DNA of 64,000 nucleotides, taken from contig NZ_HG931175.1 of NCBI RefSeq assembly GCF_000582785.1, forward strand, positions 16,787-80,786. The letters are read 5' to 3'. This stretch comes from Candidatus Blastococcus massiliensis AP3 (GTDB taxonomy: Bacteria > Actinomycetota > Actinomycetes > Mycobacteriales > Geodermatophilaceae). The notes beneath the pieces were generated by a model. That model saw only the letters and a list, made by a program, of their open reading frames with translations. It was not told where the DNA came from and ran no database searches. Of the stretch, positions 1 through 64,000 are shown piece by piece (position 1 is the stretch's first letter; each line of letters starts with the position of its first letter). Position numbers and translations under genes: made by a program.

Positions 1-231
1 CTCGCCGGGGCGCTGGCCGGCGCCGCCGCCGGGTTCGCCCTCGGCCGCGCGCTGGGCGTCGACCCCGTACCCGAACCGGGAGTGCTGACGGCCATCGGTG
101 CCGGCGCCCTGGTGACGGTCCTCGTGCTGGTGGTGGCGCTGGCGGTCATGATGGGGACCGCGCGCGGCCCGTTGACCGACGCGTTGCGCGCGCTGCGCGC
201 ACCCGACCGGCAGGAGGTGCCCAGTGTCTGA
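1..231 (+). CDS. C-terminal end of a multi-pass membrane protein, possibly MurJ-like lipid II flippase (partial)
   Basis: The window opens inside a reading frame that ends at TGA 229-231. The visible 76 residues hold two hydrophobic stretches (about residues 1-18 and 28-49) followed by a short basic tail, as in the last helices of a polytopic membrane protein. In actinobacteria the slot just before this glycosyltransferase, membrane protein and pyrG row is often filled by a MurJ/MviN-family flippase; that assignment rests on context, since no diagnostic motif is visible. The stop overlaps the GTG start of the next gene by 8 bp, so the two are probably translated together. The 5' part lies outside the window. 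Confidence 0.55.
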   Translation, partial: LAGALAGAAAGFALGRALGVDPVPEPGVLTAIGAGALVTVLVLVVALAVMMGTARGPLTDALRALRAPDRQEVPSV

Positions 232-1392
232 GCAGCCCCCGCTGTCGGGCCGACGCGTCGTCGAGGTGCTGGCCACCAGCGCCGGCGGGGTCGGCACCCA
301 CGTCCGCGCCCTGGTGGCCCCGCTCCACGAGGCCGGCGCCGACGTGGGCGTCTGCGGGGCACCGGCCACCGAGGAGCTGTTCGCGTTCACCGCGACCGGC
401 GCGGACTTCACCCCGGTCGGCATCTCCTCCGGCATGGCCCCGCTGGCCGACGCCCGGGCGGTCCTGCAGCTCCGCCGGGCGATCGCCGGAGCGGACCTGG
501 TGCACGCCCACGGCCTGCGCGCGGGGCTCGTCGCGGCGGCCGCACTCCGTCTCCCAGGGCAGGGTGGCCCGGGACGTCAGGGGTTCCCCGGGTCCCGGCC
601 CCCGCTGGTGCTCACGCTGCACAACGCGCTCCAGGAGGGCGGCGGACGACTGCGCTCGGCGTGGCAGGCCCTGGAGCGGGTGACCGTCCGGGGCGCCGAT
701 CTCGTGCTCGCCGTCTCCAGCGACCTGGCCGCGAACGCCCGCAGCGCCGGCGCCCGTGACGTCCGGGTGGCCCCTGCGCTTGCGCCACCGCTGGCGCCCG
801 CCACCCGGGGCCGGGACGAGGTCCGCGCGGAGCTCGGTCTCCCCGAGGGCCGCCCGCTCGTGGTGGCCGTGGGCCGGTTGCACCCGCAGAAGGGCTACGA
901 CACCCTGCTCGACGCCGTCCGGCGCTGGACGGAGCGCGAGGCCCCGCCGCTGGTCGCGATCGCCGGCGACGGGCCGCTGCGGGACGAGCTCGCGGCCCGC
1001 ATCGCCGCCGAGCGGCTGCCGGTCGTGCTGCTCGGCCGACGCGGCGACGTCGCCGACCTGCTCGGCGCGGCCGACGTCTGCGTCCTGCCCTCCCGCTGGG
1101 AGGGCAGTCCCTTCACCGCCCAGGAGGCCCTGCGCGCCGGCACGCCGCTGGTCGCCACCCGCGGGGGAGGCACGCCCGAGCTGGTGGGGGAGGCGGCCGA
1201 GCTGGTGCCGGTCGGTGACGACGCCGCGCTGGCCGACGCGCTGGAACGCGTGCTCACCGATCCGGATCGCGCGGCGGCGCTGGCCGAGGCCGGCCGCCGC
1301 CGGGCCGAGGAGTGGCCGGACGAGGCCGGTGCCGGTCGCCGCGTGGTCGCGGTCTACCGCGAGCTGCTGGGACCGCCGGCAGCCCCCCTCCC

Positions 1393-1396
<4 letters not shown>
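224..1396 (+). CDS. GT4-family glycosyltransferase (GT-B fold)
   Basis: A 390-residue cytoplasmic glycosyltransferase of the GT-B type, expected to move a sugar from a nucleotide donor to an envelope acceptor. The N-terminal half has the glycine-rich loop AGGVGTHV near residue 22. The C-terminal half shows the family-4 donor site: VAVGRLHPQKGYD near residue 215, then VLPSRWEGSPFTAQEALRAG near residue 285, where EGSPFTAQE is the EX7E-type motif. The GTG start at 224 lies inside the previous gene's end, and the stop overlaps the next gene by 4 bp (GTGA), so it is translationally coupled on both sides. Acceptor and donor cannot be read from sequence; a cell-wall or glycolipid role is inferred from the MurJ-like neighbour. 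Confidence 0.8.
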
Positions 1397-5490
<4,094 letters not shown>

Positions 5491-5491
<1 letters not shown>

Positions 5492-6081
5492 TGCCGGACG
5501 CCCACGACTACCGCGTGCTCGCCAGCGAGACAGTCTTCGAGGGGCACGTCATCTCGCTGCGCCGCGACACCGTCGCGATGCCCGGCGGTGGCGACTCGGT
5601 GCGCGAGGTCGTGGCGCACCCGGGCGCGGTGGCCGTGGTGGCACTCGACGACGACGACCGGGTGGTGCTGCTCCGGCAGTACCGGCATCCGGTCGGCGGC
5701 TACCTGTGGGAGCTGCCCGCCGGCCTGCGGGACGCCGACGGCGAGCCACCGCTGGAGACGGCGAAGCGCGAGCTCGCCGAGGAGGTCCAGCTCGCCGCCG
5801 ACCGCTGGTCGCTGCTGACCACCACGTACAACTCCCCGGGCTTCTGCGACGAGCTGGTGCTGGTCTACCTCGCAGAGGGCCTGCGCGACGCGCCCCGGCC
5901 CGACGGGTTCACCGCCGAGCACGAGGAGCTGGACATGACCGTCGAGCGGGTGCCCCTCGAGGACGCCGTGCAGCGGGTCTTCGACGGCGACATCCGCAAC
6001 GCCGCGGCCGTGATCGGGCTGCTGGCCGCGGCACAGGCGCGGTCCGCCGGTCCTCGGCTGCGACCGGTCGACGCGACCTGA
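5491..6081 (+). CDS. NUDIX hydrolase, ADP-ribose pyrophosphatase type
   Basis: A 196-residue NUDIX protein, probably hydrolysing ADP-ribose or related sugar nucleotides to AMP and a sugar phosphate. The Nudix box lies near residues 75-97 (GLRDADGEPPLETAKRELAE followed by EVQL): the RE..EE core is intact, but the usual final glycine (EEVGL) is Gln and there is one extra residue before the first Glu. Flanking segments (VVLLRQYRHPVGGYLWELPAG before, TYNSPGFCDELVLVYLAEGL after) match the ADPRase group. The ATG overlaps the pyrG stop (TGATG). The same pyrG-NUDIX-xerD order occurs in mycobacteria (Rv1699-Rv1701, by memory), though here other genes separate it from xerD. Confidence 0.88.
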
Positions 6082-6199
6082 TCCGCGCGGGCAGGGTGCC
6101 CGCGAACGAGGACTCATCGCGTGGGAATCGGCTGGTGGGACGCCGGTGTGGTCGGGCGGACCACTCGCCGGACGGCCGGGAAGTGTCAGTGGTCGCCCG

Positions 6200-6205
6200 T
6201 AGGTT
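6200..6205 (+). promoter_or_regulatory. Putative -10 hexamer for leaderless DUF222/HNH gene
   Basis: TAGGTT ends 7 nt before ATG 6213. This supports ATG 6213 over the upstream GTG codons at 6183 and 6189. No convincing -35. Confidence 0.45.
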
Positions 6206-6212
6206 CGGGGCC

Positions 6213-7682
6213 ATGCAGCGGCTGGCGGGCACCTCCGTGGTGGAGGGATTGCTGATCGACTGGGTGTACGCCCAGCCGGAGCCGCGTGCGCTGCCGCCGG
6301 TCGAGTGGCTGGACGACGTGCAGGTCGCTGCGGAGCTGGCGCGGATCCAGCGCGACCGGGCGAGAGAGACCGCGCGGGAAGCGGAGCTCATCCTGCGGCT
6401 GGCCGAGCTGCGTCCTGACGTGGACGATCCGGCACCGGGTGCACCCGGTGCGCGGCGGCGGAGCTGGCGGAAGACGGATCCGGAGTTCGCCGGGGTCAGC
6501 GAGTTCTTCCCCGACGAGGTGGCGCACGCGATCAACCTCGGCCGTGGGACGGCAGCGTTCCGGGCGCGGCGGGCCTTCACCTGGCGGGACAACCTCCCGG
6601 CCACGTTCGCGGCGCTGCGGCGAGGGCAGATCGACGAGCGGCGCGCGGGGGTGCTGGCCGACGCGCTGCAGTCCACGACGCCGGAGCTGGCGCAGGCAGT
6701 CGAGGCGCTGCTCCTGCCCGAGGCGGGGGAGTCGTCGCCCGCCCGCCTCCGGGACCGGGCTCTCGAGCTGCTGGCCGAGCTGGACGCGACCGCGGTCGAT
6801 CAACGGCGGGCCGAGGCCCAGCGGGCCGCGGACGTGCGCACCTACCCGACTGCGGACGGGATGGCGGCGCTCACCGCCGAGATGAGTGCGGAGGACGCGG
6901 CGGCCTGCTACGCCGTGATCGACCAGCTGGCGGCGAATGCGAAGGCTGACGGCGACGAGCGGCCGATCGGTCAGATCCGATCGGCGATCCACTCGATGCT
7001 CGTCCTGCGTCCCGCTGATCACGGCCTGGGCGGGGTGGCGGTGCAGCTGACCGTCAACGCGGCGCTGGACGGGCTCGAAGGGGTCAGCGATCGAGGTGGC
7101 GACGTCGCAGGGCTCGTGATCACCGCCGAGCACCTGCGCGAACTGCTGCGACGGGTGGAGGCGCTGGGGCTGACCGCACCGGCCGGTGGATCGCTCACCT
7201 TCGCCCTCACCGACGATCGCGGGCAACTGCTGGCCACGGTGACCACCGCCGAGCTCGAGCGGCTCGCCGCAAAGGGCTGCCCTCAGCACTCGGATGCGGG
7301 CTGCGACTGCCCGGTTCTCGGCATGCCGGCTCACACCGACAGGTACGAGCCGGGGGCCGGCCAGCGGCGGTTCGTCACGACCCGGGACCGGCGCTGCCGG
7401 ATGCCGAACTGCGGCCAGCGGGTCGGCCTGGCCGACCTCGACCACGTGGTCGCGCACGCGGACGGCGGGCGGACGACGTGTACGAACCTCTGCTGCGCCT
7501 GCCGCTCCCACCACCGGCTGAAGACCTTCGCCCGCGGCTGGGCCTTCCGCATGGATACCGACGGCACGCTCCACGTCACCAGCCCGTCGGGCATCACCCG
7601 GACCACCCGCCCTCCCGGGTTGCGACCGCGGGAGTCCACCGCGTCGCCGCCCGATCCGGGGGACGACCTACCACCGTTCTGA
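6213..7682 (+). CDS. DUF222 / HNH-endonuclease domain protein
   Basis: A 489-residue protein of the DUF222-HNH family, present in many copies in actinobacteria and related to the 13E12 repeat proteins of mycobacteria. The N-terminal two thirds is the helical DUF222 region. The HNH nuclease domain lies near residues 395-440, with CRMPNCGQRV, then DLDHVVAHADGG (the H of HNH) and a second Cys pair in CCACRSHH. Metal-dependent DNA cleavage is expected but the biological role is unknown. It separates the conserved pyrG-NUDIX pair from xerD and so looks like an insertion into an otherwise syntenic block. No flanking repeats or attachment sites are seen. Confidence 0.85.
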   Translation: MQRLAGTSVVEGLLIDWVYAQPEPRALPPVEWLDDVQVAAELARIQRDRARETAREAELILRLAELRPDVDDPAPGAPGARRRSWRKTDPEFAGVSEFFPDEVAHAINLGRGTAAFRARRAFTWRDNLPATFAALRRGQIDERRAGVLADALQSTTPELAQAVEALLLPEAGESSPARLRDRALELLAELDATAVDQRRAEAQRAADVRTYPTADGMAALTAEMSAEDAAACYAVIDQLAANAKADGDERPIGQIRSAIHSMLVLRPADHGLGGVAVQLTVNAALDGLEGVSDRGGDVAGLVITAEHLRELLRRVEALGLTAPAGGSLTFALTDDRGQLLATVTTAELERLAAKGCPQHSDAGCDCPVLGMPAHTDRYEPGAGQRRFVTTRDRRCRMPNCGQRVGLADLDHVVAHADGGRTTCTNLCCACRSHHRLKTFARGWAFRMDTDGTLHVTSPSGITRTTRPPGLRPRESTASPPDPGDDLPPF

Positions 7683-7694
7683 TTCCCGTCCGGG

Positions 7695-8348
7695 TCATCC
7701 GTGCTCCGGCCACGAACGCGGTCGGTCCGGGCGCGCGCTCGTGCCGTCCAGCCGCAATCCGAGGCGGGCCAGCTCCAGCTCGGCGAGTGCACGGGTGGCC
7801 GCGGGGTCGCCGGCGCGCCAGGCGGCACCGGTGCCGGTCGGCAGTGCGGCCAGCCGGGGGAGGGGAGCGGTGGCCAGCGCGCGGGCGGCCAGCAGCTCGA
7901 CGTCGGGCGACGGCCCCGCGAGCAGCCGGGTGGCCGCACCGGCCTCGCGCACGTAGCGCAGCCGCCACGGCAACCAGCGCAGCAGCATCCAGCCGACCGG
8001 CAGCACGACCAGCAGCACCGCGAGGACGGTGGCCAGCGTGTCGACGGCGTCCTGCGCGGACTGACCGGCGCCCCGCACCGACCCGCTCGCCTCGGCCAGC
8101 GCGTCGAACGGGGCGGACAGCTCGTCGCCCACCACCGGCAGGTCCTCCGCCACGCCCGCGGCCGACTCCATGGAGCCGCCGACCGACCGGCCCAGGTCCT
8201 CGACCGCCCGGCCGGGCTCGGCCAGGACCAGCACGGCTCCGTGCGCCGCTCGTGCGGCGAGGATCCACAGCAGGGTCCAGGCGAGCATGCCGACGTCGGC
8301 GACGGCCTGCCGCAGGCGGAGCGCGGGATGCTGGGCGTAGGGGCGCAT
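7695..8348 (-). CDS. Hypothetical membrane protein
   Basis: A 217-residue protein read from ATG 8348, which is preceded by an AAGGATGGG ribosome-binding site; an upstream in-frame ATG at 8399 is less likely. It has a hydrophobic segment near residues 15-38, an Ala/Asp/Glu-rich middle that may lie outside the cytoplasm, a strong membrane span near residues 105-130 ([17 protein letters not shown]) followed by the basic stretch [11 protein letters not shown], and a soluble C-terminal region rich in Ala and Leu. I do not recognise the family. It is divergent from ald and ends 13 bp from the end of the DUF222 gene. Confidence 0.6.
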
Positions 8349-8471
8349 CGGCCCATCCTTCGATCGGCCACGCCCGGCCGCAGGTCGAAGGCCCGACACG
8401 GGCCGCCGCCCGCTCCGAAACGCACCACCGGACGGCGAGGGTCCACCACCGGGCCCCGCCCGCCCGGAGAG

Positions 8472-8493
8472 ATCTGCCGGTCGACCGGCAGAT
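8472..8493. promoter_or_regulatory. Perfect 22-bp palindrome between divergent genes, likely operator for ald
   Basis: An inverted repeat with half-site ATCTGCCGGTC and no spacer lies 86 bp before the ald start and 124 bp before the divergent membrane-protein gene. A TAGACT hexamer at 8521-8526 is a plausible ald -10, which places the palindrome near -40 to -60. This is a usual position for an activator or an Lrp/AldR-type regulator; the regulator is not identified. Confidence 0.5.
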
Positions 8494-8578
8494 GAGCACC
8501 TGTTCGCGGGGTGTCCGTGCCTAGACTCCGGCCGCAGGGCCGCTGCGACCGGCGCGGCCGCGGACAGGAGCGCAGGCG

Positions 8579-9694
8579 TTGAAGATCGGGGTGCCCCGAG
8601 AGATCAAGGACGGCGAGTACCGCGTCGCGCTCACGCCGGCGGGCGTGACCGAGCTGGTGCGCGCCGGGCACGAGGTGCTCGTCGAGAGCGGTGCCGGCGA
8701 TGGCTCCTCGATCCCGGACGACGACTTCACCGCCGCGGGCGCCCGCATCGCCGGCTCGGCCGACGACGTGTGGGCCGACGCCGACCTGCTGCTCAAGGTG
8801 AAGGAGCCCGTCGCGGCGGAGTACGGGCGGCTGCGCACCGGGCAGACGCTGTTCACCTACCTGCACCTGGCCGCCTCGAAGGAGTGCACCGATGCGCTGG
8901 TCGCGTCGGGCACCACGGCCATCGCGTACGAGACCGTGCAGACGGCGGACGGCGCCCTCCCGCTGCTGGCCCCGATGAGCGAGGTGGCCGGCCGGATGGC
9001 ACCCCAGGTCGGCGCGCACGCCCTGGAGCGGGGACACGGTGGCCGGGGCGTGCTGCTCGGGGGCGTGTCCGGGGTGTACGCCGCGAAGGTCGTCGTGATC
9101 GGTGCCGGGGTCTCGGGGATGAACGCCGCCGCGATCGCCCTCGGCATGCAGGCCGAGGTGGTCGTGCTGGACCGCGACATCGACAAGCTCCGCGCCGCGG
9201 ACCGGATCTACCAGGGACACCTGCAGACGGTCGCCTCCACCGCCTACGAGGTGGAGCGGGCGGTCCTGGACGCCGACCTGGTCATCGGCGCGGTCCTGGT
9301 TCCCGGAGCCAAGGCGCCGATGCTGGTGAGCAACGACCTGGTGAGCCGGATGAAGCCCGGGTCGGTGCTGGTCGACATCGCCGTCGACCAGGGCGGCTGC
9401 TTCGAGGACACCCGGCCCACGACCCACGCCGATCCGACCTTCGGCGTCCACGGCTCGGTCTTCTACTGCGTGGCGAACATGCCCGGCGCGGTCCCCAACA
9501 CCTCGACCCACGCCCTGACCAACGTGACGCTGCCCTACGTGATGGCCCTGGCGAACGAGGGGACCGTGGCCGCGGTGCGCTCGGACCCGGCGCTCGCCCG
9601 CGGGGTCAACGTCGTCGCCGGCGAGGTCGTGCTGCCCGAGGTCGCCCGGGCGCACGGCATGAGCGCCGTCCCGCTGGAGAGGGTGCTGTCCTGA
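8579..9694 (+). CDS. ald: Alanine dehydrogenase
   Basis: NAD-dependent L-alanine dehydrogenase (L-alanine + NAD+ to pyruvate + ammonia + NADH), a soluble hexameric enzyme. The 371-residue product is standard length. The N-terminal [20 protein letters not shown] contains the substrate Arg. LLKVKEP holds the catalytic-site Lys, the catalytic His is in FTYLHLA, and the Rossmann NAD motif is [13 protein letters not shown] near residue 172. TTG start at 8579 is set by the conserved MKIGVPRE start and the AGGAGCGCAGG purine-rich stretch upstream. A -10 TAGACT lies at 8521 and a 22-bp palindrome further upstream, so it is probably regulated, as ald is by AldR-type proteins in mycobacteria. Confidence 0.95.
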
Positions 9695-9705
9695 CCCTCG
9701 CCGAC

Positions 9706-10689
9706 GTGCCGCCCCGGACCGCCGGGCCCGACAGCACCACCGGGAGCATCGCCCGGGCGGTCACCGGGTACCTGGACCACCTCACCGTCGAACGCGGTCT
9801 CGCGGCCAACACCATCGCCTCCTACCGCCGCGACCTCCGCCGCTACACCCAGTACCTGGCGGCCACCGGGGTCCGAGGCCTGGCCGAGATCTCCGAGTCC
9901 GACGTCGCCGGCTTCCTCGCGGCGCTGCGCCGGGGGGACGACGACCACCCGCCCCTGTCGGAGACGTCGGCCGCGCGGGCCGTCGTCGCGGTGCGCGGTC
10001 TGCACCGCTTCGCGCTGCTCGACGGGCTGGTCCCCGACGACGTCGCGCACGAGGTCCGCCCACCCACCCCCGCGCGACGGCTGCCCAAGGCGGTGCCGGT
10101 GGAGTCCGTGGTCGCCCTCATCGAGGCGGCCGGCTCGGGGGTGGAGGGCCCGCGGGGGCTGCGCGACCGCGCGCTGCTGGAACTGCTGTACGGCACGGGC
10201 GCCCGCATCTCGGAGGCCGTGGGACTGGCCGTCGACGACGTCGACCGCGGGCAGGCCACGGTGCGGCTGGCCGGCAAGGGCGGCAAGGAACGCATCGTCC
10301 CGGTGGGCAGCTACGCGCTGCGGGCGGTCGAGGAGTACCTGGTGCGGGCCCGGCCCGCGCTGGCCGGCAAGAGCAAGGCCGGAGTGCGCGGGGGAGCGCT
10401 GTTCCTCAACGTGCGCGGCGGCCCGCTGTCCCGGCAGAGCGCCTGGCAGATCCTCCGGACAGCAGCGGAGCGTGCGGGCGGCACGGGCGGCGACCTGGCC
10501 CGGTCGGTGTCCCCGCACACCCTGCGGCACTCGTTCGCCACGCACCTGCTCGATGGCGGCGCCGACGTGCGCGTCGTCCAGGAACTGCTGGGTCACGCGT
10601 CGGTGACCACGACGCAGGTCTACACGTTGGTCACGGTGGATCGACTGCGCGAGGTCTACGCCACCAGCCATCCGCGCGCGCTGAGCTGA
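9706..10689 (+). CDS. xerD: Site-specific tyrosine recombinase XerD
   Basis: Tyrosine recombinase that acts with XerC on the dif site to resolve chromosome dimers at division. The 327-residue protein has an N-terminal SAM-like core-binding domain ([20 protein letters not shown]) and a catalytic domain with all signature residues: Arg in [10 protein letters not shown], Lys in [17 protein letters not shown] (H..R), the His in [10 protein letters not shown], and the nucleophile Tyr in QVYTLV. GTG 9706 is the first usual start after the ald stop (9694); a CTG at 9691 would also fit. A probable dif target lies in the same window about 31.5 kb downstream. It precedes the segregation genes parA-scpA-scpB, as in mycobacteria. 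Confidence 0.92.
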
Positions 10690-10901
10690 CAGCCCCTCAG
10701 GGCGACTGTTGGCAGATTATGGCCTCGGCTCGGCTGTAGCAGTCACATGCGTTGTCAGTCGTCGCCATGTCGACAAGTGTCCGGCGCGTCCGCTTGGGCG
10801 AGTGCGCCACTCTTCGTAGCGTTCTCATCACCCGAGCGGGCAGGACGGCTGACCGCATCCGGAACCACCGGGATCGGGCACGAGCTGGAGGCGACAGACC
10901 C

Positions 10902-11807
10902 ATGGCGATCCGAGCGGACGCGGCCTCTGCCGTCGCGCGCCCGCACGACACCGACCCCGAGATGGGTGCCGCCGCCTCGCGGCTGGACCCCGCGCGTGCC
11001 CGGCAGCGCCCGCTGCCGGACCCCAAGCCGCTGACCCAGCACGGGCCGGCGCACGTCATCGCGATGTGCAACCAGAAGGGCGGCGTCGGCAAGACGACGT
11101 CGACGATCAACCTGGGTGCCGCGCTGACCGAGTTCGGCCGCAAGGTGCTGCTCATCGACCTCGACCCGCAGGGTGCCCTGTCGGTCGGGCTCGGGATCCC
11201 GGCCCAGAACATGGACCGGACGATCTACAACGCCCTGATGGAGCGGAAGACGACGCTGCGGGACGTGCGGGTCCACACCGACATCCCCGGCCTGGACCTG
11301 GTGCCCAGCAACATCGACCTGTCGGCCGCCGAGGTGCAGCTGGTCAGCGAGGTCGCCCGCGAGCAGACCCTGCTGCGCGTGCTCGCCGACGTCCGCGACG
11401 AGTACGACTACATCCTCATCGACTGCCAGCCCTCGCTCGGTCTGCTGACGGTCAACGCCCTCACCGCCGCCCAGGGCGTGATGATCCCGCTGGAGTGCGA
11501 GTTCTTCTCGCTGCGCGGGGTGGCCCTGCTCGTCGACACCATCGACAAGGTCAAGGAGCGGCTCAACCCGCAGCTGGAGATCTCCGGCATCCTCGCCACG
11601 ATGTACGACGCCCGGACCGTGCACTGCAAGGAGGTGTTCAGCCGGGTGGTCGAGGCCTTCGGCGACACCGTCTTCCAGACCGTCATCCAGCGCACCGTCC
11701 GCTTCCCGGAGACCACGGTGGCCGGCCAGCCCATCACCACCTGGGCACCCACCTCGTCGGGCGCCGCGGCCTACCGCGACCTCGCCAAGGAGGTGATCGC
11801 GCTGTGA
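10902..11807 (+). CDS. parA: ParA/Soj-family chromosome partitioning ATPase
   Basis: A 301-residue deviant Walker-type ATPase. Residues 1-50 are a disordered Pro/Arg-rich tail. CNQKGGVGKTTSTINLG near residue 56 is the signature Walker A, DLDPQGALSVGLG is the A' motif, and LIDCQPSLGLLTVNAL is Walker B. ATP-bound ParA dimers coat DNA and drive cargo movement. ATG 10902 has a GGAGG site 9-10 nt upstream. The stop overlaps the next gene's GTG by 4 bp. This is the copy linked to scpAB (Rv1708-like), not the parAB pair near oriC, and no parB is adjacent; the small DNA-binding-like protein that follows may be its partner (inference). Confidence 0.9.
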   Translation: MAIRADAASAVARPHDTDPEMGAAASRLDPARARQRPLPDPKPLTQHGPAHVIAMCNQKGGVGKTTSTINLGAALTEFGRKVLLIDLDPQGALSVGLGIPAQNMDRTIYNALMERKTTLRDVRVHTDIPGLDLVPSNIDLSAAEVQLVSEVAREQTLLRVLADVRDEYDYILIDCQPSLGLLTVNALTAAQGVMIPLECEFFSLRGVALLVDTIDKVKERLNPQLEISGILATMYDARTVHCKEVFSRVVEAFGDTVFQTVIQRTVRFPETTVAGQPITTWAPTSSGAAAYRDLAKEVIAL

Positions 11808-12331
11808 CGCGCCGACCGGTGCTGCCCGGCGCCTCGGAGCTGTTCCGCCGCACGGACGCCGCCTCCGCGGAGGCCGAGGTCACCGAGCTGCCCAGCCTCA
11901 CCACCACGACCAGCTCGCCCGCCCTGCGCGGTGCGACGGCCGGCCGGCGTGCCGAGGAGCCGGCCGCCGAGTCCGCGTCGAACATGCCGCTCACGCTGGT
12001 GCCCGGCGGCGCCACCACGTCGTCCTCGGCCGACGACGACCTGGCCGCTTTCCGCGGCACACCGGCCCCGGCTCCCGTGCTGCGGCCCAACGTGCCCACG
12101 CGGGGCCGTCCCGCGCGCGGACGCGAGCGGCCCAAGCACGACGAGAAGATCACCGTCTACATCTCGGCCGACGAACTGCTGGCCCTGGAGAGCGCGCGGG
12201 TGACCCTGCGCGGCTCGCACGGGGTCGCCGCCGACCGCGGCCGGATCGTCCGCGAGGCGATCTCGGTGATCCTCGCCGACCTCGTCGAGCGCGGCGAGGA
12301 CTCGGTGCTCGTCCGTCGGCTGAAGGCGTAA
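11804..12331 (+). CDS. Ribbon-helix-helix-like protein encoded between ParA and ScpA
   Basis: A 175-residue protein coupled to parA through a GTGA overlap. Residues 1-110 are low complexity (Thr, Ser, Pro, Ala, then RGRPARGRERPKHD) and probably disordered. The C-terminal 65 residues are compact: a beta-type strand (KITVYISADELLALESAR), a turn and a long helix (DRGRIVREAISVILADLVER). This is the pattern of ribbon-helix-helix DNA-binding dimers. By memory, similar proteins occupy this slot in Streptomyces but not in M. tuberculosis. RHH proteins with disordered tails are classic partners of ParA ATPases on plasmids, so an adaptor or centromere-binding role is inferred, not shown. Confidence 0.75.
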   Translation: MTRRPVLPGASELFRRTDAASAEAEVTELPSLTTTTSSPALRGATAGRRAEEPAAESASNMPLTLVPGGATTSSSADDDLAAFRGTPAPAPVLRPNVPTRGRPARGRERPKHDEKITVYISADELLALESARVTLRGSHGVAADRGRIVREAISVILADLVERGEDSVLVRRLKA

Positions 12332-12387
12332 GGACCCTCCTGCCCCCCGCCACTCGCACGCTCGCGGCGGGACCCTGCAGGAGAGCC
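12330..12387. repeat. Intergenic palindromic repeat, copy A
   Basis: Begins AAGGACC and ends in a GCAGGAG arm, with a GCC/GGCGGG inner stem around the CACTCGCACGCTCG loop. It shares a 29-bp identical core with the copy at 26,711-26,771. It fills most of the 73-bp gap between the RHH-like gene and scpA and abuts the scpA -10. Confidence 0.75.
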
Positions 12388-12392
12388 ACCCT

Positions 12393-12398
12393 TAGGCT
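12393..12398 (+). promoter_or_regulatory. Putative -10 hexamer for leaderless scpA
   Basis: TAGGCT ends 6 nt before GTG 12405, just after palindromic repeat copy A. It would give scpAB its own leaderless transcript in addition to read-through from parA. Confidence 0.45.
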
Positions 12399-12404
12399 GC
12401 GGTC

Positions 12405-13283
12405 GTGACGGAGGTGCAGGCGAGCGCGCGCTTCACGGTCCGCCTGACCAACTTCGAGGGCCCGTTCGACCTGCTGCTGCAGCTCATCGGCAAGCACAAG
12501 CTCGATGTCACCGAGATCGCGCTGTCGCAGGTCACCGACGAGTTCATCGCGCACCTGCGGGCACTGGGTGGCGAGCTCGACCTCGACCAGGCCAGCGAGT
12601 TCCTCGTGGTGGCCTCCACGCTGCTCGACCTGAAGGCCGCGCGGCTGCTGCCGGCCGCCGACGTCGACGACGAGGACGACCTCGAGCTGCTCGAGGCCCG
12701 GGACCTGCTCTTCGCCCGCTTGCTGCAGTACAAGGCCTACAAGCAGGCCGCCGCCTTCCTGCGCGAGCGGGAGGGCGAGGCGGCCCGGCGCTTCCCGCGG
12801 GTCGTCGGGCCGGAGCCGCGGTTCGCCGACCTGGTCCCGGAGGTGGTGCTCGACCTCGGGCCGGAGGAGTTCGCCCGGCTGGCCGCGCGCGTGCTGGCAC
12901 CGAAGGCCCCCGAGGTGGTCAGCGTCTCGCACCTCCACGCGCCGCCGGTGAGCGTCAGCGAGCAGTTGATGGCCGTGCGCAACCACCTCGCCCGGGCGGG
13001 CACCGTCTCGTTCCGGGCGCTGACCGCCGACTGCTCGCACACCCTCGAGGTGGTGGCCCGGTTCCTGGCACTGCTGGAGCTGTACCGGCAGCAGCGGGTG
13101 ACCTTCGAGCAGCTGACCCCGCTGGGGGAGCTGCACGTGCGCTGGGCCGGGGGAGCCCTGCCCGGGCCGGTGGACGTGGACGGCGCGCTGCCGGGCGACG
13201 CGACCGGCGACGCGACCGGGGACGCCCCACCGGGGAACGACGACGGCGAGCCGGACCACGACATCGACGAGGAGTACCGGTGA
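12405..13283 (+). CDS. scpA: Segregation and condensation protein A
   Basis: Kleisin subunit that bridges the heads of the SMC ATPase; with ScpB it forms the bacterial condensin that organises and separates sister chromosomes. The 292-residue protein opens with FTVRLTNFEGPFDLLLQLIGKHKLDVTEIALS, the signature ScpA N-terminus that contacts the SMC neck. A central acidic linker follows (residues about 85-110), and a C-terminal winged-helix region (residues about 175-240) contacts the SMC cap. The Asp/Gly-rich tail (residues 260-292) contains a short GDATGDATGDA repeat. GTG 12405 overlaps nothing upstream; the stop overlaps scpB by 4 bp. Confidence 0.93.
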   Translation: MTEVQASARFTVRLTNFEGPFDLLLQLIGKHKLDVTEIALSQVTDEFIAHLRALGGELDLDQASEFLVVASTLLDLKAARLLPAADVDDEDDLELLEARDLLFARLLQYKAYKQAAAFLREREGEAARRFPRVVGPEPRFADLVPEVVLDLGPEEFARLAARVLAPKAPEVVSVSHLHAPPVSVSEQLMAVRNHLARAGTVSFRALTADCSHTLEVVARFLALLELYRQQRVTFEQLTPLGELHVRWAGGALPGPVDVDGALPGDATGDATGDAPPGNDDGEPDHDIDEEYR

Positions 13284-14116
13284 CCAGCGACCAGGACCGG
13301 CCGACCGACGAGCGGGCGCCCATCTCCTGGGACGCCCTCGCCGCCGAGCTCGAGGCCACGCGGCAGGAGGCCGAGAGCCGGGGGGACGCCGACCCCGTCG
13401 CGTGGGACGCCGTCGCCGCGGAGCTGGCCGCCCGGGTCTCCGAACGCCCGGCGGAGGAGATCGCGGTCCTGGCGGTGCCGGTCGAGGACGACGTCGCGGC
13501 CGCGCCGCCGTCGGTCTCCGAGCCCGAGGGCGAGCCCGAACCGGTCTTGGAGCCGCTGGAGCCGCTCGACCCGGTGGAGCTGCGCGGCGGCCTGGAGGCG
13601 CTGCTGTTCGTGATGGACGACCCGGTCGACGAGGACACCCTCGCCGGGGCGCTGCGCTGTGACGTCGACCAGGTGCGCACCGGCCTGGCGGAGCTGGCCG
13701 AGGGCTACGACACCCGTTCGGCCGGGATCACGCTGCGCCGGGTGGGGGAGGGGTGGCGCCTCTACACCCGCGAGGAGCACGCCGCCGTCGTCGAGCGGTT
13801 CCTGGTCGACGGCCAGCGCAGCCGGCTCAGCCAGGCAGCGCTGGAGACCCTCGCGGTCATCGCCTACCGGCAGCCAGTCACCCGGGCGCGCGTGGCCGCG
13901 ATCCGCGGGGTCGGCGTCGACGGCGTCATGCGCACGCTGCTCAGCCGCGGGCTCGTGCACGAGGTCGGCAGCGACCCCGACAGCGGGGGAGGGCTCTACG
14001 GGACCACGCCGCTGTTCCTGGAGCGGCTCGGGCTCACCGGCCTGGCCGACCTGCCGGAGCTCGCGCCGCTGCTCCCGGAAACCGCCACGATGCTCGAGGA
14101 GCACCCGGACAGCTGA
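13280..14116 (+). CDS. scpB: Segregation and condensation protein B
   Basis: Partner of ScpA in the SMC-ScpAB complex. The 278-residue protein carries an actinobacterial acidic, Pro/Glu-rich N-terminal extension (about residues 1-95) before the two winged-helix domains: LRGGLEALLFVMDDPVDEDTLA near residue 100 and LSQAALETLAVIAYRQPVTRARVAAIRGV near residue 185, the latter the most conserved ScpB motif. It ends with the typical YGTTPLFLERLGLTGLADLPEL segment. The GTGA overlap with scpA indicates coupled translation and 1:2 complex assembly. The extension resembles a repeat of SWDALAAELEA and AWDAVAAELAA (residues 14-53), whose role is unknown. Confidence 0.93.
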   Translation: MTSDQDRPTDERAPISWDALAAELEATRQEAESRGDADPVAWDAVAAELAARVSERPAEEIAVLAVPVEDDVAAAPPSVSEPEGEPEPVLEPLEPLDPVELRGGLEALLFVMDDPVDEDTLAGALRCDVDQVRTGLAELAEGYDTRSAGITLRRVGEGWRLYTREEHAAVVERFLVDGQRSRLSQAALETLAVIAYRQPVTRARVAAIRGVGVDGVMRTLLSRGLVHEVGSDPDSGGGLYGTTPLFLERLGLTGLADLPELAPLLPETATMLEEHPDS

Positions 14117-14134
14117 GGCGGCCGCTCCCCGCTG

Positions 14135-14560
14135 TCAGTCCGAGAAGGCGTCCTCCGTGTACGGGCCGCTGCCCGGTTCGACGAGCCCCGAGCGGGCGAT
14201 CTCGCGCCGCACGTCCTCGGGGACGTCCTCGGCGAACAGCACCGCGGTCGTGTCGTTGATCCGGGCCGCCAGCACCTCAGCGGGGTCGTGGCCCTGGAAC
14301 TGCGCGACGGCCACCTGTGGCGGGTCGTCGGCGAAGCAGGCGCCTCGTGCGGACGGACCCGTGTCGTCGCAGGAGGCGAGGTCGGCCCCGCCCAGCGGCT
14401 CGACGGACAGCGCGGAGGTGCCGCCCTCGACGTAGAGGGTGTCCTGATACCGCACGGCCGTCGCGCAGTCCGCCGTCGACGCCGCCCCGGCGCACGGGGC
14501 GTCCCCCGAGCAGGCGGCCGACGCCACCGCCGTCACCAGTGCACAGGCCCACCGCAGCAC
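14135..14560 (-). CDS. Small secreted lipoprotein of unknown function
   Basis: A 141-residue protein read from GTG 14560, preceded by an AGGGACAG ribosome-binding site. Residues 1-18 are a lipoprotein signal peptide with lipobox ASAAC; the Cys would be lipid-modified and anchored outside the membrane. The mature part has four further Cys (CAGAA, DCATA, SCDD, ACFAD), enough for two disulfides, and an acidic C-terminus. I do not recognise a domain. It lies between scpB (convergent, 18 bp apart) and rluB (divergent) and breaks an otherwise plus-strand block. Confidence 0.72.
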   Translation of the reverse strand: MLRWACALVTAVASAACSGDAPCAGAASTADCATAVRYQDTLYVEGGTSALSVEPLGGADLASCDDTGPSARGACFADDPPQVAVAQFQGHDPAEVLAARINDTTAVLFAEDVPEDVRREIARSGLVEPGSGPYTEDAFSD

Positions 14561-14716
14561 GGCTGTCCCTTCGGGTTCGTGGGTGCTCGTCCGCGGACCG
14601 TACTGCCGAACGGGCGCCGGACCTGTGCGATCGGCCACCCCGGCGCGCTCGTCGTTCCCCTGTTCAGGGGTAGCGACGGTCGGGGGAGTGGCACAGCGGT
14701 GGGAGACTGGACGGCG

Positions 14717-15562
14717 ATGAGCGCTGCGACACCGAACGACGAGAGCACCACCGCAGCCGGCGAGGGCTGGTCCGAGGACATGGAGCTCGCGCCGGTCCAC
14801 CCGAGCGACCGGGCCCCGGAGCCCGGGGACGCCGACCGCCAGGGCGAGCGGCTGCAGAAGGTGCTGGCCCGCGCCGGCGTCGCCTCCCGGCGGGTCGTCG
14901 AGGAGATGATCGACGCCGGGCGGATCAGCGTGAACGGCTCGCAGGTGCGGGTGCAGGGCATGCGGGTCGACGCCCACGTGGACAAGATCGCCGTGGACGG
15001 CGTCCGGCTGGAGATCCGCGACGACCGGATCACCTACGCGCTGAACAAGCCGCCGGGCGTGATCACCGCCATGAGCGACGACCGCAACCGGCCGACCGTC
15101 GGCGACATGGTCGGCGACCTCGCGCCCGGGCTGGTGCACGTGGGGCGGCTCGACCAGGACACCGAGGGCCTGCTCCTGCTCACCACCGACGGCGAGCTGG
15201 CCCACCGGCTGGCGCACCCGTCGTACGGCGTGCGCAAGACCTATCTGGCCCAGGTGTCCGGCTCGGTGCCCCGCGACATGGCCAAGCGGCTGCGCGGCGG
15301 CATCGACCTGGACGACGGGCCGGTGAAGGTCGACTCGTTCCGGGTCGTCGACACCCACGCCGGTCAGTCGGTGGTCGAGGTCGTGCTGCACGAGGGCCGC
15401 AAGCACATCGTGCGCCGGCTGCTGGCCGAGGTGAAGCTGCCGGTGTCGCGGCTGACCCGCACCGCCGTCGGGCCCGTCGAGCTGCGGGCCATGCGCTCGG
15501 GCACCATCCGCAAGCTCTCCCGCCAGGAGGTCGGCGCGCTCGAGGAGCTCGTCGGCCTGTAG
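14717..15562 (+). CDS. rluB: 23S rRNA pseudouridine synthase, RluB/RsuA family
   Basis: Isomerises a specific uridine of rRNA to pseudouridine. The 281-residue product has a disordered N-terminus (1-45), an S4 RNA-binding domain (RLQKVLARAGVASRRVVEEM, then INDG-like DAGRISVNGSQV), and the catalytic domain with the active-site Asp in GRLDQDTEGLLLLTTDGELA near residue 145. The C-terminus carries the RKHIVRRLL motif of the RsuA/RluB branch. The scpB-rluB-cmk-der neighbourhood is the standard actinobacterial (and Bacillus-like) order. ATG 14717 gives the first Met ahead of the S4 domain; the upstream site is weak. Confidence 0.9.
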   Translation: MSAATPNDESTTAAGEGWSEDMELAPVHPSDRAPEPGDADRQGERLQKVLARAGVASRRVVEEMIDAGRISVNGSQVRVQGMRVDAHVDKIAVDGVRLEIRDDRITYALNKPPGVITAMSDDRNRPTVGDMVGDLAPGLVHVGRLDQDTEGLLLLTTDGELAHRLAHPSYGVRKTYLAQVSGSVPRDMAKRLRGGIDLDDGPVKVDSFRVVDTHAGQSVVEVVLHEGRKHIVRRLLAEVKLPVSRLTRTAVGPVELRAMRSGTIRKLSRQEVGALEELVGL

Positions 15563-15566
15563 CGGC

Positions 15567-15605
15567 GGCCCTCCTGCAGGGGCCGGGGGCAGAAGGGTCC
15601 CTTAT
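15567..15605. repeat. Intergenic palindromic repeat, copy C (deletion derivative, inverted)
   Basis: Read on the minus strand it starts AAGGGACCCTTCTGCCCCC and continues into CCCTGCAGGAGGGCC. These match the outer arms of copies A and B, but the inner GCC loop GGCGGG module is missing. It lies just after the rluB stop. Confidence 0.55.
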
Positions 15606-15658
15606 CTAGACTTGCGCAGGCTCCGTGATGCGGATGCCGCGACGAACGAGGAGTGTGC

Positions 15659-16021
15659 ATGGCCGTCCGAGCCATCCGGGGCGCGACGCAGGTCGACGCC
15701 GACGACCGGGAGCAGGTGCTCGAGGCGACCCGCGAGCTGGTGAGCGCCGTGCTGGAGCGCAACGCCCTGGCGCACGACGACGTCATCAGCGTCCTGTTCA
15801 CCGCCACGCCCGACCTGGTGTCGGAGTTCCCGGCCCTCGCCGCCCGCGAGCTCGGCATGGGCGACGTGCCGCTGATGTGCGCCACCGAGATCGCCGTTCC
15901 GCACGCGCTGCCGCGGGTGCTGCGGCTCATGGCGCACGTGGAGACGATGCGGCCGCGAGCCGAGATCCAGCACGTGTACCTCCGCGGTGCCGCGGCTCTG
16001 CGCCGGGACATCGCCCAGTGA
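15659..16021 (+). CDS. aroH: Chorismate mutase, AroH type
   Basis: Monofunctional chorismate mutase converting chorismate to prephenate for Phe/Tyr synthesis. The 120-residue protein matches the trimeric AroH fold of Bacillus subtilis and not the helical AroQ type: [20 protein letters not shown] at the start, a central [20 protein letters not shown] (the C-terminal PAL-AR stretch is diagnostic), and [15 protein letters not shown] near the end with the key Arg. ATG 15659 follows a GAGGAG site by 5 nt; GTG 15653 overlaps that site and was rejected. A TATCTA/TAGACT -10-like sequence lies at 15603-15612. The stop overlaps the cmk start by 4 bp. Confidence 0.9.
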
Positions 16022-16719
16022 ACCGGCGGAACCCCTTCCGCGGGGCGGTCACGCTCGACGGCCCGTCGGGCACCGGCAAGTCGAGCGTCGCCCGCGGCGT
16101 GGCCGTCGCGCTGGACGCCGCCTACCTCGACACCGGTGCGATGTACCGCGCCGCGACCGTCGCGGTCCTGGACGCGGGAGCCGATCCCGAGGACGCCGCG
16201 GCGGTCGAGCGGATCGTGGCCGGAGCCCGCATCGAGGTGGGGACCGAGGCCGGTACCGAGCGCGTCGAGGTCGACGGGGTCGACGTCGCCGTCCGCATCC
16301 GGAGCGCCGAGGTGACCCGGGCGGTCTCCGCGGTCTCCGCAGTCCCCGCCGTCCGTCGCCGGCTGGTGGACCAGCAGCGCGCACTCGTGGCCGGCGCCGA
16401 GGCCGTCGTCGTCGAGGGCCGCGACATCGGCACCGTCGTCCTTCCCGACGCCACGCTCAAGATCTACCTGACCGCGGCCCCCGAGGTCCGGGCGCAGCGG
16501 CGCGCCGGCCAGCTCGGGATCACCGACGCCGCGGCGATCGACGACCTGGCCGCGGACCTGCGCCGCCGGGACGAGTACGACAGCAGCCGCGCCGACAGCC
16601 CGCTGCGGCCGGCGGCCGACGCCGTCGTCGTGGACAGCAGCGACCTCACCCAGCAGGACGTGGTGGACCACATCGTGGCGCTCGCCCAGGCGCCACTCAT
16701 GACGGGGGACCGCACGTGA
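16018..16719 (+). CDS. cmk: Cytidylate kinase
   Basis: Phosphorylates CMP and dCMP with ATP, feeding the CTP pool together with pyrG nearby. The 233-residue product has the P-loop [15 protein letters not shown] near residue 14, the [16 protein letters not shown] substrate helix, the catalytic [13 protein letters not shown] segment and the lid-associated [21 protein letters not shown] near residue 180. GTG 16018 overlaps the aroH stop, and its own stop overlaps der (GTGA). This places aroH, cmk and der in one tightly coupled transcription unit. Confidence 0.94.
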
Positions 16720-18062
16720 CCGAGAGCCAGACCGGGCCGCTGCCGGTCGTCGCGATCGTCGGGCGACCCAACGTCGGCAAGTCCACGCTGGTCAACCGCA
16801 TCCTCGGACGGCGGGCCGCCGTCGTCCAGGACACCCCGGGGGTGACCCGGGACCGCATCTCCTACGAGGCGCTGTGGAACGGCAAGCGCTTCACCGTCAT
16901 GGACACCGGCGGATGGGACCCGAGGGCCACCGGCATCGGCGCGTCGATCACCCGCCAGGCCGAGTACGCGATGCGGACCGCCGACGTCATCGTCCTCGTC
17001 GTCGACAGCCAGGTGGGTGCCACCGACACCGACCTGGCCGCCGCCCGCGTCCTGCGCCGCAGCGACCGCCCGGTGATCCTGGTGGCCAACAAGGTCGACG
17101 ACGAGCGCAGCGAGGCGAACGTCGCCGAGCTGTGGAGCCTCGGCATGGGGGAGCCGCAGCCGGTCAGCGCACTGCACGGGCGGTCCAGCGGTGACCTGCT
17201 CGACCTGATCCTGGACTCGATGCCCGAGGCACCGCGCGAGCAGGAGCACGAGGAGGGTCCGCGCCGGGTCGCCCTGGTCGGTCGGCCGAACGTCGGCAAG
17301 TCCAGCCTGCTCAACCGGCTGGCGAAGGACGAGCGCTCCGTGGTCGACTCCGTCGCCGGGACGACCGTCGACCCGGTCGACTCGATCGTCACCATCGGCG
17401 GCGAGGAGTGGCGCTTCGTCGACACCGCCGGCCTGCGCCGCAAGGTGAACACCGCCAGCGGCATGGAGTACTACGCCAGCCTGCGCACCGAGGCCGCCAT
17501 CCAGGCCGCCGAGGTCTGCGTGGTCCTGCTGGCCGCGGACGAGGTCATCAGCGAGCAGGACCAGCGGGTCATCACCCAGGTCGTCGAGGCCGGTCGCGCC
17601 TTGGTCCTGGCCTTCAACAAGTGGGACACCCTCGACGAGGACCGGCACGACCAGCTCGAGCGCGAGATCGATCGCGACCTCAACCACGTGAAGTGGGCGA
17701 CGCGGGTGAACATCTCCGCCACCACGGGCCGCGGCGTCGGCAAGCTGGCCGATCACCTGCGCGCCGCCCTGGCGTCGTGGGAGCAGCGGGTGCCGACCGC
17801 CGAGCTCAACCAGTTCGTCCGGGCGCTGGTGCAGGAGACCCCGCCGCCCGCGCGGGGTGGCCGCGCGCCCAAGATCAAGTACGTGACGCAGGCCGACGTG
17901 CGCCCGCCGCGGTTCGTGGTGTTCTCCACCGGCTTCCTCGAGGCCGGCTACCGGCGCTTCCTGCAGCGCAAGCTGCGCGAGCAGTGGGGCTTCGCGGGCA
18001 CGCCGATCGAGATCTCGGTCAAGGTCCGTGAGGGCCGGGACAGGGACGCCAAGCGGAGCTGA
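16716..18062 (+). CDS. der: Ribosome biogenesis GTPase Der (EngA)
   Basis: Essential double-GTPase that assists 50S subunit maturation. The 448-residue protein has two G domains in tandem: [16 protein letters not shown] with DTPG-type DTGGW and NKVD (residues about 12-175), and [15 protein letters not shown] with DTAGLRRK and NKWD (about 185-355). A C-terminal KH-like domain with [12 protein letters not shown] and [19 protein letters not shown] follows. Starts at GTG 16716, coupled to cmk. It closes the block of plus-strand core genes and ends 2 bp before a strong hairpin. Confidence 0.96.
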
Positions 18063-18063
18063 G

Positions 18064-18093
18064 GGGGAGGGCCGGTGCGTGCCGGCCCTCCCC
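18064..18093. terminator. Bidirectional hairpin terminator between der and the MMPL gene
   Basis: A perfect 12-bp stem (GGGGAGGGCCGG with CCGGCCCTCCCC) and a 6-nt loop lie between the convergent stops of der (18,062) and the transporter (18,098). There is no U-tract, as is common in high-GC actinobacteria. Confidence 0.8.
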
Positions 18094-18097
18094 GCGG

Positions 18098-20251
18098 TCA
18101 ACTCGTGGGTCGGACGTCCTGCGGGGCGTCCTGCCGGGTCCGCGGCGTGGGCACCCGGACGACGTCGTCGCCTCCTGCCGTGTCGGGCTCGTCCCGCACC
18201 TGCGCGAGCCGGCTGGGCCACCACATCCACCGGCCGAGGTCGAGGTTCAGCGCGGTGACCAGCACCGACCGCACCACGATCGTGTCCAGCAGCACCCCCA
18301 GCGCGACGGCGATGCCGAGCTGGGTGAGGAACGTCAGCGGCAGCGTGCCCAGCACCGAGAACGTCGCGGCGAGCACGAGACCGGCCGAGGTGATGACGGC
18401 GCCGGTCGCGCCGAGGCCGATCACCGCCGCCCGTCGGGTGCCGTGGTCGAACGCCTCCTCCCGCACCCGGGTCATGAGGAAGATGTTGTAGTCGATGCCC
18501 AGGGCGACGAGGAACACGAACACGAACAGCGGGAACGAGCTGTCCGTCGTCCCGACCCCGAGCGTCCAGTCGAAGATCAGCGCGCTGATACCCAGCGCGG
18601 CGCCGTAGGACAGCACCACCGTCGCGATGAGGATCAGCGGTGCGACGACCGCCCGCAGGAGCAGGCCGAGCACGAGCAGGACCACCACCATGATCAGCGG
18701 GATGATCACGCGGTTGTCGCGCTGCGAGGCGGTCTGGACGTCGAGGTTGACGGCGGTGTTGCCGCCGACCAGGGCCTCGCCGTCCCCGACGTCGTCCAGG
18801 CCGGCGCGCAGCCGGTCGATGGTGTCGTAGGCGGCCTGGCTGTCCGCGGGGTCGGCGAGCGCCGCCTCGATCAGCGCCGCGTCGCCGGTGACCTCGGGTG
18901 GCTCGACCGCGCCGATGCCCTCGGTGCCGGTCACCGCGTCGGCGACCTCGTCGGCGTCGGCTGCACCGGCCAGGACGTAGACCGGGTTGCCGGCGGTGGC
19001 CGGGAAGTGCCGGGCGGCGACCTCCTGGCCGGTGATCGACTCCGGGGTGCCGCGGAAGCCGTCGGCCTGGCTGAGACCCTTGGCGTTGAGCCCGAACATG
19101 CCCAGGCAGGCCGCCAGGAGCAGCAGGCTGGTGACCACCCACACCGCGCGCGGACGGGGCCTGATCAGGCCTCCCACGCGAGCCCAGAAGCCGGTGGCGC
19201 TGGGTTCCGGGCTGCCGAACTTCGGGCGCACGGGCCAGAACACCCAGCGGCCGCAGATGACCAGCATCGCGGGCAGCAGCGTCATGAGGACGACGAGGCT
19301 CACGCCGACGCCGATCGCCGCCACCGGGCCCAGCCCGGCGGTGGAGTTCATCGTCGCGAAGACGAGGCAGAGCATGCCGAGGATGACCGTGCTCCCGCTG
19401 GCCAGCACTGCCGGACCCGCCCGGTGGACGGCCTCGGTCATCGCCTCGTGCCGGTCTCCGTGCAGTCGCAGCTCCTCGCGGTAGCGGGCGACCAGCAGCA
19501 GTGCGTAGTCCGTCCCGGCCCCGATGACCAGGACGGTCAGGATGCTGGCGCTCTGCGCGTTGACGGTGAGATCGGCGTGGCGGGCGAGCAGGGTGATCAG
19601 CGCCTGCGAGCAGAACAGCGCGACGACCGCGGAGAAGATCGGCAGGATCCACAGGACCGGGCTGCGGTAGGTGAGCAGCAGGATGAGGATGACCACGCCC
19701 AGAGCGGCGAACAGCAGCGCACCGTCGATGCCCTCGAACGCCTCGGAGGAGTCGGCGGCGTTGCCGGCCGGGCCGGTGATCCAGGTCTCCAGGCCGGCGG
19801 GACCGTCGGTGGCGACGTCCCGCATGTCGTCGACCAGCGGGGCGATCGCCTCCCAGCCCCCGTCACCCATGTCCAGCGGCACCACGAGCTGCGCGGCCTG
19901 CCCGTCCTCGGACGGGATCGGGCCGGTGACCTCGCCGGAGAGCGCGTCGATCCCGTCGAACTGCGCGCGGTCGTCCTCGATGGCGGCGAGGTCGGCGGCG
20001 GTGAGGCCGTCCTCCCGCTCGTAGACCACCACGGCCGGGATCAGGTCCGGATCGGAGCCCAGTGCGGCCTGCTGCTCGAGCGCCCTCGTCGACTCGGCGT
20101 CCGCGGGCAGCCACGACGAGATCTCGTTGTCCTGCTCGTCGGTGAGCCCCCCGGCCAGCGGTCCCGAGGCGGCGGCGAGCACCAGCCAGAAGACGAGGAT
20201 GACCCACTTGAATCGACGGTGGCTGACTGTGGATGCGTACGTCCTGCCCAT
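18098..20251 (-). CDS. MMPL-family RND transporter
   Basis: A 717-residue inner-membrane transporter of the MMPL/RND type, likely exporting a lipid or hydrophobic compound using the proton gradient. It has the usual two-fold layout: a first span at residues 17-37, an exported loop (about 40-165) and six spans, then a second exported loop (about 370-520) and further spans to residue 690. The GADYALLLVARYREEL segment (near residue 245) and GIDYNIFLMTRVREEAF (near residue 590) are the paired MMPL motifs with the Asp-Tyr couple thought to relay protons. No regulator or partner gene is adjacent. It opposes the block on its left and its substrate cannot be deduced. Confidence 0.9.
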   Translation of the reverse strand: MGRTYASTVSHRRFKWVILVFWLVLAAASGPLAGGLTDEQDNEISSWLPADAESTRALEQQAALGSDPDLIPAVVVYEREDGLTAADLAAIEDDRAQFDGIDALSGEVTGPIPSEDGQAAQLVVPLDMGDGGWEAIAPLVDDMRDVATDGPAGLETWITGPAGNAADSSEAFEGIDGALLFAALGVVILILLLTYRSPVLWILPIFSAVVALFCSQALITLLARHADLTVNAQSASILTVLVIGAGTDYALLLVARYREELRLHGDRHEAMTEAVHRAGPAVLASGSTVILGMLCLVFATMNSTAGLGPVAAIGVGVSLVVLMTLLPAMLVICGRWVFWPVRPKFGSPEPSATGFWARVGGLIRPRPRAVWVVTSLLLLAACLGMFGLNAKGLSQADGFRGTPESITGQEVAARHFPATAGNPVYVLAGAADADEVADAVTGTEGIGAVEPPEVTGDAALIEAALADPADSQAAYDTIDRLRAGLDDVGDGEALVGGNTAVNLDVQTASQRDNRVIIPLIMVVVLLVLGLLLRAVVAPLILIATVVLSYGAALGISALIFDWTLGVGTTDSSFPLFVFVFLVALGIDYNIFLMTRVREEAFDHGTRRAAVIGLGATGAVITSAGLVLAATFSVLGTLPLTFLTQLGIAVALGVLLDTIVVRSVLVTALNLDLGRWMWWPSRLAQVRDEPDTAGGDDVVRVPTPRTRQDAPQDVRPTS

Positions 20252-20462
20252 GACGCAGTCCCTCCGGCACCTCGGTGCCCTGGTCGAGGAGGATGGCGAC
20301 GGCCCGTGCGGAAGAGGCTGGCACCGCCGTCGTCAGCTGTCACCGGGTTCGACTCCGCGGTCGCGCGGAACTGAGCGGGGGTCGCCGGATGGTCGGCGGG
20401 GGTGCGGTAACCTTCCGGGGCGGTCGTCGCGCTGCCGGAGAACCGGCGAGGCGGACGGCACG

Positions 20463-20536
<74 letters not shown>

Positions 20537-20560
20537 CAGCGTGATGTCCCAGGGCATCCC

Positions 20561-20597
20561 GGAGGCCCGGACCCACGGATCGTGGGTTCGGGCCTCC
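20561..20597 (+). terminator. Hairpin terminator after tRNA-Pro
   Basis: A 17-bp stem with one G-T pair (GGAGGCCCGGACCCACG and its complement) and a 3-nt loop starts 25 nt after the tRNA 3' end. No U-tract. Confidence 0.75.
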
Positions 20598-20750
20598 GTC
20601 ATGGGCGGTGTGCGCACGCGCGCCATTCGAGGCGCAGCCACGCCGCGCCCGCGCACGACGACGCGACGATCCGGCGACGACCGTTATCCCCAACAGCAGC
20701 GTCCGAACGGATGACCGGAAGACTCCGCGCCGGAGCGCCGGGGAACCGGC

Positions 20751-20954
20751 TCAGGACTCGGCGATGCGCCGGCACTCAGGGCAGGGGGCGGACGAACCGA
20801 GACCGCGTGGGCCGTTCCACTTCCCCTGGACCACGTCGACCGACACACCGCAGATCGCGGCCCAGGGCGCCGGCAGATCCGCGGTGGATGCGAGGACGGC
20901 GTGTGCCACCCCGGTGCTCTGCTCGCGGCCGGCGGCGTGGTCGACGGTGCTCAT
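20751..20954 (-). CDS. Small Cys-containing hypothetical protein
   Basis: A 67-residue protein from ATG 20954 to the stop at 20751. It has a His-Ala-Val stretch (GVAHAVLA), then WAAICGVSVD and a C-terminal CPECRRIA. The separated Cys followed by a CxxC pair resembles small actinobacterial proteins with a single zinc-binding knuckle, but only three Cys (plus possible His) are present. Function unknown. The frame is supported by this conserved-looking layout and its clean start; no strong ribosome-binding site is seen. It is divergent from the DUF2243 gene, 54 bp apart. Confidence 0.5.
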   Translation of the reverse strand: MSTVDHAAGREQSTGVAHAVLASTADLPAPWAAICGVSVDVVQGKWNGPRGLGSSAPCPECRRIAES

Positions 20955-21008
20955 GGGCACAGCATGCGCGCGCGGGTGCGCGCCCTGCCGGTGGGGTAGC
21001 GGTGGGTC

Positions 21009-21542
21009 GTGGCGACGACGGCAGGCACAGCGGTGGGGGAGCGGCTTCCCTCGCGGGCGGCCGGGCTGCTCTACGGCATCGGGTTCGGCGGCTTCGTCGA
21101 CGGCATCGTGCTGCACCAGATCCTGCAGTGGCACCACATGACCAGCGCCGTCGAGGGGCGCAGCCCACGCACGCTGGCCGGGCTCGAGGCCAATACCGTC
21201 GCGGACGGGTTCTTCCACCTGGGGACGTGGGCCGCCGCCGTGGCCGGGATGGTCACGATGCTGCTCGCCTGGCGGCAGGGCCGGGTCGCCCCGAGCTGGA
21301 GCTTTCACGCCGGGCTGGTGCTCGCCGGGTGGGGAGTCTTCAACCTCGTCGAGGGGCTGATCGATCACCAGATCCTCGGTGTCCATCACGTCCGTGACGA
21401 TCTGGGCGCGCCGCTGAGCTGGGACATCGCCTTCCTGGCCTCCGGCGTCCTCCTGACAGCCGTGGGCTGGTGGATGCACCGGCGCGGGCTGCGGACCATG
21501 GCGGGGCGGGCCGTGCGCCCGATCCGGGCCGAGGGCCCTTGA
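21009..21542 (+). CDS. DUF2243 membrane protein
   Basis: A 177-residue membrane protein of the DUF2243 family, function unknown. Family hallmarks are the His-rich GFGGFVDGIVLHQILQWHHM near residue 25, DGFFHLGTWAA in the middle and WGVFNLVEGLIDHQILGVHH near residue 110; the repeated His on membrane segments suggest a metal or haem site (inference). Four spans are predicted at about 16-36, 70-90, 100-122 and 140-160. GTG 21009 is the only start close to the conserved region. A TAGCGG sequence 6 nt upstream is a weak leaderless -10. Confidence 0.82.
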   Translation: MATTAGTAVGERLPSRAAGLLYGIGFGGFVDGIVLHQILQWHHMTSAVEGRSPRTLAGLEANTVADGFFHLGTWAAAVAGMVTMLLAWRQGRVAPSWSFHAGLVLAGWGVFNLVEGLIDHQILGVHHVRDDLGAPLSWDIAFLASGVLLTAVGWWMHRRGLRTMAGRAVRPIRAEGP

Positions 21543-21605
21543 TCGAGCCGGTGCGGCGCGGCAGGCTGTGACTCAGACCACAGTTCCGCCCCGCAGGAGG
21601 TCGCC

Positions 21606-21806
21606 ATGGAAGCGCACGTGGGGGACCGCATCGTCGTCCGCTCCACCCACCAGGGGGAGCCCGACCGCATCGGCGAGGTCGTCGAGTGCCACGAACCCGG
21701 CGGGGGACCGCCGTACCGCGTGCGCTGGGAGGCCGACGGTCATGTGGGCCTGTTCTTCCCTGGAGGCACCGTCACGGTGCTCCACGCCGCGGGCTCGCAG
21801 AGCTGA
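21606..21806 (+). CDS. DUF1918 domain protein
   Basis: A 66-residue soluble protein made almost wholly of a DUF1918 domain: VGDRIVVRS near the start, RIGEVVECHEPGGGPPYRVRWE in the middle and GLFFPGGTVTVL near the end, an SH3-like beta barrel. The domain is widespread in actinobacteria as a stand-alone protein and its function is unknown. ATG 21606 follows GCAGGAGG by 5 nt, an excellent ribosome-binding site. It ends 9 bp before the EF-G-like gene. Confidence 0.85.
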   Translation: MEAHVGDRIVVRSTHQGEPDRIGEVVECHEPGGGPPYRVRWEADGHVGLFFPGGTVTVLHAAGSQS

Positions 21807-21815
21807 GCCGGGTAG

Positions 21816-23894
21816 ATGGCGAAAGAAGCGTCTCCCGCACCGGCCCCGCGACCGGCGGAGCGGGTGCGCAACGTCGCCCTGGTCGGCCACTCGGGGGCGG
21901 GCAAGACCACTCTCGCCGAAGCGCTGCTCGTCGCCACCGGGGCCGTGCCCCGTCCCGGTCGGGTCGAGGACGGCACCACCTGCCTGGACACCGAGGACGT
22001 CGAGATCCGTCAGCGGCGCTCGGTCTCGTTGGGCGTGGCGACGGTCGAGCACGCCGACCACCGGATCACCCTGCTCGACACCCCCGGTTCGCCGGACTTC
22101 GTCGGGGAACTCCGCGCCGGGCTGCGGGCCGCCGACGCGGCCCTGTTCGTCGTCTCCGCCGTCAACGGGGTGGACGCCACCACGGTCCAGCTCTGGGAGG
22201 AGTGCGCGGCCGTCGGGATGCCGCGGGCGGTGGTGATCACGCAGCTGGACAAGCCGCGCGCCGACGTCGGGGAGGCGGTGCGGTTGTGCCAGATGCTGCT
22301 CGGCGACGGGGTGTTCCCCGTGCACCTGGCCGACCGCGGCCCCGACGGCTCGGTGCGTGGCCTCGCCTCGCTGCTCGATCCGGCGGCCGCGCCCGGGCCG
22401 GCGGACGACGAGGCCGACCGGCTCCGGTCCGAGCTGATCGAGGGCATCATCGGCGAGAGCGAGGACGAGGCGCTGATGGAGCGCTACCTCGCCGGTGACC
22501 TGCTGGTCCAGGCCGACCTGATCGCCGACCTCGAGACCGCCGTCGCCCGCGCGCACTTCCACCCGGTGCTCCTGGCCGCGCCGCTGACCGGGGTCGGCAT
22601 CGCCGACCTGCTGGAACTGATCGTCGCCGGCTTCCCCAGCCCGCGGGAGCACGGCTGCCCGCCCGTGACCCGGCCGGACGGCTCGCCGGCACCGCCGCTG
22701 GCCTGCGACCCGGACGGGCCGCTCGTGGCGGAGGTGGTCAAGACGACGACCGACCCCTACGTCGGGCGGGTGTCCCTGGTCCGCGTCTTCTCCGGCACGC
22801 TGCAGCCCGACGTCGCCGTCCACGTCTCCGGGCACGGGCTGGCCGACCGCGGCCACCCCGACCACGACGTCGACGAGCGGATCGGCGCGGTCAGCGCCCC
22901 GCTCGGGCCGACCCTGCGGCCGGTGGCGGCGTGCCCGGCCGGCGACATCTGCGCCATCGCCCGGCTGACCAGCGCCGAGTCGGGCGACACGCTCTCCTCG
23001 CCCGACGACCCCCGGCTGGTGCCGCCGTGGGAGCTGCCCACGCCGCAGCTCCCGGTGGCCGTGGAAGCGGCGTCCCGGTCGGACGACGACCGCCTGGCCA
23101 CGGCGCTGTCCCGGCTGGTCGCCGAGGACCCCACCGTGCGGCTGGAACGCCGTGGGGAGACCGGGCAGCTGCTGCTCTGGTGCGTCGGGGACGCGCATGC
23201 GGAGGTGCTGCTGGAGCGACTGCGCACCCGGCACGGCGTCACCGTCGTCCCTGTCCCGGTACGGGTGCCGCTCGTGGAGACGCTGGCCGGCCCCGCTCAG
23301 GTCACCGCCCGCCACGTCAAGCAGTCCGGCGGACACGGGCAGTACGCCGTCGTCGTGGTGGAGGGGGAGCCGGGCCCGCCCGGGAGCGGCATCGTCTTCG
23401 AGCAGCGCATCGTGGGCGGCACGGTGCCGAGCCAGTTCCACGGCAGCGTGGAGAAGGGCATCAGGGCGCAGGCCCAGCGGGGCATCAGCGGGGACCGGTC
23501 CGTGGTCGACGTCCACGTCACCCTCGTCGACGGCAAGGCGCACTCCGTGGACTCCTCCGACGCCGCCTTCCAGGCGGCCGGGGCCCTGGCCCTGCGCGAG
23601 CTCGCCGCCGCGGCGGGCACCCGCGTCCTGGAGCCGTGGTGCGAGGTCGCCGTGCAGGTGCCGGCCGAGTACGTGGGACCGGTGATGAGCGACCTGTCCT
23701 CCCGACGGGCCCGGGTGACCGGCACCGAGGCCGACACCGGTCGCGACCGGACGACGGTCCGCGCCGAGGTGCCCGAGGCGGAGCTGCTCACCTATCCGGG
23801 CGCGCTGCGCTCGATCACCCACGGCACGGGTTCCTTCGATCGCCGCCCGCTGGGCCACGAGCCGGCGCCCGCCAGCGTCTCGGTCCCCGCCTGA
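21816..23894 (+). CDS. Elongation factor G-like GTPase (EF-G2 type)
   Basis: A 692-residue relative of translation factor EF-G. It keeps the five-domain layout: G domain with GHSGAGKTTLAEALL (G1, near residue 27), DTPGSPDF (G3) and VITQLDKPRAD, where the canonical NKxD is TQLD; domain II near residues 300-380; and the C-terminal GHGQYAVVVVEGEPG, VPSQFHGSVEKGIRAQ and SITHGTGSF segments of domains IV and V. The usual EF-G is encoded with rpsL/rpsG/tuf, so this paralogue probably has a special or conditional role; mycobacterial fusA2 is the analogue. The altered G4 motif may change nucleotide preference or affinity. ATG 21816 fits the length of the family. Confidence 0.88.
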   Translation: MAKEASPAPAPRPAERVRNVALVGHSGAGKTTLAEALLVATGAVPRPGRVEDGTTCLDTEDVEIRQRRSVSLGVATVEHADHRITLLDTPGSPDFVGELRAGLRAADAALFVVSAVNGVDATTVQLWEECAAVGMPRAVVITQLDKPRADVGEAVRLCQMLLGDGVFPVHLADRGPDGSVRGLASLLDPAAAPGPADDEADRLRSELIEGIIGESEDEALMERYLAGDLLVQADLIADLETAVARAHFHPVLLAAPLTGVGIADLLELIVAGFPSPREHGCPPVTRPDGSPAPPLACDPDGPLVAEVVKTTTDPYVGRVSLVRVFSGTLQPDVAVHVSGHGLADRGHPDHDVDERIGAVSAPLGPTLRPVAACPAGDICAIARLTSAESGDTLSSPDDPRLVPPWELPTPQLPVAVEAASRSDDDRLATALSRLVAEDPTVRLERRGETGQLLLWCVGDAHAEVLLERLRTRHGVTVVPVPVRVPLVETLAGPAQVTARHVKQSGGHGQYAVVVVEGEPGPPGSGIVFEQRIVGGTVPSQFHGSVEKGIRAQAQRGISGDRSVVDVHVTLVDGKAHSVDSSDAAFQAAGALALRELAAAAGTRVLEPWCEVAVQVPAEYVGPVMSDLSSRRARVTGTEADTGRDRTTVRAEVPEAELLTYPGALRSITHGTGSFDRRPLGHEPAPASVSVPA

Positions 23895-23941
23895 GGCTCG
23901 CCGCGAGCCTTCGAGCGGTGAGGAGGACGGGGTCCTTCGAC
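23890..23941. repeat. Intergenic palindromic repeat, copy D (divergent, inverted)
   Basis: On the minus strand it begins GAAGGACCCCGTCCTCC and continues to CGCTCGAAGGCTCGCGGCG. This echoes the AAGGACC end and CTCG-GCTCGCGGCG loop of copies A and B with several changes. It covers the EF-G2 stop and ends at a TAGCCT hexamer. Confidence 0.4.
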
Positions 23942-23947
23942 TAGCCT
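23942..23947 (+). promoter_or_regulatory. Putative -10 hexamer upstream of the pgsA-like gene
   Basis: TAGCCT ends 8 nt before a GTG (23,956) that opens a very short reading frame, so the transcript may begin at that codon. Confidence 0.35.
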
Positions 23948-23955
23948 CGGCCCAG

Positions 23956-23982
23956 GTGATCAGCGGGCTGGAGGGATCGTGA
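23956..23982 (+). CDS. Possible leaderless 8-codon upstream ORF coupled to the pgsA-like gene
   Basis: GTG 23,956 opens an 8-codon frame (MISGLEGS) whose TGA (23,980-23,982) overlaps the pgsA-like GTG at 23,979 as GTGA. A GGAGGGA site lies inside it. It could couple or attenuate translation; it is too short to claim as a peptide gene. Confidence 0.3.
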   Translation: MISGLEGS

Positions 23983-24638
23983 CGTCGTCGAACGGGCCGT
24001 CGGCCGAGGCGACGGCGTCGGGCAGGCCCGACTTCGTCGGGCGCGACGACCTGCCCGACCGGATCTGGACGGTCCCCAACGCGCTGTCGGTGCTCCGCCT
24101 GCTGGGCGTGCCGCTGTTCCTCTGGCTGCTGCTGGGCCCGGAGGCCGACGGCTGGGCGGTGATCGTCCTGATGATCTCGGGCATCACCGACTGGGCCGAC
24201 GGCAAGCTCGCCCGCTGGCTGGACCAGAGCAGCCGGCTGGGGGCCCTGCTCGACCCGGCGGCCGACCGGCTCTACATCGTCTGCACGCTGGTGGCCCTCG
24301 CGCTGCGCGACATCGCGCCCGTCTGGCTGGTCGCGCTGCTGGTCGGGCGCGAGCTCGTCCTCGGCGTCATGCTCCTGGTCCTGCGCCACCACGGCTACCC
24401 GCCGCTGCAGGTGCACTACCTCGGCAAGGCCGCCACGTTCCTGCTGCTCTACGCCTTCCCCGGACTGCTGCTGGCCGACGGAAGCGGCTGGCTGGCCACG
24501 GCGATCGAACCCTTCGCCTGGGCGTTCACCATCTGGGGCACCGCTCTCTACCTGCTGGCCGGCATCCTCTACGTCGTCCAGGTGCTGGGCATCGTGCGGG
24601 CAGAGCGGGCCGCCTCCACGGTCGGCCCGGTGCGGTGA
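23979..24638 (+). CDS. CDP-alcohol phosphatidyltransferase (PgsA/CrdS-like)
   Basis: A 219-residue integral membrane enzyme that joins a CDP-activated diacylglycerol to an alcohol phosphate; phosphatidylglycerophosphate or cardiolipin synthesis is likely. The catalytic motif D-x2-DG-x2-AR-x8-G-x3-D-x3-D is complete in DWADGKLARWLDQSSRLGAL followed by LDPAAD (near residues 69-93). Six spans are expected between residues 25 and 215. The matching mycobacterial gene before the DUF881 trio is pgsA2 (Rv1822, by memory). GTG 23,979 has GGAGGGATC just upstream, and the stop overlaps the DUF881 gene by 4 bp. Confidence 0.88.
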   Translation: MTSSNGPSAEATASGRPDFVGRDDLPDRIWTVPNALSVLRLLGVPLFLWLLLGPEADGWAVIVLMISGITDWADGKLARWLDQSSRLGALLDPAADRLYIVCTLVALALRDIAPVWLVALLVGRELVLGVMLLVLRHHGYPPLQVHYLGKAATFLLLYAFPGLLLADGSGWLATAIEPFAWAFTIWGTALYLLAGILYVVQVLGIVRAERAASTVGPVR

Positions 24639-25546
24639 GCGAACAGCCCCCGGGCGGGGGCCCACGGTCGCTGGGTGCCTCGCTGCTCGACGACGTGCTC
24701 GCCGAGACCCTCGATCCCGCCTACGTCCAGGCCGCGCAGGCCCGGGCGGCCGCGACCGACAGCGCTCCCCGGCGACGGTGGAAGGGGCGGGTGCTGGTCG
24801 CGCTCACGATGGTGGTCGCCGGTCTCCTCGCTGCCGTGACCTACGACCTGGCCGCCGCGCGCGTGCAAGGGCGGCAGGAGATCCGCGAGGCCCTGGTCGC
24901 CGACATCCGGGCCGAGTCCGAGGTCAGCGACGAGCTCGCCGCCGAGCTCGAGGAGCTGGGCGCCGAGGTCACCGTCGCCCGCGACGAGCTGCTGGCCTCC
25001 TCCACCACCGGCCAGCGGGCGCTGGATGCGCTCGCCCGTGCCGAGGAGGCCGCGGCCGCGGTGCCGGTCACCGGCCCGGGTCTGCTCGTCACGCTCGCCA
25101 ACGCCGCGCCGAACGCCGACGACGACCCCGTCGGCGGCGGCACCGAGGCCGACCCCCGCGGCCGCGTGCGGGACGGCGACCTGCAGCAGGTGGTGAACGC
25201 GCTCTGGGCCGCCGGCGCGGAGGCGATCAGCATCAACGGCCAGCGGCTGGGCCCGACCAGCGCCATCCGGTTCGCCGGCGAGGCCGTCCTGGTCGACTTC
25301 CGCCCGGTCACGAACCCCTACGAGGTGCGCGCGATCGGTGCCCCCGACACCCTGTCCGGCGCCTTCCTGGCCAGCCCCGAGGTGCGTGCCCTCGCCCTCG
25401 TCTCGGAGTCCTTCGGGCTCCGGTTCGACTTCTCGCGGAAGGACGAGCTGACCCTTCCCGCCGCGACCACCCCTGAGCTGCGCTCGGCCCAGCCGGTCAC
25501 CGACGAGGACCCCGTCCTGCCGTCCGACCCCGCTCCCGGAGACTGA
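24635..25546 (+). CDS. DUF881 family protein (first copy)
   Basis: A 303-residue single-span membrane protein of the DUF881 (YlxX/YlxW) family. Residues 1-47 are cytoplasmic, a span lies at about 49-70, a heptad-rich coiled coil follows (about 75-135), and the conserved extracytoplasmic domain has GPGLLVTLANAAPN, then LQQVVNALWAAGAEAISING and NPYEVRAIGAPDTLSGAF. Found with division and envelope genes in Gram-positive bacteria; exact role unknown. GTG 24,635 overlaps the upstream stop. It forms a set with the SBP gene and the second DUF881 gene, as in mycobacteria (Rv1823-Rv1825, by memory). Confidence 0.87.
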   Translation: MSEQPPGGGPRSLGASLLDDVLAETLDPAYVQAAQARAAATDSAPRRRWKGRVLVALTMVVAGLLAAVTYDLAAARVQGRQEIREALVADIRAESEVSDELAAELEELGAEVTVARDELLASSTTGQRALDALARAEEAAAAVPVTGPGLLVTLANAAPNADDDPVGGGTEADPRGRVRDGDLQQVVNALWAAGAEAISINGQRLGPTSAIRFAGEAVLVDFRPVTNPYEVRAIGAPDTLSGAFLASPEVRALALVSESFGLRFDFSRKDELTLPAATTPELRSAQPVTDEDPVLPSDPAPGD

Positions 25547-25549
25547 CCC

Positions 25550-25882
25550 GTGATCCCCATCCTCGGCCTGGTAGCCGGAGTCCTGCTCGGTCTGCTGTTC
25601 GATCCCACCGTGCCGCTGGGCCTCCAGCCGTACCTGCCGATCGCGGTGGTCGCCGCCCTCGACGCGGTCTTCGGCGGTCTGCGCGCCCGGCTCGACGGCA
25701 TCTTCGACGCCAAGGTCTTCGTCATCTCGTTCGTCTCGAACGTCGTCGTCGCGGCCCTCATCGTCTTCCTCGGTGACCAGCTCGGCGTGGGGGCGCAGCT
25801 GTCCACCGCCGTCGTCGTCGTCCTCGGCATCCGCATCTTCGGCAACGCCGCGGCCATCCGCCGGCACGTCTTCCGCGCATGA
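25550..25882 (+). CDS. sbp: Small basic protein (SBP, DUF1290) membrane protein
   Basis: A 110-residue polytopic membrane protein with three or four hydrophobic segments (residues 2-20, 28-42, 60-80, 86-104). The family signature is [20 protein letters not shown] followed by RLDGIFD and, later, [16 protein letters not shown]. In Bacillus and Corynebacteriales sbp lies with DUF881 genes next to division genes. Here it is sandwiched between two DUF881 genes, 3 bp after the first and overlapping the second by 4 bp (ATGA). GTG 25,550 gives the standard length. Confidence 0.9.
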
Positions 25883-26709
25883 CCATGCCGCCGGAGGACA
25901 CCGGGCCGCCGGAGGGCACCCGGCCGTCGGAGGACACCCGGCCGTCGGACGAGGGCGACCCGGCCGCCGCGCCCGAGGTTGGGGCCGCCGCGCCCGAGGT
26001 CGGGGCCGCTGCGCCTGGACCGCGGCGCCGCGACCCGCTCGCGGCCGCCCTGATCGGCGTGCTCACCCTGCTGCTCGGCTTCGCCTTCACCGTCCAGGTG
26101 CGCAACGCCGACGACGACCAGCTGCTGGCCGGGGCGCGCGAGGAGGACCTCGTGCGCATTCTCGACGAGGTCAGCTCCCAGGGCGCCCGGCTCCGCCAGC
26201 AGATCGCCGACCAGCGCGCCGCCCTGCGCGAGCTCACCAGCTCCGACAGCCGGTCGGCCTCGGCGCTCCAGGAGGCCAGGGACCGGGCGGCGTCGCTCGG
26301 CGTCCTCAACGGGACCGACGCCGCCCAGGGTCCGGGTCTGCGCATGACCGTGCGGGATCCCGACGGGGAGCTGCGGGTCGCCGACCTGCTCGACGTGATC
26401 CAGGAGCTGCGCGGCGCCGGCGCCGAGACGATGCAGATCGACGGTGTCCGCGTCGGCCTCACGACGGCGGTCACGGGCACGCAGGGCGAACTGCTCGTGG
26501 ACGGCCGGCCGATCACGGCCCCCTACGAGTTCCTGGTGCTCGGCTCGCCGCAGAACATCGAGACGGCCCTCAACATCCCCGGGGGAGTGGTGCAGCACGT
26601 CGCCGGCCGGGGCGGCTCGGTGGTCGTCGAGCAGGTGCCCGATCTCGTCGTCGACGCGTTGCGGCCCCTGCCCGAGGCTCAATACGCTGCGCCGGACGTC
26701 GACGACTGA
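25879..26709 (+). CDS. DUF881 family protein (second copy)
   Basis: A 276-residue paralogue of the protein encoded just upstream. The first 55 residues are low complexity, with tandem [19 protein letters not shown] and [18 protein letters not shown] units. A span lies at about 56-74, a coiled coil at about 85-130, and the DUF881 domain follows with [37 protein letters not shown] and [19 protein letters not shown]. It probably works with the first copy as a pair. The DNA behind the Pro/Glu/Ala repeats shows near-exact 18- and 21-bp duplications, so this segment may vary in length between strains. Confidence 0.87.
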
Positions 26710-26710
26710 T

Positions 26711-26771
26711 GAAGGACCTCCCTGCCCCCCCCGCCACTCGCACGCTCGCGGCGGGCCCCTGCAGGGAGGCC
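26711..26771. repeat. Intergenic palindromic repeat, copy B
   Basis: The best preserved copy. Outer arms CCTCCCTGC and GCAGGGAGG are perfect complements and enclose a CCGCC/GGCGG inner stem with a CACTCGCACGCTCG loop. The inner 29 bp equal copy A. It fills the gap between the second DUF881 gene and gcvH, and its right arm contains GGAGG. Confidence 0.8.
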
Positions 26772-26795
26772 GTCACCACCATGGAGACTCTCCGT

Positions 26796-27200
26796 ATGAG
26801 CACGCCTGATGACCGCCGCTACACCGACCAGCACGAATGGGCGCTGGTGCAGGGCACCGACGGCACGTCGACGGTCGTCCGCGTCGGCATCACCGACCAC
26901 GCGCAGGACGCGCTCGGGGACATCGTCTTCGTGCAATTGCCCGCCGTGGGCGACGAGGTGACGCCCGGGACGCCGATCGGCGAGGTCGAGTCCACCAAGT
27001 CGGTGTCCGACGTCTACGCACCGGTGGCGGGGGTCGTGGCCGCCGTGAACGAGGCGCTGACGGACGCACCGGAGACGGTCAACGCCGATCCCTACGGTTC
27101 CGGCTGGCTGGTCGACATCAGCGTGCCGGCCGAGGGCGGCGACCCGATCGGCCAGCTGCTCGACGCCGACGCCTACCAGGCGCTCGTGGCGGGTTCGTGA
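26796..27200 (+). CDS. gcvH: Glycine cleavage system H protein
   Basis: Lipoyl carrier of the glycine cleavage system, shuttling the aminomethyl group between the P and T proteins. The 134-residue product has the canonical fold, starting [14 protein letters not shown] and with lipoylated Lys in [18 protein letters not shown] near residue 69. It ends with the typical GWLVDISV and YQALV stretches. ATG 26,796 has GGAG 9 nt upstream; ATG 26,781, five codons earlier, is the alternative and would use the GGAGG within palindromic repeat B. Only gcvH and gcvP of the system are in this window; gcvT is absent. Confidence 0.93.
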
Positions 27201-27237
27201 CGGCCCTGCCTGACAGGCTGTCGACGACGCCGCTCAC

Positions 27238-27243
27238 TATGAT
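27238..27243 (+). promoter_or_regulatory. Consensus-like -10 upstream of garA
   Basis: TATGAT sits in the 260-bp gap between gcvH and garA. The nearest -35-like sequence (CTGACA, 27,210-27,215) is 22 bp away, which is too far for a normal promoter. A transcript from here would have a leader of about 210 nt. Confidence 0.35.
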
Positions 27244-27460
27244 CACGACAGGACACGGGGTCCGCTTCTGCCCATCGCGGAACTCTCGTCCCTGACCCTG
27301 CACGCGTGGTTGACCCTCGGGTCCACCGCTGGTTCCATGACCACGGCCCGCCGCACCCGCGGTGGCCGACACTCGACGGGCCGTCCGGTCCGTCGTCAGC
27401 CGGCCGCCCGCGGCCCGTCAAGGCTCGCGGCGACGCCCCTCGCACCGGAGGAGACGCAAC

Positions 27461-27979
27461 GTGCACTGCACTCGATGTGGACACGAGAACCCCGAGGGCA
27501 GTCGCTTCTGCGCGCAGTGCGGCTCGGCGCTCTCCCCGGAGCGGGTCGGTGAGTCGACCAGCGTGATCCCCAAGGTGGGGGGCGAGGACTCCGGGGACCA
27601 GCCGGAGGTCGCCGAGGCCGCGGCCGACGCGCACGCCGGGGCCGTCGAGTCCCTGCCGGCCGGGTCGGCGCTGCTGGTGGTCAAGCGTGGCCCGAACGCC
27701 GGCAGCCGGTTCCTGCTCGACCAGGACGTCACCACCGCCGGACGCCACCCCGACAGCGACATCTTCCTCGACGACGTGACCGTCAGCCGCCGGCACGTGG
27801 AGTTCCACCGCGAGGGTGGCGGCTTCTCGGTGCACGACGTCGGCAGCCTCAACGGCACCTACGTCAACCGCGAGCCGGTCGACGTCGCCTCCCTCGCCGG
27901 AGGCGACGAGGTGCAGATCGGGAAGTTCCGCCTCGTCTACCTGACCGGTCCGCGCACCGGCGAGCCGGCCGCTCGCTGA
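27461..27979 (+). CDS. garA: FHA-domain regulator GarA/OdhI with N-terminal zinc ribbon
   Basis: A 172-residue homologue of GarA/OdhI, which binds and inhibits 2-oxoglutarate dehydrogenase and modulates glutamate metabolism when unphosphorylated. The C-terminal FHA domain is complete: AGRHPDSDIF, VSRRHVEFH and GSLNGTYVN. GarA carries an ETTSV phosphorylation motif for PknB/PknG; here the equivalent is ESTSV (residues 31-35). Unlike mycobacterial GarA, residues 3-20 are a zinc ribbon with CxxC at 3/6 and 17/20. GTG 27,461 follows GGAGGAG closely. Its place after gcvH and before an ftsR-like gene matches Rv1826-Rv1828 (by memory). Confidence 0.9.
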   Translation: MHCTRCGHENPEGSRFCAQCGSALSPERVGESTSVIPKVGGEDSGDQPEVAEAAADAHAGAVESLPAGSALLVVKRGPNAGSRFLLDQDVTTAGRHPDSDIFLDDVTVSRRHVEFHREGGGFSVHDVGSLNGTYVNREPVDVASLAGGDEVQIGKFRLVYLTGPRTGEPAAR

Positions 27980-28018
27980 TGGTGGCGCGTGCCGTGCACG
28001 CGCCGGCGTGAAGGAGGC

Positions 28019-28750
28019 ATGACCGCGGTGCCCGAGCGCGAGAGCGCGCTCGGGGACGCCGTCGACCAGCACACGCCTCGGCTGACCATCGGCGAGGTGC
28101 TGGCTGTGCTGCGCGACGACTTCCCCGACGTGACCATCAGCAAGATCCGCTATCTCGAGTCCGAGGACCTCGTCCACCCGCAGCGCACCCCCTCGGGCTA
28201 CCGCAAGTTCTCCCGGGCCGACGTGAGCCGGCTGCGGTACGTGCTCGCGGCCCAGCGCGACCACTACCTCCCGCTGAAGGTCATCAAGGAGCACCTCGAG
28301 GCGCTCGACCGGGGCGAGCCGGTCCCGGGGACCGGCGGCCCGGCTGCCGTGCCCCCGCCCGCACCGGAGGGCGGGACCGAGACCCCGCTGACCCCCGAGC
28401 AGTTCGCGCGGGCCGCGGGACTGGAACCCGAGCAGCTCGCCGACTGCGTGCAGTTCGGTCTCCTGGCCACCGACGCCGAGGGCCGGCACCCGGTAGCCGA
28501 CCTCGCCGTCGCCCGCGCGGCGGCCGGACTGGCCCGCCACGGGATCGAGCCGCGGCACCTGCGGGTCTACCGCAGCGGCGTGGAGCGGGAGGCCGGGCTG
28601 GTCGAGCAGCTCGTGGCGCCGGTCCTGCGGGCACGCTCGGAGGAGGCGCGGACCCGCGCGACCGAGAAGCTGCGGGAGCTGGCCGGCCTGTCCGCCCAGC
28701 TGCACACCGCACTGCTCGAGGCTCGGCTCCGGGACCTGCTGCGCCCCTGA
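28019..28750 (+). CDS. ftsR: MerR-family regulator, FtsR-like
   Basis: A 243-residue DNA-binding protein. The N-terminal MerR winged helix is clear: LTIGEVLAVLRDDFPDVTIS, then KIRYLESEDLVHPQRTPSGYRKFSRADVSRLRYV. In place of a metal or drug sensor it has a long C-terminal helical region (residues about 125-243). Its orthologue in Corynebacterium (FtsR; Rv1828 in M. tuberculosis, by memory) activates ftsZ. Start choice is open: ATG 28,019 is only 1 nt from AAGGAGG, whereas GTG 28,028 is 10 nt from it and fits ribosome loading better. It lies 39 bp after garA. Confidence 0.85.
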   Translation: MTAVPERESALGDAVDQHTPRLTIGEVLAVLRDDFPDVTISKIRYLESEDLVHPQRTPSGYRKFSRADVSRLRYVLAAQRDHYLPLKVIKEHLEALDRGEPVPGTGGPAAVPPPAPEGGTETPLTPEQFARAAGLEPEQLADCVQFGLLATDAEGRHPVADLAVARAAAGLARHGIEPRHLRVYRSGVEREAGLVEQLVAPVLRARSEEARTRATEKLRELAGLSAQLHTALLEARLRDLLRP

Positions 28751-28871
28751 CTCCGGGCGTACGGTGAACCTGTCGCCGTCCCGGCGCCCGCCGCCCGCAT
28801 CCGACCAGACATCGCCCCGCCCGACCGCCTCCCGGGACGGTCGCCGGGGCCGCAGCCGAGGGAGCCGTACC

Positions 28872-29372
28872 GTGCAGGAGCTTCGAGTCGTCGGTGTCCG
28901 CGTCGAGCTGCCGGGCAACCAGCCGATCCTCCTGCTCAAGGAGACGCAGGGGGAGCGCTACCTGCCGATCTGGATCGGCGCGGTCGAGGCCGCGGCGATC
29001 GCCTTCGAGCAGCAGGGTGTGCGGCCCGCCCGCCCCATGACCCACGACCTCCTCCGCGAGGTGATCACCGCGCTGGGAGCCGAGCTCGAGGCGGTCAACA
29101 TCACCGAGATGCGCGACGGCATCTACATCGCCGAGCTCGTCCTGGGGGAGGAGCGGGTGGTCAGCGCCCGCCCGTCGGACGCGGTGGCGCTGGCCGTGCG
29201 CACCGGGGCACCGATCTTCGGCGCGGACGACCTGCTCGACGAGGTGGGCATCGAGATCCCCGACGAGCAGGAGGACGAGGTCGAGAAGTTCCGCGAGTTC
29301 CTCGACCAGATCTCCCCGGAGGACTTCGGCGCCGGTTCGGGTTCGGGCGGCGGCTCCGGCGGACCCGCCTGA
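28872..29372 (+). CDS. Bifunctional nuclease domain (BFN/DUF151) protein
   Basis: A 166-residue protein with a DUF151/BFN domain (residues 1-130): ELRVVGVRVELPGNQPILLL, YLPIWIGAVEAAAIAFEQQG, then RPMTHDLL and RPSDAVALAVRTGAPIFG are all typical. Plant and archaeal relatives have nuclease activity; in actinobacteria the role is not settled. The C-terminus is an acidic stretch followed by a Gly/Ser tail (GSGSGGGSGG). GTG 28,872 has no strong ribosome-binding site. It lies between two MerR-type genes in the same order as Rv1828-Rv1830 (by memory). Confidence 0.88.
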   Translation: MQELRVVGVRVELPGNQPILLLKETQGERYLPIWIGAVEAAAIAFEQQGVRPARPMTHDLLREVITALGAELEAVNITEMRDGIYIAELVLGEERVVSARPSDAVALAVRTGAPIFGADDLLDEVGIEIPDEQEDEVEKFREFLDQISPEDFGAGSGSGGGSGGPA

Positions 29373-29454
29373 ACCCGGCCAGAGGAGACTTTCGGCAGGG
29401 CCGGGCGGCACTCCACTCGAAATGATGAGCGGGGCGACACGCCGCCCTGCTCAG

Positions 29455-29483
29455 TTGACCGACCACCGGGCCCGGCTTACGGT
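29455..29483 (+). promoter_or_regulatory. Sigma-A type promoter for the second MerR gene
   Basis: TTGACC and TACGGT are separated by 17 bp, the best housekeeping match in the window. The predicted start near 29,490 leaves a 5' leader of about 130 nt before GTG 29,623, which has AGAGGAGG upstream. Confidence 0.6.
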
Positions 29484-29622
29484 CGGCGAACAACAACGGT
29501 GTGACACCTGAGGTCAGCGGGCGCGAGTCCCGCCGACATGCGAGGCCCGTCGCGGGCGGAGCACAGGGAGAAAGCCGTCGACCGGACCGCGCGAGCGGTC
29601 CGGGACAGAGGAGGACGCTGAC

Positions 29623-30195
29623 GTGAGCGACGAGGACCTGAGCTCCCAGGGTCAGCTGTTCAGCGACGCCGCGGTCGGCGCCCCTGCCTACGACGAGGTG
29701 GACACCGACCTCGTCGGCTACCGCGGTCCCACGGCCTGTGCGGCAGCCGGCATCACCTACCGGCAGCTCGACTACTGGGCCCGTACCGGCCTGGTCGCGC
29801 CCTCGGTCCGCAGCGCCACCGGCTCGGGTACGCAGCGGCTGTACTCCTTCCGCGACATCCTGGTCCTCAAGGTCGTCAAGCGACTGCTGGACACCGGCGT
29901 CTCGCTGCAGAACATCCGCAAGGCCGTCGACCACCTGCGCAACCGCGGCATCAGGGACCTCGCCAACGTCACGCTGTTCTCCGACGGTGCCACGGTCTAC
30001 GAGTGCACCTCCGCGGAGGAGGTCGTCGACCTGCTCGCCGGCGGGCAGGGCGTCTTCGGCATCGCCGTCTCCGGTGCGCTGCGCGAGCTCTCCGGTGAGC
30101 TCGCCGAGCTGCCGGCCGAGCGCCTCGACGGCGCGCCCATGGCCGCTGCCGACGACGAGCTGTCGCTGCGCCGCCGTCGCCGCGCCGCCGTCTAG
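29623..30195 (+). CDS. MerR-family transcriptional regulator
   Basis: A 190-residue regulator with an N-terminal MerR-like helix-turn-helix after a 25-residue acidic leader: YRGPTACAAAGITYRQLDYW, then RTGLVAPSVR and QRLYSFRDILVLKVVKRLLD. The dimerisation helix is short (VSLQNIRKAVDHLRNRG) and is followed by a small domain with YECTSAEEVVDLLAGGQGVF, which recurs in the Rv1830/McdR group. Ligand unknown. A palindrome typical of MerR operators lies 92 bp downstream, in the gcvP promoter, making gcvP a candidate target. A possible hairpin (GTCGCGCC with GGCGCGAC, 30,206-30,247) follows the stop. Confidence 0.87.
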   Translation: MSDEDLSSQGQLFSDAAVGAPAYDEVDTDLVGYRGPTACAAAGITYRQLDYWARTGLVAPSVRSATGSGTQRLYSFRDILVLKVVKRLLDTGVSLQNIRKAVDHLRNRGIRDLANVTLFSDGATVYECTSAEEVVDLLAGGQGVFGIAVSGALRELSGELAELPAERLDGAPMAAADDELSLRRRRRAAV

Positions 30196-30286
30196 CCTCC
30201 GCGCGGTCGCGCCGAGTGGGCCCCGGAGGGGTCCGCGCAGGCGCGACGACGGGGCTCCACCCTGTGGGGGACGGCACCTGATCGCG

Positions 30287-30308
30287 TTGTCGTCCGGCAG
30301 GACGACAA
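30287..30308. promoter_or_regulatory. Perfect inverted repeat in the gcvP promoter, probable MerR-type operator
   Basis: Two 9-bp arms, TTGTCGTCC and GGACGACAA, flank a 4-bp spacer. The site begins at a TTGTCG that could serve as -35 and ends just before the TAGCGT -10, so it fills the -35/-10 spacer (21 bp). This is the layout MerR regulators act on. The adjacent upstream gene encodes a MerR protein. Confidence 0.6.
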
Positions 30309-30313
30309 TGTTG

Positions 30314-30319
30314 TAGCGT
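30314..30319 (+). promoter_or_regulatory. Putative -10 hexamer for leaderless gcvP
   Basis: TAGCGT ends 7 nt before GTG 30,327, directly after the 22-bp inverted repeat. No Shine-Dalgarno sequence fits between them, which agrees with a leaderless mRNA. Confidence 0.5.
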
Positions 30320-30326
30320 TCTGCCA

Positions 30327-33368
<3,042 letters not shown>

Positions 33369-33404
33369 CTCCCGGCCGTCGGTGCCGGGGCGCGGGCGGG
33401 TCGC

Positions 33405-33608
33405 TCAGGCGCTGAGGGGTTCGGGGGTCAGCCAGGTGTGCGGGTCGGCGAAGGCGCGGCCGTCGGGCAGCAGCTCGCCGTCGTCGTCGAAGAGGACGAC
33501 GCCGTTGCACAGCAGGCTCCAGCCCTGTTCGGGGTGGCTGCTGACGACGGCGGCGAGGTCACGCGCCTCGCTGGAGACGTCGGGGCACGGGGTTGCGTGA
33601 GCGCACAT
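33405..33608 (-). CDS. DUF5999 family small protein
   Basis: A 67-residue protein with an N-terminal MCAHATPCPD, which gives a Cys-His-Cys cluster that may bind metal, and the family hallmark HPEQGWSLLCNGVVLFDDDGELLPDG. Found in many actinobacteria as a stand-alone protein; function unknown. ATG 33,608 to stop 33,405, convergent with gcvP (36 bp apart). Confidence 0.85.
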   Translation of the reverse strand: MCAHATPCPDVSSEARDLAAVVSSHPEQGWSLLCNGVVLFDDDGELLPDGRAFADPHTWLTPEPLSA

Positions 33609-33784
33609 GGGATGGATCCGTCCGTCTGGGTCGGCAGGAGCCGGCTGTAGCTGATGGTGAGCGTCCGATTACCGAACGCTGCCTAGTGTGCGCGCCGATC
33701 GACCACTCGGATAGTGATGCAGGTCACCAGATCACTCCGAGGAGTGGTGCAGAGTTGCCAGTGCCCGTCGGCGGACCGGATGGG

Positions 33785-34738
33785 TCAGAGCTTGCGCAGC
33801 AGGATCCGCCGGACGGAGTGGTCGGCGGCCTTCTGGAGCACCAGTCGGGCGCGTGACCGGGTCGGCGCGATGTTGGTGCGCAGGTTGGGCCCGTTGACCG
33901 CGGTCCAGATGCCCAGGGCCGTCTCCTGGGCCTGCTCGTCGGTCAGGTCGGCGAACCGGTGGAAGAACGCGGAGGTGTCCGCGAACGCGGTACGCCGCAA
34001 CGCGAGGAAGCGCTCGACGTACCACCGCTGGATGTCGGCCTCGGCAGCGTCGACGTAGACGGAGAAGTCGAAGAAGTCCGAGGCGAACACCTCGGGAGCG
34101 GTGCCGTCGGCACGACGACCCGCCTGCAGCACGTTGAGACCCTCGACCACGAGGATGTCCGGACGGTCCACGGCCTGCCGCCGGTCCGGGACGATGTCGT
34201 AGGCGCGGTGGTCGTAGACCGGCGCGAACACCTCTTCCCGCCCGCTCTTCACATCGGCGAGGAAGCGCAGCAGCGCCCGCCGGTCGTAGCTCTCCGGAAA
34301 GCCCTTGCGCGACATCAGACCGCGGGCCTCGAGCACCGCGTTGGGGAGGAGGAACCCGTCGGTGGTGACGAGGTCCACCCTCGGCGAGCCGGGGCTGGCC
34401 GCGAGCAGCGTCTGCAGCAGCCGCGAGGTGGTGCTCTTGCCCACCGCGACGCTGCCGGCGACCGCGATGACGAAGGGCACCTTGGCCGTCGAGTCGCCCA
34501 GGAAGTCGCTCTGTGCTGCCCAGAGGCGCTTGCTGGCGGTGACGTGCAGGCCGAGCAGCCGGGCCAGCGGCAGGTAGACCGTGGCCACCTCGTCCAGGTC
34601 GATCCGGTCGCCGAGCGAGGCGAGCGCCGAGAGGTCCGCCTCGTCCAGGGGTAGCCGGGACCCGGCGGCGAGCGCCCGCCACGAGTCGCGGTCGAACACC
34701 GCGTAGGGCGAGATGGAGCCGCGTGTCCCTGCCGTCAC
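33785..34738 (-). CDS. coaA: Pantothenate kinase, type I
   Basis: Phosphorylates pantothenate, the first and controlling step of coenzyme A synthesis. The 317-residue product matches the prokaryotic type I kinase: P-loop [14 protein letters not shown] near residue 100, [27 protein letters not shown], then [11 protein letters not shown] and the [15 protein letters not shown] segment. GTG 34,738 was preferred to the upstream ATG 34,789 because it gives the usual family length and starts at [16 protein letters not shown] with a purine run before it. Feedback inhibition by CoA is known for the family. It is divergent from the GNAT gene. Confidence 0.93.
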
Positions 34739-34848
34739 GCCCCCATCGTGCCGTCCGGCCCCCGGGCCTCCTACGCGCGGGTCACCCATGGGGGTGGGCC
34801 GGGACCCGCGGGGACGTCCGCGCGACCGTTCCCCGGACAGGGGCGGTC

Positions 34849-34854
34849 TAGGGT
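34849..34854 (+). promoter_or_regulatory. Putative -10 hexamer for leaderless GNAT gene
   Basis: TAGGGT ends 7 nt before GTG 34,862. Confidence 0.45.
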
Positions 34855-34861
34855 TCCCGGT

Positions 34862-35671
34862 GTGTCAGCCCGCCCGGGACTGCTCGAGTGCATCGAGCGC
34901 TACTACGCCGCCGCGCCGCTGCCGGACGCGCGGATCGAGCGCGCGGGCGCCCTCGACGTCCCCGTGGCCGATCCCGCCTGGCCCTACCCCGCGCGCCCGG
35001 CACGGGGGAGCGACTCCCGGGTGACCGTGGCCGACGTCCGCCGCGCCGTCGAGCTCCAGCAGGCCGCCGGGCTGCCGGCCGCCCTGGAATGGATTCCGGA
35101 GTGCACCCCGGAGGTGGCGGGCGCCGCCCGCGCCGCGGGGCTGGTCGTCGAGGAGCTGCCCCTGCTGGTGGCGGACGAACCGGTCGAGCTGCTCTTCCCC
35201 GCCGGGGTGCGGCTGTACCTGGTGGGCGCCGAGGACCCCGAGCTGCCGCACTACCTGGCGGTGTCGGCGGTCGCCTTCGCCCACCCCGGGGGGCCGGCCG
35301 ACGTACCCGCCACCGTGCCCGCCCCGGAGCCGGAGAGCGGCCCCGGGACGGCGGCCCTCCGCGAGCGGATCGCGTCCGGCCGGACCGTGATGATGGTGGC
35401 GATCGAGCGTGGCGTCCCCGTCGCCGTCGGGCTGCACCAGCCCGTCGACATCGACGGCGCGGTGGTCAGCGAGATCGTCGGCCTGGCCACCACGCCGCGC
35501 CTGCGCGGCCGGGGGCTCGGCGCCGGGATCGCCTCCGCGCTCGTCGCGCACGCCCGGGAGACCGCGGACCTGGTGTTCCTGGCGGCCGGCGACGACGACG
35601 TCTCCCGGGTGTACGAGCGGATCGGCTTCGCCCGCGTGGCGACCACCGGCGCCGCCGGACCGCCCGAGTAG
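34862..35671 (+). CDS. GNAT-family acetyltransferase
   Basis: A 269-residue protein. The C-terminal 110 residues hold a GNAT domain: [20 protein letters not shown], then the acetyl-CoA loop [20 protein letters not shown] (the RGRGLG signature of motif A, near residue 217) and YERIGFARV at the end. The N-terminal 140 residues are an Ala/Pro/Glu-rich second half-domain ([21 protein letters not shown]), seen in two-domain GNATs. Substrate unknown. Start GTG 34,862 is set by the -10 hexamer just upstream and the [14 protein letters not shown] opening. It ends 9 bp from the convergent PEBP gene. Confidence 0.85.
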
Positions 35672-35680
35672 GTCGTCCGG

Positions 35681-36226
35681 CTACCGCTGCTCGTAGGTGG
35701 CGACCAGGGTGGCCCGGGCCACGGTGTGGAAGAACAGGTTGAAGCCCAGGACGGCGGGTCGGGTGTCGCCGTCGACGTCGAGCGTCTCCGTGTCGACGGC
35801 GTGGACGACGACGAAGTAGCGGTGCGGGCCGTGGCCGGACGGCGGAGCGGCACCCACGTACCCGGCGAAACCGCCGTCGTTGCGGAGCTGGACCGCGCCC
35901 GCGGGCAGGTCGGGGGAGTCCTTGCTGCCCGCATCGGCGGGCAGCTCGGTGACCGTGGCGGGGATGTTGGCCACGGCCCAGTGCCAGAAGCCGCTGGCGG
36001 TCGGCGCGTCGGGGTCGAAGACGGTCACCGCGAAGCTGCGGGTGCCCTCCGGGAAACCGGACCACGACAGCTGCGGCGAGCGGTCCTCTCCGCCGGCACC
36101 CATCACGCCGCTGACCTGCGGCATGGACAGGGAGGCGCCGTCGGTGACGTCCCCGCTGGTGACGGTGAACGACGGCACCCGCGGCAGGAAGTCGTACGGG
36201 TTGGGCGGCAGCGGCCGGTCGGCCAT
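35681..36226 (-). CDS. YbhB/YbcL family (PEBP-like) protein
   Basis: A 181-residue cytoplasmic protein of the phosphatidylethanolamine-binding family. It has the anion-pocket motifs: [20 protein letters not shown] (the DPDxP...HW pair) near residue 75 and [18 protein letters not shown] near residue 135. Bacterial relatives include Raf-kinase-inhibitor-like proteins, and no firm role is known. ATG 36,226 precedes the conserved [14 protein letters not shown] longer frame upstream was rejected because the family begins here. Confidence 0.88.
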
Positions 36227-36388
36227 GTCGGTCCTCTCGACGCAGGGGCGGGAACGGACGCCGTCCGCGCAGGGCAGGCGTCCTCGTCGCGACACTAGGC
36301 AGGAGCGGTGCGCCGCGCGCGTCGGCATGCGAGCGACCCGGTACACGAGCGACCCGGCGTCGGAACGGTGCTGCAACGGCCGCGCCGG

Positions 36389-36394
36389 TAGCGT
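36389..36394 (+). promoter_or_regulatory. Putative -10 hexamer for leaderless HAD/GH65 operon
   Basis: TAGCGT ends 7 nt before GTG 36,402. Confidence 0.45.
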
Positions 36395-36401
36395 CGTCGC
36401 C

Positions 36402-37145
36402 GTGCCTGTATCCGGCCTGGGGCTGCCCGAGTCCATCCGCGCCTGCCTCTTCGACCTCGACGGTGTGCTGACCCGCACCGCCACCGTGCACATGGCCGCG
36501 TGGAAACGCACCTTCGACGAGTTCCTGGATCGCTTCGACCCCGGACAGCCGGAGTTCAGCCAGTCCGACTACAACAGCTTCGTCGACGGCAAGCACCGGG
36601 CCGACGGCGTGCGCGGCTTCCTGGCCAGTCGCGACATCACCCTCCCCGAGGGTGGCCCCGAGGACCCGCCCGACGCGGCGACCGTCCAGGCGATCGCGAG
36701 CCGCAAGAACGAGCTGGTGCTGCGCGAGCTCGAGGAGCACGGCGTGGAGGTCTATGCCGGCTCGGTCCGCTACCTCCGCGCGGTGAAGGAGGCCGGTCTG
36801 CCGGCCGCGGTGGTGACGGCGTCGGCCAACGGTGAGCAGGTGATCGCCGTCGGCGGGTTCGCCGACCTCATCGATGCGCGGGTGGACGGCGTCGTGGCCT
36901 CGCGCGAGGGGCTGCGCGGCAAGCCCGAACCCGACACCTTCCTCGCGGGGGCCCGGCTGCTCGGGGTCGAGCCCGCCGAGGCCGTCGTCTTCGAGGACGC
37001 GCTGTCCGGCGTGGCCGCCGGGCGCGCGGGCGGCTTCGGCTACGTGGTCGGCGTCGACCGGGTGGGGCAGTCCGACGCGCTGGCAGAGGCCGGCGCCGAC
37101 ATCGTGGTGGACGACCTGGAGCTGCTGCTGGAGGACGCGACGTGA
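36402..37145 (+). CDS. Beta-phosphoglucomutase-like HAD hydrolase
   Basis: A 247-residue HAD-superfamily protein, likely isomerising beta-glucose 1-phosphate to glucose 6-phosphate. Motif I is [11 protein letters not shown] (nucleophile Asp and general-acid Asp), followed by a cap domain (residues about 30-105, with [11 protein letters not shown] and [13 protein letters not shown]). Motif II is VVTASAN, motif III Lys is in [11 protein letters not shown], and motif IV is [19 protein letters not shown]. It overlaps the GH65 gene by 4 bp. A disaccharide phosphorylase that releases beta-glucose 1-phosphate plus this mutase make a complete route for trehalose, maltose or a related sugar (Rv3400/Rv3401 are the counterparts, by memory). 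Confidence 0.9.
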
Positions 37146-39499
37146 CCGAGGGACGTCCGGCTTTCCCCGTCGAGCCGTGGTCGCTGACCGAGATCGGGCT
37201 GGACCATTCCTCCCTCGGCGTGCACGAGTCCCTCTTCGCGCTGGCGAACGGGCACATCGGCATGCGCGGTTCCTTCGACGAGGGGGAGCCCGTCGTCTTC
37301 CCGGGCACCTACCTCAACGGGTTCTTCGAGGAGCGTCCGCTGCCCTACGCGGAGGCCGGCTACGGCTATCCGGAGCAGGGCCAGACGGTCGTCAACGTGA
37401 CCGACGGCAAGCTCATCCGGCTGCTGGTCAACGACTCGCCGATGGACCTCAACTACGGCGAGATCCTCTCGCACCGGCGCACCCTCGACCTGCGGGCAGG
37501 GGTGCTCCGGCGGGTCACCGAGTGGCGCTCGCCGGGCGGGCGCTGCGTCCGGGTGACCAGCACCAGGCTGGTGTCCCTGACCCGGCGGTCCATCGCGGCC
37601 ATCGAGTACCAGGTCGAGGTCATCGACGACGAGGGCGACCTGTACGTCGCCCTCCAGTCCGATCTGCTGGCCAACGAGGTCAACCGTTTCGACACCGGAG
37701 ACCCCCGCGCGGCCGCGGCCCTCGACCGGCCGCTGCAGGCCGAGTTCTCCGTCGGCCGCGGTCGGCACGCCGTCCTGGTCCACCACACCGCCCGCAGCCG
37801 GCTCCGGATGGCCGCCGGCATGGACCACCTCGTCGAGATCCCGGACACCAGCACCGAGGACATCGAGGCCAACGGTGACCTCGCCCGGTACACGCTGGCC
37901 GCGCGCATCCCGCCGGGCGGTTCCCTGAAGCTGGTGAAGTTCCTGTCCTACGGCTGGTCGTCGCGCCGCTCGGGTGCCGCCCTGCGCGACCAGGTCGACG
38001 CCGCGCTCGCCACCGCCAAGCTGGCCGGTTTCGAGCGGCTGATGCGCGAGCAACGCGACCTGCTCGACCGGCACTGGGACGACGCGGACGTCGAGATCGA
38101 GGGCGACGACCAGCTGCAGCAGGCGGTCCGGGTGGGCATGTTCCACGTCCTGCAGGCCGGTCTGCGCGCCGAGCGGCAGGCGATCGGGGCCAAGGGGCTG
38201 ACCGGGCCCGGGTACGACGGGCACAGCTTCTGGGACACCGAGACCTACCTGCTCCCGGTGCTCACCTACACCGTGCCGCGGGCCGCCCGCGACGCCCTCC
38301 GCTGGCGTCACTCGACCCTGGAGCTGGCCCGCGAGCGGGCGCGCGTGCTCGGCCTGCGGGGCGCGGCGTTCCCCTGGCGGACCATCCGCGGCGAGGAGAC
38401 CTCCGGGTACTGGCCGGCCGGGACGGCGGCCTTCCACATCAACGCCGACATCGCCGACGCCGTCATCCGGTACTACAACGCCACCCTGGACGAGGACTTC
38501 GACCGGGACATCGGCGCCGAGCTGCTCATCGAAACCGGGCGGCTGTGGGCGGCGCTGGGTCACTTCGACCCCGAGCACGGCTTCCGCATCGACGGCGTGA
38601 CGGGTCCGGACGAGTACACCGCGGTGGTCGACAACAACGTCTACACCAACCTCATGGCCCAGCGGAACCTGCGCGAGGCGGCCCGGGCCGTGGGCCGGCA
38701 CCCCGACGTCGCCGCCCGGCTCGGGGTGGACGACGACGAGGTGGAGATCTGGCTGCGGGCGGCCGCGCTCATGGCGGTGCCCTACGACACCCAGCGCGGC
38801 GTGCACATGCAGTCCGACGGCTTCACCCACCACGAGGAGTGGGACTTCGCGGGCACCCCGGCCGACCACTACCCGCTGCTGCTGCACTACCCGTACTACG
38901 ACATCTACCGGAAGCAGGTCGTCAAGCAGGCAGACCTCGTCCTGGCCCTGCACCTGCGCGGGGACGCGTTCACCCTCGAGGAGAAGATCGCCAACTTCGC
39001 CTACTACGAGGCGCGCACCACCCGGGACTCGTCGCTGTCGGCCAGCGAGCAGGGCGTCGTCGCGGCGGAGACGGGGCACCTGGACCTCGCCTACGACTAC
39101 TGGGCGGAGACCGCGCTCACCGACCTGCAGAACCTGCACCAGAACTCGGGCCACGGGCTGCACATCGCCGCACTGGCCGGCAGCTGGACGGTCGCCGTCG
39201 CGGGATTCGGCGGGCTGCGCGACCACGACGGGGAACTGATGTTCGCCCCGCGTCTGCCACCCCGGATCGACCGCCTGCGCTTCCGGGTGGTCTACCGGGG
39301 CCGCAAGCTGGTCGTGTCGGTGACGCCGTCGTCGGCGATCTACCGGCTGGCCGACGGCGAGCCGCTCGAGATCCTCCACCACGGTCGCCGGGTGACCGTC
39401 GACCAGACCGACCTCGAGCTCGACGTCCCGGCGGCGCCACTGGCGAAGCCGGTCCGGCAGCCGTCCGGCTGCGAACCCCGTCGGCGGGAGCGGATCTGA
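37142..39499 (+). CDS. GH65-family glycoside phosphorylase/hydrolase
   Basis: A 785-residue cytoplasmic enzyme of glycoside hydrolase family 65 (maltose, trehalose or kojibiose phosphorylase group). N-terminal super-sandwich domain: GHIGMRGSFDEGEP and PGTYLNGFF. The (alpha/alpha)6 barrel has YDGHSFWDTETYLLPVLTYT, then FPWRTIRGEETSGYWPAGTA, and the general-acid Glu in VTGPDEYTAVVDNNVYTN near residue 490. The phosphate loop region HNSSLSP-like is read here as RDSSLSASEQG. Whether it is a phosphorylase or hydrolase cannot be decided by eye, but pairing with a beta-phosphoglucomutase favours phosphorolysis. GTG 37,142 overlaps the upstream stop. Confidence 0.92.
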   Translation: MTEGRPAFPVEPWSLTEIGLDHSSLGVHESLFALANGHIGMRGSFDEGEPVVFPGTYLNGFFEERPLPYAEAGYGYPEQGQTVVNVTDGKLIRLLVNDSPMDLNYGEILSHRRTLDLRAGVLRRVTEWRSPGGRCVRVTSTRLVSLTRRSIAAIEYQVEVIDDEGDLYVALQSDLLANEVNRFDTGDPRAAAALDRPLQAEFSVGRGRHAVLVHHTARSRLRMAAGMDHLVEIPDTSTEDIEANGDLARYTLAARIPPGGSLKLVKFLSYGWSSRRSGAALRDQVDAALATAKLAGFERLMREQRDLLDRHWDDADVEIEGDDQLQQAVRVGMFHVLQAGLRAERQAIGAKGLTGPGYDGHSFWDTETYLLPVLTYTVPRAARDALRWRHSTLELARERARVLGLRGAAFPWRTIRGEETSGYWPAGTAAFHINADIADAVIRYYNATLDEDFDRDIGAELLIETGRLWAALGHFDPEHGFRIDGVTGPDEYTAVVDNNVYTNLMAQRNLREAARAVGRHPDVAARLGVDDDEVEIWLRAAALMAVPYDTQRGVHMQSDGFTHHEEWDFAGTPADHYPLLLHYPYYDIYRKQVVKQADLVLALHLRGDAFTLEEKIANFAYYEARTTRDSSLSASEQGVVAAETGHLDLAYDYWAETALTDLQNLHQNSGHGLHIAALAGSWTVAVAGFGGLRDHDGELMFAPRLPPRIDRLRFRVVYRGRKLVVSVTPSSAIYRLADGEPLEILHHGRRVTVDQTDLELDVPAAPLAKPVRQPSGCEPRRRERI

Positions 39500-39514
39500 G
39501 CCCGAGGAGCGGGG

Positions 39515-40219
39515 TCAGGCCAGCAGCCAGCGGCCGCCCAGCACCAGGGCCCCGACGTCCACGACGAGGAAGAACCCCACCCACAGCACCGCCGGGAGCC
39601 GCGTCAGGCGGGCCAGCTGATCGGCGTCGGAGTCGCGGGCCCCGCGACGACGGCGGGCCGCCTGCAGCTCCAGCACGGTGCGGGGCGCCGCGAGCAGCAG
39701 GAACCAGGTGGCGACCGCCGCGAACGCGGCCTGCCCGCCGGGCGGCAGCCACCACGTCGCGGCGAGCACGGGTCCGCCGGTGAGCAGCACCGACCACAGG
39801 CCGTACCAGTTGCGGATCTGCACCAGCAGCAGCGCCAGGAGACCCAGCAGGGCCCAGAGCAGCCCGATCGCATGGCCGGCGGCGAGCAGTGCGGCGGCAC
39901 CGAGGCCGAACAGCGCCGGACCCGTGTAGCCCGCGGCGCAGGTGAGCACCATGCCGAGCCCGGTCGGCCGCCCCGAGGACAGGGTGAGCCCGGAGGTGTC
40001 CGAGTGCAGCCGGATGCCCGACAGCCGGCGCCCGACCGCGAGCGCGACCAGACCGTGCGCGCCCTCGTGCGCGATCGTCACCGCGTGGCGGGCCCGCCGC
40101 CACGCGGGAGGCCAGAGGACCAGCAGGGCGGCGACCGCCGCGGTGCCGACGAGCAGCTCGGGGGAGAGGTCGGGAACCGGGGCGGTGACGCGCTCCAAGA
40201 ACCGCTGCAGCCCCGCCAC
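39515..40219 (-). CDS. M50-family (site-2 protease-like) membrane metallopeptidase
   Basis: A 234-residue polytopic membrane protein. The zinc motif HEGAH (HExxH, near residue 51) lies at the start of a membrane-adjacent helix, followed by GRRLSGIRLHSDTSGLT and TCAAGYTGPALFGLGAAALL, the GYxGxxL feature of the M50B-like group. About six spans. The conserved distal Asp of S2P enzymes is not evident; NWYGLW occupies that area. Unlike RseP-type proteases there is no PDZ domain. Possible substrates are not encoded nearby. GTG 40,219 has a poor ribosome-binding site. Confidence 0.8.
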   Translation of the reverse strand: MAGLQRFLERVTAPVPDLSPELLVGTAAVAALLVLWPPAWRRARHAVTIAHEGAHGLVALAVGRRLSGIRLHSDTSGLTLSSGRPTGLGMVLTCAAGYTGPALFGLGAAALLAAGHAIGLLWALLGLLALLLVQIRNWYGLWSVLLTGGPVLAATWWLPPGGQAAFAAVATWFLLLAAPRTVLELQAARRRRGARDSDADQLARLTRLPAVLWVGFFLVVDVGALVLGGRWLLA

Positions 40220-40293
40220 GTCGGGCAGTCAACCGTACGGTCCCGGGAACGCCCCGCACGTGCCGGCGACGGCGGGGCGACCCCGGCGCCGGG

Positions 40294-40485
40294 TCAGTTG
40301 CCGGGCTTGACCGCCCTGCCGCGCTCGCGCTCGTCCTCGTCGGCCTCGTAGGCGCCGGGTACGGGGGTGGCCGCGCCGGCGTCCTCGCCGGGGGAGAGCG
40401 GCTTGCGGATCAGGTTGCCCTGGCCGTGCGACGGCGAGCCGCCCGGCTCGTCCTTCTCGTCGGTGTCGGGACGCGGATCTGCCAC
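40294..40485 (-). CDS. Small acidic hypothetical protein
   Basis: A 63-residue protein with a clear start: GTG 40,485 follows AGGAGG by 5 nt. Composition is highly charged (DTDEKDEPGG near the start, EADEDERERGRAVKPGN at the end) with Pro and Gly, so it is probably disordered in solution. No known domain. It lies between the M50 gene and the truncated response regulator on the same strand. Confidence 0.6.
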   Translation of the reverse strand: MADPRPDTDEKDEPGGSPSHGQGNLIRKPLSPGEDAGAATPVPGAYEADEDERERGRAVKPGN

Positions 40486-40550
40486 GGGGTCCTCCTGGGG
40501 TCGTCGTCCTCGGCCGCTACCCGTCGACCGGGGATCGAAGCCGCGGAGCC

Positions 40551-41210
40551 TCACACCAGTCCGGCGTCGTGCACCACCAGCGCCACCTGCACGCGGTTGG
40601 CCGCCGCGAGCTTGGTGAGCAGCCGGGACACGTGCGCCTTCACCGTCGCCACGCTCATGTAGGCCTCGGCGGCGATCTGCGCGTTGGACAGCCCCCGGCC
40701 GACGGCGAGGGCCACCTCGCGTTCCCGCTCGCTGAGCCGTTCCAGCAGCGCCAGCGCGGCGGCCCGCCGCTCGTCGGGTTCCGCGGTCGGGCCCTCGGCG
40801 TCGGCGACGTGCGCCATCAGCTGGCGGGTCACCGTGGGGGAGAGCATCGGCTCGCCCGCCGCCACCCTGCGCACGGCCTCGACGATCGCGGCCGGCGGGG
40901 TGTCCTTGAGCAGGAAGCCACTGGCACCGGCCCGCAGGGCCCGCAGGACGGAGGCGTCGGCGTCGAAGGTGGTGAGCACGATGACCTCGGGCCCGTCGGC
41001 GCGCGCCCGCAACCGCTCGGTGGCGGTCAGGCCGTCGACGCGCGGCATCCGGATGTCCATCAGGACGACGTCGGGTGCGTGCTCCGCGACCGCGGCCGGC
41101 ACCTCCTCGCCGTCGGCGCCCTCGCCGACCAGCACGCAGTCCCCGGACCCGCCGAGGACCATGGCCAGCGCGGCCCGCACCACCGGATCGTCGTCCACGA
41201 CGAGGACCCT
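40551..41210 (-). pseudogene. NarL/LuxR-family response regulator lacking its start codon
   Basis: The frame encodes a receiver domain and LuxR-type HTH: phospho-acceptor Asp in DVVLMDIRMPRVDG, signalling Thr in VIVLTTFDA, Lys in FLLKDTPP, and LSEREREVALAVGRGLSNAQ for DNA binding. The conserved first strand RVLVVDDD is present in frame, but upstream of it (41,211-41,250) no ATG, GTG or TTG precedes it before the coding body of another gene begins on the opposite strand. The first possible start (GTG 41,198) falls inside that strand (VVDDD). The usual partner histidine kinase is missing. It looks 5'-truncated by a deletion. Confidence 0.7.
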
Positions 41211-41827
41211 TGCTCTTCGCCGAGGAACCGGACAAGACCTTCGCCATGTTCTTCGCCACGACGCAGCTGCCCGTCGGGATGCTGCTGCCCGTGGTCGGCA
41301 TCCTGCTGGTGACCAGCGAGTGGTCGCAGCGCACCGCGATGACGACGTTCGCGCTGGTGCCGGCCCGCTCGCGGGTGCTCACCGCCAAGGTGCTCGCCGG
41401 CGTCGTCCTCGGCCTGCTCGGGGTCGCGGCAGCCGCGGTCGCGTCGGCGCTCGGGGCGTTGCTGACCCCGGTGTTCACGAGCGACACGTCGGACTGGGGG
41501 GTCTCCGGGGACCACGTCGTGCAGGCCGTGCTCGTCCAGGTCGTCACGATCCTCATCGGCATCGCGTTCGGCATGCTGCTGTTGAGCTCGCCGCTGGCGA
41601 TCGTCCTGTACTTCGTCCTGCCGACGATCGTGACCATCGTCGCGAACACCGTCGGCGCCCTCAGCTGGATGCGCGACTGGCTGGACCTCAACACGACCCT
41701 GGCGCCGATGTACGACGGCTCGCTGGACGGCCAGGGCTGGGCGCAGGTCGGGACGTCGGTGGCGCTGTGGGGAGTGCTGCCTCTCGTGGCGGGCTGGATC
41801 CGCATCGAGCGCAGCGAGATCGGCTGA
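41211..41827 (+). pseudogene. ABC-2 type permease fragment lacking its N-terminus
   Basis: The frame starts abruptly as LLFAEEPDKTFAMFFATTQ and runs about 205 residues with five membrane spans. GILLVTSEWSQRTAMTTFAL (the EWSQRT motif) and ARSRVLTAKVLAGVVLG identify an ABC-2 permease of the drug or multi-component export type. About 50 N-terminal residues, including the first span, and the start codon are missing, and no ATPase gene is adjacent. An internal ATG (41,246) would give a shortened product. The missing 5' end meets the missing 5' end of the response regulator at 41,208-41,212, head to head. Confidence 0.72.
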
Positions 41828-41875
41828 CGTCGTCCTACCGCGCTATCCGGTGGCGCACCCGGACGGCGGACGATC

Positions 41876-41888
41876 CGTCACAGTGACG
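41876..41888. repeat. CGTCAC-A-GTGACG palindrome, copy 1
   Basis: A 6-bp inverted repeat around a central A, 329 bp left of dif. Read on the minus strand it is followed by GATCGTCCGCCGT, close to the tail of copy 2. Confidence 0.6.
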
Positions 41889-41966
41889 TATTGAGCCGGG
41901 TTTGGCTGGGTGGACCGCCGTCCATCGGGGACGCGCATCAGCGCGATGCGGCAAACGGCGGGGGAT

Positions 41967-41981
41967 GCGTCACAGTGACGC
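41967..41981. repeat. GCGTCAC-A-GTGACGC palindrome, copy 2
   Basis: A perfect 7-bp inverted repeat around a central A, 91 bp from copy 1 and 236 bp left of dif. On the minus strand it reads TTGCGTCACTGTGACGCATC and runs on into CCCCGCCGT. Confidence 0.65.
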
Positions 41982-42216
41982 AATAGGGCCAGCCGGCCCC
42001 GGCCGGCGAGAGGGGCCCGGTGGCGGCCCGGCCGGACGGCCGACGGTTCGCCGCGGGGTCGGCCGACCGGGGCGAGGTGGCGGTGCGACGACGACACGGC
42101 GGTGCCGGCTCGACGGGCTTCGGGAGACGTCGTCGACGTCGCGGTGAGGGTCGGTCGCGGGCGATGTCGTCGGCGGGGAGGGCTCCGGGCCGTCAGGAGC
42201 GGGGCACCCCTCGGCT

Positions 42217-42244
42217 ACTTGACATAATGTGCATTATCGGCGCA
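42217..42244 (-). other. dif: dif site (XerCD chromosome-dimer resolution site)
   Basis: On the minus strand the site reads XerC-type arm TGCGCCGATAA, central 6 bp TGCACA, XerD-type arm TTATGTCAAGT. This is the 11-6-11 layout of bacterial dif, and the right arm differs from the E. coli XerD arm (TTATGTTAAAT) by two bases. The inner ATAATG-TG-CATTAT is a perfect inverted repeat and the most AT-rich spot in the area. xerD is in the same window. Gene orientation switches from mainly plus to mainly minus here, as expected at the replication terminus. Confidence 0.88.
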
Positions 42245-42274
42245 CGACCCAGGTGGGTGGGCGCTGCTGCGGGA

Positions 42275-43150
42275 TCAGCTCACGTCCCCGCTCGCCGGGT
42301 GCAACGCCCGCAGCAGGTGGTGCCCGAAGCGCTCGAAGTCCTCGGCGCCGACCTCGTAGGCCCAGACGGCCGTGCCGACGGCTTCCCCGACGAGACTCCG
42401 GCGCCACTCCTCGGGGTCCCGAGGGTCCCCGCCGTACCCGTCGAAGAACGCCGCCTCCAGTCGTGGGTCGCGCGCGAAGTCCTGCCGCGCCAGCCGCACG
42501 AAGTCCTCGGTCGGCGGCCGCAGGTCGGCCCGCCCGAGGTCGATCACCCGGACGACCCCGTCGTCGATGAGCCAGTTGCGAGGCTGCCAGTCGCCGTGCG
42601 TGGGGACGACGGTCGCGCCCCCGCCCGGCCAGGTCGAGACCTCCGCGCGCAGCACCCGTTCGATCTGCGGGTCGATCCGGTGCGGCTCGTCGAGACGGCG
42701 CTGGACCCGTGCCCGCAGCTTGTCGTGCCATCCGGGGTCGTGTGCCTGCGTCTGGCCGTGGAACCGGGCCAGCAGCGCCCCCGCCAGGCGGTAGACCTCC
42801 GGGTCGTCCTGGGCCGGCGTCCCCTCCAGGAGCCGGCCGGGCAGGTACCGGGTGACCAGCACCTTGGCCGGTCCGTCCGCGTGGAGCAGTGCCGGGGCAT
42901 GGCCGGTCGACACCCAGGGGGCCAGCCACTCCCTGTGCGCCCGCAGTTCGCGCGCGATGTGACTGTCCGCCGGTCCCCCGGCCTTGACGATCAGCCGCCC
43001 CTGTTCGCTCTCCACCTCGAGGACGACCGTCTCGACCAGGCCCCAGCTGTGGTCGGCGATGACCCGTGCGTCAGGGATCCACCCCGCCACCAGGTGACGC
43101 TGCTCGGGTCGCAGCCGGTCCAGTCCCGAGCGGTTCACCGGCTCAGCCAC
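42275..43150 (-). CDS. Aminoglycoside phosphotransferase (APH)-like kinase
   Basis: A 291-residue protein with an APH/choline-kinase fold. VIVKAGG-like LIVKAGGPAD (near residue 58) is the ATP-binding strand, the catalytic loop is VVPTHGDWQPRNWLID (HxDxxxxN, near residue 195), and VIDLGRADLRPPTEDF carries the metal-binding Asp (DLG in place of DFG). Family members phosphorylate small molecules; resistance should not be assumed. GTG 43,150 overlaps the preceding small gene's end by 16 bp, so the two are co-translated. Its stop is 30 bp from dif. Confidence 0.82.
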   Translation of the reverse strand: MAEPVNRSGLDRLRPEQRHLVAGWIPDARVIADHSWGLVETVVLEVESEQGRLIVKAGGPADSHIARELRAHREWLAPWVSTGHAPALLHADGPAKVLVTRYLPGRLLEGTPAQDDPEVYRLAGALLARFHGQTQAHDPGWHDKLRARVQRRLDEPHRIDPQIERVLRAEVSTWPGGGATVVPTHGDWQPRNWLIDDGVVRVIDLGRADLRPPTEDFVRLARQDFARDPRLEAAFFDGYGGDPRDPEEWRRSLVGEAVGTAVWAYEVGAEDFERFGHHLLRALHPASGDVS

Positions 43151-43509
43151 CGGGCCGCCGCGTCGAAGGTGCCGTCGGGTGTGCTGTTGAAGGCGATCGC
43201 CGCCGTGGGCGCCGCGCGGTGCACGAGGTTGAGGACCCGCTCGAACAGGTCCAGGTCGTTGCGGACCCCGCCGCCGATGACGACGACCTCCCAGGGCCGG
43301 CTCGTGACCGCCCGGGTCACCACGTCCTCGATGTCGTCGCTGCCGTCCAGCCCGACCAGGCAGCTCTCCGCGCCGACCCCGGCGTCGGCGAACCGGGCCA
43401 TGCCTGCGGCGATGCCCTCGGCGACGGGTGCGGGGTCCCACGGCCCGGGCACCCGGTACGGGTCGAGACCGATCACCAGCACGCGGGGCCCGTCGACGAC
43501 GTCGTGCAC
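43135..43509 (-). CDS. Conserved small Rossmann-like protein paired with the APH-like kinase
   Basis: A 124-residue protein starting GTG 43,509. It alternates strands and helices: VLVIGLDPYRVPGPWDP near residue 10, a middle with SCLVGLDGSDDIEDVV, then WEVVVIGGGVRND near residue 75 and AIAFNSTPDGTFDAAARWL at the end. This is a small three-layer fold that may bind a nucleotide or sugar phosphate (inference from the GGG loop). I do not recognise a named family. The 16-bp overlap with the kinase gene suggests a shared pathway. Confidence 0.72.
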   Translation of the reverse strand: MHDVVDGPRVLVIGLDPYRVPGPWDPAPVAEGIAAGMARFADAGVGAESCLVGLDGSDDIEDVVTRAVTSRPWEVVVIGGGVRNDLDLFERVLNLVHRAAPTAAIAFNSTPDGTFDAAARWLSR

Positions 43510-43604
43510 CGGGCGACCGTAGCGCCCGGGACGGTCCCGAGTCCCACGACGACTCCCCTCGTCCCCGGATTCCCCTCCTGCCCCATCCGGGCACACCGGC
43601 GGCA

Positions 43605-43623
43605 TTACGTAACAGTGACGCAA
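43605..43623. repeat. TTGCGTCACTGTTACGTAA-type palindrome, copy 3
   Basis: An imperfect 9-bp inverted repeat around a central A (7 of 9 pairs). It has the same orientation and a similar GCCGCCG flank as the two copies left of dif. It lies 96 bp upstream of the minus-strand gene start at 43,509 and 61 bp before the lipoprotein gene. Confidence 0.55.
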
Positions 43624-43671
43624 GGCGGGTGTTCGTCGCCGATTCGACGGGCGGGCACGACGAGGTCTTCG

Positions 43672-43677
43672 TAGGGT
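43672..43677 (+). promoter_or_regulatory. Putative -10 hexamer for leaderless lipoprotein gene
   Basis: TAGGGT ends 6 nt before ATG 43,684. Confidence 0.45.
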
Positions 43678-43683
43678 CGAGGC

Positions 43684-43917
43684 ATGGAGATCCGACGCCC
43701 GCTCGCCGCGTTGTTCGCCGCTCTGACCCTGTTCGGCGGAGGCGCCACGCTGACCGCCTGTGGCGACCCGACGACGCCGAACGAGGGGACGACGGACGAC
43801 GACAGCGAGAACACCGGCGGCAGCGAACGCGGCGAGGACGAGCGCGGCAACCTGCCGGACAACACCGACCCGGAGAACGAGGACGACGGGGACGAGGACA
43901 CCACCGATCCGGACTGA
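43684..43917 (+). CDS. Small acidic lipoprotein
   Basis: A 77-residue protein. Residues 1-26 are a lipoprotein signal peptide with lipobox LTAC, so Cys26 would be acylated. The mature 52 residues are almost only Asp, Glu, Asn, Thr, Gly and Pro (for example DDDSENTGG and ENEDDGDEDTTD) and must be disordered and strongly negative. It could bind cations at the cell surface or simply act as a spacer; no function is known. It has its own -10 hexamer and no coupled neighbours. Confidence 0.72.
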   Translation: MEIRRPLAALFAALTLFGGGATLTACGDPTTPNEGTTDDDSENTGGSERGEDERGNLPDNTDPENEDDGDEDTTDPD

Positions 43918-43945
43918 TTCCCGGTGACGCCGGCCGGCGTGGCGG

Positions 43946-44347
43946 TCAGCCGCGTTCGGTGACCCACAGGCGGTCCAGGCGACCGGTCGAGTGGACCAGG
44001 TCGGCCAGTGACCGCTCGAGCTCTGCCTTCGTCGGCTTCTCGGTGAGCAGCGTCTGGACGTCCTCGAGGGCGCAGCGCAGCTGGTAGAGCCGGTCCTGCA
44101 GGCCGTCGAGCTCGGCACGCGAGACCAGGACGACGTCGTCGGGCAGGCCGGCCTTCGCGGTGGCGGAGCGCTGCTCGTAGGCGCGTTGCCGGCAGGCCTG
44201 GCCGCAGTAGAGCCGCGGCCGCCCCACGCTGCCCTGCTCGGGCAGCACCCGGCGGCACCAGCCGCAGCGACGCTCCTCGCCGCTCCCCCGGTTGGGTGCG
44301 GGGGAGAGCCGGGTCTGCGTCACCGTGCCGGTCGCGTGCTGTGCCAC
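43946..44347 (-). CDS. Zinc-finger-like protein with helical C-terminus
   Basis: A 133-residue protein. Residues 26-55 hold a four-Cys cluster: CGWC, then YCGQAC after a basic loop (RRVLPEQGSVGRPRL), typical of small zinc ribbons that bind nucleic acid. The C-terminal half is helical (LDGLQDRLYQLRCALEDVQT) and may dimerise. GTG 44,347 was chosen because a TAGCGT -10 lies 7 nt upstream; GTG 44,323 is a possible shorter start. Family recurrent in related actinobacteria, no known role. Confidence 0.7.
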   Translation of the reverse strand: MAQHATGTVTQTRLSPAPNRGSGEERRCGWCRRVLPEQGSVGRPRLYCGQACRQRAYEQRSATAKAGLPDDVVLVSRAELDGLQDRLYQLRCALEDVQTLLTEKPTKAELERSLADLVHSTGRLDRLWVTERG

Positions 44348-44354
44348 GTCCGGC

Positions 44355-44360
44355 ACGCTA
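44355..44360 (-). promoter_or_regulatory. Putative -10 hexamer for leaderless zinc-finger-like gene
   Basis: TAGCGT on the minus strand ends 7 nt before GTG 44,347. Confidence 0.4.
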
Positions 44361-44453
44361 GACGCCGACGGCGACAGGACCGACGGAACACGCCCGGAAC
44401 ACCTCTCGATCGACACCGGCCGACCCGACCCGACGGCCGTCCGGGCGCCTGAC

Positions 44454-44459
44454 TAGCGT
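44454..44459 (+). promoter_or_regulatory. Putative -10 hexamer for leaderless GDPD gene
   Basis: TAGCGT ends 6 nt before GTG 44,466. Confidence 0.45.
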
Positions 44460-44465
44460 GTTCCC

Positions 44466-45239
44466 GTGGCCCCCGCGCGCTTCGCCTTCCTCGATGCGCC
44501 CACCCCGCTGGCCATGGCCCACCGCGGTGGGGCGATCGAGCACCTCGAGAACACGATGCCGGCGTTCCAGGCGTGCGTGGACCTCGGCTACCGCTACATG
44601 GAGACCGACGTCCAGATCACCGCCGACGGAACCCTCGTGGCCTTCCACGACACGGTGCTGGAGCGCGTGACCGACCGCAGCGGCCGGGTGGACGCCATGA
44701 CCTGGCGGGAGCTCTCCGAGGCCAGGATCGGCGGGCGCGAACCCCTCGTGCGGCTGGAGGACCTGCTCGGTGCCTGGCCCGACGTCCGGTTCAACCTCGA
44801 CATCAAGACCGCGGGTGTCCTCGCCCCGCTGGTGAAGCTCGTCCGCCGGATGGGCGTGGTCGACCGCATCTGCCTCGCCTCGTTCTCCGACGCGCGCATC
44901 GCCGCGGCCCGCCGGCTGCTGCCCGACGTCTGCACATCACTCGGCCCCCGCGGGGTGGCCGCGCTCCGGTTGTCCTCCTACTCCCCCCGTGCGGCCGGTC
45001 TCGTGCGCATCCAGGCCGGCTGTGCCCAGGTGCCGCTGCAGCTGGGCGGCCGGGCGCTGGTGGACGAGCGGTTCCTCGCTGCCGCGCACGCCCGGGGCCT
45101 GCAGGTGCACGTCTGGACCGTGGACGACCCCGACGAGGCGCGGGCGATGCTGGACCTTGGCGTCGACGGGATCATGACCGACCGTCCGGCCATGCTGCGG
45201 GAGGTCCTGGAGCAGCGCGGGCAGTGGTCGCCGGGCTGA
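44466..45239 (+). CDS. Glycerophosphodiester phosphodiesterase
   Basis: Hydrolyses glycerophosphodiesters from phospholipid turnover to glycerol 3-phosphate and an alcohol. The 257-residue TIM-barrel protein has every family motif: AMAHRGGAIEHLENTMPAF (catalytic HR and E..T), YMETDVQITADGTLVAFHD (ExD and the second catalytic His), then NLDIKTAG and VHVWTVDDPDEARAMLDLGV with MTDRP at the end. No signal peptide is seen, so it is likely cytoplasmic. GTG 44,466 is supported by the -10 hexamer 6 nt upstream. Confidence 0.93.
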   Translation: MAPARFAFLDAPTPLAMAHRGGAIEHLENTMPAFQACVDLGYRYMETDVQITADGTLVAFHDTVLERVTDRSGRVDAMTWRELSEARIGGREPLVRLEDLLGAWPDVRFNLDIKTAGVLAPLVKLVRRMGVVDRICLASFSDARIAAARRLLPDVCTSLGPRGVAALRLSSYSPRAAGLVRIQAGCAQVPLQLGGRALVDERFLAAAHARGLQVHVWTVDDPDEARAMLDLGVDGIMTDRPAMLREVLEQRGQWSPG

Positions 45240-45341
45240 TGTCGGGCAGCCCTGACGGGCGGCTCAGCTGGCGGCTCACCCCTCCGAGGGGTGGAGGAGG
45301 CCAGGACACCCCCCCATGCGATGATGGGAAGCCATTTCGGC

Positions 45342-45367
45342 GGAATCTCTTCGCCACATCTGTCGTT
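45342..45367 (+). promoter_or_regulatory. SigR-type promoter upstream of rbpA
   Basis: GGAAT and GTT are separated by exactly 18 bp, which fits the SigR/SigH consensus GGGAAY-N18/19-GTT of actinobacterial thiol-oxidative stress sigma factors. rbpA is a known SigR target in Streptomyces. The predicted start is about 80 nt before the rbpA ATG. Confidence 0.6.
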
Positions 45368-45454
45368 CATCTCTGTGACTCCTCGGTACGTGGGTATGGG
45401 CCCGCTACCGGCGTCGAGTCCCGACCGACACCACGTACGAGAGGACGGTGTGCA

Positions 45455-45799
45455 ATGGGCGAGCGTTCACTGCGCGGCAGCCGACTGGGCAGCGTCAGCT
45501 ACGAGACCGAACGGAACACCGCGCCCATCGAGCGCCAGTACGCCGAGTACCGGTGCCCGTCCGGCCACCTGTTCACGGTGCCCTTCGCTGACGACGCCGA
45601 GCTCCCCGACACCTGGGAGTGCAAGTTCGACGGCGCCGCCGCGAAGCTGGTCGGCGGCTCGGAGCCGGCTCCCAAGAAGGTCAAGCCGCCGCGCACCCAC
45701 TGGGACATGCTGCTCGAGCGTCGTTCCGTGGAGGACCTCGAAGAGGTCCTCGCCGAGCGCCTCGAGGTGCTCCGCGGCCGGCGGACCCGCGCCAGCTAG
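45455..45799 (+). CDS. rbpA: RNA polymerase-binding protein RbpA
   Basis: Actinobacterial transcription factor that binds RNA polymerase and the principal sigma factor and stabilises the open promoter complex. The 114-residue product has the N-terminal tail (GERSLRGSRLGSVSYETE), the core domain with YRCPSGHLFTVPF and TWECKFDGAAA (the position of the zinc-like Cys pair in some homologues), the basic linker KKVKPPRTHWDMLLERRS and the sigma-interacting helix EDLEEVLAERLEVLR. ATG 45,455 gives exact family length. Preceded by a SigR-type promoter and followed by a strong bidirectional hairpin. Confidence 0.95.
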   Translation: MGERSLRGSRLGSVSYETERNTAPIERQYAEYRCPSGHLFTVPFADDAELPDTWECKFDGAAAKLVGGSEPAPKKVKPPRTHWDMLLERRSVEDLEEVLAERLEVLRGRRTRAS

Positions 45800-45832
45800 A
45801 CGAAGGACCGCCTCACGGAGGCGGGCCGAGTG

Positions 45833-45870
45833 CGAACGGCCCCGGTGGGATCTCCCACCGGGGCCGTTCG
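45833..45870. terminator. Bidirectional terminator between rbpA and fxsA
   Basis: An 18-bp perfect stem (CGAACGGCCCCGGTGGGA and complement) with a 2-nt nominal loop (in practice about 16 bp and 6 nt) lies between the convergent stops of rbpA and fxsA. It is one of the strongest hairpins in the window. No U-tract. Confidence 0.85.
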
Positions 45871-45884
45871 ACGTCTTCCGGAGT

Positions 45885-46409
45885 TCAGCTCAGCGGGCGC
45901 CCGTCCGGGCCGCGGAGCACCTCGCCCTCGATCACCAGGGGTGTCGTGCCGACGTCGTCGCGCTGCGGCATCTCCGCCGTGCGGACGCTGTCCACCCGCA
46001 CCGGCGGGCGCAGCCCGCCCGGCAGCCGCGAGGCGATCAGCGCGGTCAGTCCCGCGCGGACCAGCGAGCGGGTGCCCGGCAGGAGGCACAGCAGGCCCAG
46101 CAGGTCGCCGATGAACCCGGGCAGGACCATGAGCAGACCACCGACGGCCACGAGGCCGGCGTTGCCGAGCTCGCGTCCGGCGGCGCGGCGCGTGCGCGCG
46201 CTCTCCCGAAGCTCCAGGAGCGCCTTGGTTCCCTGCCGGGCGAGCAGCGCCCAGCCCAGCACGGTGGTGGCCAGCGCGGCGAGCACCGTGACCCCCGCGC
46301 CGACCCACTGGGCGACGAGGACGAACACGACGATCTCGGCCAGCGCGAACAGGCCTGCGGCGATGCGTATGCGACGTCCCACGCCGGTTCCAACGCTCCG
46401 GGAGCTCAT
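45885..46409 (-). CDS. fxsA: FxsA family membrane protein
   Basis: A 174-residue inner-membrane protein. Spans at about residues 15-33, 34-52 and 78-103 with the family features FALAEIVVFVLVAQWVG, then LGWALLARQGTKALLELR and GGLLMVLPGFIGDLLGLLCL. In E. coli FxsA overproduction relieves phage T7 exclusion; the normal role is unknown. The C-terminal tail (about residues 120-174) is cytoplasmic and variable. ATG 46,409 overlaps the lnt stop by 4 bp, so it is translated with lnt. Confidence 0.88.
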   Translation of the reverse strand: MSSRSVGTGVGRRIRIAAGLFALAEIVVFVLVAQWVGAGVTVLAALATTVLGWALLARQGTKALLELRESARTRRAAGRELGNAGLVAVGGLLMVLPGFIGDLLGLLCLLPGTRSLVRAGLTALIASRLPGGLRPPVRVDSVRTAEMPQRDDVGTTPLVIEGEVLRGPDGRPLS

Positions 46410-48025
46410 CGTGCTCCCGATGCGGGCTGCGACTTCCGCCGCAGCCGCACGGCGGCCCCGACGGCGAGGACGCCCACAGCCGTGAGCAGCCACTCCGGAC
46501 CGGCTCCGAGCCGGCTCGCCACGCTGCGCGAGTCCCGCTGCGCGATCTCCTCGACGAGGACGTCCGGGGTGAACAGCTCGGAGGAACGGACGATCGTGCC
46601 GTCCGGCGCCACGATCGCCGAGATGCCGCTGGTGGCCGCCACGGCGACCGTGCGGCCGTGCTCCACCGCCCGCAGCCGGCTCATCGCCAGCTGCTGCTCG
46701 CTCTCGTCGGTGTAGCCGAAGGTGGCGTTGTTGGTCTGCACGACCAGCATGCCGGCTCCGGCCACGTCGGAGACCAGCCCGTCGTAGACGACCTCGAAGC
46801 AGATGAGGTTGCCCACGCTCGTCCCGCCGAGCTCCAGCACCCCCGGGTCCTCCCCCGCCCACTGGTCGCTGACCCGGTCGACGAGCGGGCTGAAGAAGCG
46901 GAAGAAGCCGCGTGCGGGCACGTACTCGGCCAGCGGGACGGGGTGCCGCTTGACGTAGGTGTCGCCCGGGCCCTCGTCGGGGTCCCAGACGACGGCGGTG
47001 TTGCTGATGTACCGGCCCGGACCCTGGACGATGGCCCCGACCAGGATGGGGGCGTCGATCGCCCGGGCGGCCCGCTCGATCTGCCCGGCGGCGTCGTCGT
47101 TGGTGTACGGGTCGATGTCGCTGCTGTTCTCCGGCCACAGCACCAGGTCCGGCTGCGGCTCCTCCCCCGCTGCCACCGCGTCGGCCAGTTCCAGCGTCCG
47201 CTGCACGTGGTTGTCCAGGACGGCCCGGCGCTGGGCGTTGAAGTCCAGACCGGCCCGCGGCACGTTGCCCTGGATCACCGCGACCATGGAGGTCGGACCC
47301 CCCTCGGCCAGGGACGGCCCGGGCAGGGGCAGCCAGGCCACGGCGCCGACGAGCGGGATCGCGACGAGCCCGGTGAGGGCCCCGGCGAGGGGACGCACGG
47401 CCCGGCGTCGCTCCGGCCCGGTCGAGCGGACGAGGCGGACGAGGGCGAGCGCCGCCGCGGCGAGCAGGGTGCCCAGGAGCGCGACCGAGAAGCTGACGAG
47501 CGGTACTCCCCCGTAGGCAGCCAGGGCGAGCAGCGGGCCGTCGGTCTGGCTGAAGCCCAGCCGTCCCCAGGGGAAGCCGCCCAGGATGAAGCGGCCGCGG
47601 AGCGCCTCGTCGGCCACCCAGAGGGCCGCCGCCCACAAGGGCCACCACCGCAGGCGGGACGTCAGGGCCGTGGCGGCCCCGAGGACGGCGAGGTGCAGCG
47701 CCTCGAACACCGCGAGCGCCAGCCACGGGAAGGGACCGACGTAGATGCCGGTCCACGACAGCAGCGGCACGAAGAAGGCCAGGCCGAGCACCAGGCCCAG
47801 CCAGAGGCCCGACCGCACCCGCTGCCCGTGCACCGCCAGCGCGAGGGCCGCGGGTCCGAGGACGGCCAGCGGGAGGACGCCGTAGCCCGGGAAGGACAGC
47901 ATCATGGCCACGCCCCCGAGGACGGCGAGCAGCGTGCGCCACGGCAGGCGCGGCGAGGGCCGGCCGGAGGGTCGGCTGTCGGGCTCGGGAGCCGCTCGGA
48001 GCAGCGCGCCGGGTGCTGCCGCCAC
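46406..48025 (-). CDS. lnt: Apolipoprotein N-acyltransferase
   Basis: Adds the third acyl chain to the N-terminal Cys of lipoproteins at the outer face of the membrane. The 539-residue protein has about eight spans (residues 30-250) and a nitrilase-like extracytoplasmic domain with the catalytic triad: Glu in LVLWPENSSDID, Lys in YVKRHPVPLAEYVP and Cys in NLICFEVVYDG. GTG 48,025 follows GGGAGGG with good spacing; the frame stays open for 143 codons further upstream, but that stretch is low-complexity Pro/Arg/Gly without a site. Several lipoproteins in the window are possible substrates. Confidence 0.9.
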   Translation of the reverse strand: MAAAPGALLRAAPEPDSRPSGRPSPRLPWRTLLAVLGGVAMMLSFPGYGVLPLAVLGPAALALAVHGQRVRSGLWLGLVLGLAFFVPLLSWTGIYVGPFPWLALAVFEALHLAVLGAATALTSRLRWWPLWAAALWVADEALRGRFILGGFPWGRLGFSQTDGPLLALAAYGGVPLVSFSVALLGTLLAAAALALVRLVRSTGPERRRAVRPLAGALTGLVAIPLVGAVAWLPLPGPSLAEGGPTSMVAVIQGNVPRAGLDFNAQRRAVLDNHVQRTLELADAVAAGEEPQPDLVLWPENSSDIDPYTNDDAAGQIERAARAIDAPILVGAIVQGPGRYISNTAVVWDPDEGPGDTYVKRHPVPLAEYVPARGFFRFFSPLVDRVSDQWAGEDPGVLELGGTSVGNLICFEVVYDGLVSDVAGAGMLVVQTNNATFGYTDESEQQLAMSRLRAVEHGRTVAVAATSGISAIVAPDGTIVRSSELFTPDVLVEEIAQRDSRSVASRLGAGPEWLLTAVGVLAVGAAVRLRRKSQPASGAR

Positions 48026-48571
48026 GCGTGCCCTCCCGGAGGACGTCGTCCCGGTCGCGTGGGGCGTGCCCTGCGGGACCGGTGGTCTTCCCCCGGCCCG
48101 GTCGGACGGGGGGTCGGGGCCGCGGCACTCGCCGCTGCGGCCCTGACCAGCATCCCACTCCCGGGCACTCCGGGGACCGGCTGCATCGCTGCGGGCCCCG
48201 GACGTGCCGGAGTGCTCCTCCCCCGGTGGCGCCGGCGGACTGCCCGTGCGGCTCGGCGTCTTCGGGCCGGACGGCCGGTCGTTGGGTGCGACCGGCGCGA
48301 CCGTTGTCTGATGACGCGGTCCTCGCGGGCTCCGCCGGGGTGGCCGGACGCTCCCCCGGTCTCCCGTCGGCCCCCGCGGCCCGGTTGTGCACGGCGCGGC
48401 CCCTGGCCGCACCGTGCCGGCCGGAGGGCCCGCACGTTCGATCCGGAGAGGCACGCCGCGGTGCTCCCGGTGTGGAACTGACAGGGACTGTAAGAACAGT
48501 CAGCGCCCGTTCAGGTACTTACGGTGACCATGAGAGGGACTGTGACCTGATCGTTACATTCGGTCCGGAGG
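48026..48571. other. 546-bp stretch without a confident gene
   Basis: Between the lnt start and the stop of the glycosyltransferase gene, both on the minus strand. All frames here are Pro/Arg/Gly-rich and none has a ribosome-binding site with a plausible product. The left 430 bp could be a 5' extension of lnt. The right part is less GC-rich and holds an inverted repeat (GACTGT-AAGA-ACAGTC, 48,486-48,501), which could lie in the lnt promoter. Confidence 0.5.
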
Positions 48572-50578
48572 TCACGCCGGCTGCGGTTCCAGCTGCGCGC
48601 GCCGGGGTCCCGGGAGCAGGCCCCTGCCCGCCTGGTCAGGGGTGATGAAGCCTTCGACCACCGCGAGCTCGCCGAGCGGCAGCCAGCCCTCCTCGCGCAC
48701 GGCCTGGAGGTCCAGCAGGTGGCGGAGCTGCTCGCGCGTGAGCACGCCCTTGGCCACCAGCACCTCGCCGATGCGGCGGGCCGGCACGACCGGAGCCCTG
48801 GTGACGCTCCGCCCCGACAGGGCGTGGACCAGGGCGATGACCGTGACGTGGGTGAGCGGCGCGAGGCTGATCAGCGCCGTGACGGCCGCCCACACGTACA
48901 GGGCCGGGTAGTGGTGGTCGAGCAGGACACCGGCGGCCATGGCTCCCAGCGCCGTCCCGGCCCACAGCAGATGCGGCCGGAAGGTGCGCCAGGTGTCGCG
49001 GGTCGCCGCGCTGCCCTTGGCGGTCACCACGTACACCAGCGGGCGGCCGGCGAGCTGGGCCGCCGCGGCCGCCACGTAGACCGGCGCCGTGACGAGGTCG
49101 AGCGCCAGCCCCGAGAGCCCCCACGACCGGCGCTCGTGCTCGACCAGGTTGAAGCGGCGCATGCCGACGGTGAACGCCAGACCCAGCGCCATGTTCGCGG
49201 CGAACAGCAGGCTCCACTGCACCAGCGGCAGATGCGTCACCGTGACGCCGCCGACCAGGTACAGGACCGAGAGCAGCACGCCCCCCACCCACACGAACGC
49301 CGTCGTCGGGTAGTGGCTCTGCAGGGCCAGGAAGGAGCGGCGCTGCTGCGGCGAACCGAGCAGCGGGAGGACGCGCGGCGAGTGCTGGCGGGCGATCTGC
49401 CAGATGCCGTAGGCCCAGCGCTTCTGCTGGCTGAAGAAGTCCGAGTAGGTGGCGGGCCCCTCCCCCACGGCCACGATGTCCGGGGTGTAGACGCCCTTCC
49501 AGGTGCGGCCGGTCTCCGGGTTGGCCGCCGCGTACAGGGCCATCGACGTCAGGTGGTCCTCGATGATGCTGTCCTGGTAACCGCCGATCTGCCGGAAGGC
49601 GGTGGGCCGGTACAGGTGGTTCGTCCCGATCAGCAGCGGGGCGTCGTGCCCGTTGCCCCCGCGCTGGATGACCCCGTGGAAGAGGTAGGCGAGCTCGGCC
49701 GCGCCCCGCACCACGAAGGACTCGTCGAGATTGCCGTAGACCTGCGGTGCGACGACGAACGCGACGTCAGGATCGGCGAAGTAGCCGAGCGTCCGCTCGA
49801 GGAAGTTCGGGAACGGCACGTGGTCGGGGTCCATCTGCGCCACGACGTCGTAGTCCAGTTCGTGGTCGGCCCGCCACGAGTTGTGGTTGCCGTGCTTGGT
49901 CCGGGCGCGGTACGGCCCACCGGGCCGGTTCCACTCGAACCGCCCCTTGCGACTGAAGTGCCGGACGCCGAGCTCCTCGCATCGGCGGCGGATCTCCGGG
50001 TCGTCGCCCTCGTCCAGCAGCCAGACGTCGAGCACGCCGTCGTGGCGGATCCGCCGCATGGCGCGCAGCGTCGCCATGACCAGCTCGACCGGCTCCTTGC
50101 CCGGGACGATCGTGGTCAGCACCGCCACCCGCAGGCCGGCCGGTGGGCGCATCGGGATCGGGTCGAGTGCCCGCCCGGCGTGGTACGCGATCGTCCAGGT
50201 CCGCCACGCGGCGACCAGCTGCAGCAGGACCATGACGACCACCCCGCCCACGGCGAGGGCGTCGACGAGCGGAGCGCGTCCGAGCAGCGGCAGGTTCTGC
50301 GGCAGCAGGACGACGACGGTGAGCGCGAGCGCCGCCGTCATGTGCGTCCCGCCGAGGGCCAGGACGCCGAACCGCTGCCGGGGGGTGAGCGCCTCGCGGT
50401 ACCGCACCCGGTCGCCGGTCGGCTGGAGAGGACCGGTCACCTCGGTCGCGGTGCGCCCGTACAGGCGGCCGCTCTCCCGCCGCTCGTAGGCGGGCGCGCG
50501 ACCGGTCGACGGAACCGGCACCTGCGGCGTCCCCTCGCCCGGACGCGCGGTGCGCCCGGACGTCTCCGCAGCGGTCAC
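48572..50578 (-). CDS. GT2 glycosyltransferase with C-terminal MshEN domain (NfrB-like)
   Basis: A 668-residue membrane synthase. Two spans (about residues 75-95 and 107-127) precede a cytoplasmic GT2 domain: WLLDEGDDPEI, the DxD in QMDPDHVPFPNF, the EDH of SIIEDHLTSMAL, and QQKRW as the QxxRW product-binding motif. Four to five further spans follow (about 420-600). The last 65 residues form two short repeats, RRIGEVLVAKGVLTREQL and LPLGELAVVEGFITPDQ, like MshEN (GSPII_E_N) domains that bind c-di-GMP. The same arrangement is known in E. coli NfrB, a c-di-GMP-activated exopolysaccharide synthase. GTG 50,578 has GGAG 10 nt upstream. Divergent from a GH26-like gene. Confidence 0.85.
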   Translation of the reverse strand: MTAAETSGRTARPGEGTPQVPVPSTGRAPAYERRESGRLYGRTATEVTGPLQPTGDRVRYREALTPRQRFGVLALGGTHMTAALALTVVVLLPQNLPLLGRAPLVDALAVGGVVVMVLLQLVAAWRTWTIAYHAGRALDPIPMRPPAGLRVAVLTTIVPGKEPVELVMATLRAMRRIRHDGVLDVWLLDEGDDPEIRRRCEELGVRHFSRKGRFEWNRPGGPYRARTKHGNHNSWRADHELDYDVVAQMDPDHVPFPNFLERTLGYFADPDVAFVVAPQVYGNLDESFVVRGAAELAYLFHGVIQRGGNGHDAPLLIGTNHLYRPTAFRQIGGYQDSIIEDHLTSMALYAAANPETGRTWKGVYTPDIVAVGEGPATYSDFFSQQKRWAYGIWQIARQHSPRVLPLLGSPQQRRSFLALQSHYPTTAFVWVGGVLLSVLYLVGGVTVTHLPLVQWSLLFAANMALGLAFTVGMRRFNLVEHERRSWGLSGLALDLVTAPVYVAAAAAQLAGRPLVYVVTAKGSAATRDTWRTFRPHLLWAGTALGAMAAGVLLDHHYPALYVWAAVTALISLAPLTHVTVIALVHALSGRSVTRAPVVPARRIGEVLVAKGVLTREQLRHLLDLQAVREEGWLPLGELAVVEGFITPDQAGRGLLPGPRRAQLEPQPA

Positions 50579-50720
50579 GACGTCCACTCTCCGGGCACTC
50601 CTCGCGCGCGAACAGGACGAACGGGGGCGGCACCACCCCAAAGGGGGCCAAGGACCGGCCCTACGGGCCGTTCGGGGCGCTTCGGCTCATGTCCACCCCC
50701 GGGGGTGCCGATGGGGCAGC

Positions 50721-51821
50721 GTGGACACCCGCGCCTCCCGTGCCCGGCGGCGGCCGTACCGACGCCGGCCCGGCCGGCTGCTCACCGGGTCCGTCGTCGC
50801 CCTGGCGAGCCTGGTCACCTACGTGGTCGTCGCCTCCGGGCGGGTGCCGGACCCGGTGGCCGCTGTCCCGGCCGGGCCCTCGGTCGTCGAGCCCGGTCCG
50901 CCGCCGGCCGTCGTCCCGCCGGAGATCGTCCGGACACCGGTGCTCGGGCTCTCCACGCCGACCATCGCGGAGCTGGACGACTTCATCCGCACGACCGGCA
51001 CGGTCCCGGAGGTGTTCGACGTCTTCGAGTCGTGGAGCCGGAACCGACCCCTGGACCCGGTCGTCGCCGACGCCGTGGCCGCCCGGGGGGCGAAGCTGTC
51101 GATCACCTGGGAGCCGTGGGACCCCGACGTCGACGATCCGCGGCAGCCGGACTACGCGCTGAGGACGATCCTGCGCGGCGAGCACGATGCCTACATCGAC
51201 AGGTTCGCCGACTCCGTGGCCGCCTACGGCCGGCCGGTCACGATCCGGCTCATGCACGAGATGAACGGCAACTGGTACCCCTGGAGCGGCACGGTCAACG
51301 GCAACCGGGTCGCCGAGTTCCCCGCTGCCTGGCGGCACGTGCACGACCGGTTCACCGCCCGCGGGGTCACCAACGTCGAGTGGCTGTGGGCGCCGAACGC
51401 CGTCTACACCGGCAGTGCTCCGCTCGCGCCGCTCTACCCCGGCGACGAGTACGTCGACGCTGTCGGGGTCAGCAACTACAACTGGGGCGACGACCGCCGT
51501 GACGGCTGGAACACCAGCTGGGCGGCCTTCGGGGAGCTGTTCGACCAGTCCTTCGCCGAGCTGCGCACGATGACGACCCGGCCGATCTGGGTGACCGAGA
51601 CGGCCAGCTCCAACCGCGGCGGGAACAAGGCCGAATGGCTCGCCGCCATGCTCGTCGAGGCCTCCGCGCGGCCCGACCTCGCCGGGATCATCTGGTTCGA
51701 CCACGTCGACAAGGCCCGTGGCGTCGACTGGCGGATCGAGGACGAGCCCGACGCCGTCGAGGCGTGGCGGCGAGGGTTCGAGGCGCGTCCCGCCGTCACC
51801 GGTCCCGTCGTCCCTGACTGA
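50721..51821 (+). CDS. GH26-like extracytoplasmic glycoside hydrolase
   Basis: A 366-residue protein with a membrane anchor at residues 21-39 after a basic leader, so the catalytic domain is outside. The TIM-barrel core resembles GH26 beta-mannanase/glucanases: acid-base Glu180 in IRLMHEMNGNWYPW and nucleophile Glu293 in PIWVTETASSN, with YVDAVGVSNYNWG between them. It is divergent from the GT2/MshEN synthase (142 bp apart), and bacterial polysaccharide synthases are often paired with a hydrolase that trims the product. Substrate unproven. A 14-bp palindrome (CACCCCC and its complement, 50,694-50,707) lies just before GTG 50,721. Confidence 0.85.
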   Translation: MDTRASRARRRPYRRRPGRLLTGSVVALASLVTYVVVASGRVPDPVAAVPAGPSVVEPGPPPAVVPPEIVRTPVLGLSTPTIAELDDFIRTTGTVPEVFDVFESWSRNRPLDPVVADAVAARGAKLSITWEPWDPDVDDPRQPDYALRTILRGEHDAYIDRFADSVAAYGRPVTIRLMHEMNGNWYPWSGTVNGNRVAEFPAAWRHVHDRFTARGVTNVEWLWAPNAVYTGSAPLAPLYPGDEYVDAVGVSNYNWGDDRRDGWNTSWAAFGELFDQSFAELRTMTTRPIWVTETASSNRGGNKAEWLAAMLVEASARPDLAGIIWFDHVDKARGVDWRIEDEPDAVEAWRRGFEARPAVTGPVVPD

Positions 51822-51867
51822 CGGTTTCCGCGTGTCCTGCCCCCCGCTCCCGGGGTAGCCCTTCCCC

Positions 51868-52404
51868 GTGCGGGCGAGGGTGGAGGAACTGCTGCGGACC
51901 GAGCGGTTGCTGCTGCGCGCCTGGACCACCGACGCGGCCGACCTGGCGCGGCTGGCCGACATCTACGGCCGGCCGGAGGTCACCCGCTGGCTGGGCGGGC
52001 CGCCGAGCGTCCCGCCCGACGAGCTCGTGGCCCGCTGGGCAGAGGTCCACGCTGCGGACGACCGCTTCGGCTGCTGGGCGATCCAGCCGGCGCCCGGCGA
52101 GGCGGGGCCCGCGGGCACCCTGCTGCTCAAGCCGCTGCCCAACGGTGTGGGTGAGGTCGAGGTGGGCTGGCACCTGCATCCGGACTCCTGGGGACGCGGG
52201 TACGCCACCGAGGCCGCCGCCGCCGTGATCGACCGCGCGTTCCAGCGCGGTCTGCCGGAGGTCTACGCCGTCGTGCGGCCGGCCAACGAGCCCTCCCTGG
52301 CCGTGTGCCGCCGGCTGGGCATGGCGCCCCTGGGCCGGATGACCCGCTGGTACGGCGTCGAGCTGGAGGCGTTCCGGCTCATGGCGCCGGTGGTGGTCGA
52401 GTAG
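51868..52404 (+). CDS. GNAT acetyltransferase, RimJ/RimL type
   Basis: A 178-residue acetyltransferase of the group that modifies N-termini of ribosomal proteins or small amines. The opening LRTERLLLRAWTTDAADLARL, the acetyl-CoA loop HPDSWGRGYATEAAAAVID (near residue 110) and PANEPSLAVCRRLGM near residue 143 are the family's three fixed points. GTG 51,868 is the first start; a TAGCCC 6 nt upstream is a weak match to a leaderless -10. It converges with the plsC-like gene (7 bp apart). Confidence 0.88.
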   Translation: MRARVEELLRTERLLLRAWTTDAADLARLADIYGRPEVTRWLGGPPSVPPDELVARWAEVHAADDRFGCWAIQPAPGEAGPAGTLLLKPLPNGVGEVEVGWHLHPDSWGRGYATEAAAAVIDRAFQRGLPEVYAVVRPANEPSLAVCRRLGMAPLGRMTRWYGVELEAFRLMAPVVVE

Positions 52405-52411
52405 CGCGGGC

Positions 52412-53272
52412 TCAGCGGCGGCGCAGCAGGCCGGTGACGCGCTGCCCGAGGGACTTCTTCGGCGCGGTCGGTCCGTGCCCCGCGGCCCGCACGGCGTCGG
52501 TGACGGCGGCCTCCTCCGGGGTGGGGGCGGTGCCGCCGAGGTGGACGGGGAGCCACCAGCGGTCGTCCGGCCCGGCCGGCTGGTCGGGGTAGGCCTGCTG
52601 GGCCTCGTCCAGCAGGGCCTCCATCGCAGCCCGGGTGCGGCGGAGCAGCGGCTGCACCTTCTCCCCCGGCTCCGGGACGATGGGCTCACCGAGGAACACC
52701 ATGACCGGAACTCCGCGGCGCAGCTGCACCTTGTGGCCCTTGGTCGCCACCCGGTGCCCGCCCCAGACGGCGGCCGGGATGATCGGCACCCCCGCGTCGA
52801 TGGCCATGCGCGCCGCACCGGCCTTGAGGTCCTTCACCGTGAAGCTGCGGCTGATGGTCGCCTCCGGGAAGACGCCGACCACCTCGCCGTCCTTGAGGGC
52901 GCGCACGGCGGCCTCGAAGGCGGCGGACCCTGCCTTGCGGTCGACGGGGATGTGCTTCATGGCGCGCATGAACGGGCCGGCGAACCAGTGGCCGAAGACC
53001 GCCGACTTGGCCATGAACCGCACCAGGCGGTGCTGGGAGATCGCGCCCAGGCCCAGGAAGGTGAAGTCGAAGAAGCTGACGTGGTTGCTGCAGATGATGG
53101 CGCCACCGCTCGCCGGCACGTGCTGGCCACCGCGCACGTCGAAGCGGAAGCGGAACAGGTGGAAGACCACGAGGGTCAGCCGGATCACGAACCGGTAGGG
53201 CCGGTCGCTCCGGCTCGGGGAGGCGCCGAAGAGGTCACGCCGTACGACATCGCCCCAGCCCGCGGTGTACAT
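52412..53272 (-). CDS. 1-acyl-sn-glycerol-3-phosphate acyltransferase (PlsC-like)
   Basis: A 286-residue membrane-associated acyltransferase, expected to convert lysophosphatidic to phosphatidic acid or acylate a related lipid. Block I is ICSNHVSFFDF (HxSxxD-type: H-V-S-F-F-D), block II region MKHIPVDRKAG, block III VGVFPEATIS, block IV IPIIPAAVWGG-like GVPIIPAAVWGG. A single hydrophobic stretch lies near residues 28-45. The C-terminal 60 residues are a variable tail. ATG 53,272 lies 6 nt after a TAGGGT -10. Confidence 0.9.
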   Translation of the reverse strand: MYTAGWGDVVRRDLFGASPSRSDRPYRFVIRLTLVVFHLFRFRFDVRGGQHVPASGGAIICSNHVSFFDFTFLGLGAISQHRLVRFMAKSAVFGHWFAGPFMRAMKHIPVDRKAGSAAFEAAVRALKDGEVVGVFPEATISRSFTVKDLKAGAARMAIDAGVPIIPAAVWGGHRVATKGHKVQLRRGVPVMVFLGEPIVPEPGEKVQPLLRRTRAAMEALLDEAQQAYPDQPAGPDDRWWLPVHLGGTAPTPEEAAVTDAVRAAGHGPTAPKKSLGQRVTGLLRRR

Positions 53273-53278
53273 GAGCGG

Positions 53279-53284
53279 ACCCTA
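53279..53284 (-). promoter_or_regulatory. Putative -10 hexamer for leaderless plsC-like gene
   Basis: TAGGGT on the minus strand ends 6 nt before ATG 53,272. Confidence 0.45.
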
Positions 53285-53385
53285 ACCGGCCTGGCCGGCA
53301 GCCGCGCCCCCGGTGCCGCGGATGGCGCAGGGGCGACCGTCCTCCTCGTCCCCTCATGAGCCGTTATGCCCAAGGCGCCTGCGGG

Positions 53386-53411
53386 ATGGCGGCATCTGCG
53401 GGTGCCGCCAT
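53386..53411. repeat. Hairpin in the plsC / 53,551-gene intergenic region
   Basis: Nine-bp arms ATGGCGGCA and TGCCGCCAT with an 8-nt loop. It lies in the 278-bp divergent region between two genes that have their own -10 hexamers at either end. It may be an operator or cruciform; no regulator is known. Confidence 0.4.
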
Positions 53412-53538
53412 TCCCTCTGCTCCCCGTCCGACATCCCTCGCGGGGCCGGCTGTTGCTGCGTGGCCGCCCGGAGGGCGGCTGGGCATTCGTTCGGCGAGTG
53501 ACCACACATCAAACGCGCACCATTGTTGGGGATAACGG

Positions 53539-53544
53539 TAGTGT
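53539..53544 (+). promoter_or_regulatory. Putative -10 hexamer for leaderless gene at 53,551
   Basis: TAGTGT ends 6 nt before ATG 53,551, after an AT-richer GTTGGGGATAACGG stretch. Confidence 0.4.
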
Positions 53545-53550
53545 CACGTC

Positions 53551-54405
53551 ATGAATGGTGTGTGGCAGCAGCCATTGCCCGACATGCCGGTCCCCCCGCC
53601 GGAGCGTGCGTGGCGCCGATGGTCGCCGCCGCCCGGGTACGAGACGCAGTGGCGCCGCCTGGCAGAGGCCGCACTCGAGCTGGATCTCGGGCCCGATGCG
53701 CTCGCCGAGACCGGGCTGGAACCGATCGCCACCGCGCGGGACTGGAAGCCGGCGACGGTGGCGCTGTACAGCAAGGTCGCCCGGTACGGCGGCCTGGCGC
53801 TCCCCCGAGTCCCGACGCCGGAGCCGGACCCGCCCGAGCTGGATCTGCGGCCGCTGACCGAACTGCGTGCCTCGGATCCCGAGCACGTCCGGGCCGTGGC
53901 CTGGTGCGCGCTCGCGCTGGCGTGGCCCGCGCCGGTCGGGATGTTCCGCTCGCTGCGTCGCGACCAGGTCCACGCCGGGGCCCGGCGTCTGGTCGTGCGT
54001 ACCGACGAGGGCGAGTGGGCGGTGCCCGGTGCCCGAACCGCCTGGTTCGCCTGGGAGGCGGTGCGCGAGCGGTACCCGGCGCTGGCGGTCAGCCCGTGGG
54101 TGCTGCCGGCGCTGCGTCGCGGGCCCGGGCTGGACTCGCGGATCGGCGGCCGGCTGTCCAACCAGGCGCTCCAGGTGACGTTCGCCAAGCACGCGGGGCG
54201 CACTGCCCAGTACCTGCGGGCGACCGCTCCCCCGACGCGGGAGGAGGCAGCGGCCGGGCTCGCGGCCGCCTACCGCGAGCTCTCCTACGACTCCTTCCGC
54301 CGGCTGGCCCTCGCTGCCGGGGCGCCGCCGGTGGCCGCACGCGGCGTCGTGCGCGCCGCACGGTCCGTGGCCCGTACGGCGCGCGCTCCGCGCCTGGCGG
54401 GCTGA
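53551..54405 (+). CDS. Hypothetical protein with a recombinase-like layout
   Basis: A 284-residue protein I cannot assign to a family. Residues 35-90 look like a small helical core-binding domain (WRRLAEAALELDLGPDALAE, then DWKPATVALYSKVARYGG). Residues 110-185 show MFRSLRRDQVHAGARRLVVR and a Trp-Ala-Val-Pro segment, as in the first catalytic block of tyrosine recombinases (Arg, then beta hairpin). Residues 190-260 end with LSYDSFRRLALAAGAPP, near the place of HxxR. The catalytic Tyr and His are not evident, so if related it is probably degenerate and perhaps a DNA-binding protein. Own leaderless-type promoter. Confidence 0.65.
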   Translation: MNGVWQQPLPDMPVPPPERAWRRWSPPPGYETQWRRLAEAALELDLGPDALAETGLEPIATARDWKPATVALYSKVARYGGLALPRVPTPEPDPPELDLRPLTELRASDPEHVRAVAWCALALAWPAPVGMFRSLRRDQVHAGARRLVVRTDEGEWAVPGARTAWFAWEAVRERYPALAVSPWVLPALRRGPGLDSRIGGRLSNQALQVTFAKHAGRTAQYLRATAPPTREEAAAGLAAAYRELSYDSFRRLALAAGAPPVAARGVVRAARSVARTARAPRLAG

Positions 54406-54414
54406 TCCCCGGCG

Positions 54415-56601
54415 TCAGAGCAGCGAGAGCTGCTCACCGGTGGCGCTGGACGGCTCGGGCTCGACCGCCGTCGCTGACCGCTCCCCCTTCGGCCGCACCC
54501 CCGGCATACCCCCGGTCGGCAGGCTGCCGGCCGGGAAGCCGACCTCCTCGTCCCCGGGGACGCCGGTGGCGATGCGGCCGTCCGCTCCCCGTGCCGCTCC
54601 CCCGGACTGCCGGTCGAGCCCGTGCCGGGCGAGCAGCGGCGCGACGCGTCCCGCGAGCCAGGTGCGGTACTCGGCGGAGACGTAGGCCCGGCGCGCGTAC
54701 ATGCGCTCGTACCGAGGCACCAGTTCGGGGTGGGCGCTCCGGAGCCAGGCCATGAACCATTCCCGCGCGCCGGGTCGCAGGTGCAGCGGGATGACCGTGA
54801 CCCCGCTCGCGCCGGCGGCCGCGATGGCGGCGAGGGCCGCGTCCAGGGAGGCCTCGTCGTCGGTGAGGCCGGGCAGGACCGGAGCGAGGAACACTCCGCA
54901 CGGCAGCCCGGCGTCGGCCAGCGCACGGACGAGGTCCAGCCGGGCCCGCGGTGTGGGGACGCCCGGCTCGAGCGCGGCGTGCAGGTCGTCGTCCCAGATG
55001 GCCACGGACACCCCGAGGCCGAGCGGGACGTCACGGGAGGCCTCCGCCAGCAGTGGGACGTCACGGCGCAGCAGGGTGCCCTTGGTGAGGATCGAGAACG
55101 GCGTCCCGGAGTCGGCGAGCGCCCGGATCACTCCCGGCATGAGCCTGTAACGGCCCTCGGCGCGCTGGTACGGGTCGGTGTTCGTGCCCAGCGCGACGTG
55201 CTCCCGCTGCCACGACGGGCGGACCAGTTCGCGGCGGAGCACCTCCACCAGATTGGTCTTCACGACCACCTGGCTGTCGAAGTCCTTGCCGGAATCGAAC
55301 TCGAGCCATTCATGCGTCTTGCGAGCGAAGCAGTTGTGGCTCACCACCCCGTTCGCGACGAAGTCGCCGGTGCCCGTCGTGATGTCGTACATCGGCATCT
55401 CGAGGCCGAGCGACTCGATGGAGCGAACGCGGAGGTCGGCGTCGCTCTTGATCGCCATGCCGGTGACCGAGCACTTCCTGCGGATGGCCGGATCGACGAG
55501 GTGGACGAAGCGCAGGTGCTCCCGCAGCCCGCCGCGCAGGCGAACGGCGCAGACCCTCGTCGGAAGTCCGCGGTCCTCGAGAACGGCATCGAAGTCGAAG
55601 GATGCGAACGCCTGGCGGGTGTACGTCAGCATCTCGGTGTCCGCATTCGAGATGCGGAGGACGCCGCAGCTCCGACTTCCCTCCGCGTCGAAGATTCCGG
55701 CGAGGAAACCGCGTCTCCAGGCACTGGACACATCGTCCGGCCATTCGACGATCCGTCGTATCGCAGCCACTCGGGCAGCTGACTGCGTGCGGATGCCGGT
55801 CATTGCTCGTCGCCGGTCGGTCGCGGGCGAGAAGTCGAAGCGGTCGGTGGGGATGCCCTCCATCGCGAGGTACGCCTGGGTCCGGGTCAGCGCATCGATG
55901 TCCGCGAGCGCCAGACGGAAGCGGTGCACATCGCCAGGATTTCGGTCGACGCGCTCGTACCGGTAGGTCTTCAGCAGCGCATCGCCACGGATCATCCCGG
56001 TCAGGTATCCCCGTCGGTAGTCAGCGCAGGCGCCGAGCGACTCCACGGTTCGTCCGAAGCCGAGCAAGGTGTCGTTGGTGGTGAGGTACGGACGCTGGTG
56101 TGCGCCACTCATCGCACCGCTGACGTGCTTCCAGCCTCGTCCGGTGAGGAACCGGTGGTCGCCGCTGGCCACGAGTGTCGTTCCGTCAGCGAGCGTGACC
56201 CGATGGGCCGGTTTCACCGACGACCAGTGGGCCTGTACCTCCGTCTCGACGTAGTGGCGGTAGGAACCCCGGCGCTCCGTGCCGATGATCCTGTCCCCGA
56301 CGCGCAGGTCCGCGATCGCCTTCTGCCGGCCGTCCGCCATCAGCACGCGGGTGTCGCCCGCCAGGCAGTACACGCACGAATGACTACAGCCCCTGTAAGG
56401 ATTGATCGTCCAGGGGAACGGCATCGCGGAGTCGCCCGGCACGTGGTTGAGGGCGCTGCGCGCCCTGACCTCGTGGAACGTCAGCCCCGGGAACTCCGGC
56501 ACCTGCACGCTGCGCAGCAGGCCACGGATGCTCGGCATGCCCGGCAGTGCCGACGGGTCCTCGAGGTCGAGCTGCTGCGCTTCCCACCGCATGACGCTCA
56601 T
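54415..56601 (-). CDS. Intein-containing Rv2578c-family radical SAM protein
   Basis: A 728-codon gene encoding a 383-residue radical SAM protein interrupted by a 345-residue intein. The host part starts MSVMRWEAQQLDLEDP, carries the cluster motif CSHSCVYC (CxxxCxxC) and continues with HEWLEFDSGKDFDSQVVVK, TKGTLLRRDVPLLA and VSVAIWDDDL, the layout of the SplB-like Rv2578c family. The intein is placed between Tyr78 and the third cluster Cys, so the precursor cannot form the cluster until splicing joins YC. A LexA-type box touches the start codon, which suggests induction by DNA damage and a repair role (inference). The host part is GC-rich; the intein part is visibly less so. Confidence 0.92.
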   Translation of the reverse strand: MSVMRWEAQQLDLEDPSALPGMPSIRGLLRSVQVPEFPGLTFHEVRARSALNHVPGDSAMPFPWTINPYRGCSHSCVYCLAGDTRVLMADGRQKAIADLRVGDRIIGTERRGSYRHYVETEVQAHWSSVKPAHRVTLADGTTLVASGDHRFLTGRGWKHVSGAMSGAHQRPYLTTNDTLLGFGRTVESLGACADYRRGYLTGMIRGDALLKTYRYERVDRNPGDVHRFRLALADIDALTRTQAYLAMEGIPTDRFDFSPATDRRRAMTGIRTQSAARVAAIRRIVEWPDDVSSAWRRGFLAGIFDAEGSRSCGVLRISNADTEMLTYTRQAFASFDFDAVLEDRGLPTRVCAVRLRGGLREHLRFVHLVDPAIRRKCSVTGMAIKSDADLRVRSIESLGLEMPMYDITTGTGDFVANGVVSHNCFARKTHEWLEFDSGKDFDSQVVVKTNLVEVLRRELVRPSWQREHVALGTNTDPYQRAEGRYRLMPGVIRALADSGTPFSILTKGTLLRRDVPLLAEASRDVPLGLGVSVAIWDDDLHAALEPGVPTPRARLDLVRALADAGLPCGVFLAPVLPGLTDDEASLDAALAAIAAAGASGVTVIPLHLRPGAREWFMAWLRSAHPELVPRYERMYARRAYVSAEYRTWLAGRVAPLLARHGLDRQSGGAARGADGRIATGVPGDEEVGFPAGSLPTGGMPGVRPKGERSATAVEPEPSSATGEQLSLL
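55333..56367 (-). other. Intein (class 1, with LAGLIDADG homing endonuclease)
   Basis: Residues 79-423 of the precursor. Splice junctions are clear: Cys at position 1 (CLAGDTRVLMADG, block A), block B with SGDHRFLT (Ser in place of Thr in TxxH), and block G VVSHN followed by Cys+1. Two LAGLIDADG motifs, GYLTGMIRGDALL (near residue 200) and GFLAGIFDAEGS (near 300), keep their acidic residues, so the homing endonuclease may be active. The base composition is poorer in GC than the flanking gene, a sign of transfer. Cys+1 is the third Cys of the host's iron-sulfur motif. Confidence 0.93.
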
Positions 56602-56602
56602 A

Positions 56603-56621
56603 CGAACACCTGTTCGAACAG
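56603..56621. promoter_or_regulatory. LexA-type SOS box at the radical SAM start
   Basis: CGAAC-ACCT-GTTCG (56,603-56,616) matches the Gram-positive LexA consensus CGAACN4GTTCG exactly. A second, overlapping palindrome CTGTTCGAACAG covers 56,610-56,621. The box begins 1 nt upstream of the ATG and sits in the 30-bp gap after the Lrp gene, so bound LexA would block local transcription. Confidence 0.7.
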
Positions 56622-56631
56622 ATGTCCAGTC

Positions 56632-57120
56632 TCAGACGGGTGGGCGGCCCTCGTAGCTCGTGGAGAGGACCACCGTCGTCCGGGTGGAGACCTGTGCGGT
56701 GGCCCGGATCTCGCGGAGCAGCTCCTCGAGCGCGTCCGGCGAGGGGACGCGGACCTTGAGGATGTAGCTCTCCTGCCCGGCCACCGAATGGCACTCCTCG
56801 ATCGCCGGCAGGTGCGCGAGCAGGGCCGGCGGGTCCTCCGACTGGACGCCGATGGGGGTGATGGAGACGAAGGCGGTCAGCGGCAGACCGAGCAGCTTGG
56901 GATCGAGGGTCGCCCGGTATCCGGTGATCAGGCCGCGCTGCTCCAGCCGCCGCACCCGCTGGTGCACGGCGGAGACCGACAGACCCACCTTCTCCGCCAG
57001 TTCCGTGTAGCTCGCCCGCCCCTCGCGGGCCAGAGCGGCCAGGAGCATGCGGTCGACGTCGACAGCAACCGGAGCGGCGGTGACGCCTCCCGTCTCAGCC
57101 CGGGAGTTCGACGAGCTCAC
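56632..57120 (-). CDS. Lrp/AsnC-family transcriptional regulator
   Basis: A 162-residue regulator with an N-terminal winged helix (DRMLLAALAREGRASYTELA, VGLSVSAVHQRVRRLEQRG) and a C-terminal RAM/ligand domain (LTAFVSITPIGVQ, then IEECHSVAGQESYILKVRVP). Lrp proteins bind amino acids and form octamers on palindromic DNA. GTG 57,120 lies 26 bp inside the end of the M24 peptidase gene, the only start that gives a full HTH. It could be the AldR-like regulator for the palindrome in front of ald in this window, but this is speculation. Confidence 0.9.
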   Translation of the reverse strand: MSSSNSRAETGGVTAAPVAVDVDRMLLAALAREGRASYTELAEKVGLSVSAVHQRVRRLEQRGLITGYRATLDPKLLGLPLTAFVSITPIGVQSEDPPALLAHLPAIEECHSVAGQESYILKVRVPSPDALEELLREIRATAQVSTRTTVVLSTSYEGRPPV

Positions 57121-58249
57121 GGGGACCGAGGTTCAGCGAGCGGACGCCGTCGTCGGTACAGACGACGATGTCCTCGATGCGGGCGCCACAGCGCCCCGGC
57201 AGGTAGATGCCCGGTTCGACCGAGAAGGCCATACCCGGCACGAGCGGCAGGTCGTTGCCCTCGACGATGTAGGGCGCCTCGTGGGAGTCCAGCCCGATGC
57301 CGTGCCCGGTGCGGTGGATGAAGTGCTCGCCCCAGCCGGCGTCGGCGATCACCTGACGCGCGGCGGCATCCACCTGCTCGGCGGTGACGCCGGGACGCAC
57401 CACCGCGACGGCCGCCTGCTGGGCGGCGTGCAGGACGCCGTACCACTCGGCCACCTCCGGCGACGCGCTGCCGCCGACGACGTAGGTGCGGGTGCAGTCC
57501 GACCGGTAGCCGGTCGCCGTCTCCCCGCCGATGTCGATGACGACGACGTCGCCGGCCTCCACCGTGCGGTCGGACAGCTCGTGGTGCGGGCTGGCGCCGT
57601 TCGGGCCGGAGCCGACGATCGTGAAGTCCACGCCGACGTGCCCCTCCTCGAGGATCGCGGCGGCGATGTCGGCGCCCACCGCGGCCTCCGTGCGCCCGAC
57701 GGCGAGGAATTCGGCCATCCGGGCGTGCACGCGGTCGATCGCCGCCCCGGCCGACGCCAGCTCCTCGACCTCCGCGGCGGACTTGACCATGCGCAGCCGG
57801 TCGAGGACCGGTCCGGCGAGCTCCAGCGCCGCTCCCGGCAGCGCCCGCTGGACCCCGAGCGCGTGCTCGGCCCACGTGCGGGCGCTCACCGCGACCCGGG
57901 ACGGGGCCGAGCCCAGCCGCCCGAGCGCGACATCGGCGAGCAGCGCGAACGGGTCGTCGGTCTCGTCCCACGCCAGGACCTCGAGGCCGAGCGCACCGGC
58001 GGGGCTCACCTCGACCATGGGCGCTTCCAACCGCGGGACGACGAGGAACGGCTCGCCCCGGCTGGGGACGGCCAGCGCCGTCAGCCGTTCCATGGCGTGC
58101 GCGTCGTACCCGGTGAGGTACCGCAGGTCCGATCCCGGCGTCAGCACCAGCAGGTCGGCACCGGTCTCCGCGGCGAGGGACCGGGCGGCGTGCACCCGGT
58201 CCACGGTCACGAGCGGGCCGGTCCGCACGGGCGCTGTGTCGGTTCCCAC
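57095..58249 (-). CDS. pepE: M24-family metallopeptidase (Xaa-Pro dipeptidase, PepE/PepQ-like)
   Basis: Cleaves Xaa-Pro dipeptides using two metal ions. The 384-residue pita-bread enzyme has all five ligands: Asp in VVVIDIGGE, Asp in GYRSDCTRTYVV, His in FIHRTGHGIGLDSHE, Glu in FSVEPGIYLPG and Glu in GARIEDIVV. The N-terminal creatinase-like domain (residues 10-150) carries LRYLTGYDAHAMERL. Start GTG 58,249 lies 6 nt after a TAGTCT -10. Its neighbourhood (5'-3' exonuclease, DUF4333, helY, tat) matches Rv2089c-Rv2093c in mycobacteria (by memory). Confidence 0.93.
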   Translation of the reverse strand: MGTDTAPVRTGPLVTVDRVHAARSLAAETGADLLVLTPGSDLRYLTGYDAHAMERLTALAVPSRGEPFLVVPRLEAPMVEVSPAGALGLEVLAWDETDDPFALLADVALGRLGSAPSRVAVSARTWAEHALGVQRALPGAALELAGPVLDRLRMVKSAAEVEELASAGAAIDRVHARMAEFLAVGRTEAAVGADIAAAILEEGHVGVDFTIVGSGPNGASPHHELSDRTVEAGDVVVIDIGGETATGYRSDCTRTYVVGGSASPEVAEWYGVLHAAQQAAVAVVRPGVTAEQVDAAARQVIADAGWGEHFIHRTGHGIGLDSHEAPYIVEGNDLPLVPGMAFSVEPGIYLPGRCGARIEDIVVCTDDGVRSLNLGPRELVELPG

Positions 58250-58255
58250 TCGGGC

Positions 58256-58261
58256 AGACTA
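58256..58261 (-). promoter_or_regulatory. Putative -10 hexamer for leaderless M24 peptidase gene
   Basis: TAGTCT on the minus strand ends 6 nt before GTG 58,249. It faces the divergent exonuclease hexamer 41 bp away. Confidence 0.45.
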
Positions 58262-58302
58262 GCCAGCGGGGCCGTCGCTGCCCGCATGCGTGCGCCGACC
58301 GC

Positions 58303-58308
58303 TAGCGT
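58303..58308 (+). promoter_or_regulatory. Putative -10 hexamer for leaderless exonuclease gene
   Basis: TAGCGT ends 8 nt before GTG 58,317. Confidence 0.45.
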
Positions 58309-58316
58309 CCGCTCCC

Positions 58317-59243
58317 GTGACGACCATGCTGCTGGACGCCGCCTCGCTGTACTTCCGCGCCTTCTACGGCGTACCGACCAGCGTGACGACCCCGGACGGA
58401 CGGCCGATCAACGCGGTGCGCGGGTTCCTCGACATGACCGCGCGGCTGCTCACCGCCCACGGCCCCGACCGGCTCGTCGCCTGCTGGGACGACGACTGGC
58501 GCCCCGCCTTCCGGGTCGAGGCCCTGCCGTCCTACAAGGCACACCGCGTGGCGCCCGAGGGCGGCGAGGAGACCCCCGACGAGCTGGGTCCCCAGGTGCC
58601 GATCCTGGTCGACGTCCTCGCCGCGACGGGCATCGCACGGGTCGGCGCACCGGGCTACGAGGCCGACGACGTCATCGGGACGCTCGCCACCCGGGCCCGC
58701 GGACCGGTCGACATCGTCACCGGTGACCGCGACCTGTTCCAGCTGGTCGACGACGGTCGCGGCCTCCGGGTGCTCTACACCAACCGGGGCATCGCCGACA
58801 TCGAGACCGTCGACGAGGCCGCCGTCGCCGCCAAGTACGGCATCCCAGGGCGCGCCTACGCCGACTTCGCGGTGCTGCGCGGCGACCCGAGCGACGGGCT
58901 CCCCGGCGTCGCCGGTGTCGGCGCCAAGACAGCCGCGGCGCTGATCAACGAGTTCGGCGACCTGGCCGGCATCCGCGCCGCGGCCGCGCGCACCGTCGTG
59001 CCCCGTGCTCCGCTGACCGCGGCGGTGCTGAAGAAGCTGCACGCGGCGGAGGACTACCTCGACCGCGCGCCGGTCGTCGTCGCCGTCGCGACGGACATCG
59101 ACATGCCCGCCGTGGAGGGCCCGCTCCCCCGCTCGCCGGCCGACGCCGGCGCCCTCACCGACCTGGCCGAACGGCACGGGCTGCAGTCGTCGCTGCGGCG
59201 GCTGGGCGCCGCGCTCGGCTGGCCCGCCGACGCCGCCGGCTGA
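58317..59243 (+). CDS. 5'-3' exonuclease (FEN-like, PolA N-terminal type)
   Basis: A 308-residue stand-alone version of the DNA polymerase I 5' nuclease. Metal-site acids are in MLLDAASLYFRAFYG, VACWDDDWRPAFR, YEADDVIGTLA and VTGDRDLFQL, with the H3TH DNA-binding loop in PSDGLPGVAGVGAKTAAALI. It would remove RNA primers or flaps, complementing the polymerase I domain encoded elsewhere. In mycobacteria the homologue is Rv2090 in the same slot (by memory). GTG 58,317 is favoured by the hexamer upstream; ATG 58,326 is the alternative. It converges with the DUF4333 gene (12 bp). Confidence 0.9.
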   Translation: MTTMLLDAASLYFRAFYGVPTSVTTPDGRPINAVRGFLDMTARLLTAHGPDRLVACWDDDWRPAFRVEALPSYKAHRVAPEGGEETPDELGPQVPILVDVLAATGIARVGAPGYEADDVIGTLATRARGPVDIVTGDRDLFQLVDDGRGLRVLYTNRGIADIETVDEAAVAAKYGIPGRAYADFAVLRGDPSDGLPGVAGVGAKTAAALINEFGDLAGIRAAAARTVVPRAPLTAAVLKKLHAAEDYLDRAPVVVAVATDIDMPAVEGPLPRSPADAGALTDLAERHGLQSSLRRLGAALGWPADAAG

Positions 59244-59255
59244 CCTGCCGACGGC

Positions 59256-59615
59256 TCACTCGACGTCCCACACGTAGGCGGGGGGCTCCTCGTCCGTGAT
59301 CGTGAGGACGAGGGTGAGCTCCTCGTCGTCGGTGACCGCCTCGCACTCGTACTCCCGGCCCTCGATCACACCCATGCCGCGGGGACAGTCGACGTCCACA
59401 CCGATCTCGTAGCGCTCCTCGAACTGCTCGGCGATGTCGCTCTCCACCCGGGCCCGGTCCAGGAACGTCGGGCCCAGGCCGGCCCATCGGGCGACCGCCA
59501 GTCCGGCGACGACCACGGCCACCAGCAGCCACCCGTAGAGCGGGCGGAGGCGGCGCCGCGCCCTCGGCGGAGCCGCCGGCGGGGACTCGGAGCCCGCCAT
59601 GTCCGGGTCGCTCAC
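59256..59615 (-). CDS. DUF4333 membrane protein
   Basis: A 119-residue single-span protein. Cytoplasmic leader with RARRRLRPLYG, span at residues 29-44 (WLLVAVVVAGLAVARWAG), then an exported DUF4333 domain: VESDIAEQFEERYEIGVDVD followed by CPRGMGVIEGREYECEA; the two Cys probably form a disulfide. Function unknown. GTG 59,615 follows GGGAGGGA at 7 nt. It is downstream of helY on the same strand (35 bp). Confidence 0.87.
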   Translation of the reverse strand: MSDPDMAGSESPPAAPPRARRRLRPLYGWLLVAVVVAGLAVARWAGLGPTFLDRARVESDIAEQFEERYEIGVDVDCPRGMGVIEGREYECEAVTDDEELTLVLTITDEEPPAYVWDVE

Positions 59616-59650
59616 GCCGGTCCCTCCCCGCCCCTGCGCACGTTCATCGG

Positions 59651-62488
59651 TCAGCCGCCCACCGCGACGGCGACCACGCCGCGCCGGACCCGGCCCACCG
59701 CGGTCCGCGCCACCGCGGCCACGTCGTCGTCGGCCACCTTCCCCACCTGGTCGAGCAGGTCGATCAGCTGGCGCATCCAGCGGACGAAGTCCCCGCCGGA
59801 GAGCTCGGTACCGGCCTGCTCGGCGCCGGCGAGCACCCGGTCGAGGCTCTGCCCGTCGGCCCACCGGTAGGCCGCCCAGGCGAATCCGAGGTCGAGGTCG
59901 CGGGTCGCCCGGACCCCGTGCGCGGCCTCGACGTCCTCCAGGCGGGCCTTCACCTGGCGCATCTCCGCCACGGCCGCCGTGACCTTGCCGGTCGGGATCG
60001 CCGGCAGCGCGGGCAGATCCCGCCGAGCCTCGAAGACGACGGTGGAGACGGCGGCGGCCAGTTCGGCGGCGTTCAGCCCGCGCCACGCACCGGCACGCAG
60101 GCACTCGGCGACGAGCAGGTCGGCCTCGGACCAGATCCGGGCGAGGCGCCGTCCGTCGTCGGTGATGAGCGGCAGGTCGTCGGCCACCCCGATCACCGCG
60201 GTGTCCGCCGGCACCAGCGGGGCCGGCTCGGGCACCAGGTAGCCGAGCTCCTCGAGGACGTCGCAGGTCGCATCGAACTGCTGGGTGAGCGAGCCGGTCC
60301 GCTCGGCCATCGTCCGGTGCAGCGCCTCGGCCTCCCGTACCGAGCGCAGCCAGCGCTCGGCCACCCGCACCCGTTCCTCGCGGTCGGGCAGCGCGTGCAC
60401 GGGGTGGCGGCGCAGCAGGGCGCGCAGATCGGCCAGCACCGGGTCGTCGGCGGCGGCGGACCGGCCCTTGGCGATCCGCCGCGCCCCGAGATCGTTCTCC
60501 ACGCGGGCGTTGCGCAGGGTCGAGGCGAGATCACGGCGGGCGTGCGGGCTGCGGTGGTTGAAGTTCTTGGGCACCCGCACGCGGGCCAGCGCGGACACCG
60601 GCGTCGGGAAGTCGGCCGACCCCAGCCGGCCGGCCCACTTGTCCTCGGTGAGGACGAGCGGACGCGGGTCGGCGAGGTCGGTGACGCCGGGGTCGAGGAC
60701 GACGGCCAGGCCCTGCCGGCGTCCTGACGGCACCCGGATGACGTCGCCGGGCCGGAGGGCGGCCAGCGCGTCGGCGGCGTCCATCCGGCGCTTGGCCTGC
60801 GAGTCGCGGGAGAGCTCCTTCTCCCGGTCGGAGATCTGCCGGCGCAGCAGTGCGTACTCCCCCACGTCGCCGCGTTCGGACCGCATGTCGGCGGCGAACT
60901 TCTCGGCCTCCCGCTCGTGCCGGGCCGCGGCCCGCGCCAGGCCGACCACCGACCGGTCGGCCTGGAACTGGGCGAACGACGAGGCCAGGAGCTCGCGGGC
61001 GCGCGCCCGGCCGAAGGAGCTGACCAGGTTGACGGCCATGTTGTAGCTCGGCCGGAAGGAGCTCTTCAACGGATAGGTGCGGGTGCTGGCCAGCCCGGCG
61101 ACGACGGAGGGGTCCATGCCCGGCGCCCAGATCACCACCGCGTGGCCCTCCACGTCGATGCCCCGGCGTCCGGCCCGCCCGGTGAGCTGGGTGTACTCCC
61201 CCGGCGTGACGTCGACGTGCGCCTCGCCGTTCCACTTCACCAACCGCTCGAGGACGACCGTGCGGGCCGGCATGTTGATGCCCAGCGCCAGCGTCTCGGT
61301 GGCGAACACCGCCTTGACCAGACCGCGGACGAAGCACTCCTCGACGGTCTCCTTGAAGGCGGGGACCAGCCCGGCGTGGTGGGCGGCGAGCCCGGCGAGC
61401 AGCCCTTCGCGCCACTCCCAGAACCCGAGGACGTGCAGGTCTTCCTCCGGCAGCGACCCGGTGCGCTCGTCGATGATCGCCGCGATCTCGGCGCGCTCGG
61501 CCTCGTCGGTCAGCCGCAGTCCGCTCAGCAGGCACTGGTGGACGGCGGCGTCGCAGCCGTTGCGGCTGAACACGAAGGTGATCGCCGGCAGCAGCCCGGC
61601 CTTGTCCAGCCGCTCGATGACGTCGGAGCGGGCCGGGGGCCGGTGGCGGGGCCGGAAGCCCGAGTCGCGGCGGCGGTCGCCGCCCCAGCCCTCGATGCGC
61701 CTCTCGTGCTCGCGGACGTAGCGCACCAGCTCGGGGTCGACCACCGAGGCGCCCCGCTCCCGGGTGGTCAGCTGGCGCGGTGCGTCGCCCTGGGCGTCGG
61801 AGTGCGCGGCCGGGCGGAGGGCGAACAGGTCGAACACCCGGTTGCCCACCAGCATGTGCTGCCACAGCGGGATCGGGCGGACCTCGCTGACGACCACCTC
61901 GGTGTCCCCGCGGACGGTGACCAGCCAGTCGGCGAACTCCTCGGCGTTGCTGACCGTCGCCGACAGCGAGACCAGCGTGACCGATGGCGGGAGGTGGATG
62001 ATCACCTCCTCCCAGACGGCGCCGCGGAAGCGGTCGGCCAGGTAGTGGACCTCGTCCATGACGACGTAGCCGAGCCCGGTGAGCGCCGGCGACTCGGCGT
62101 AGAGCATGTTGCGCAGCACCTCGGTGGTCATCACGACCACGGGGGCGTCCCCGTTGACCGCGTTGTCACCGGTGAGCAGGCCGACCCGCTCGGGGCCGTA
62201 GCGCTGCACCAGGTCGTTGTACTTCTGGTTGGACAGCGCCTTGATCGGCGTCGTGTAGAACGCCTTGCGGCCCTCGGCCAGTGCCTTGTGCACGGCGAAC
62301 TCCCCGACGACGGTCTTGCCGGCGCCGGTGGGTGCGCACACCAGGACTCCGGAGCCCTCGTCGAGGGCTTCGCAGGCCTCGACCTGGAACGGGTCGAGGG
62401 AGAAGCCGAGCTCCGCGGTGAAGTCCGCCAGGGCCGGGTGGGCGGTCCGGCGCCGGGCGGCGGCGTACCGCTCAGCGGGGCTGGACAT
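59651..62488 (-). CDS. helY: Ski2-like DEAD/DEAH-box RNA/DNA helicase HelY
   Basis: A 945-residue SF2 helicase. Motif I is CAPTGAGKTVVGEF near residue 52, motif Ia TPIKALSNQKYND, motif II VMDEVHYLADRF (DEVH), motif III SLSATVSNAEEF, motif VI QLTGRAGRRGIDVEG. Ski2/Mtr4-type insert and the C-terminal DSHCT-like region (residues 740-945) follow. Mycobacterial HelY (Rv2092c) is the close relative. Its role is not settled; RNA turnover or repair is likely. ATG 62,488 is 6 nt after a TAACGT -10. The C-terminal coding part lies just upstream of DUF4333. Confidence 0.94.
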   Translation of the reverse strand: MSSPAERYAAARRRTAHPALADFTAELGFSLDPFQVEACEALDEGSGVLVCAPTGAGKTVVGEFAVHKALAEGRKAFYTTPIKALSNQKYNDLVQRYGPERVGLLTGDNAVNGDAPVVVMTTEVLRNMLYAESPALTGLGYVVMDEVHYLADRFRGAVWEEVIIHLPPSVTLVSLSATVSNAEEFADWLVTVRGDTEVVVSEVRPIPLWQHMLVGNRVFDLFALRPAAHSDAQGDAPRQLTTRERGASVVDPELVRYVREHERRIEGWGGDRRRDSGFRPRHRPPARSDVIERLDKAGLLPAITFVFSRNGCDAAVHQCLLSGLRLTDEAERAEIAAIIDERTGSLPEEDLHVLGFWEWREGLLAGLAAHHAGLVPAFKETVEECFVRGLVKAVFATETLALGINMPARTVVLERLVKWNGEAHVDVTPGEYTQLTGRAGRRGIDVEGHAVVIWAPGMDPSVVAGLASTRTYPLKSSFRPSYNMAVNLVSSFGRARARELLASSFAQFQADRSVVGLARAAARHEREAEKFAADMRSERGDVGEYALLRRQISDREKELSRDSQAKRRMDAADALAALRPGDVIRVPSGRRQGLAVVLDPGVTDLADPRPLVLTEDKWAGRLGSADFPTPVSALARVRVPKNFNHRSPHARRDLASTLRNARVENDLGARRIAKGRSAAADDPVLADLRALLRRHPVHALPDREERVRVAERWLRSVREAEALHRTMAERTGSLTQQFDATCDVLEELGYLVPEPAPLVPADTAVIGVADDLPLITDDGRRLARIWSEADLLVAECLRAGAWRGLNAAELAAAVSTVVFEARRDLPALPAIPTGKVTAAVAEMRQVKARLEDVEAAHGVRATRDLDLGFAWAAYRWADGQSLDRVLAGAEQAGTELSGGDFVRWMRQLIDLLDQVGKVADDDVAAVARTAVGRVRRGVVAVAVGG

Positions 62489-62494
62489 GCCCCC

Positions 62495-62500
62495 ACGTTA
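62495..62500 (-). promoter_or_regulatory. Putative -10 hexamer for leaderless helY
   Basis: TAACGT on the minus strand ends 6 nt before ATG 62,488, in the 62-bp gap after the diacylglycerol-kinase-like gene. Confidence 0.45.
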
Positions 62501-62550
62501 TGCCCGCGATCAGGGACTCGCCGGGAGGGGCCACGACGGCCGTTTCGGCC

Positions 62551-63438
62551 CTAGGCGCGGGCGGTGCCGACGACGGTCAGCGCGCCGGGGACGCACTCGA
62601 CGACGACGGGCAGCGGGGCCACCGGCTCGCCGTCGGCGTACGTGGTGACGCCGGGGCACGCCAGCTCCACCCGCGAGGCCCGGAACACCGACACCGACGG
62701 GTGCTCGACGTGCGTGCCGTCGGCCAGCCGGGGCCGGGTGCGGATCAGCTCGCCGCGGCTGGTCGGCCCGACGACGGTGACGTCGAAGAGCCCGTCGGCG
62801 GGGTCCGCTCCCGGGCAGATCCTCAGGCCGCCGCCGTACCAGGCGGTGTTGCCGACGGCGATCATCGTGGCGGGCACCGTGCGGACCTCGCCGTCCAGAC
62901 CGAGGGTGATCTCGTACGGGCGCAGACGGGCCAGTTCCAGCAGCACCGCCACGTCGTAGCGACGGCGTCCGCGCGGCCAGCGCAGCCGGTTGGCGCGGTC
63001 GGTGACCGCGGAGTCGAAGCCGCAGCAGAGCACCGTGGCCCACCAGCGCTCGCCCACCCGGCCGGCGTCGAGGGTCCGGGCCGCGCCGGCTCGCAGGTCG
63101 TCGGCGAGCGCCCGGGTGGCCGCCCGTGCGTCCGCGGGGACGCCGAGGGCGAGAGCCAGGTCGTTGCCGGTGCCGGCGGGGACCAGCCCCAGCGGGGTGC
63201 CCGTCCCGGCGATCGCCTGCAGCGCGGCGTGGGCGGTGCCGTCACCACCGACCGCCACGACGGCCGCCGCGCCCCCCGAGACCGCCGCACGCGTCTGGAC
63301 CTCGGCCTCGGCGCCGGTGACGGCGGGCAGCACCTGCGGGCGCAGACCCGCCGAGGTCAGCTCCGCGAGCACGACGTCCGCCCACCCGCGAGCCCGGCCA
63401 CGGCCCGCGGCAGGGCTGACGAGAACGGCGACGTCCAC
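62551..63438 (-). CDS. Diacylglycerol/sphingosine kinase-like lipid kinase
   Basis: A 295-residue DAGK/LCB5-family enzyme that phosphorylates a lipid headgroup with ATP. The catalytic N-terminal domain has SPAAGRGRARGWAD, the nucleotide motif VVAVGGDGTAHAALQAIAGT and LGLVPAGTGNDLALALGVP. The beta-sandwich C-terminal domain carries DVTVVGPTSRGELI and YADGEPVAPLPVVVE. It recycles diacylglycerol to phosphatidic acid in related species. It lies 3 bp after tatC and is probably co-transcribed; in M. tuberculosis tatC and helY are adjacent (by memory), so this gene is an insertion into that order. Confidence 0.9.
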   Translation of the reverse strand: MDVAVLVSPAAGRGRARGWADVVLAELTSAGLRPQVLPAVTGAEAEVQTRAAVSGGAAAVVAVGGDGTAHAALQAIAGTGTPLGLVPAGTGNDLALALGVPADARAATRALADDLRAGAARTLDAGRVGERWWATVLCCGFDSAVTDRANRLRWPRGRRRYDVAVLLELARLRPYEITLGLDGEVRTVPATMIAVGNTAWYGGGLRICPGADPADGLFDVTVVGPTSRGELIRTRPRLADGTHVEHPSVSVFRASRVELACPGVTTYADGEPVAPLPVVVECVPGALTVVGTARA

Positions 63439-63441
63439 CGG

Positions 63442-64000
63442 TCAGCCGCGGGTGGGCGCCGCGGTGGAGCCCTGTGGTTCGTCGAGCGTGGACGGGCGGG
63501 CGTCGAGGGGCGAGGCGTCGTCGTCGGACAGGTCGTGGAAGTGCTCTGCGGCCTCACGCCGGGCACGGCGCCGGTCGACGAACCGGGCGATCTGGATGGC
63601 GATCTCGAACAGCAGGATCATCGGACCGGCCATGAACAGCATCGTGAACGGGTCCTGCGTCGGGGTCACGAACGCCGCGAAGACGATCGTCAGGAAGAAG
63701 ATCCAGCGCCGGCTCCTGCGCAGCACGTCGTAGCTGAGGATGCCCACGAGGTTGAGCGCCACGGCGATCAGCGGGATCTCGAAGCTGGCGCCGAAGGCGA
63801 TCAGCAGCGAGATCATGAAGCCGATGTAGTCGGGTGCGGTGAGCGCGATGATCGTGCCGTCGCCGGCGAGCGACAGCAGCAGCTCGAGGCCCTTGGAGAG
63901 CGCGACGTAGGCGAGCACCGCTCCCGCGACGAAGAGCAGGCTGGAGACGGCGACGAACGCGATGCCGTAGCGCTTCTCGTTGCGCTTGAGGCCGGGCGTG
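63442..64000 (-). CDS. tatC: Sec-independent translocase TatC (partial, 5' end outside window)
   Basis: The C-terminal about 185 residues of TatC, the membrane receptor for twin-arginine signal peptides. Visible features are PGLKRNEKRYG near the break (the start of span 3), spans in IAFVAVSSLLFVAGAVLAYV, IGFMISLLIAFGASFEIPLI and WIFFLTIVFAAFVTP, and MLFMAGPMILLFEIAIQIAR. The family-specific FEIPL and VTPTQDP motifs are present. The tail (about residues 130-186) is cytoplasmic and acidic. The rest of the gene and tatA are beyond the right edge. Confidence 0.93.
   Translation of the reverse strand, partial: TPGLKRNEKRYGIAFVAVSSLLFVAGAVLAYVALSKGLELLLSLAGDGTIIALTAPDYIGFMISLLIAFGASFEIPLIAVALNLVGILSYDVLRRSRRWIFFLTIVFAAFVTPTQDPFTMLFMAGPMILLFEIAIQIARFVDRRRARREAAEHFHDLSDDDASPLDARPSTLDEPQGSTAAPTRG

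Follow-up and report, generated by a model that had tools for sequence, protein, structure and literature searches.

A conserved palindrome accompanies the dif site in Blastococcus, its relatives and Mycobacterium

The window considered here, a stretch of 64,000 nucleotides corresponding to positions 16787-80786 of contig C3 in the four-contig draft of Candidatus Blastococcus massiliensis AP3, carries in its left part the gene of a XerC/XerD-type tyrosine recombinase (9730-10686, + strand), followed by those of a ParA-type ATPase (10752-11804, +; AAA_31, 4.5e-62), of ScpA (12405-13283, +; PF02616, 191.9 bits at C3:29269-29931, with further ScpA models matched, all under their cut-offs) and of ScpB (13280-14116, +; TIGR00281, 101.6 bits, cut-off 89.2). 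The recombinase, the one XerC/D-type recombinase identified in the window, scores 362.6 bits with NF001399 (cut-off 279), 326.6 with the XerD model TIGR02225 (just below its cut-off of 329.6) and 281.2 with the XerC model TIGR02224 (cut-off 335.15). All of these genes, which a sequence-only reading of the same DNA had pointed out as xerD, parA and scpAB, lie 28-33 kb to the left of a 28-bp dif site, ACTTGACATAATGTGCATTATCGGCGCA (42217-42244, +), on the right of which are found a frame with a phosphotransferase-like part, a short palindrome and a small lipoprotein gene. Among the 23 congeners scpA shares a contig with dif in 17, and in all 17 it points at dif from a distance of 27-134 kb, while in the other six the two are on different contigs; the closeness of scpAB to dif is syntenic context, not proof of a terminus.

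The 28-bp site has an 11-6-11 layout, composed of an XerD-type arm (ACTTGACATAA, complement TTATGTCAAGT; 42217-42227), a central hexamer (42228-42233) and an XerC-type arm (TTATCGGCGCA, complement TGCGCCGATAA; 42234-42244), exactly as the earlier reading had it, the centre being read as TGTGCA; the inner palindrome ATAATG/CATTAT, which it had also described, was found in the core. The proposed search for other matches to the 28-mer returned none with up to three mismatches in the 3.87-Mb assembly, and 100 shuffles of the window gave no dif match. The length of the site and both of its arms agree with the phylum-consensus core; in the accessible text of the published account, the predicted dif of Frankia alni is identical to the window site at 26 of 28 positions, with the letters aligned by eye, and the two differences are in outer XerC-arm positions of the window site's complement (PMC3025954). 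With this type of actinobacterial dif the window site shares the 28 bp, the 11-6-11 layout, the single copy and, in closed congeners, the location opposite dnaA; it differs in the conserved palindrome alongside and in the presence of two types of central hexamer within one genus. The sequence at 42217-42244 is almost certainly the chromosomal dif site and, taken alone as dif, it is an ordinary, textbook actinobacterial one. Following the established pathway, XerC and XerD would bind its arms and, as we infer for the window site, dimeric sister chromosomes pulled through the septum by FtsK would be converted into monomers by Xer recombination of the two dif copies.

The claim that the site marks the replication terminus is borne out by the relatives; indeed, in three closed congeners whose sequences begin at dnaA (located at 0.7-1.0 kb), dif lies at 0.464, 0.517 and 0.495 of the chromosome (1,994,455/4,297,415, 2,522,670/4,875,340 and 1,833,693/3,701,696 bp, respectively). 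In the draft assembly dnaA is at C2:1,056,669 and dif at C3:59,003, so that the position of dif is here simply consistent with the terminus; an assumed contig order C2-C1-C3 gives replication arms of 1.886 and 1.983 Mb. GC skew, one of the checks proposed earlier, is almost flat in this genome and speaks neither for nor against a terminus here: it ranges between -0.035 and +0.028 over 42 sampled stretches and both window halves (about 23% of the genome), with no clear sign change at dif; in the sampled stretches, the occurrences of a KOPS proxy (GGGNAGGG/GTGGNGG-type strand bias) are too few and show no clear flip; no parS was found on the contig of dif, the only two places with one mismatch being both on C2, within 130 kb of dnaA. 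The switch in gene orientation at dif holds in its direction, not in its counts: a simple codon-bias gene caller gives 24 plus to 6 minus genes on the left and 6 plus to 10 minus on the right, instead of the 33:10 and 7:14 that had been claimed, the coding sequence amounting to 27.3 kb plus and 5.8 kb minus on the left and to 4.6 and 13.5 kb on the right.

At up to three mismatches the full 28-mer is matched in 72 of the 112 genomes of the family, at one place each with the exception of a single genome (G033; in our numbering G denotes genomes, C contigs, L loci, f families and g genera), in which a second match lies at the extreme end of a contig. Only 8 of the 23 genomes of the genus match the full 28-mer, because the other 15 have a different central region; with the centre masked, all 23 have exactly one site. 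The single copy that is taken as a mark of a chromosomal dif is found, therefore, in the assembly itself and in all 23 congeners, while the wider searches returned extra matches in some genomes. Two dif centres coexist in the genus, a TGTG-type (8/23) and a CGTC/CGTT-type (15/23), with both arms nearly constant. At the class level 327 of 394 genomes are matched, again with extra matches in some of them; the largest block of misses is family f18, which genome size and the lack of a site suggest to be Streptomyces with linear chromosomes, and none of whose 46 genomes (5.8-11 Mb) gives a match at up to three mismatches. Of the 78 genomes of Mycobacterium sensu lato (genus g13), 75 have dif.

The element accompanying dif, which the earlier reading had missed, is a palindrome with the core GTCAC-N-GTGAC, symmetric over 19-21 bp, which was searched with the consensus WTNCGTMACNGTGACGNAW. 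In the window a copy, TTACGTAACAGTGACGCAA (43605-43623), is on the XerC-arm side of dif, its centre (43614) being 70 nt upstream of the lipoprotein start; two extra copies are on the XerD-arm side, ATCCGTCACAGTGACGTAT (41873-41891), between an ABC-type permease frame and dif, and ATGCGTCACAGTGACGCAA (41965-41983). The exact sequence CGTCACAGTGACG occurs at two places in the whole assembly, 41876-41888 and 41968-41980, 250-350 bp to the left of dif. Throughout the genus, where genomes have 1-4 copies at up to one mismatch, 32 of the 37 copies found genome-wide are within 1.5 kb of dif and each of the 23 genomes has a near copy; of these 32 near copies 23 are found beyond the XerC arm and 9 beyond the XerD arm, so that the preference for the XerC side is not absolute in the genus. 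Measured from dif, the centre of the XerC-side copy is at 358-502 bp in the remaining 22 congeners and at 1384 bp in the window, since here roughly 1 kb containing an APH-like frame separates dif from the palindrome; a similar palindrome is found on the XerC-arm side in most relatives' stretches, at about +356 to +526. The intervening frame (42275-43594, -) has a C-terminal phosphotransferase-like part, with the motif HGDWQPRNW...IDLGRAD recognized by eye; its score with NF033068, 27.9 bits against a cut-off of 205, indicates a distant resemblance only, and no Pfam match was obtained at E 0.001.

Adjoining the companion palindrome is the gene of a small acidic lipoprotein (43684-43917, +; 77 aa, lipobox LTAC) without a match in Pfam or NCBIfam. 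A TAGGGT box ends 6 nt before its ATG (4-7 nt in relatives), a spacing in the DNA which suggests a leaderless transcript. A search with one such protein against 84,980 species genomes, which detects close relatives only, returned 41 loci from other genomes, all of Geodermatophilaceae (mostly Blastococcus and Geodermatophilus, also Modestobacter and Trujillonella); in all 41 of them dif precedes the gene by 360-1045 bp and has the same orientation, and the palindrome is centred 68-71 nt before the ATG in 38, the three exceptions, with no copy in the range -66 to -72, being L185 (at -84; its match begins at residue 6), L186 and L198. In the dif stretches of the family the lipoprotein is 74-83 aa long and the XerC-side copy is centred 69-71 nt ahead of its ATG; the pattern by which it was recognized missed 6 of 73 stretches (L057, L059, L060, L080, L095 and L102), some of which are incomplete. 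On its other side, the lipoprotein gene is adjoined by that of a small protein (43949-44416, -) in which a zinc-ribbon-like motif, GRPRLYCGQACRQRAYEQR, was recognized by eye and which likewise gave no Pfam or NCBIfam match; it was seen in L112 and L116 too.

In Mycobacterium the palindrome is present in 73 of the 78 genomes; one member of the genus is identified as M. crocinum by its plasmid, NZ_CP092363.2. Examination of 48 dif flanks out of the 75 dif-bearing genomes revealed a copy within 1.5 kb in 45 (those without one at up to one mismatch being L223, L234 and L267), to be compared with 1 in 960 block-shuffled flanks; 61 of 62 near-dif copies are on the XerC side and 40 of 62 at +226 to +343 bp. 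Among the matches listed (75 copies from 27 of the 73 genomes) a near copy is present in all 27 genomes; for 41 copies a dif or dif-like match lies no farther than 1.5 kb away, the copy being on its XerC side in 39 cases, and the remaining ones are divided among 16 at 1.5-60 kb, 8 farther away and 10 on contigs without any such match. In 43 Mycobacterium loci only about 21 bp are conserved at the palindrome, and nothing else within -60/+130, be it a box, a start codon or a single base, exceeds the conservation threshold. As to the copies far from dif, no convincing Xer-like sites were found around those of L252-L256; a palindrome, TACCGTCACAGTGACGTAA, is shared, far from dif, by at least four Mycobacterium genomes (G282:C77:32261, G457:C1:5055703, G566:C1:3838100 and G517:C1:4335356), the copy in G457 being near a contig end, perhaps close to the origin.

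Three other genera of the family of Mycobacterium have a copy at up to one mismatch in four of six loci (L279-L282), L148 having one at two mismatches and L152 none. In other families (f3, f17, f19, f25 and others) no palindrome was found within 1.5 kb of dif at up to two mismatches in any of 31 loci, two of which (L289 and L293) are incomplete on the XerC side, nor was any found in the 30 class-level dif flanks of still further families; Xer recombination in general, therefore, does not need the palindrome. An open-ended motif scan of family f17 revealed the motif AAGATARTCAACnnnGTTGACG, 221-319 bp from dif on its XerD side, in 8 of 10 loci (among L155-L157 and L283-L289), and other actinobacterial families may use other dif companions of this kind; de novo searches for half-site palindromes near dif found one shared by at most 4 of 10 loci in f19, 3 of 15 in f32 and 2 of 7 in f29.

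The association extends to secondary dif-like sites of Mycobacterium, most of which have different central hexamers. Out of 14 such sites (13 from the Mycobacterium dif search, together with G369:C30 among the class-level matches listed), 11 have the palindrome on the XerC side within 1 kb; the three without it are L240, L248 and L259, while L258, of genus g14 and without a copy, is outside this count. The sites are mostly on small contigs, which are putative plasmids, at least one (L260) being on a 5.9-Mb contig. A 191-kb contig (L246) and the plasmids NC_014811.1, NZ_AP022571.1 and NZ_CP126903.1 share sequence from the Xer core (L246:5002) through the palindrome; compared with L246, the loci L299, L300 and L301 are homologous on the XerC side only, with no homology on the XerD side, and in L301 a block of about 385 bp, including core and palindrome and 90-91% identical to the others, is followed by 0.7 kb of divergent sequence and then by homology again. 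Homology starting at the Xer core would be the trace expected of an exchange by Xer recombination, in which the palindrome, judging from these alignments, apparently stayed with the core.

The palindrome also pointed to a diverged dif-like site in L240, with four mismatches and missed by the strict pattern (0.07 such matches per 10 kb in shuffles), and to a weaker one in L251, with five mismatches, which may be due to chance (0.56 per 10 kb); it may thus help to locate Xer sites on mycobacterial plasmids. As for the neighbours of dif, dif-like sites or palindromes in Mycobacterium, toxin-antitoxin genes (MazF-, RelE- and VapC-like by eye; Phd/RelE annotated in L302) are adjacent in L239, L245, L150, L151 and L302, and tyrosine-recombinase-like frames, again by eye, adjoin the secondary dif-like sites of L247 and L250. 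Near the Xer-like site of pJCM12603 lies a hypothetical gene (L300, 578-1228) labelled in PLSDB as a predicted phenicol efflux gene.

Very probably, the association of the palindrome with Xer sites is genuine and maintained by selection. Its near-invariant symmetric letters over 19-21 bp point to a dimeric DNA-binding protein, and most likely it is the binding site of such a putative protein; the joint reading of the window, a dif with a selected companion palindrome and its putative binder, is one that we hold with good confidence. Whether the companion has an accessory role in Xer recombination specifically is a narrower question, and the probability of such a role falls a little short of even. 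Accessory sequences of Xer sites are known from the plasmid systems cer and psi, in which, according to the accessible part of the published account, they adjoin the XerC site and are bound by PepA together with either ArgR or ArcA (PMC11724359). As in those systems, the palindrome is found on the XerC side of an Xer core, plasmids included (61 of 62 copies in Mycobacterium and 23 of 32 near copies in the genus of the window); at variance with them, it is a single symmetric site of 19-21 bp accompanying chromosomal dif as well, and it is 230-770 bp away from the core, instead of belonging to accessory DNA within about 200 bp of it. A strict requirement for the palindrome is argued against by the excision of dif-flanked cassettes at several ectopic places in M. 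smegmatis, as reported in the accessible part of that study (PMC4789726); considering also the larger and variable distance and the dif sites lacking a palindrome elsewhere, a role in recombination, if any, is probably modulating rather than enabling.

A different explanation would see in the palindrome an ordinary operator of neighbouring genes, tied to dif merely by gene order. In the Geodermatophilaceae this is what the fixed spacing to the lipoprotein ATG and the TAGGGT-type box just before it would lead one to expect; nevertheless, the 43 Mycobacterium loci have neither a conserved box nor a start codon around the palindrome, which stays beside secondary and plasmid Xer-like sites whose neighbours differ, and in the window itself the two copies on the XerD side lie in the gap separating the 3' end of the permease frame from dif, and the gene caller placed no start beyond them. 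A function as operator is thus unlikely, and as the sole role of the palindrome that of lipoprotein operator is rejected, given its Mycobacterium and plasmid occurrences; in the selected-companion reading, the palindrome would also have joined the promoter region of the dif-linked lipoprotein gene in Geodermatophilaceae.

The palindrome might also be a terminus mark resembling matS, serving to release SMC-ScpAB or to hold the terminus at mid-cell. The matS sites of enterobacteria, bound by MatP, have the consensus GTGACRNYGTCAC and are dispersed over the terminus macrodomain; like the palindrome discussed here they are palindromic, with GTGAC half-sites, and located at the terminus. The adjacency to dif, the further 16 of the 75 Mycobacterium copies among the matches listed whose distance to a dif or dif-like match is 1.5-60 kb, and the fact that SMC-ScpAB is the condensin of this lineage, with scpA near dif, are in keeping with a mark of this type. 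On the other hand, the half-sites are oriented opposite to those of matS and separated by one central base (GTCAC-N-GTGAC), plasmid sites have the palindrome too, and instead of tens of copies over hundreds of kb there are one to few per genome (0-8 among the matches listed), concentrated at dif; we consider a matS-like mark improbable.

A still weaker case can be made for a hairpin or cruciform acting as such, without being the target of a protein. Over 43 distinct windows from Geodermatophilaceae, pairing does extend beyond the core, with a value of 0.695 at positions 12-19 against 0.499 for swapped arms (sd 0.020), and in some genomes arms as long as 27 bp are near-perfect; in Mycobacterium (44 windows), by contrast, it ends at the core (0.295 against 0.279 at positions 12-19, sd 0.022), the letters of which are nearly invariant. 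As a general explanation the hairpin is rejected, pairing being confined to the core in Mycobacterium, and the probability that the palindrome acts in this way is low. The idea that its halves are copies of the XerD arm (GTGACGTAAT versus TTGACATAAT, 8/10) was dropped, such matches not being rare by a rough estimate. That the 28-mer itself is a chance or relic match, with the working dif elsewhere, can practically be dismissed, as it is single and exact in the assembly, kept in 23/23 congeners and opposite dnaA in the three closed ones.

A third known system to be considered is that of the pdif modules of Acinetobacter plasmids, described in the accessible literature as dif-like plasmid sites, some of them beside toxin-antitoxin genes. 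The mycobacterial sites share with these modules their nature of dif-like plasmid sites, the toxin-antitoxin genes beside some of them and homology between plasmids that stops at the Xer core, the latter found in one related set (L246, L299, L300 and L301); the difference is that here the sites belong to Mycobacterium and mostly have a palindrome on their XerC side. A literature search, for which most subscription papers were beyond reach, found no published description of the companion palindrome; the dif itself is of a known kind, and the palindromic companion is the new part.

Returning to the palindrome as the target of a putative dimeric protein, its usual location, mostly 230-500 bp from the XerC arm, would let such a protein mark or license Xer sites; it could be an XerC-side architectural helper, in the manner of cer and psi, or a terminus-marking protein. 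We tentatively propose, while giving it somewhat less than an even chance, that the Xer sites of Mycobacteriaceae and Geodermatophilaceae, chromosomal and plasmid, constitute a two-part system, in which a 28-bp core is combined with an XerC-side palindrome whose dedicated putative protein would license or channel recombination, or would mark the terminus. The 19-bp palindrome offers a bait for catching this putative protein. In its usual description dif is a 28-bp site for which XerCD and FtsK are sufficient; if the proposal is true, the chromosomal dif of these bacteria, the genus of the tubercle bacillus included, would not be self-contained. A dif companion retained across two families, mostly on one side of the site and on chromosomes and plasmids alike, suggests that some participant in dimer resolution or in the handling of the terminus has so far been overlooked in actinobacteria.
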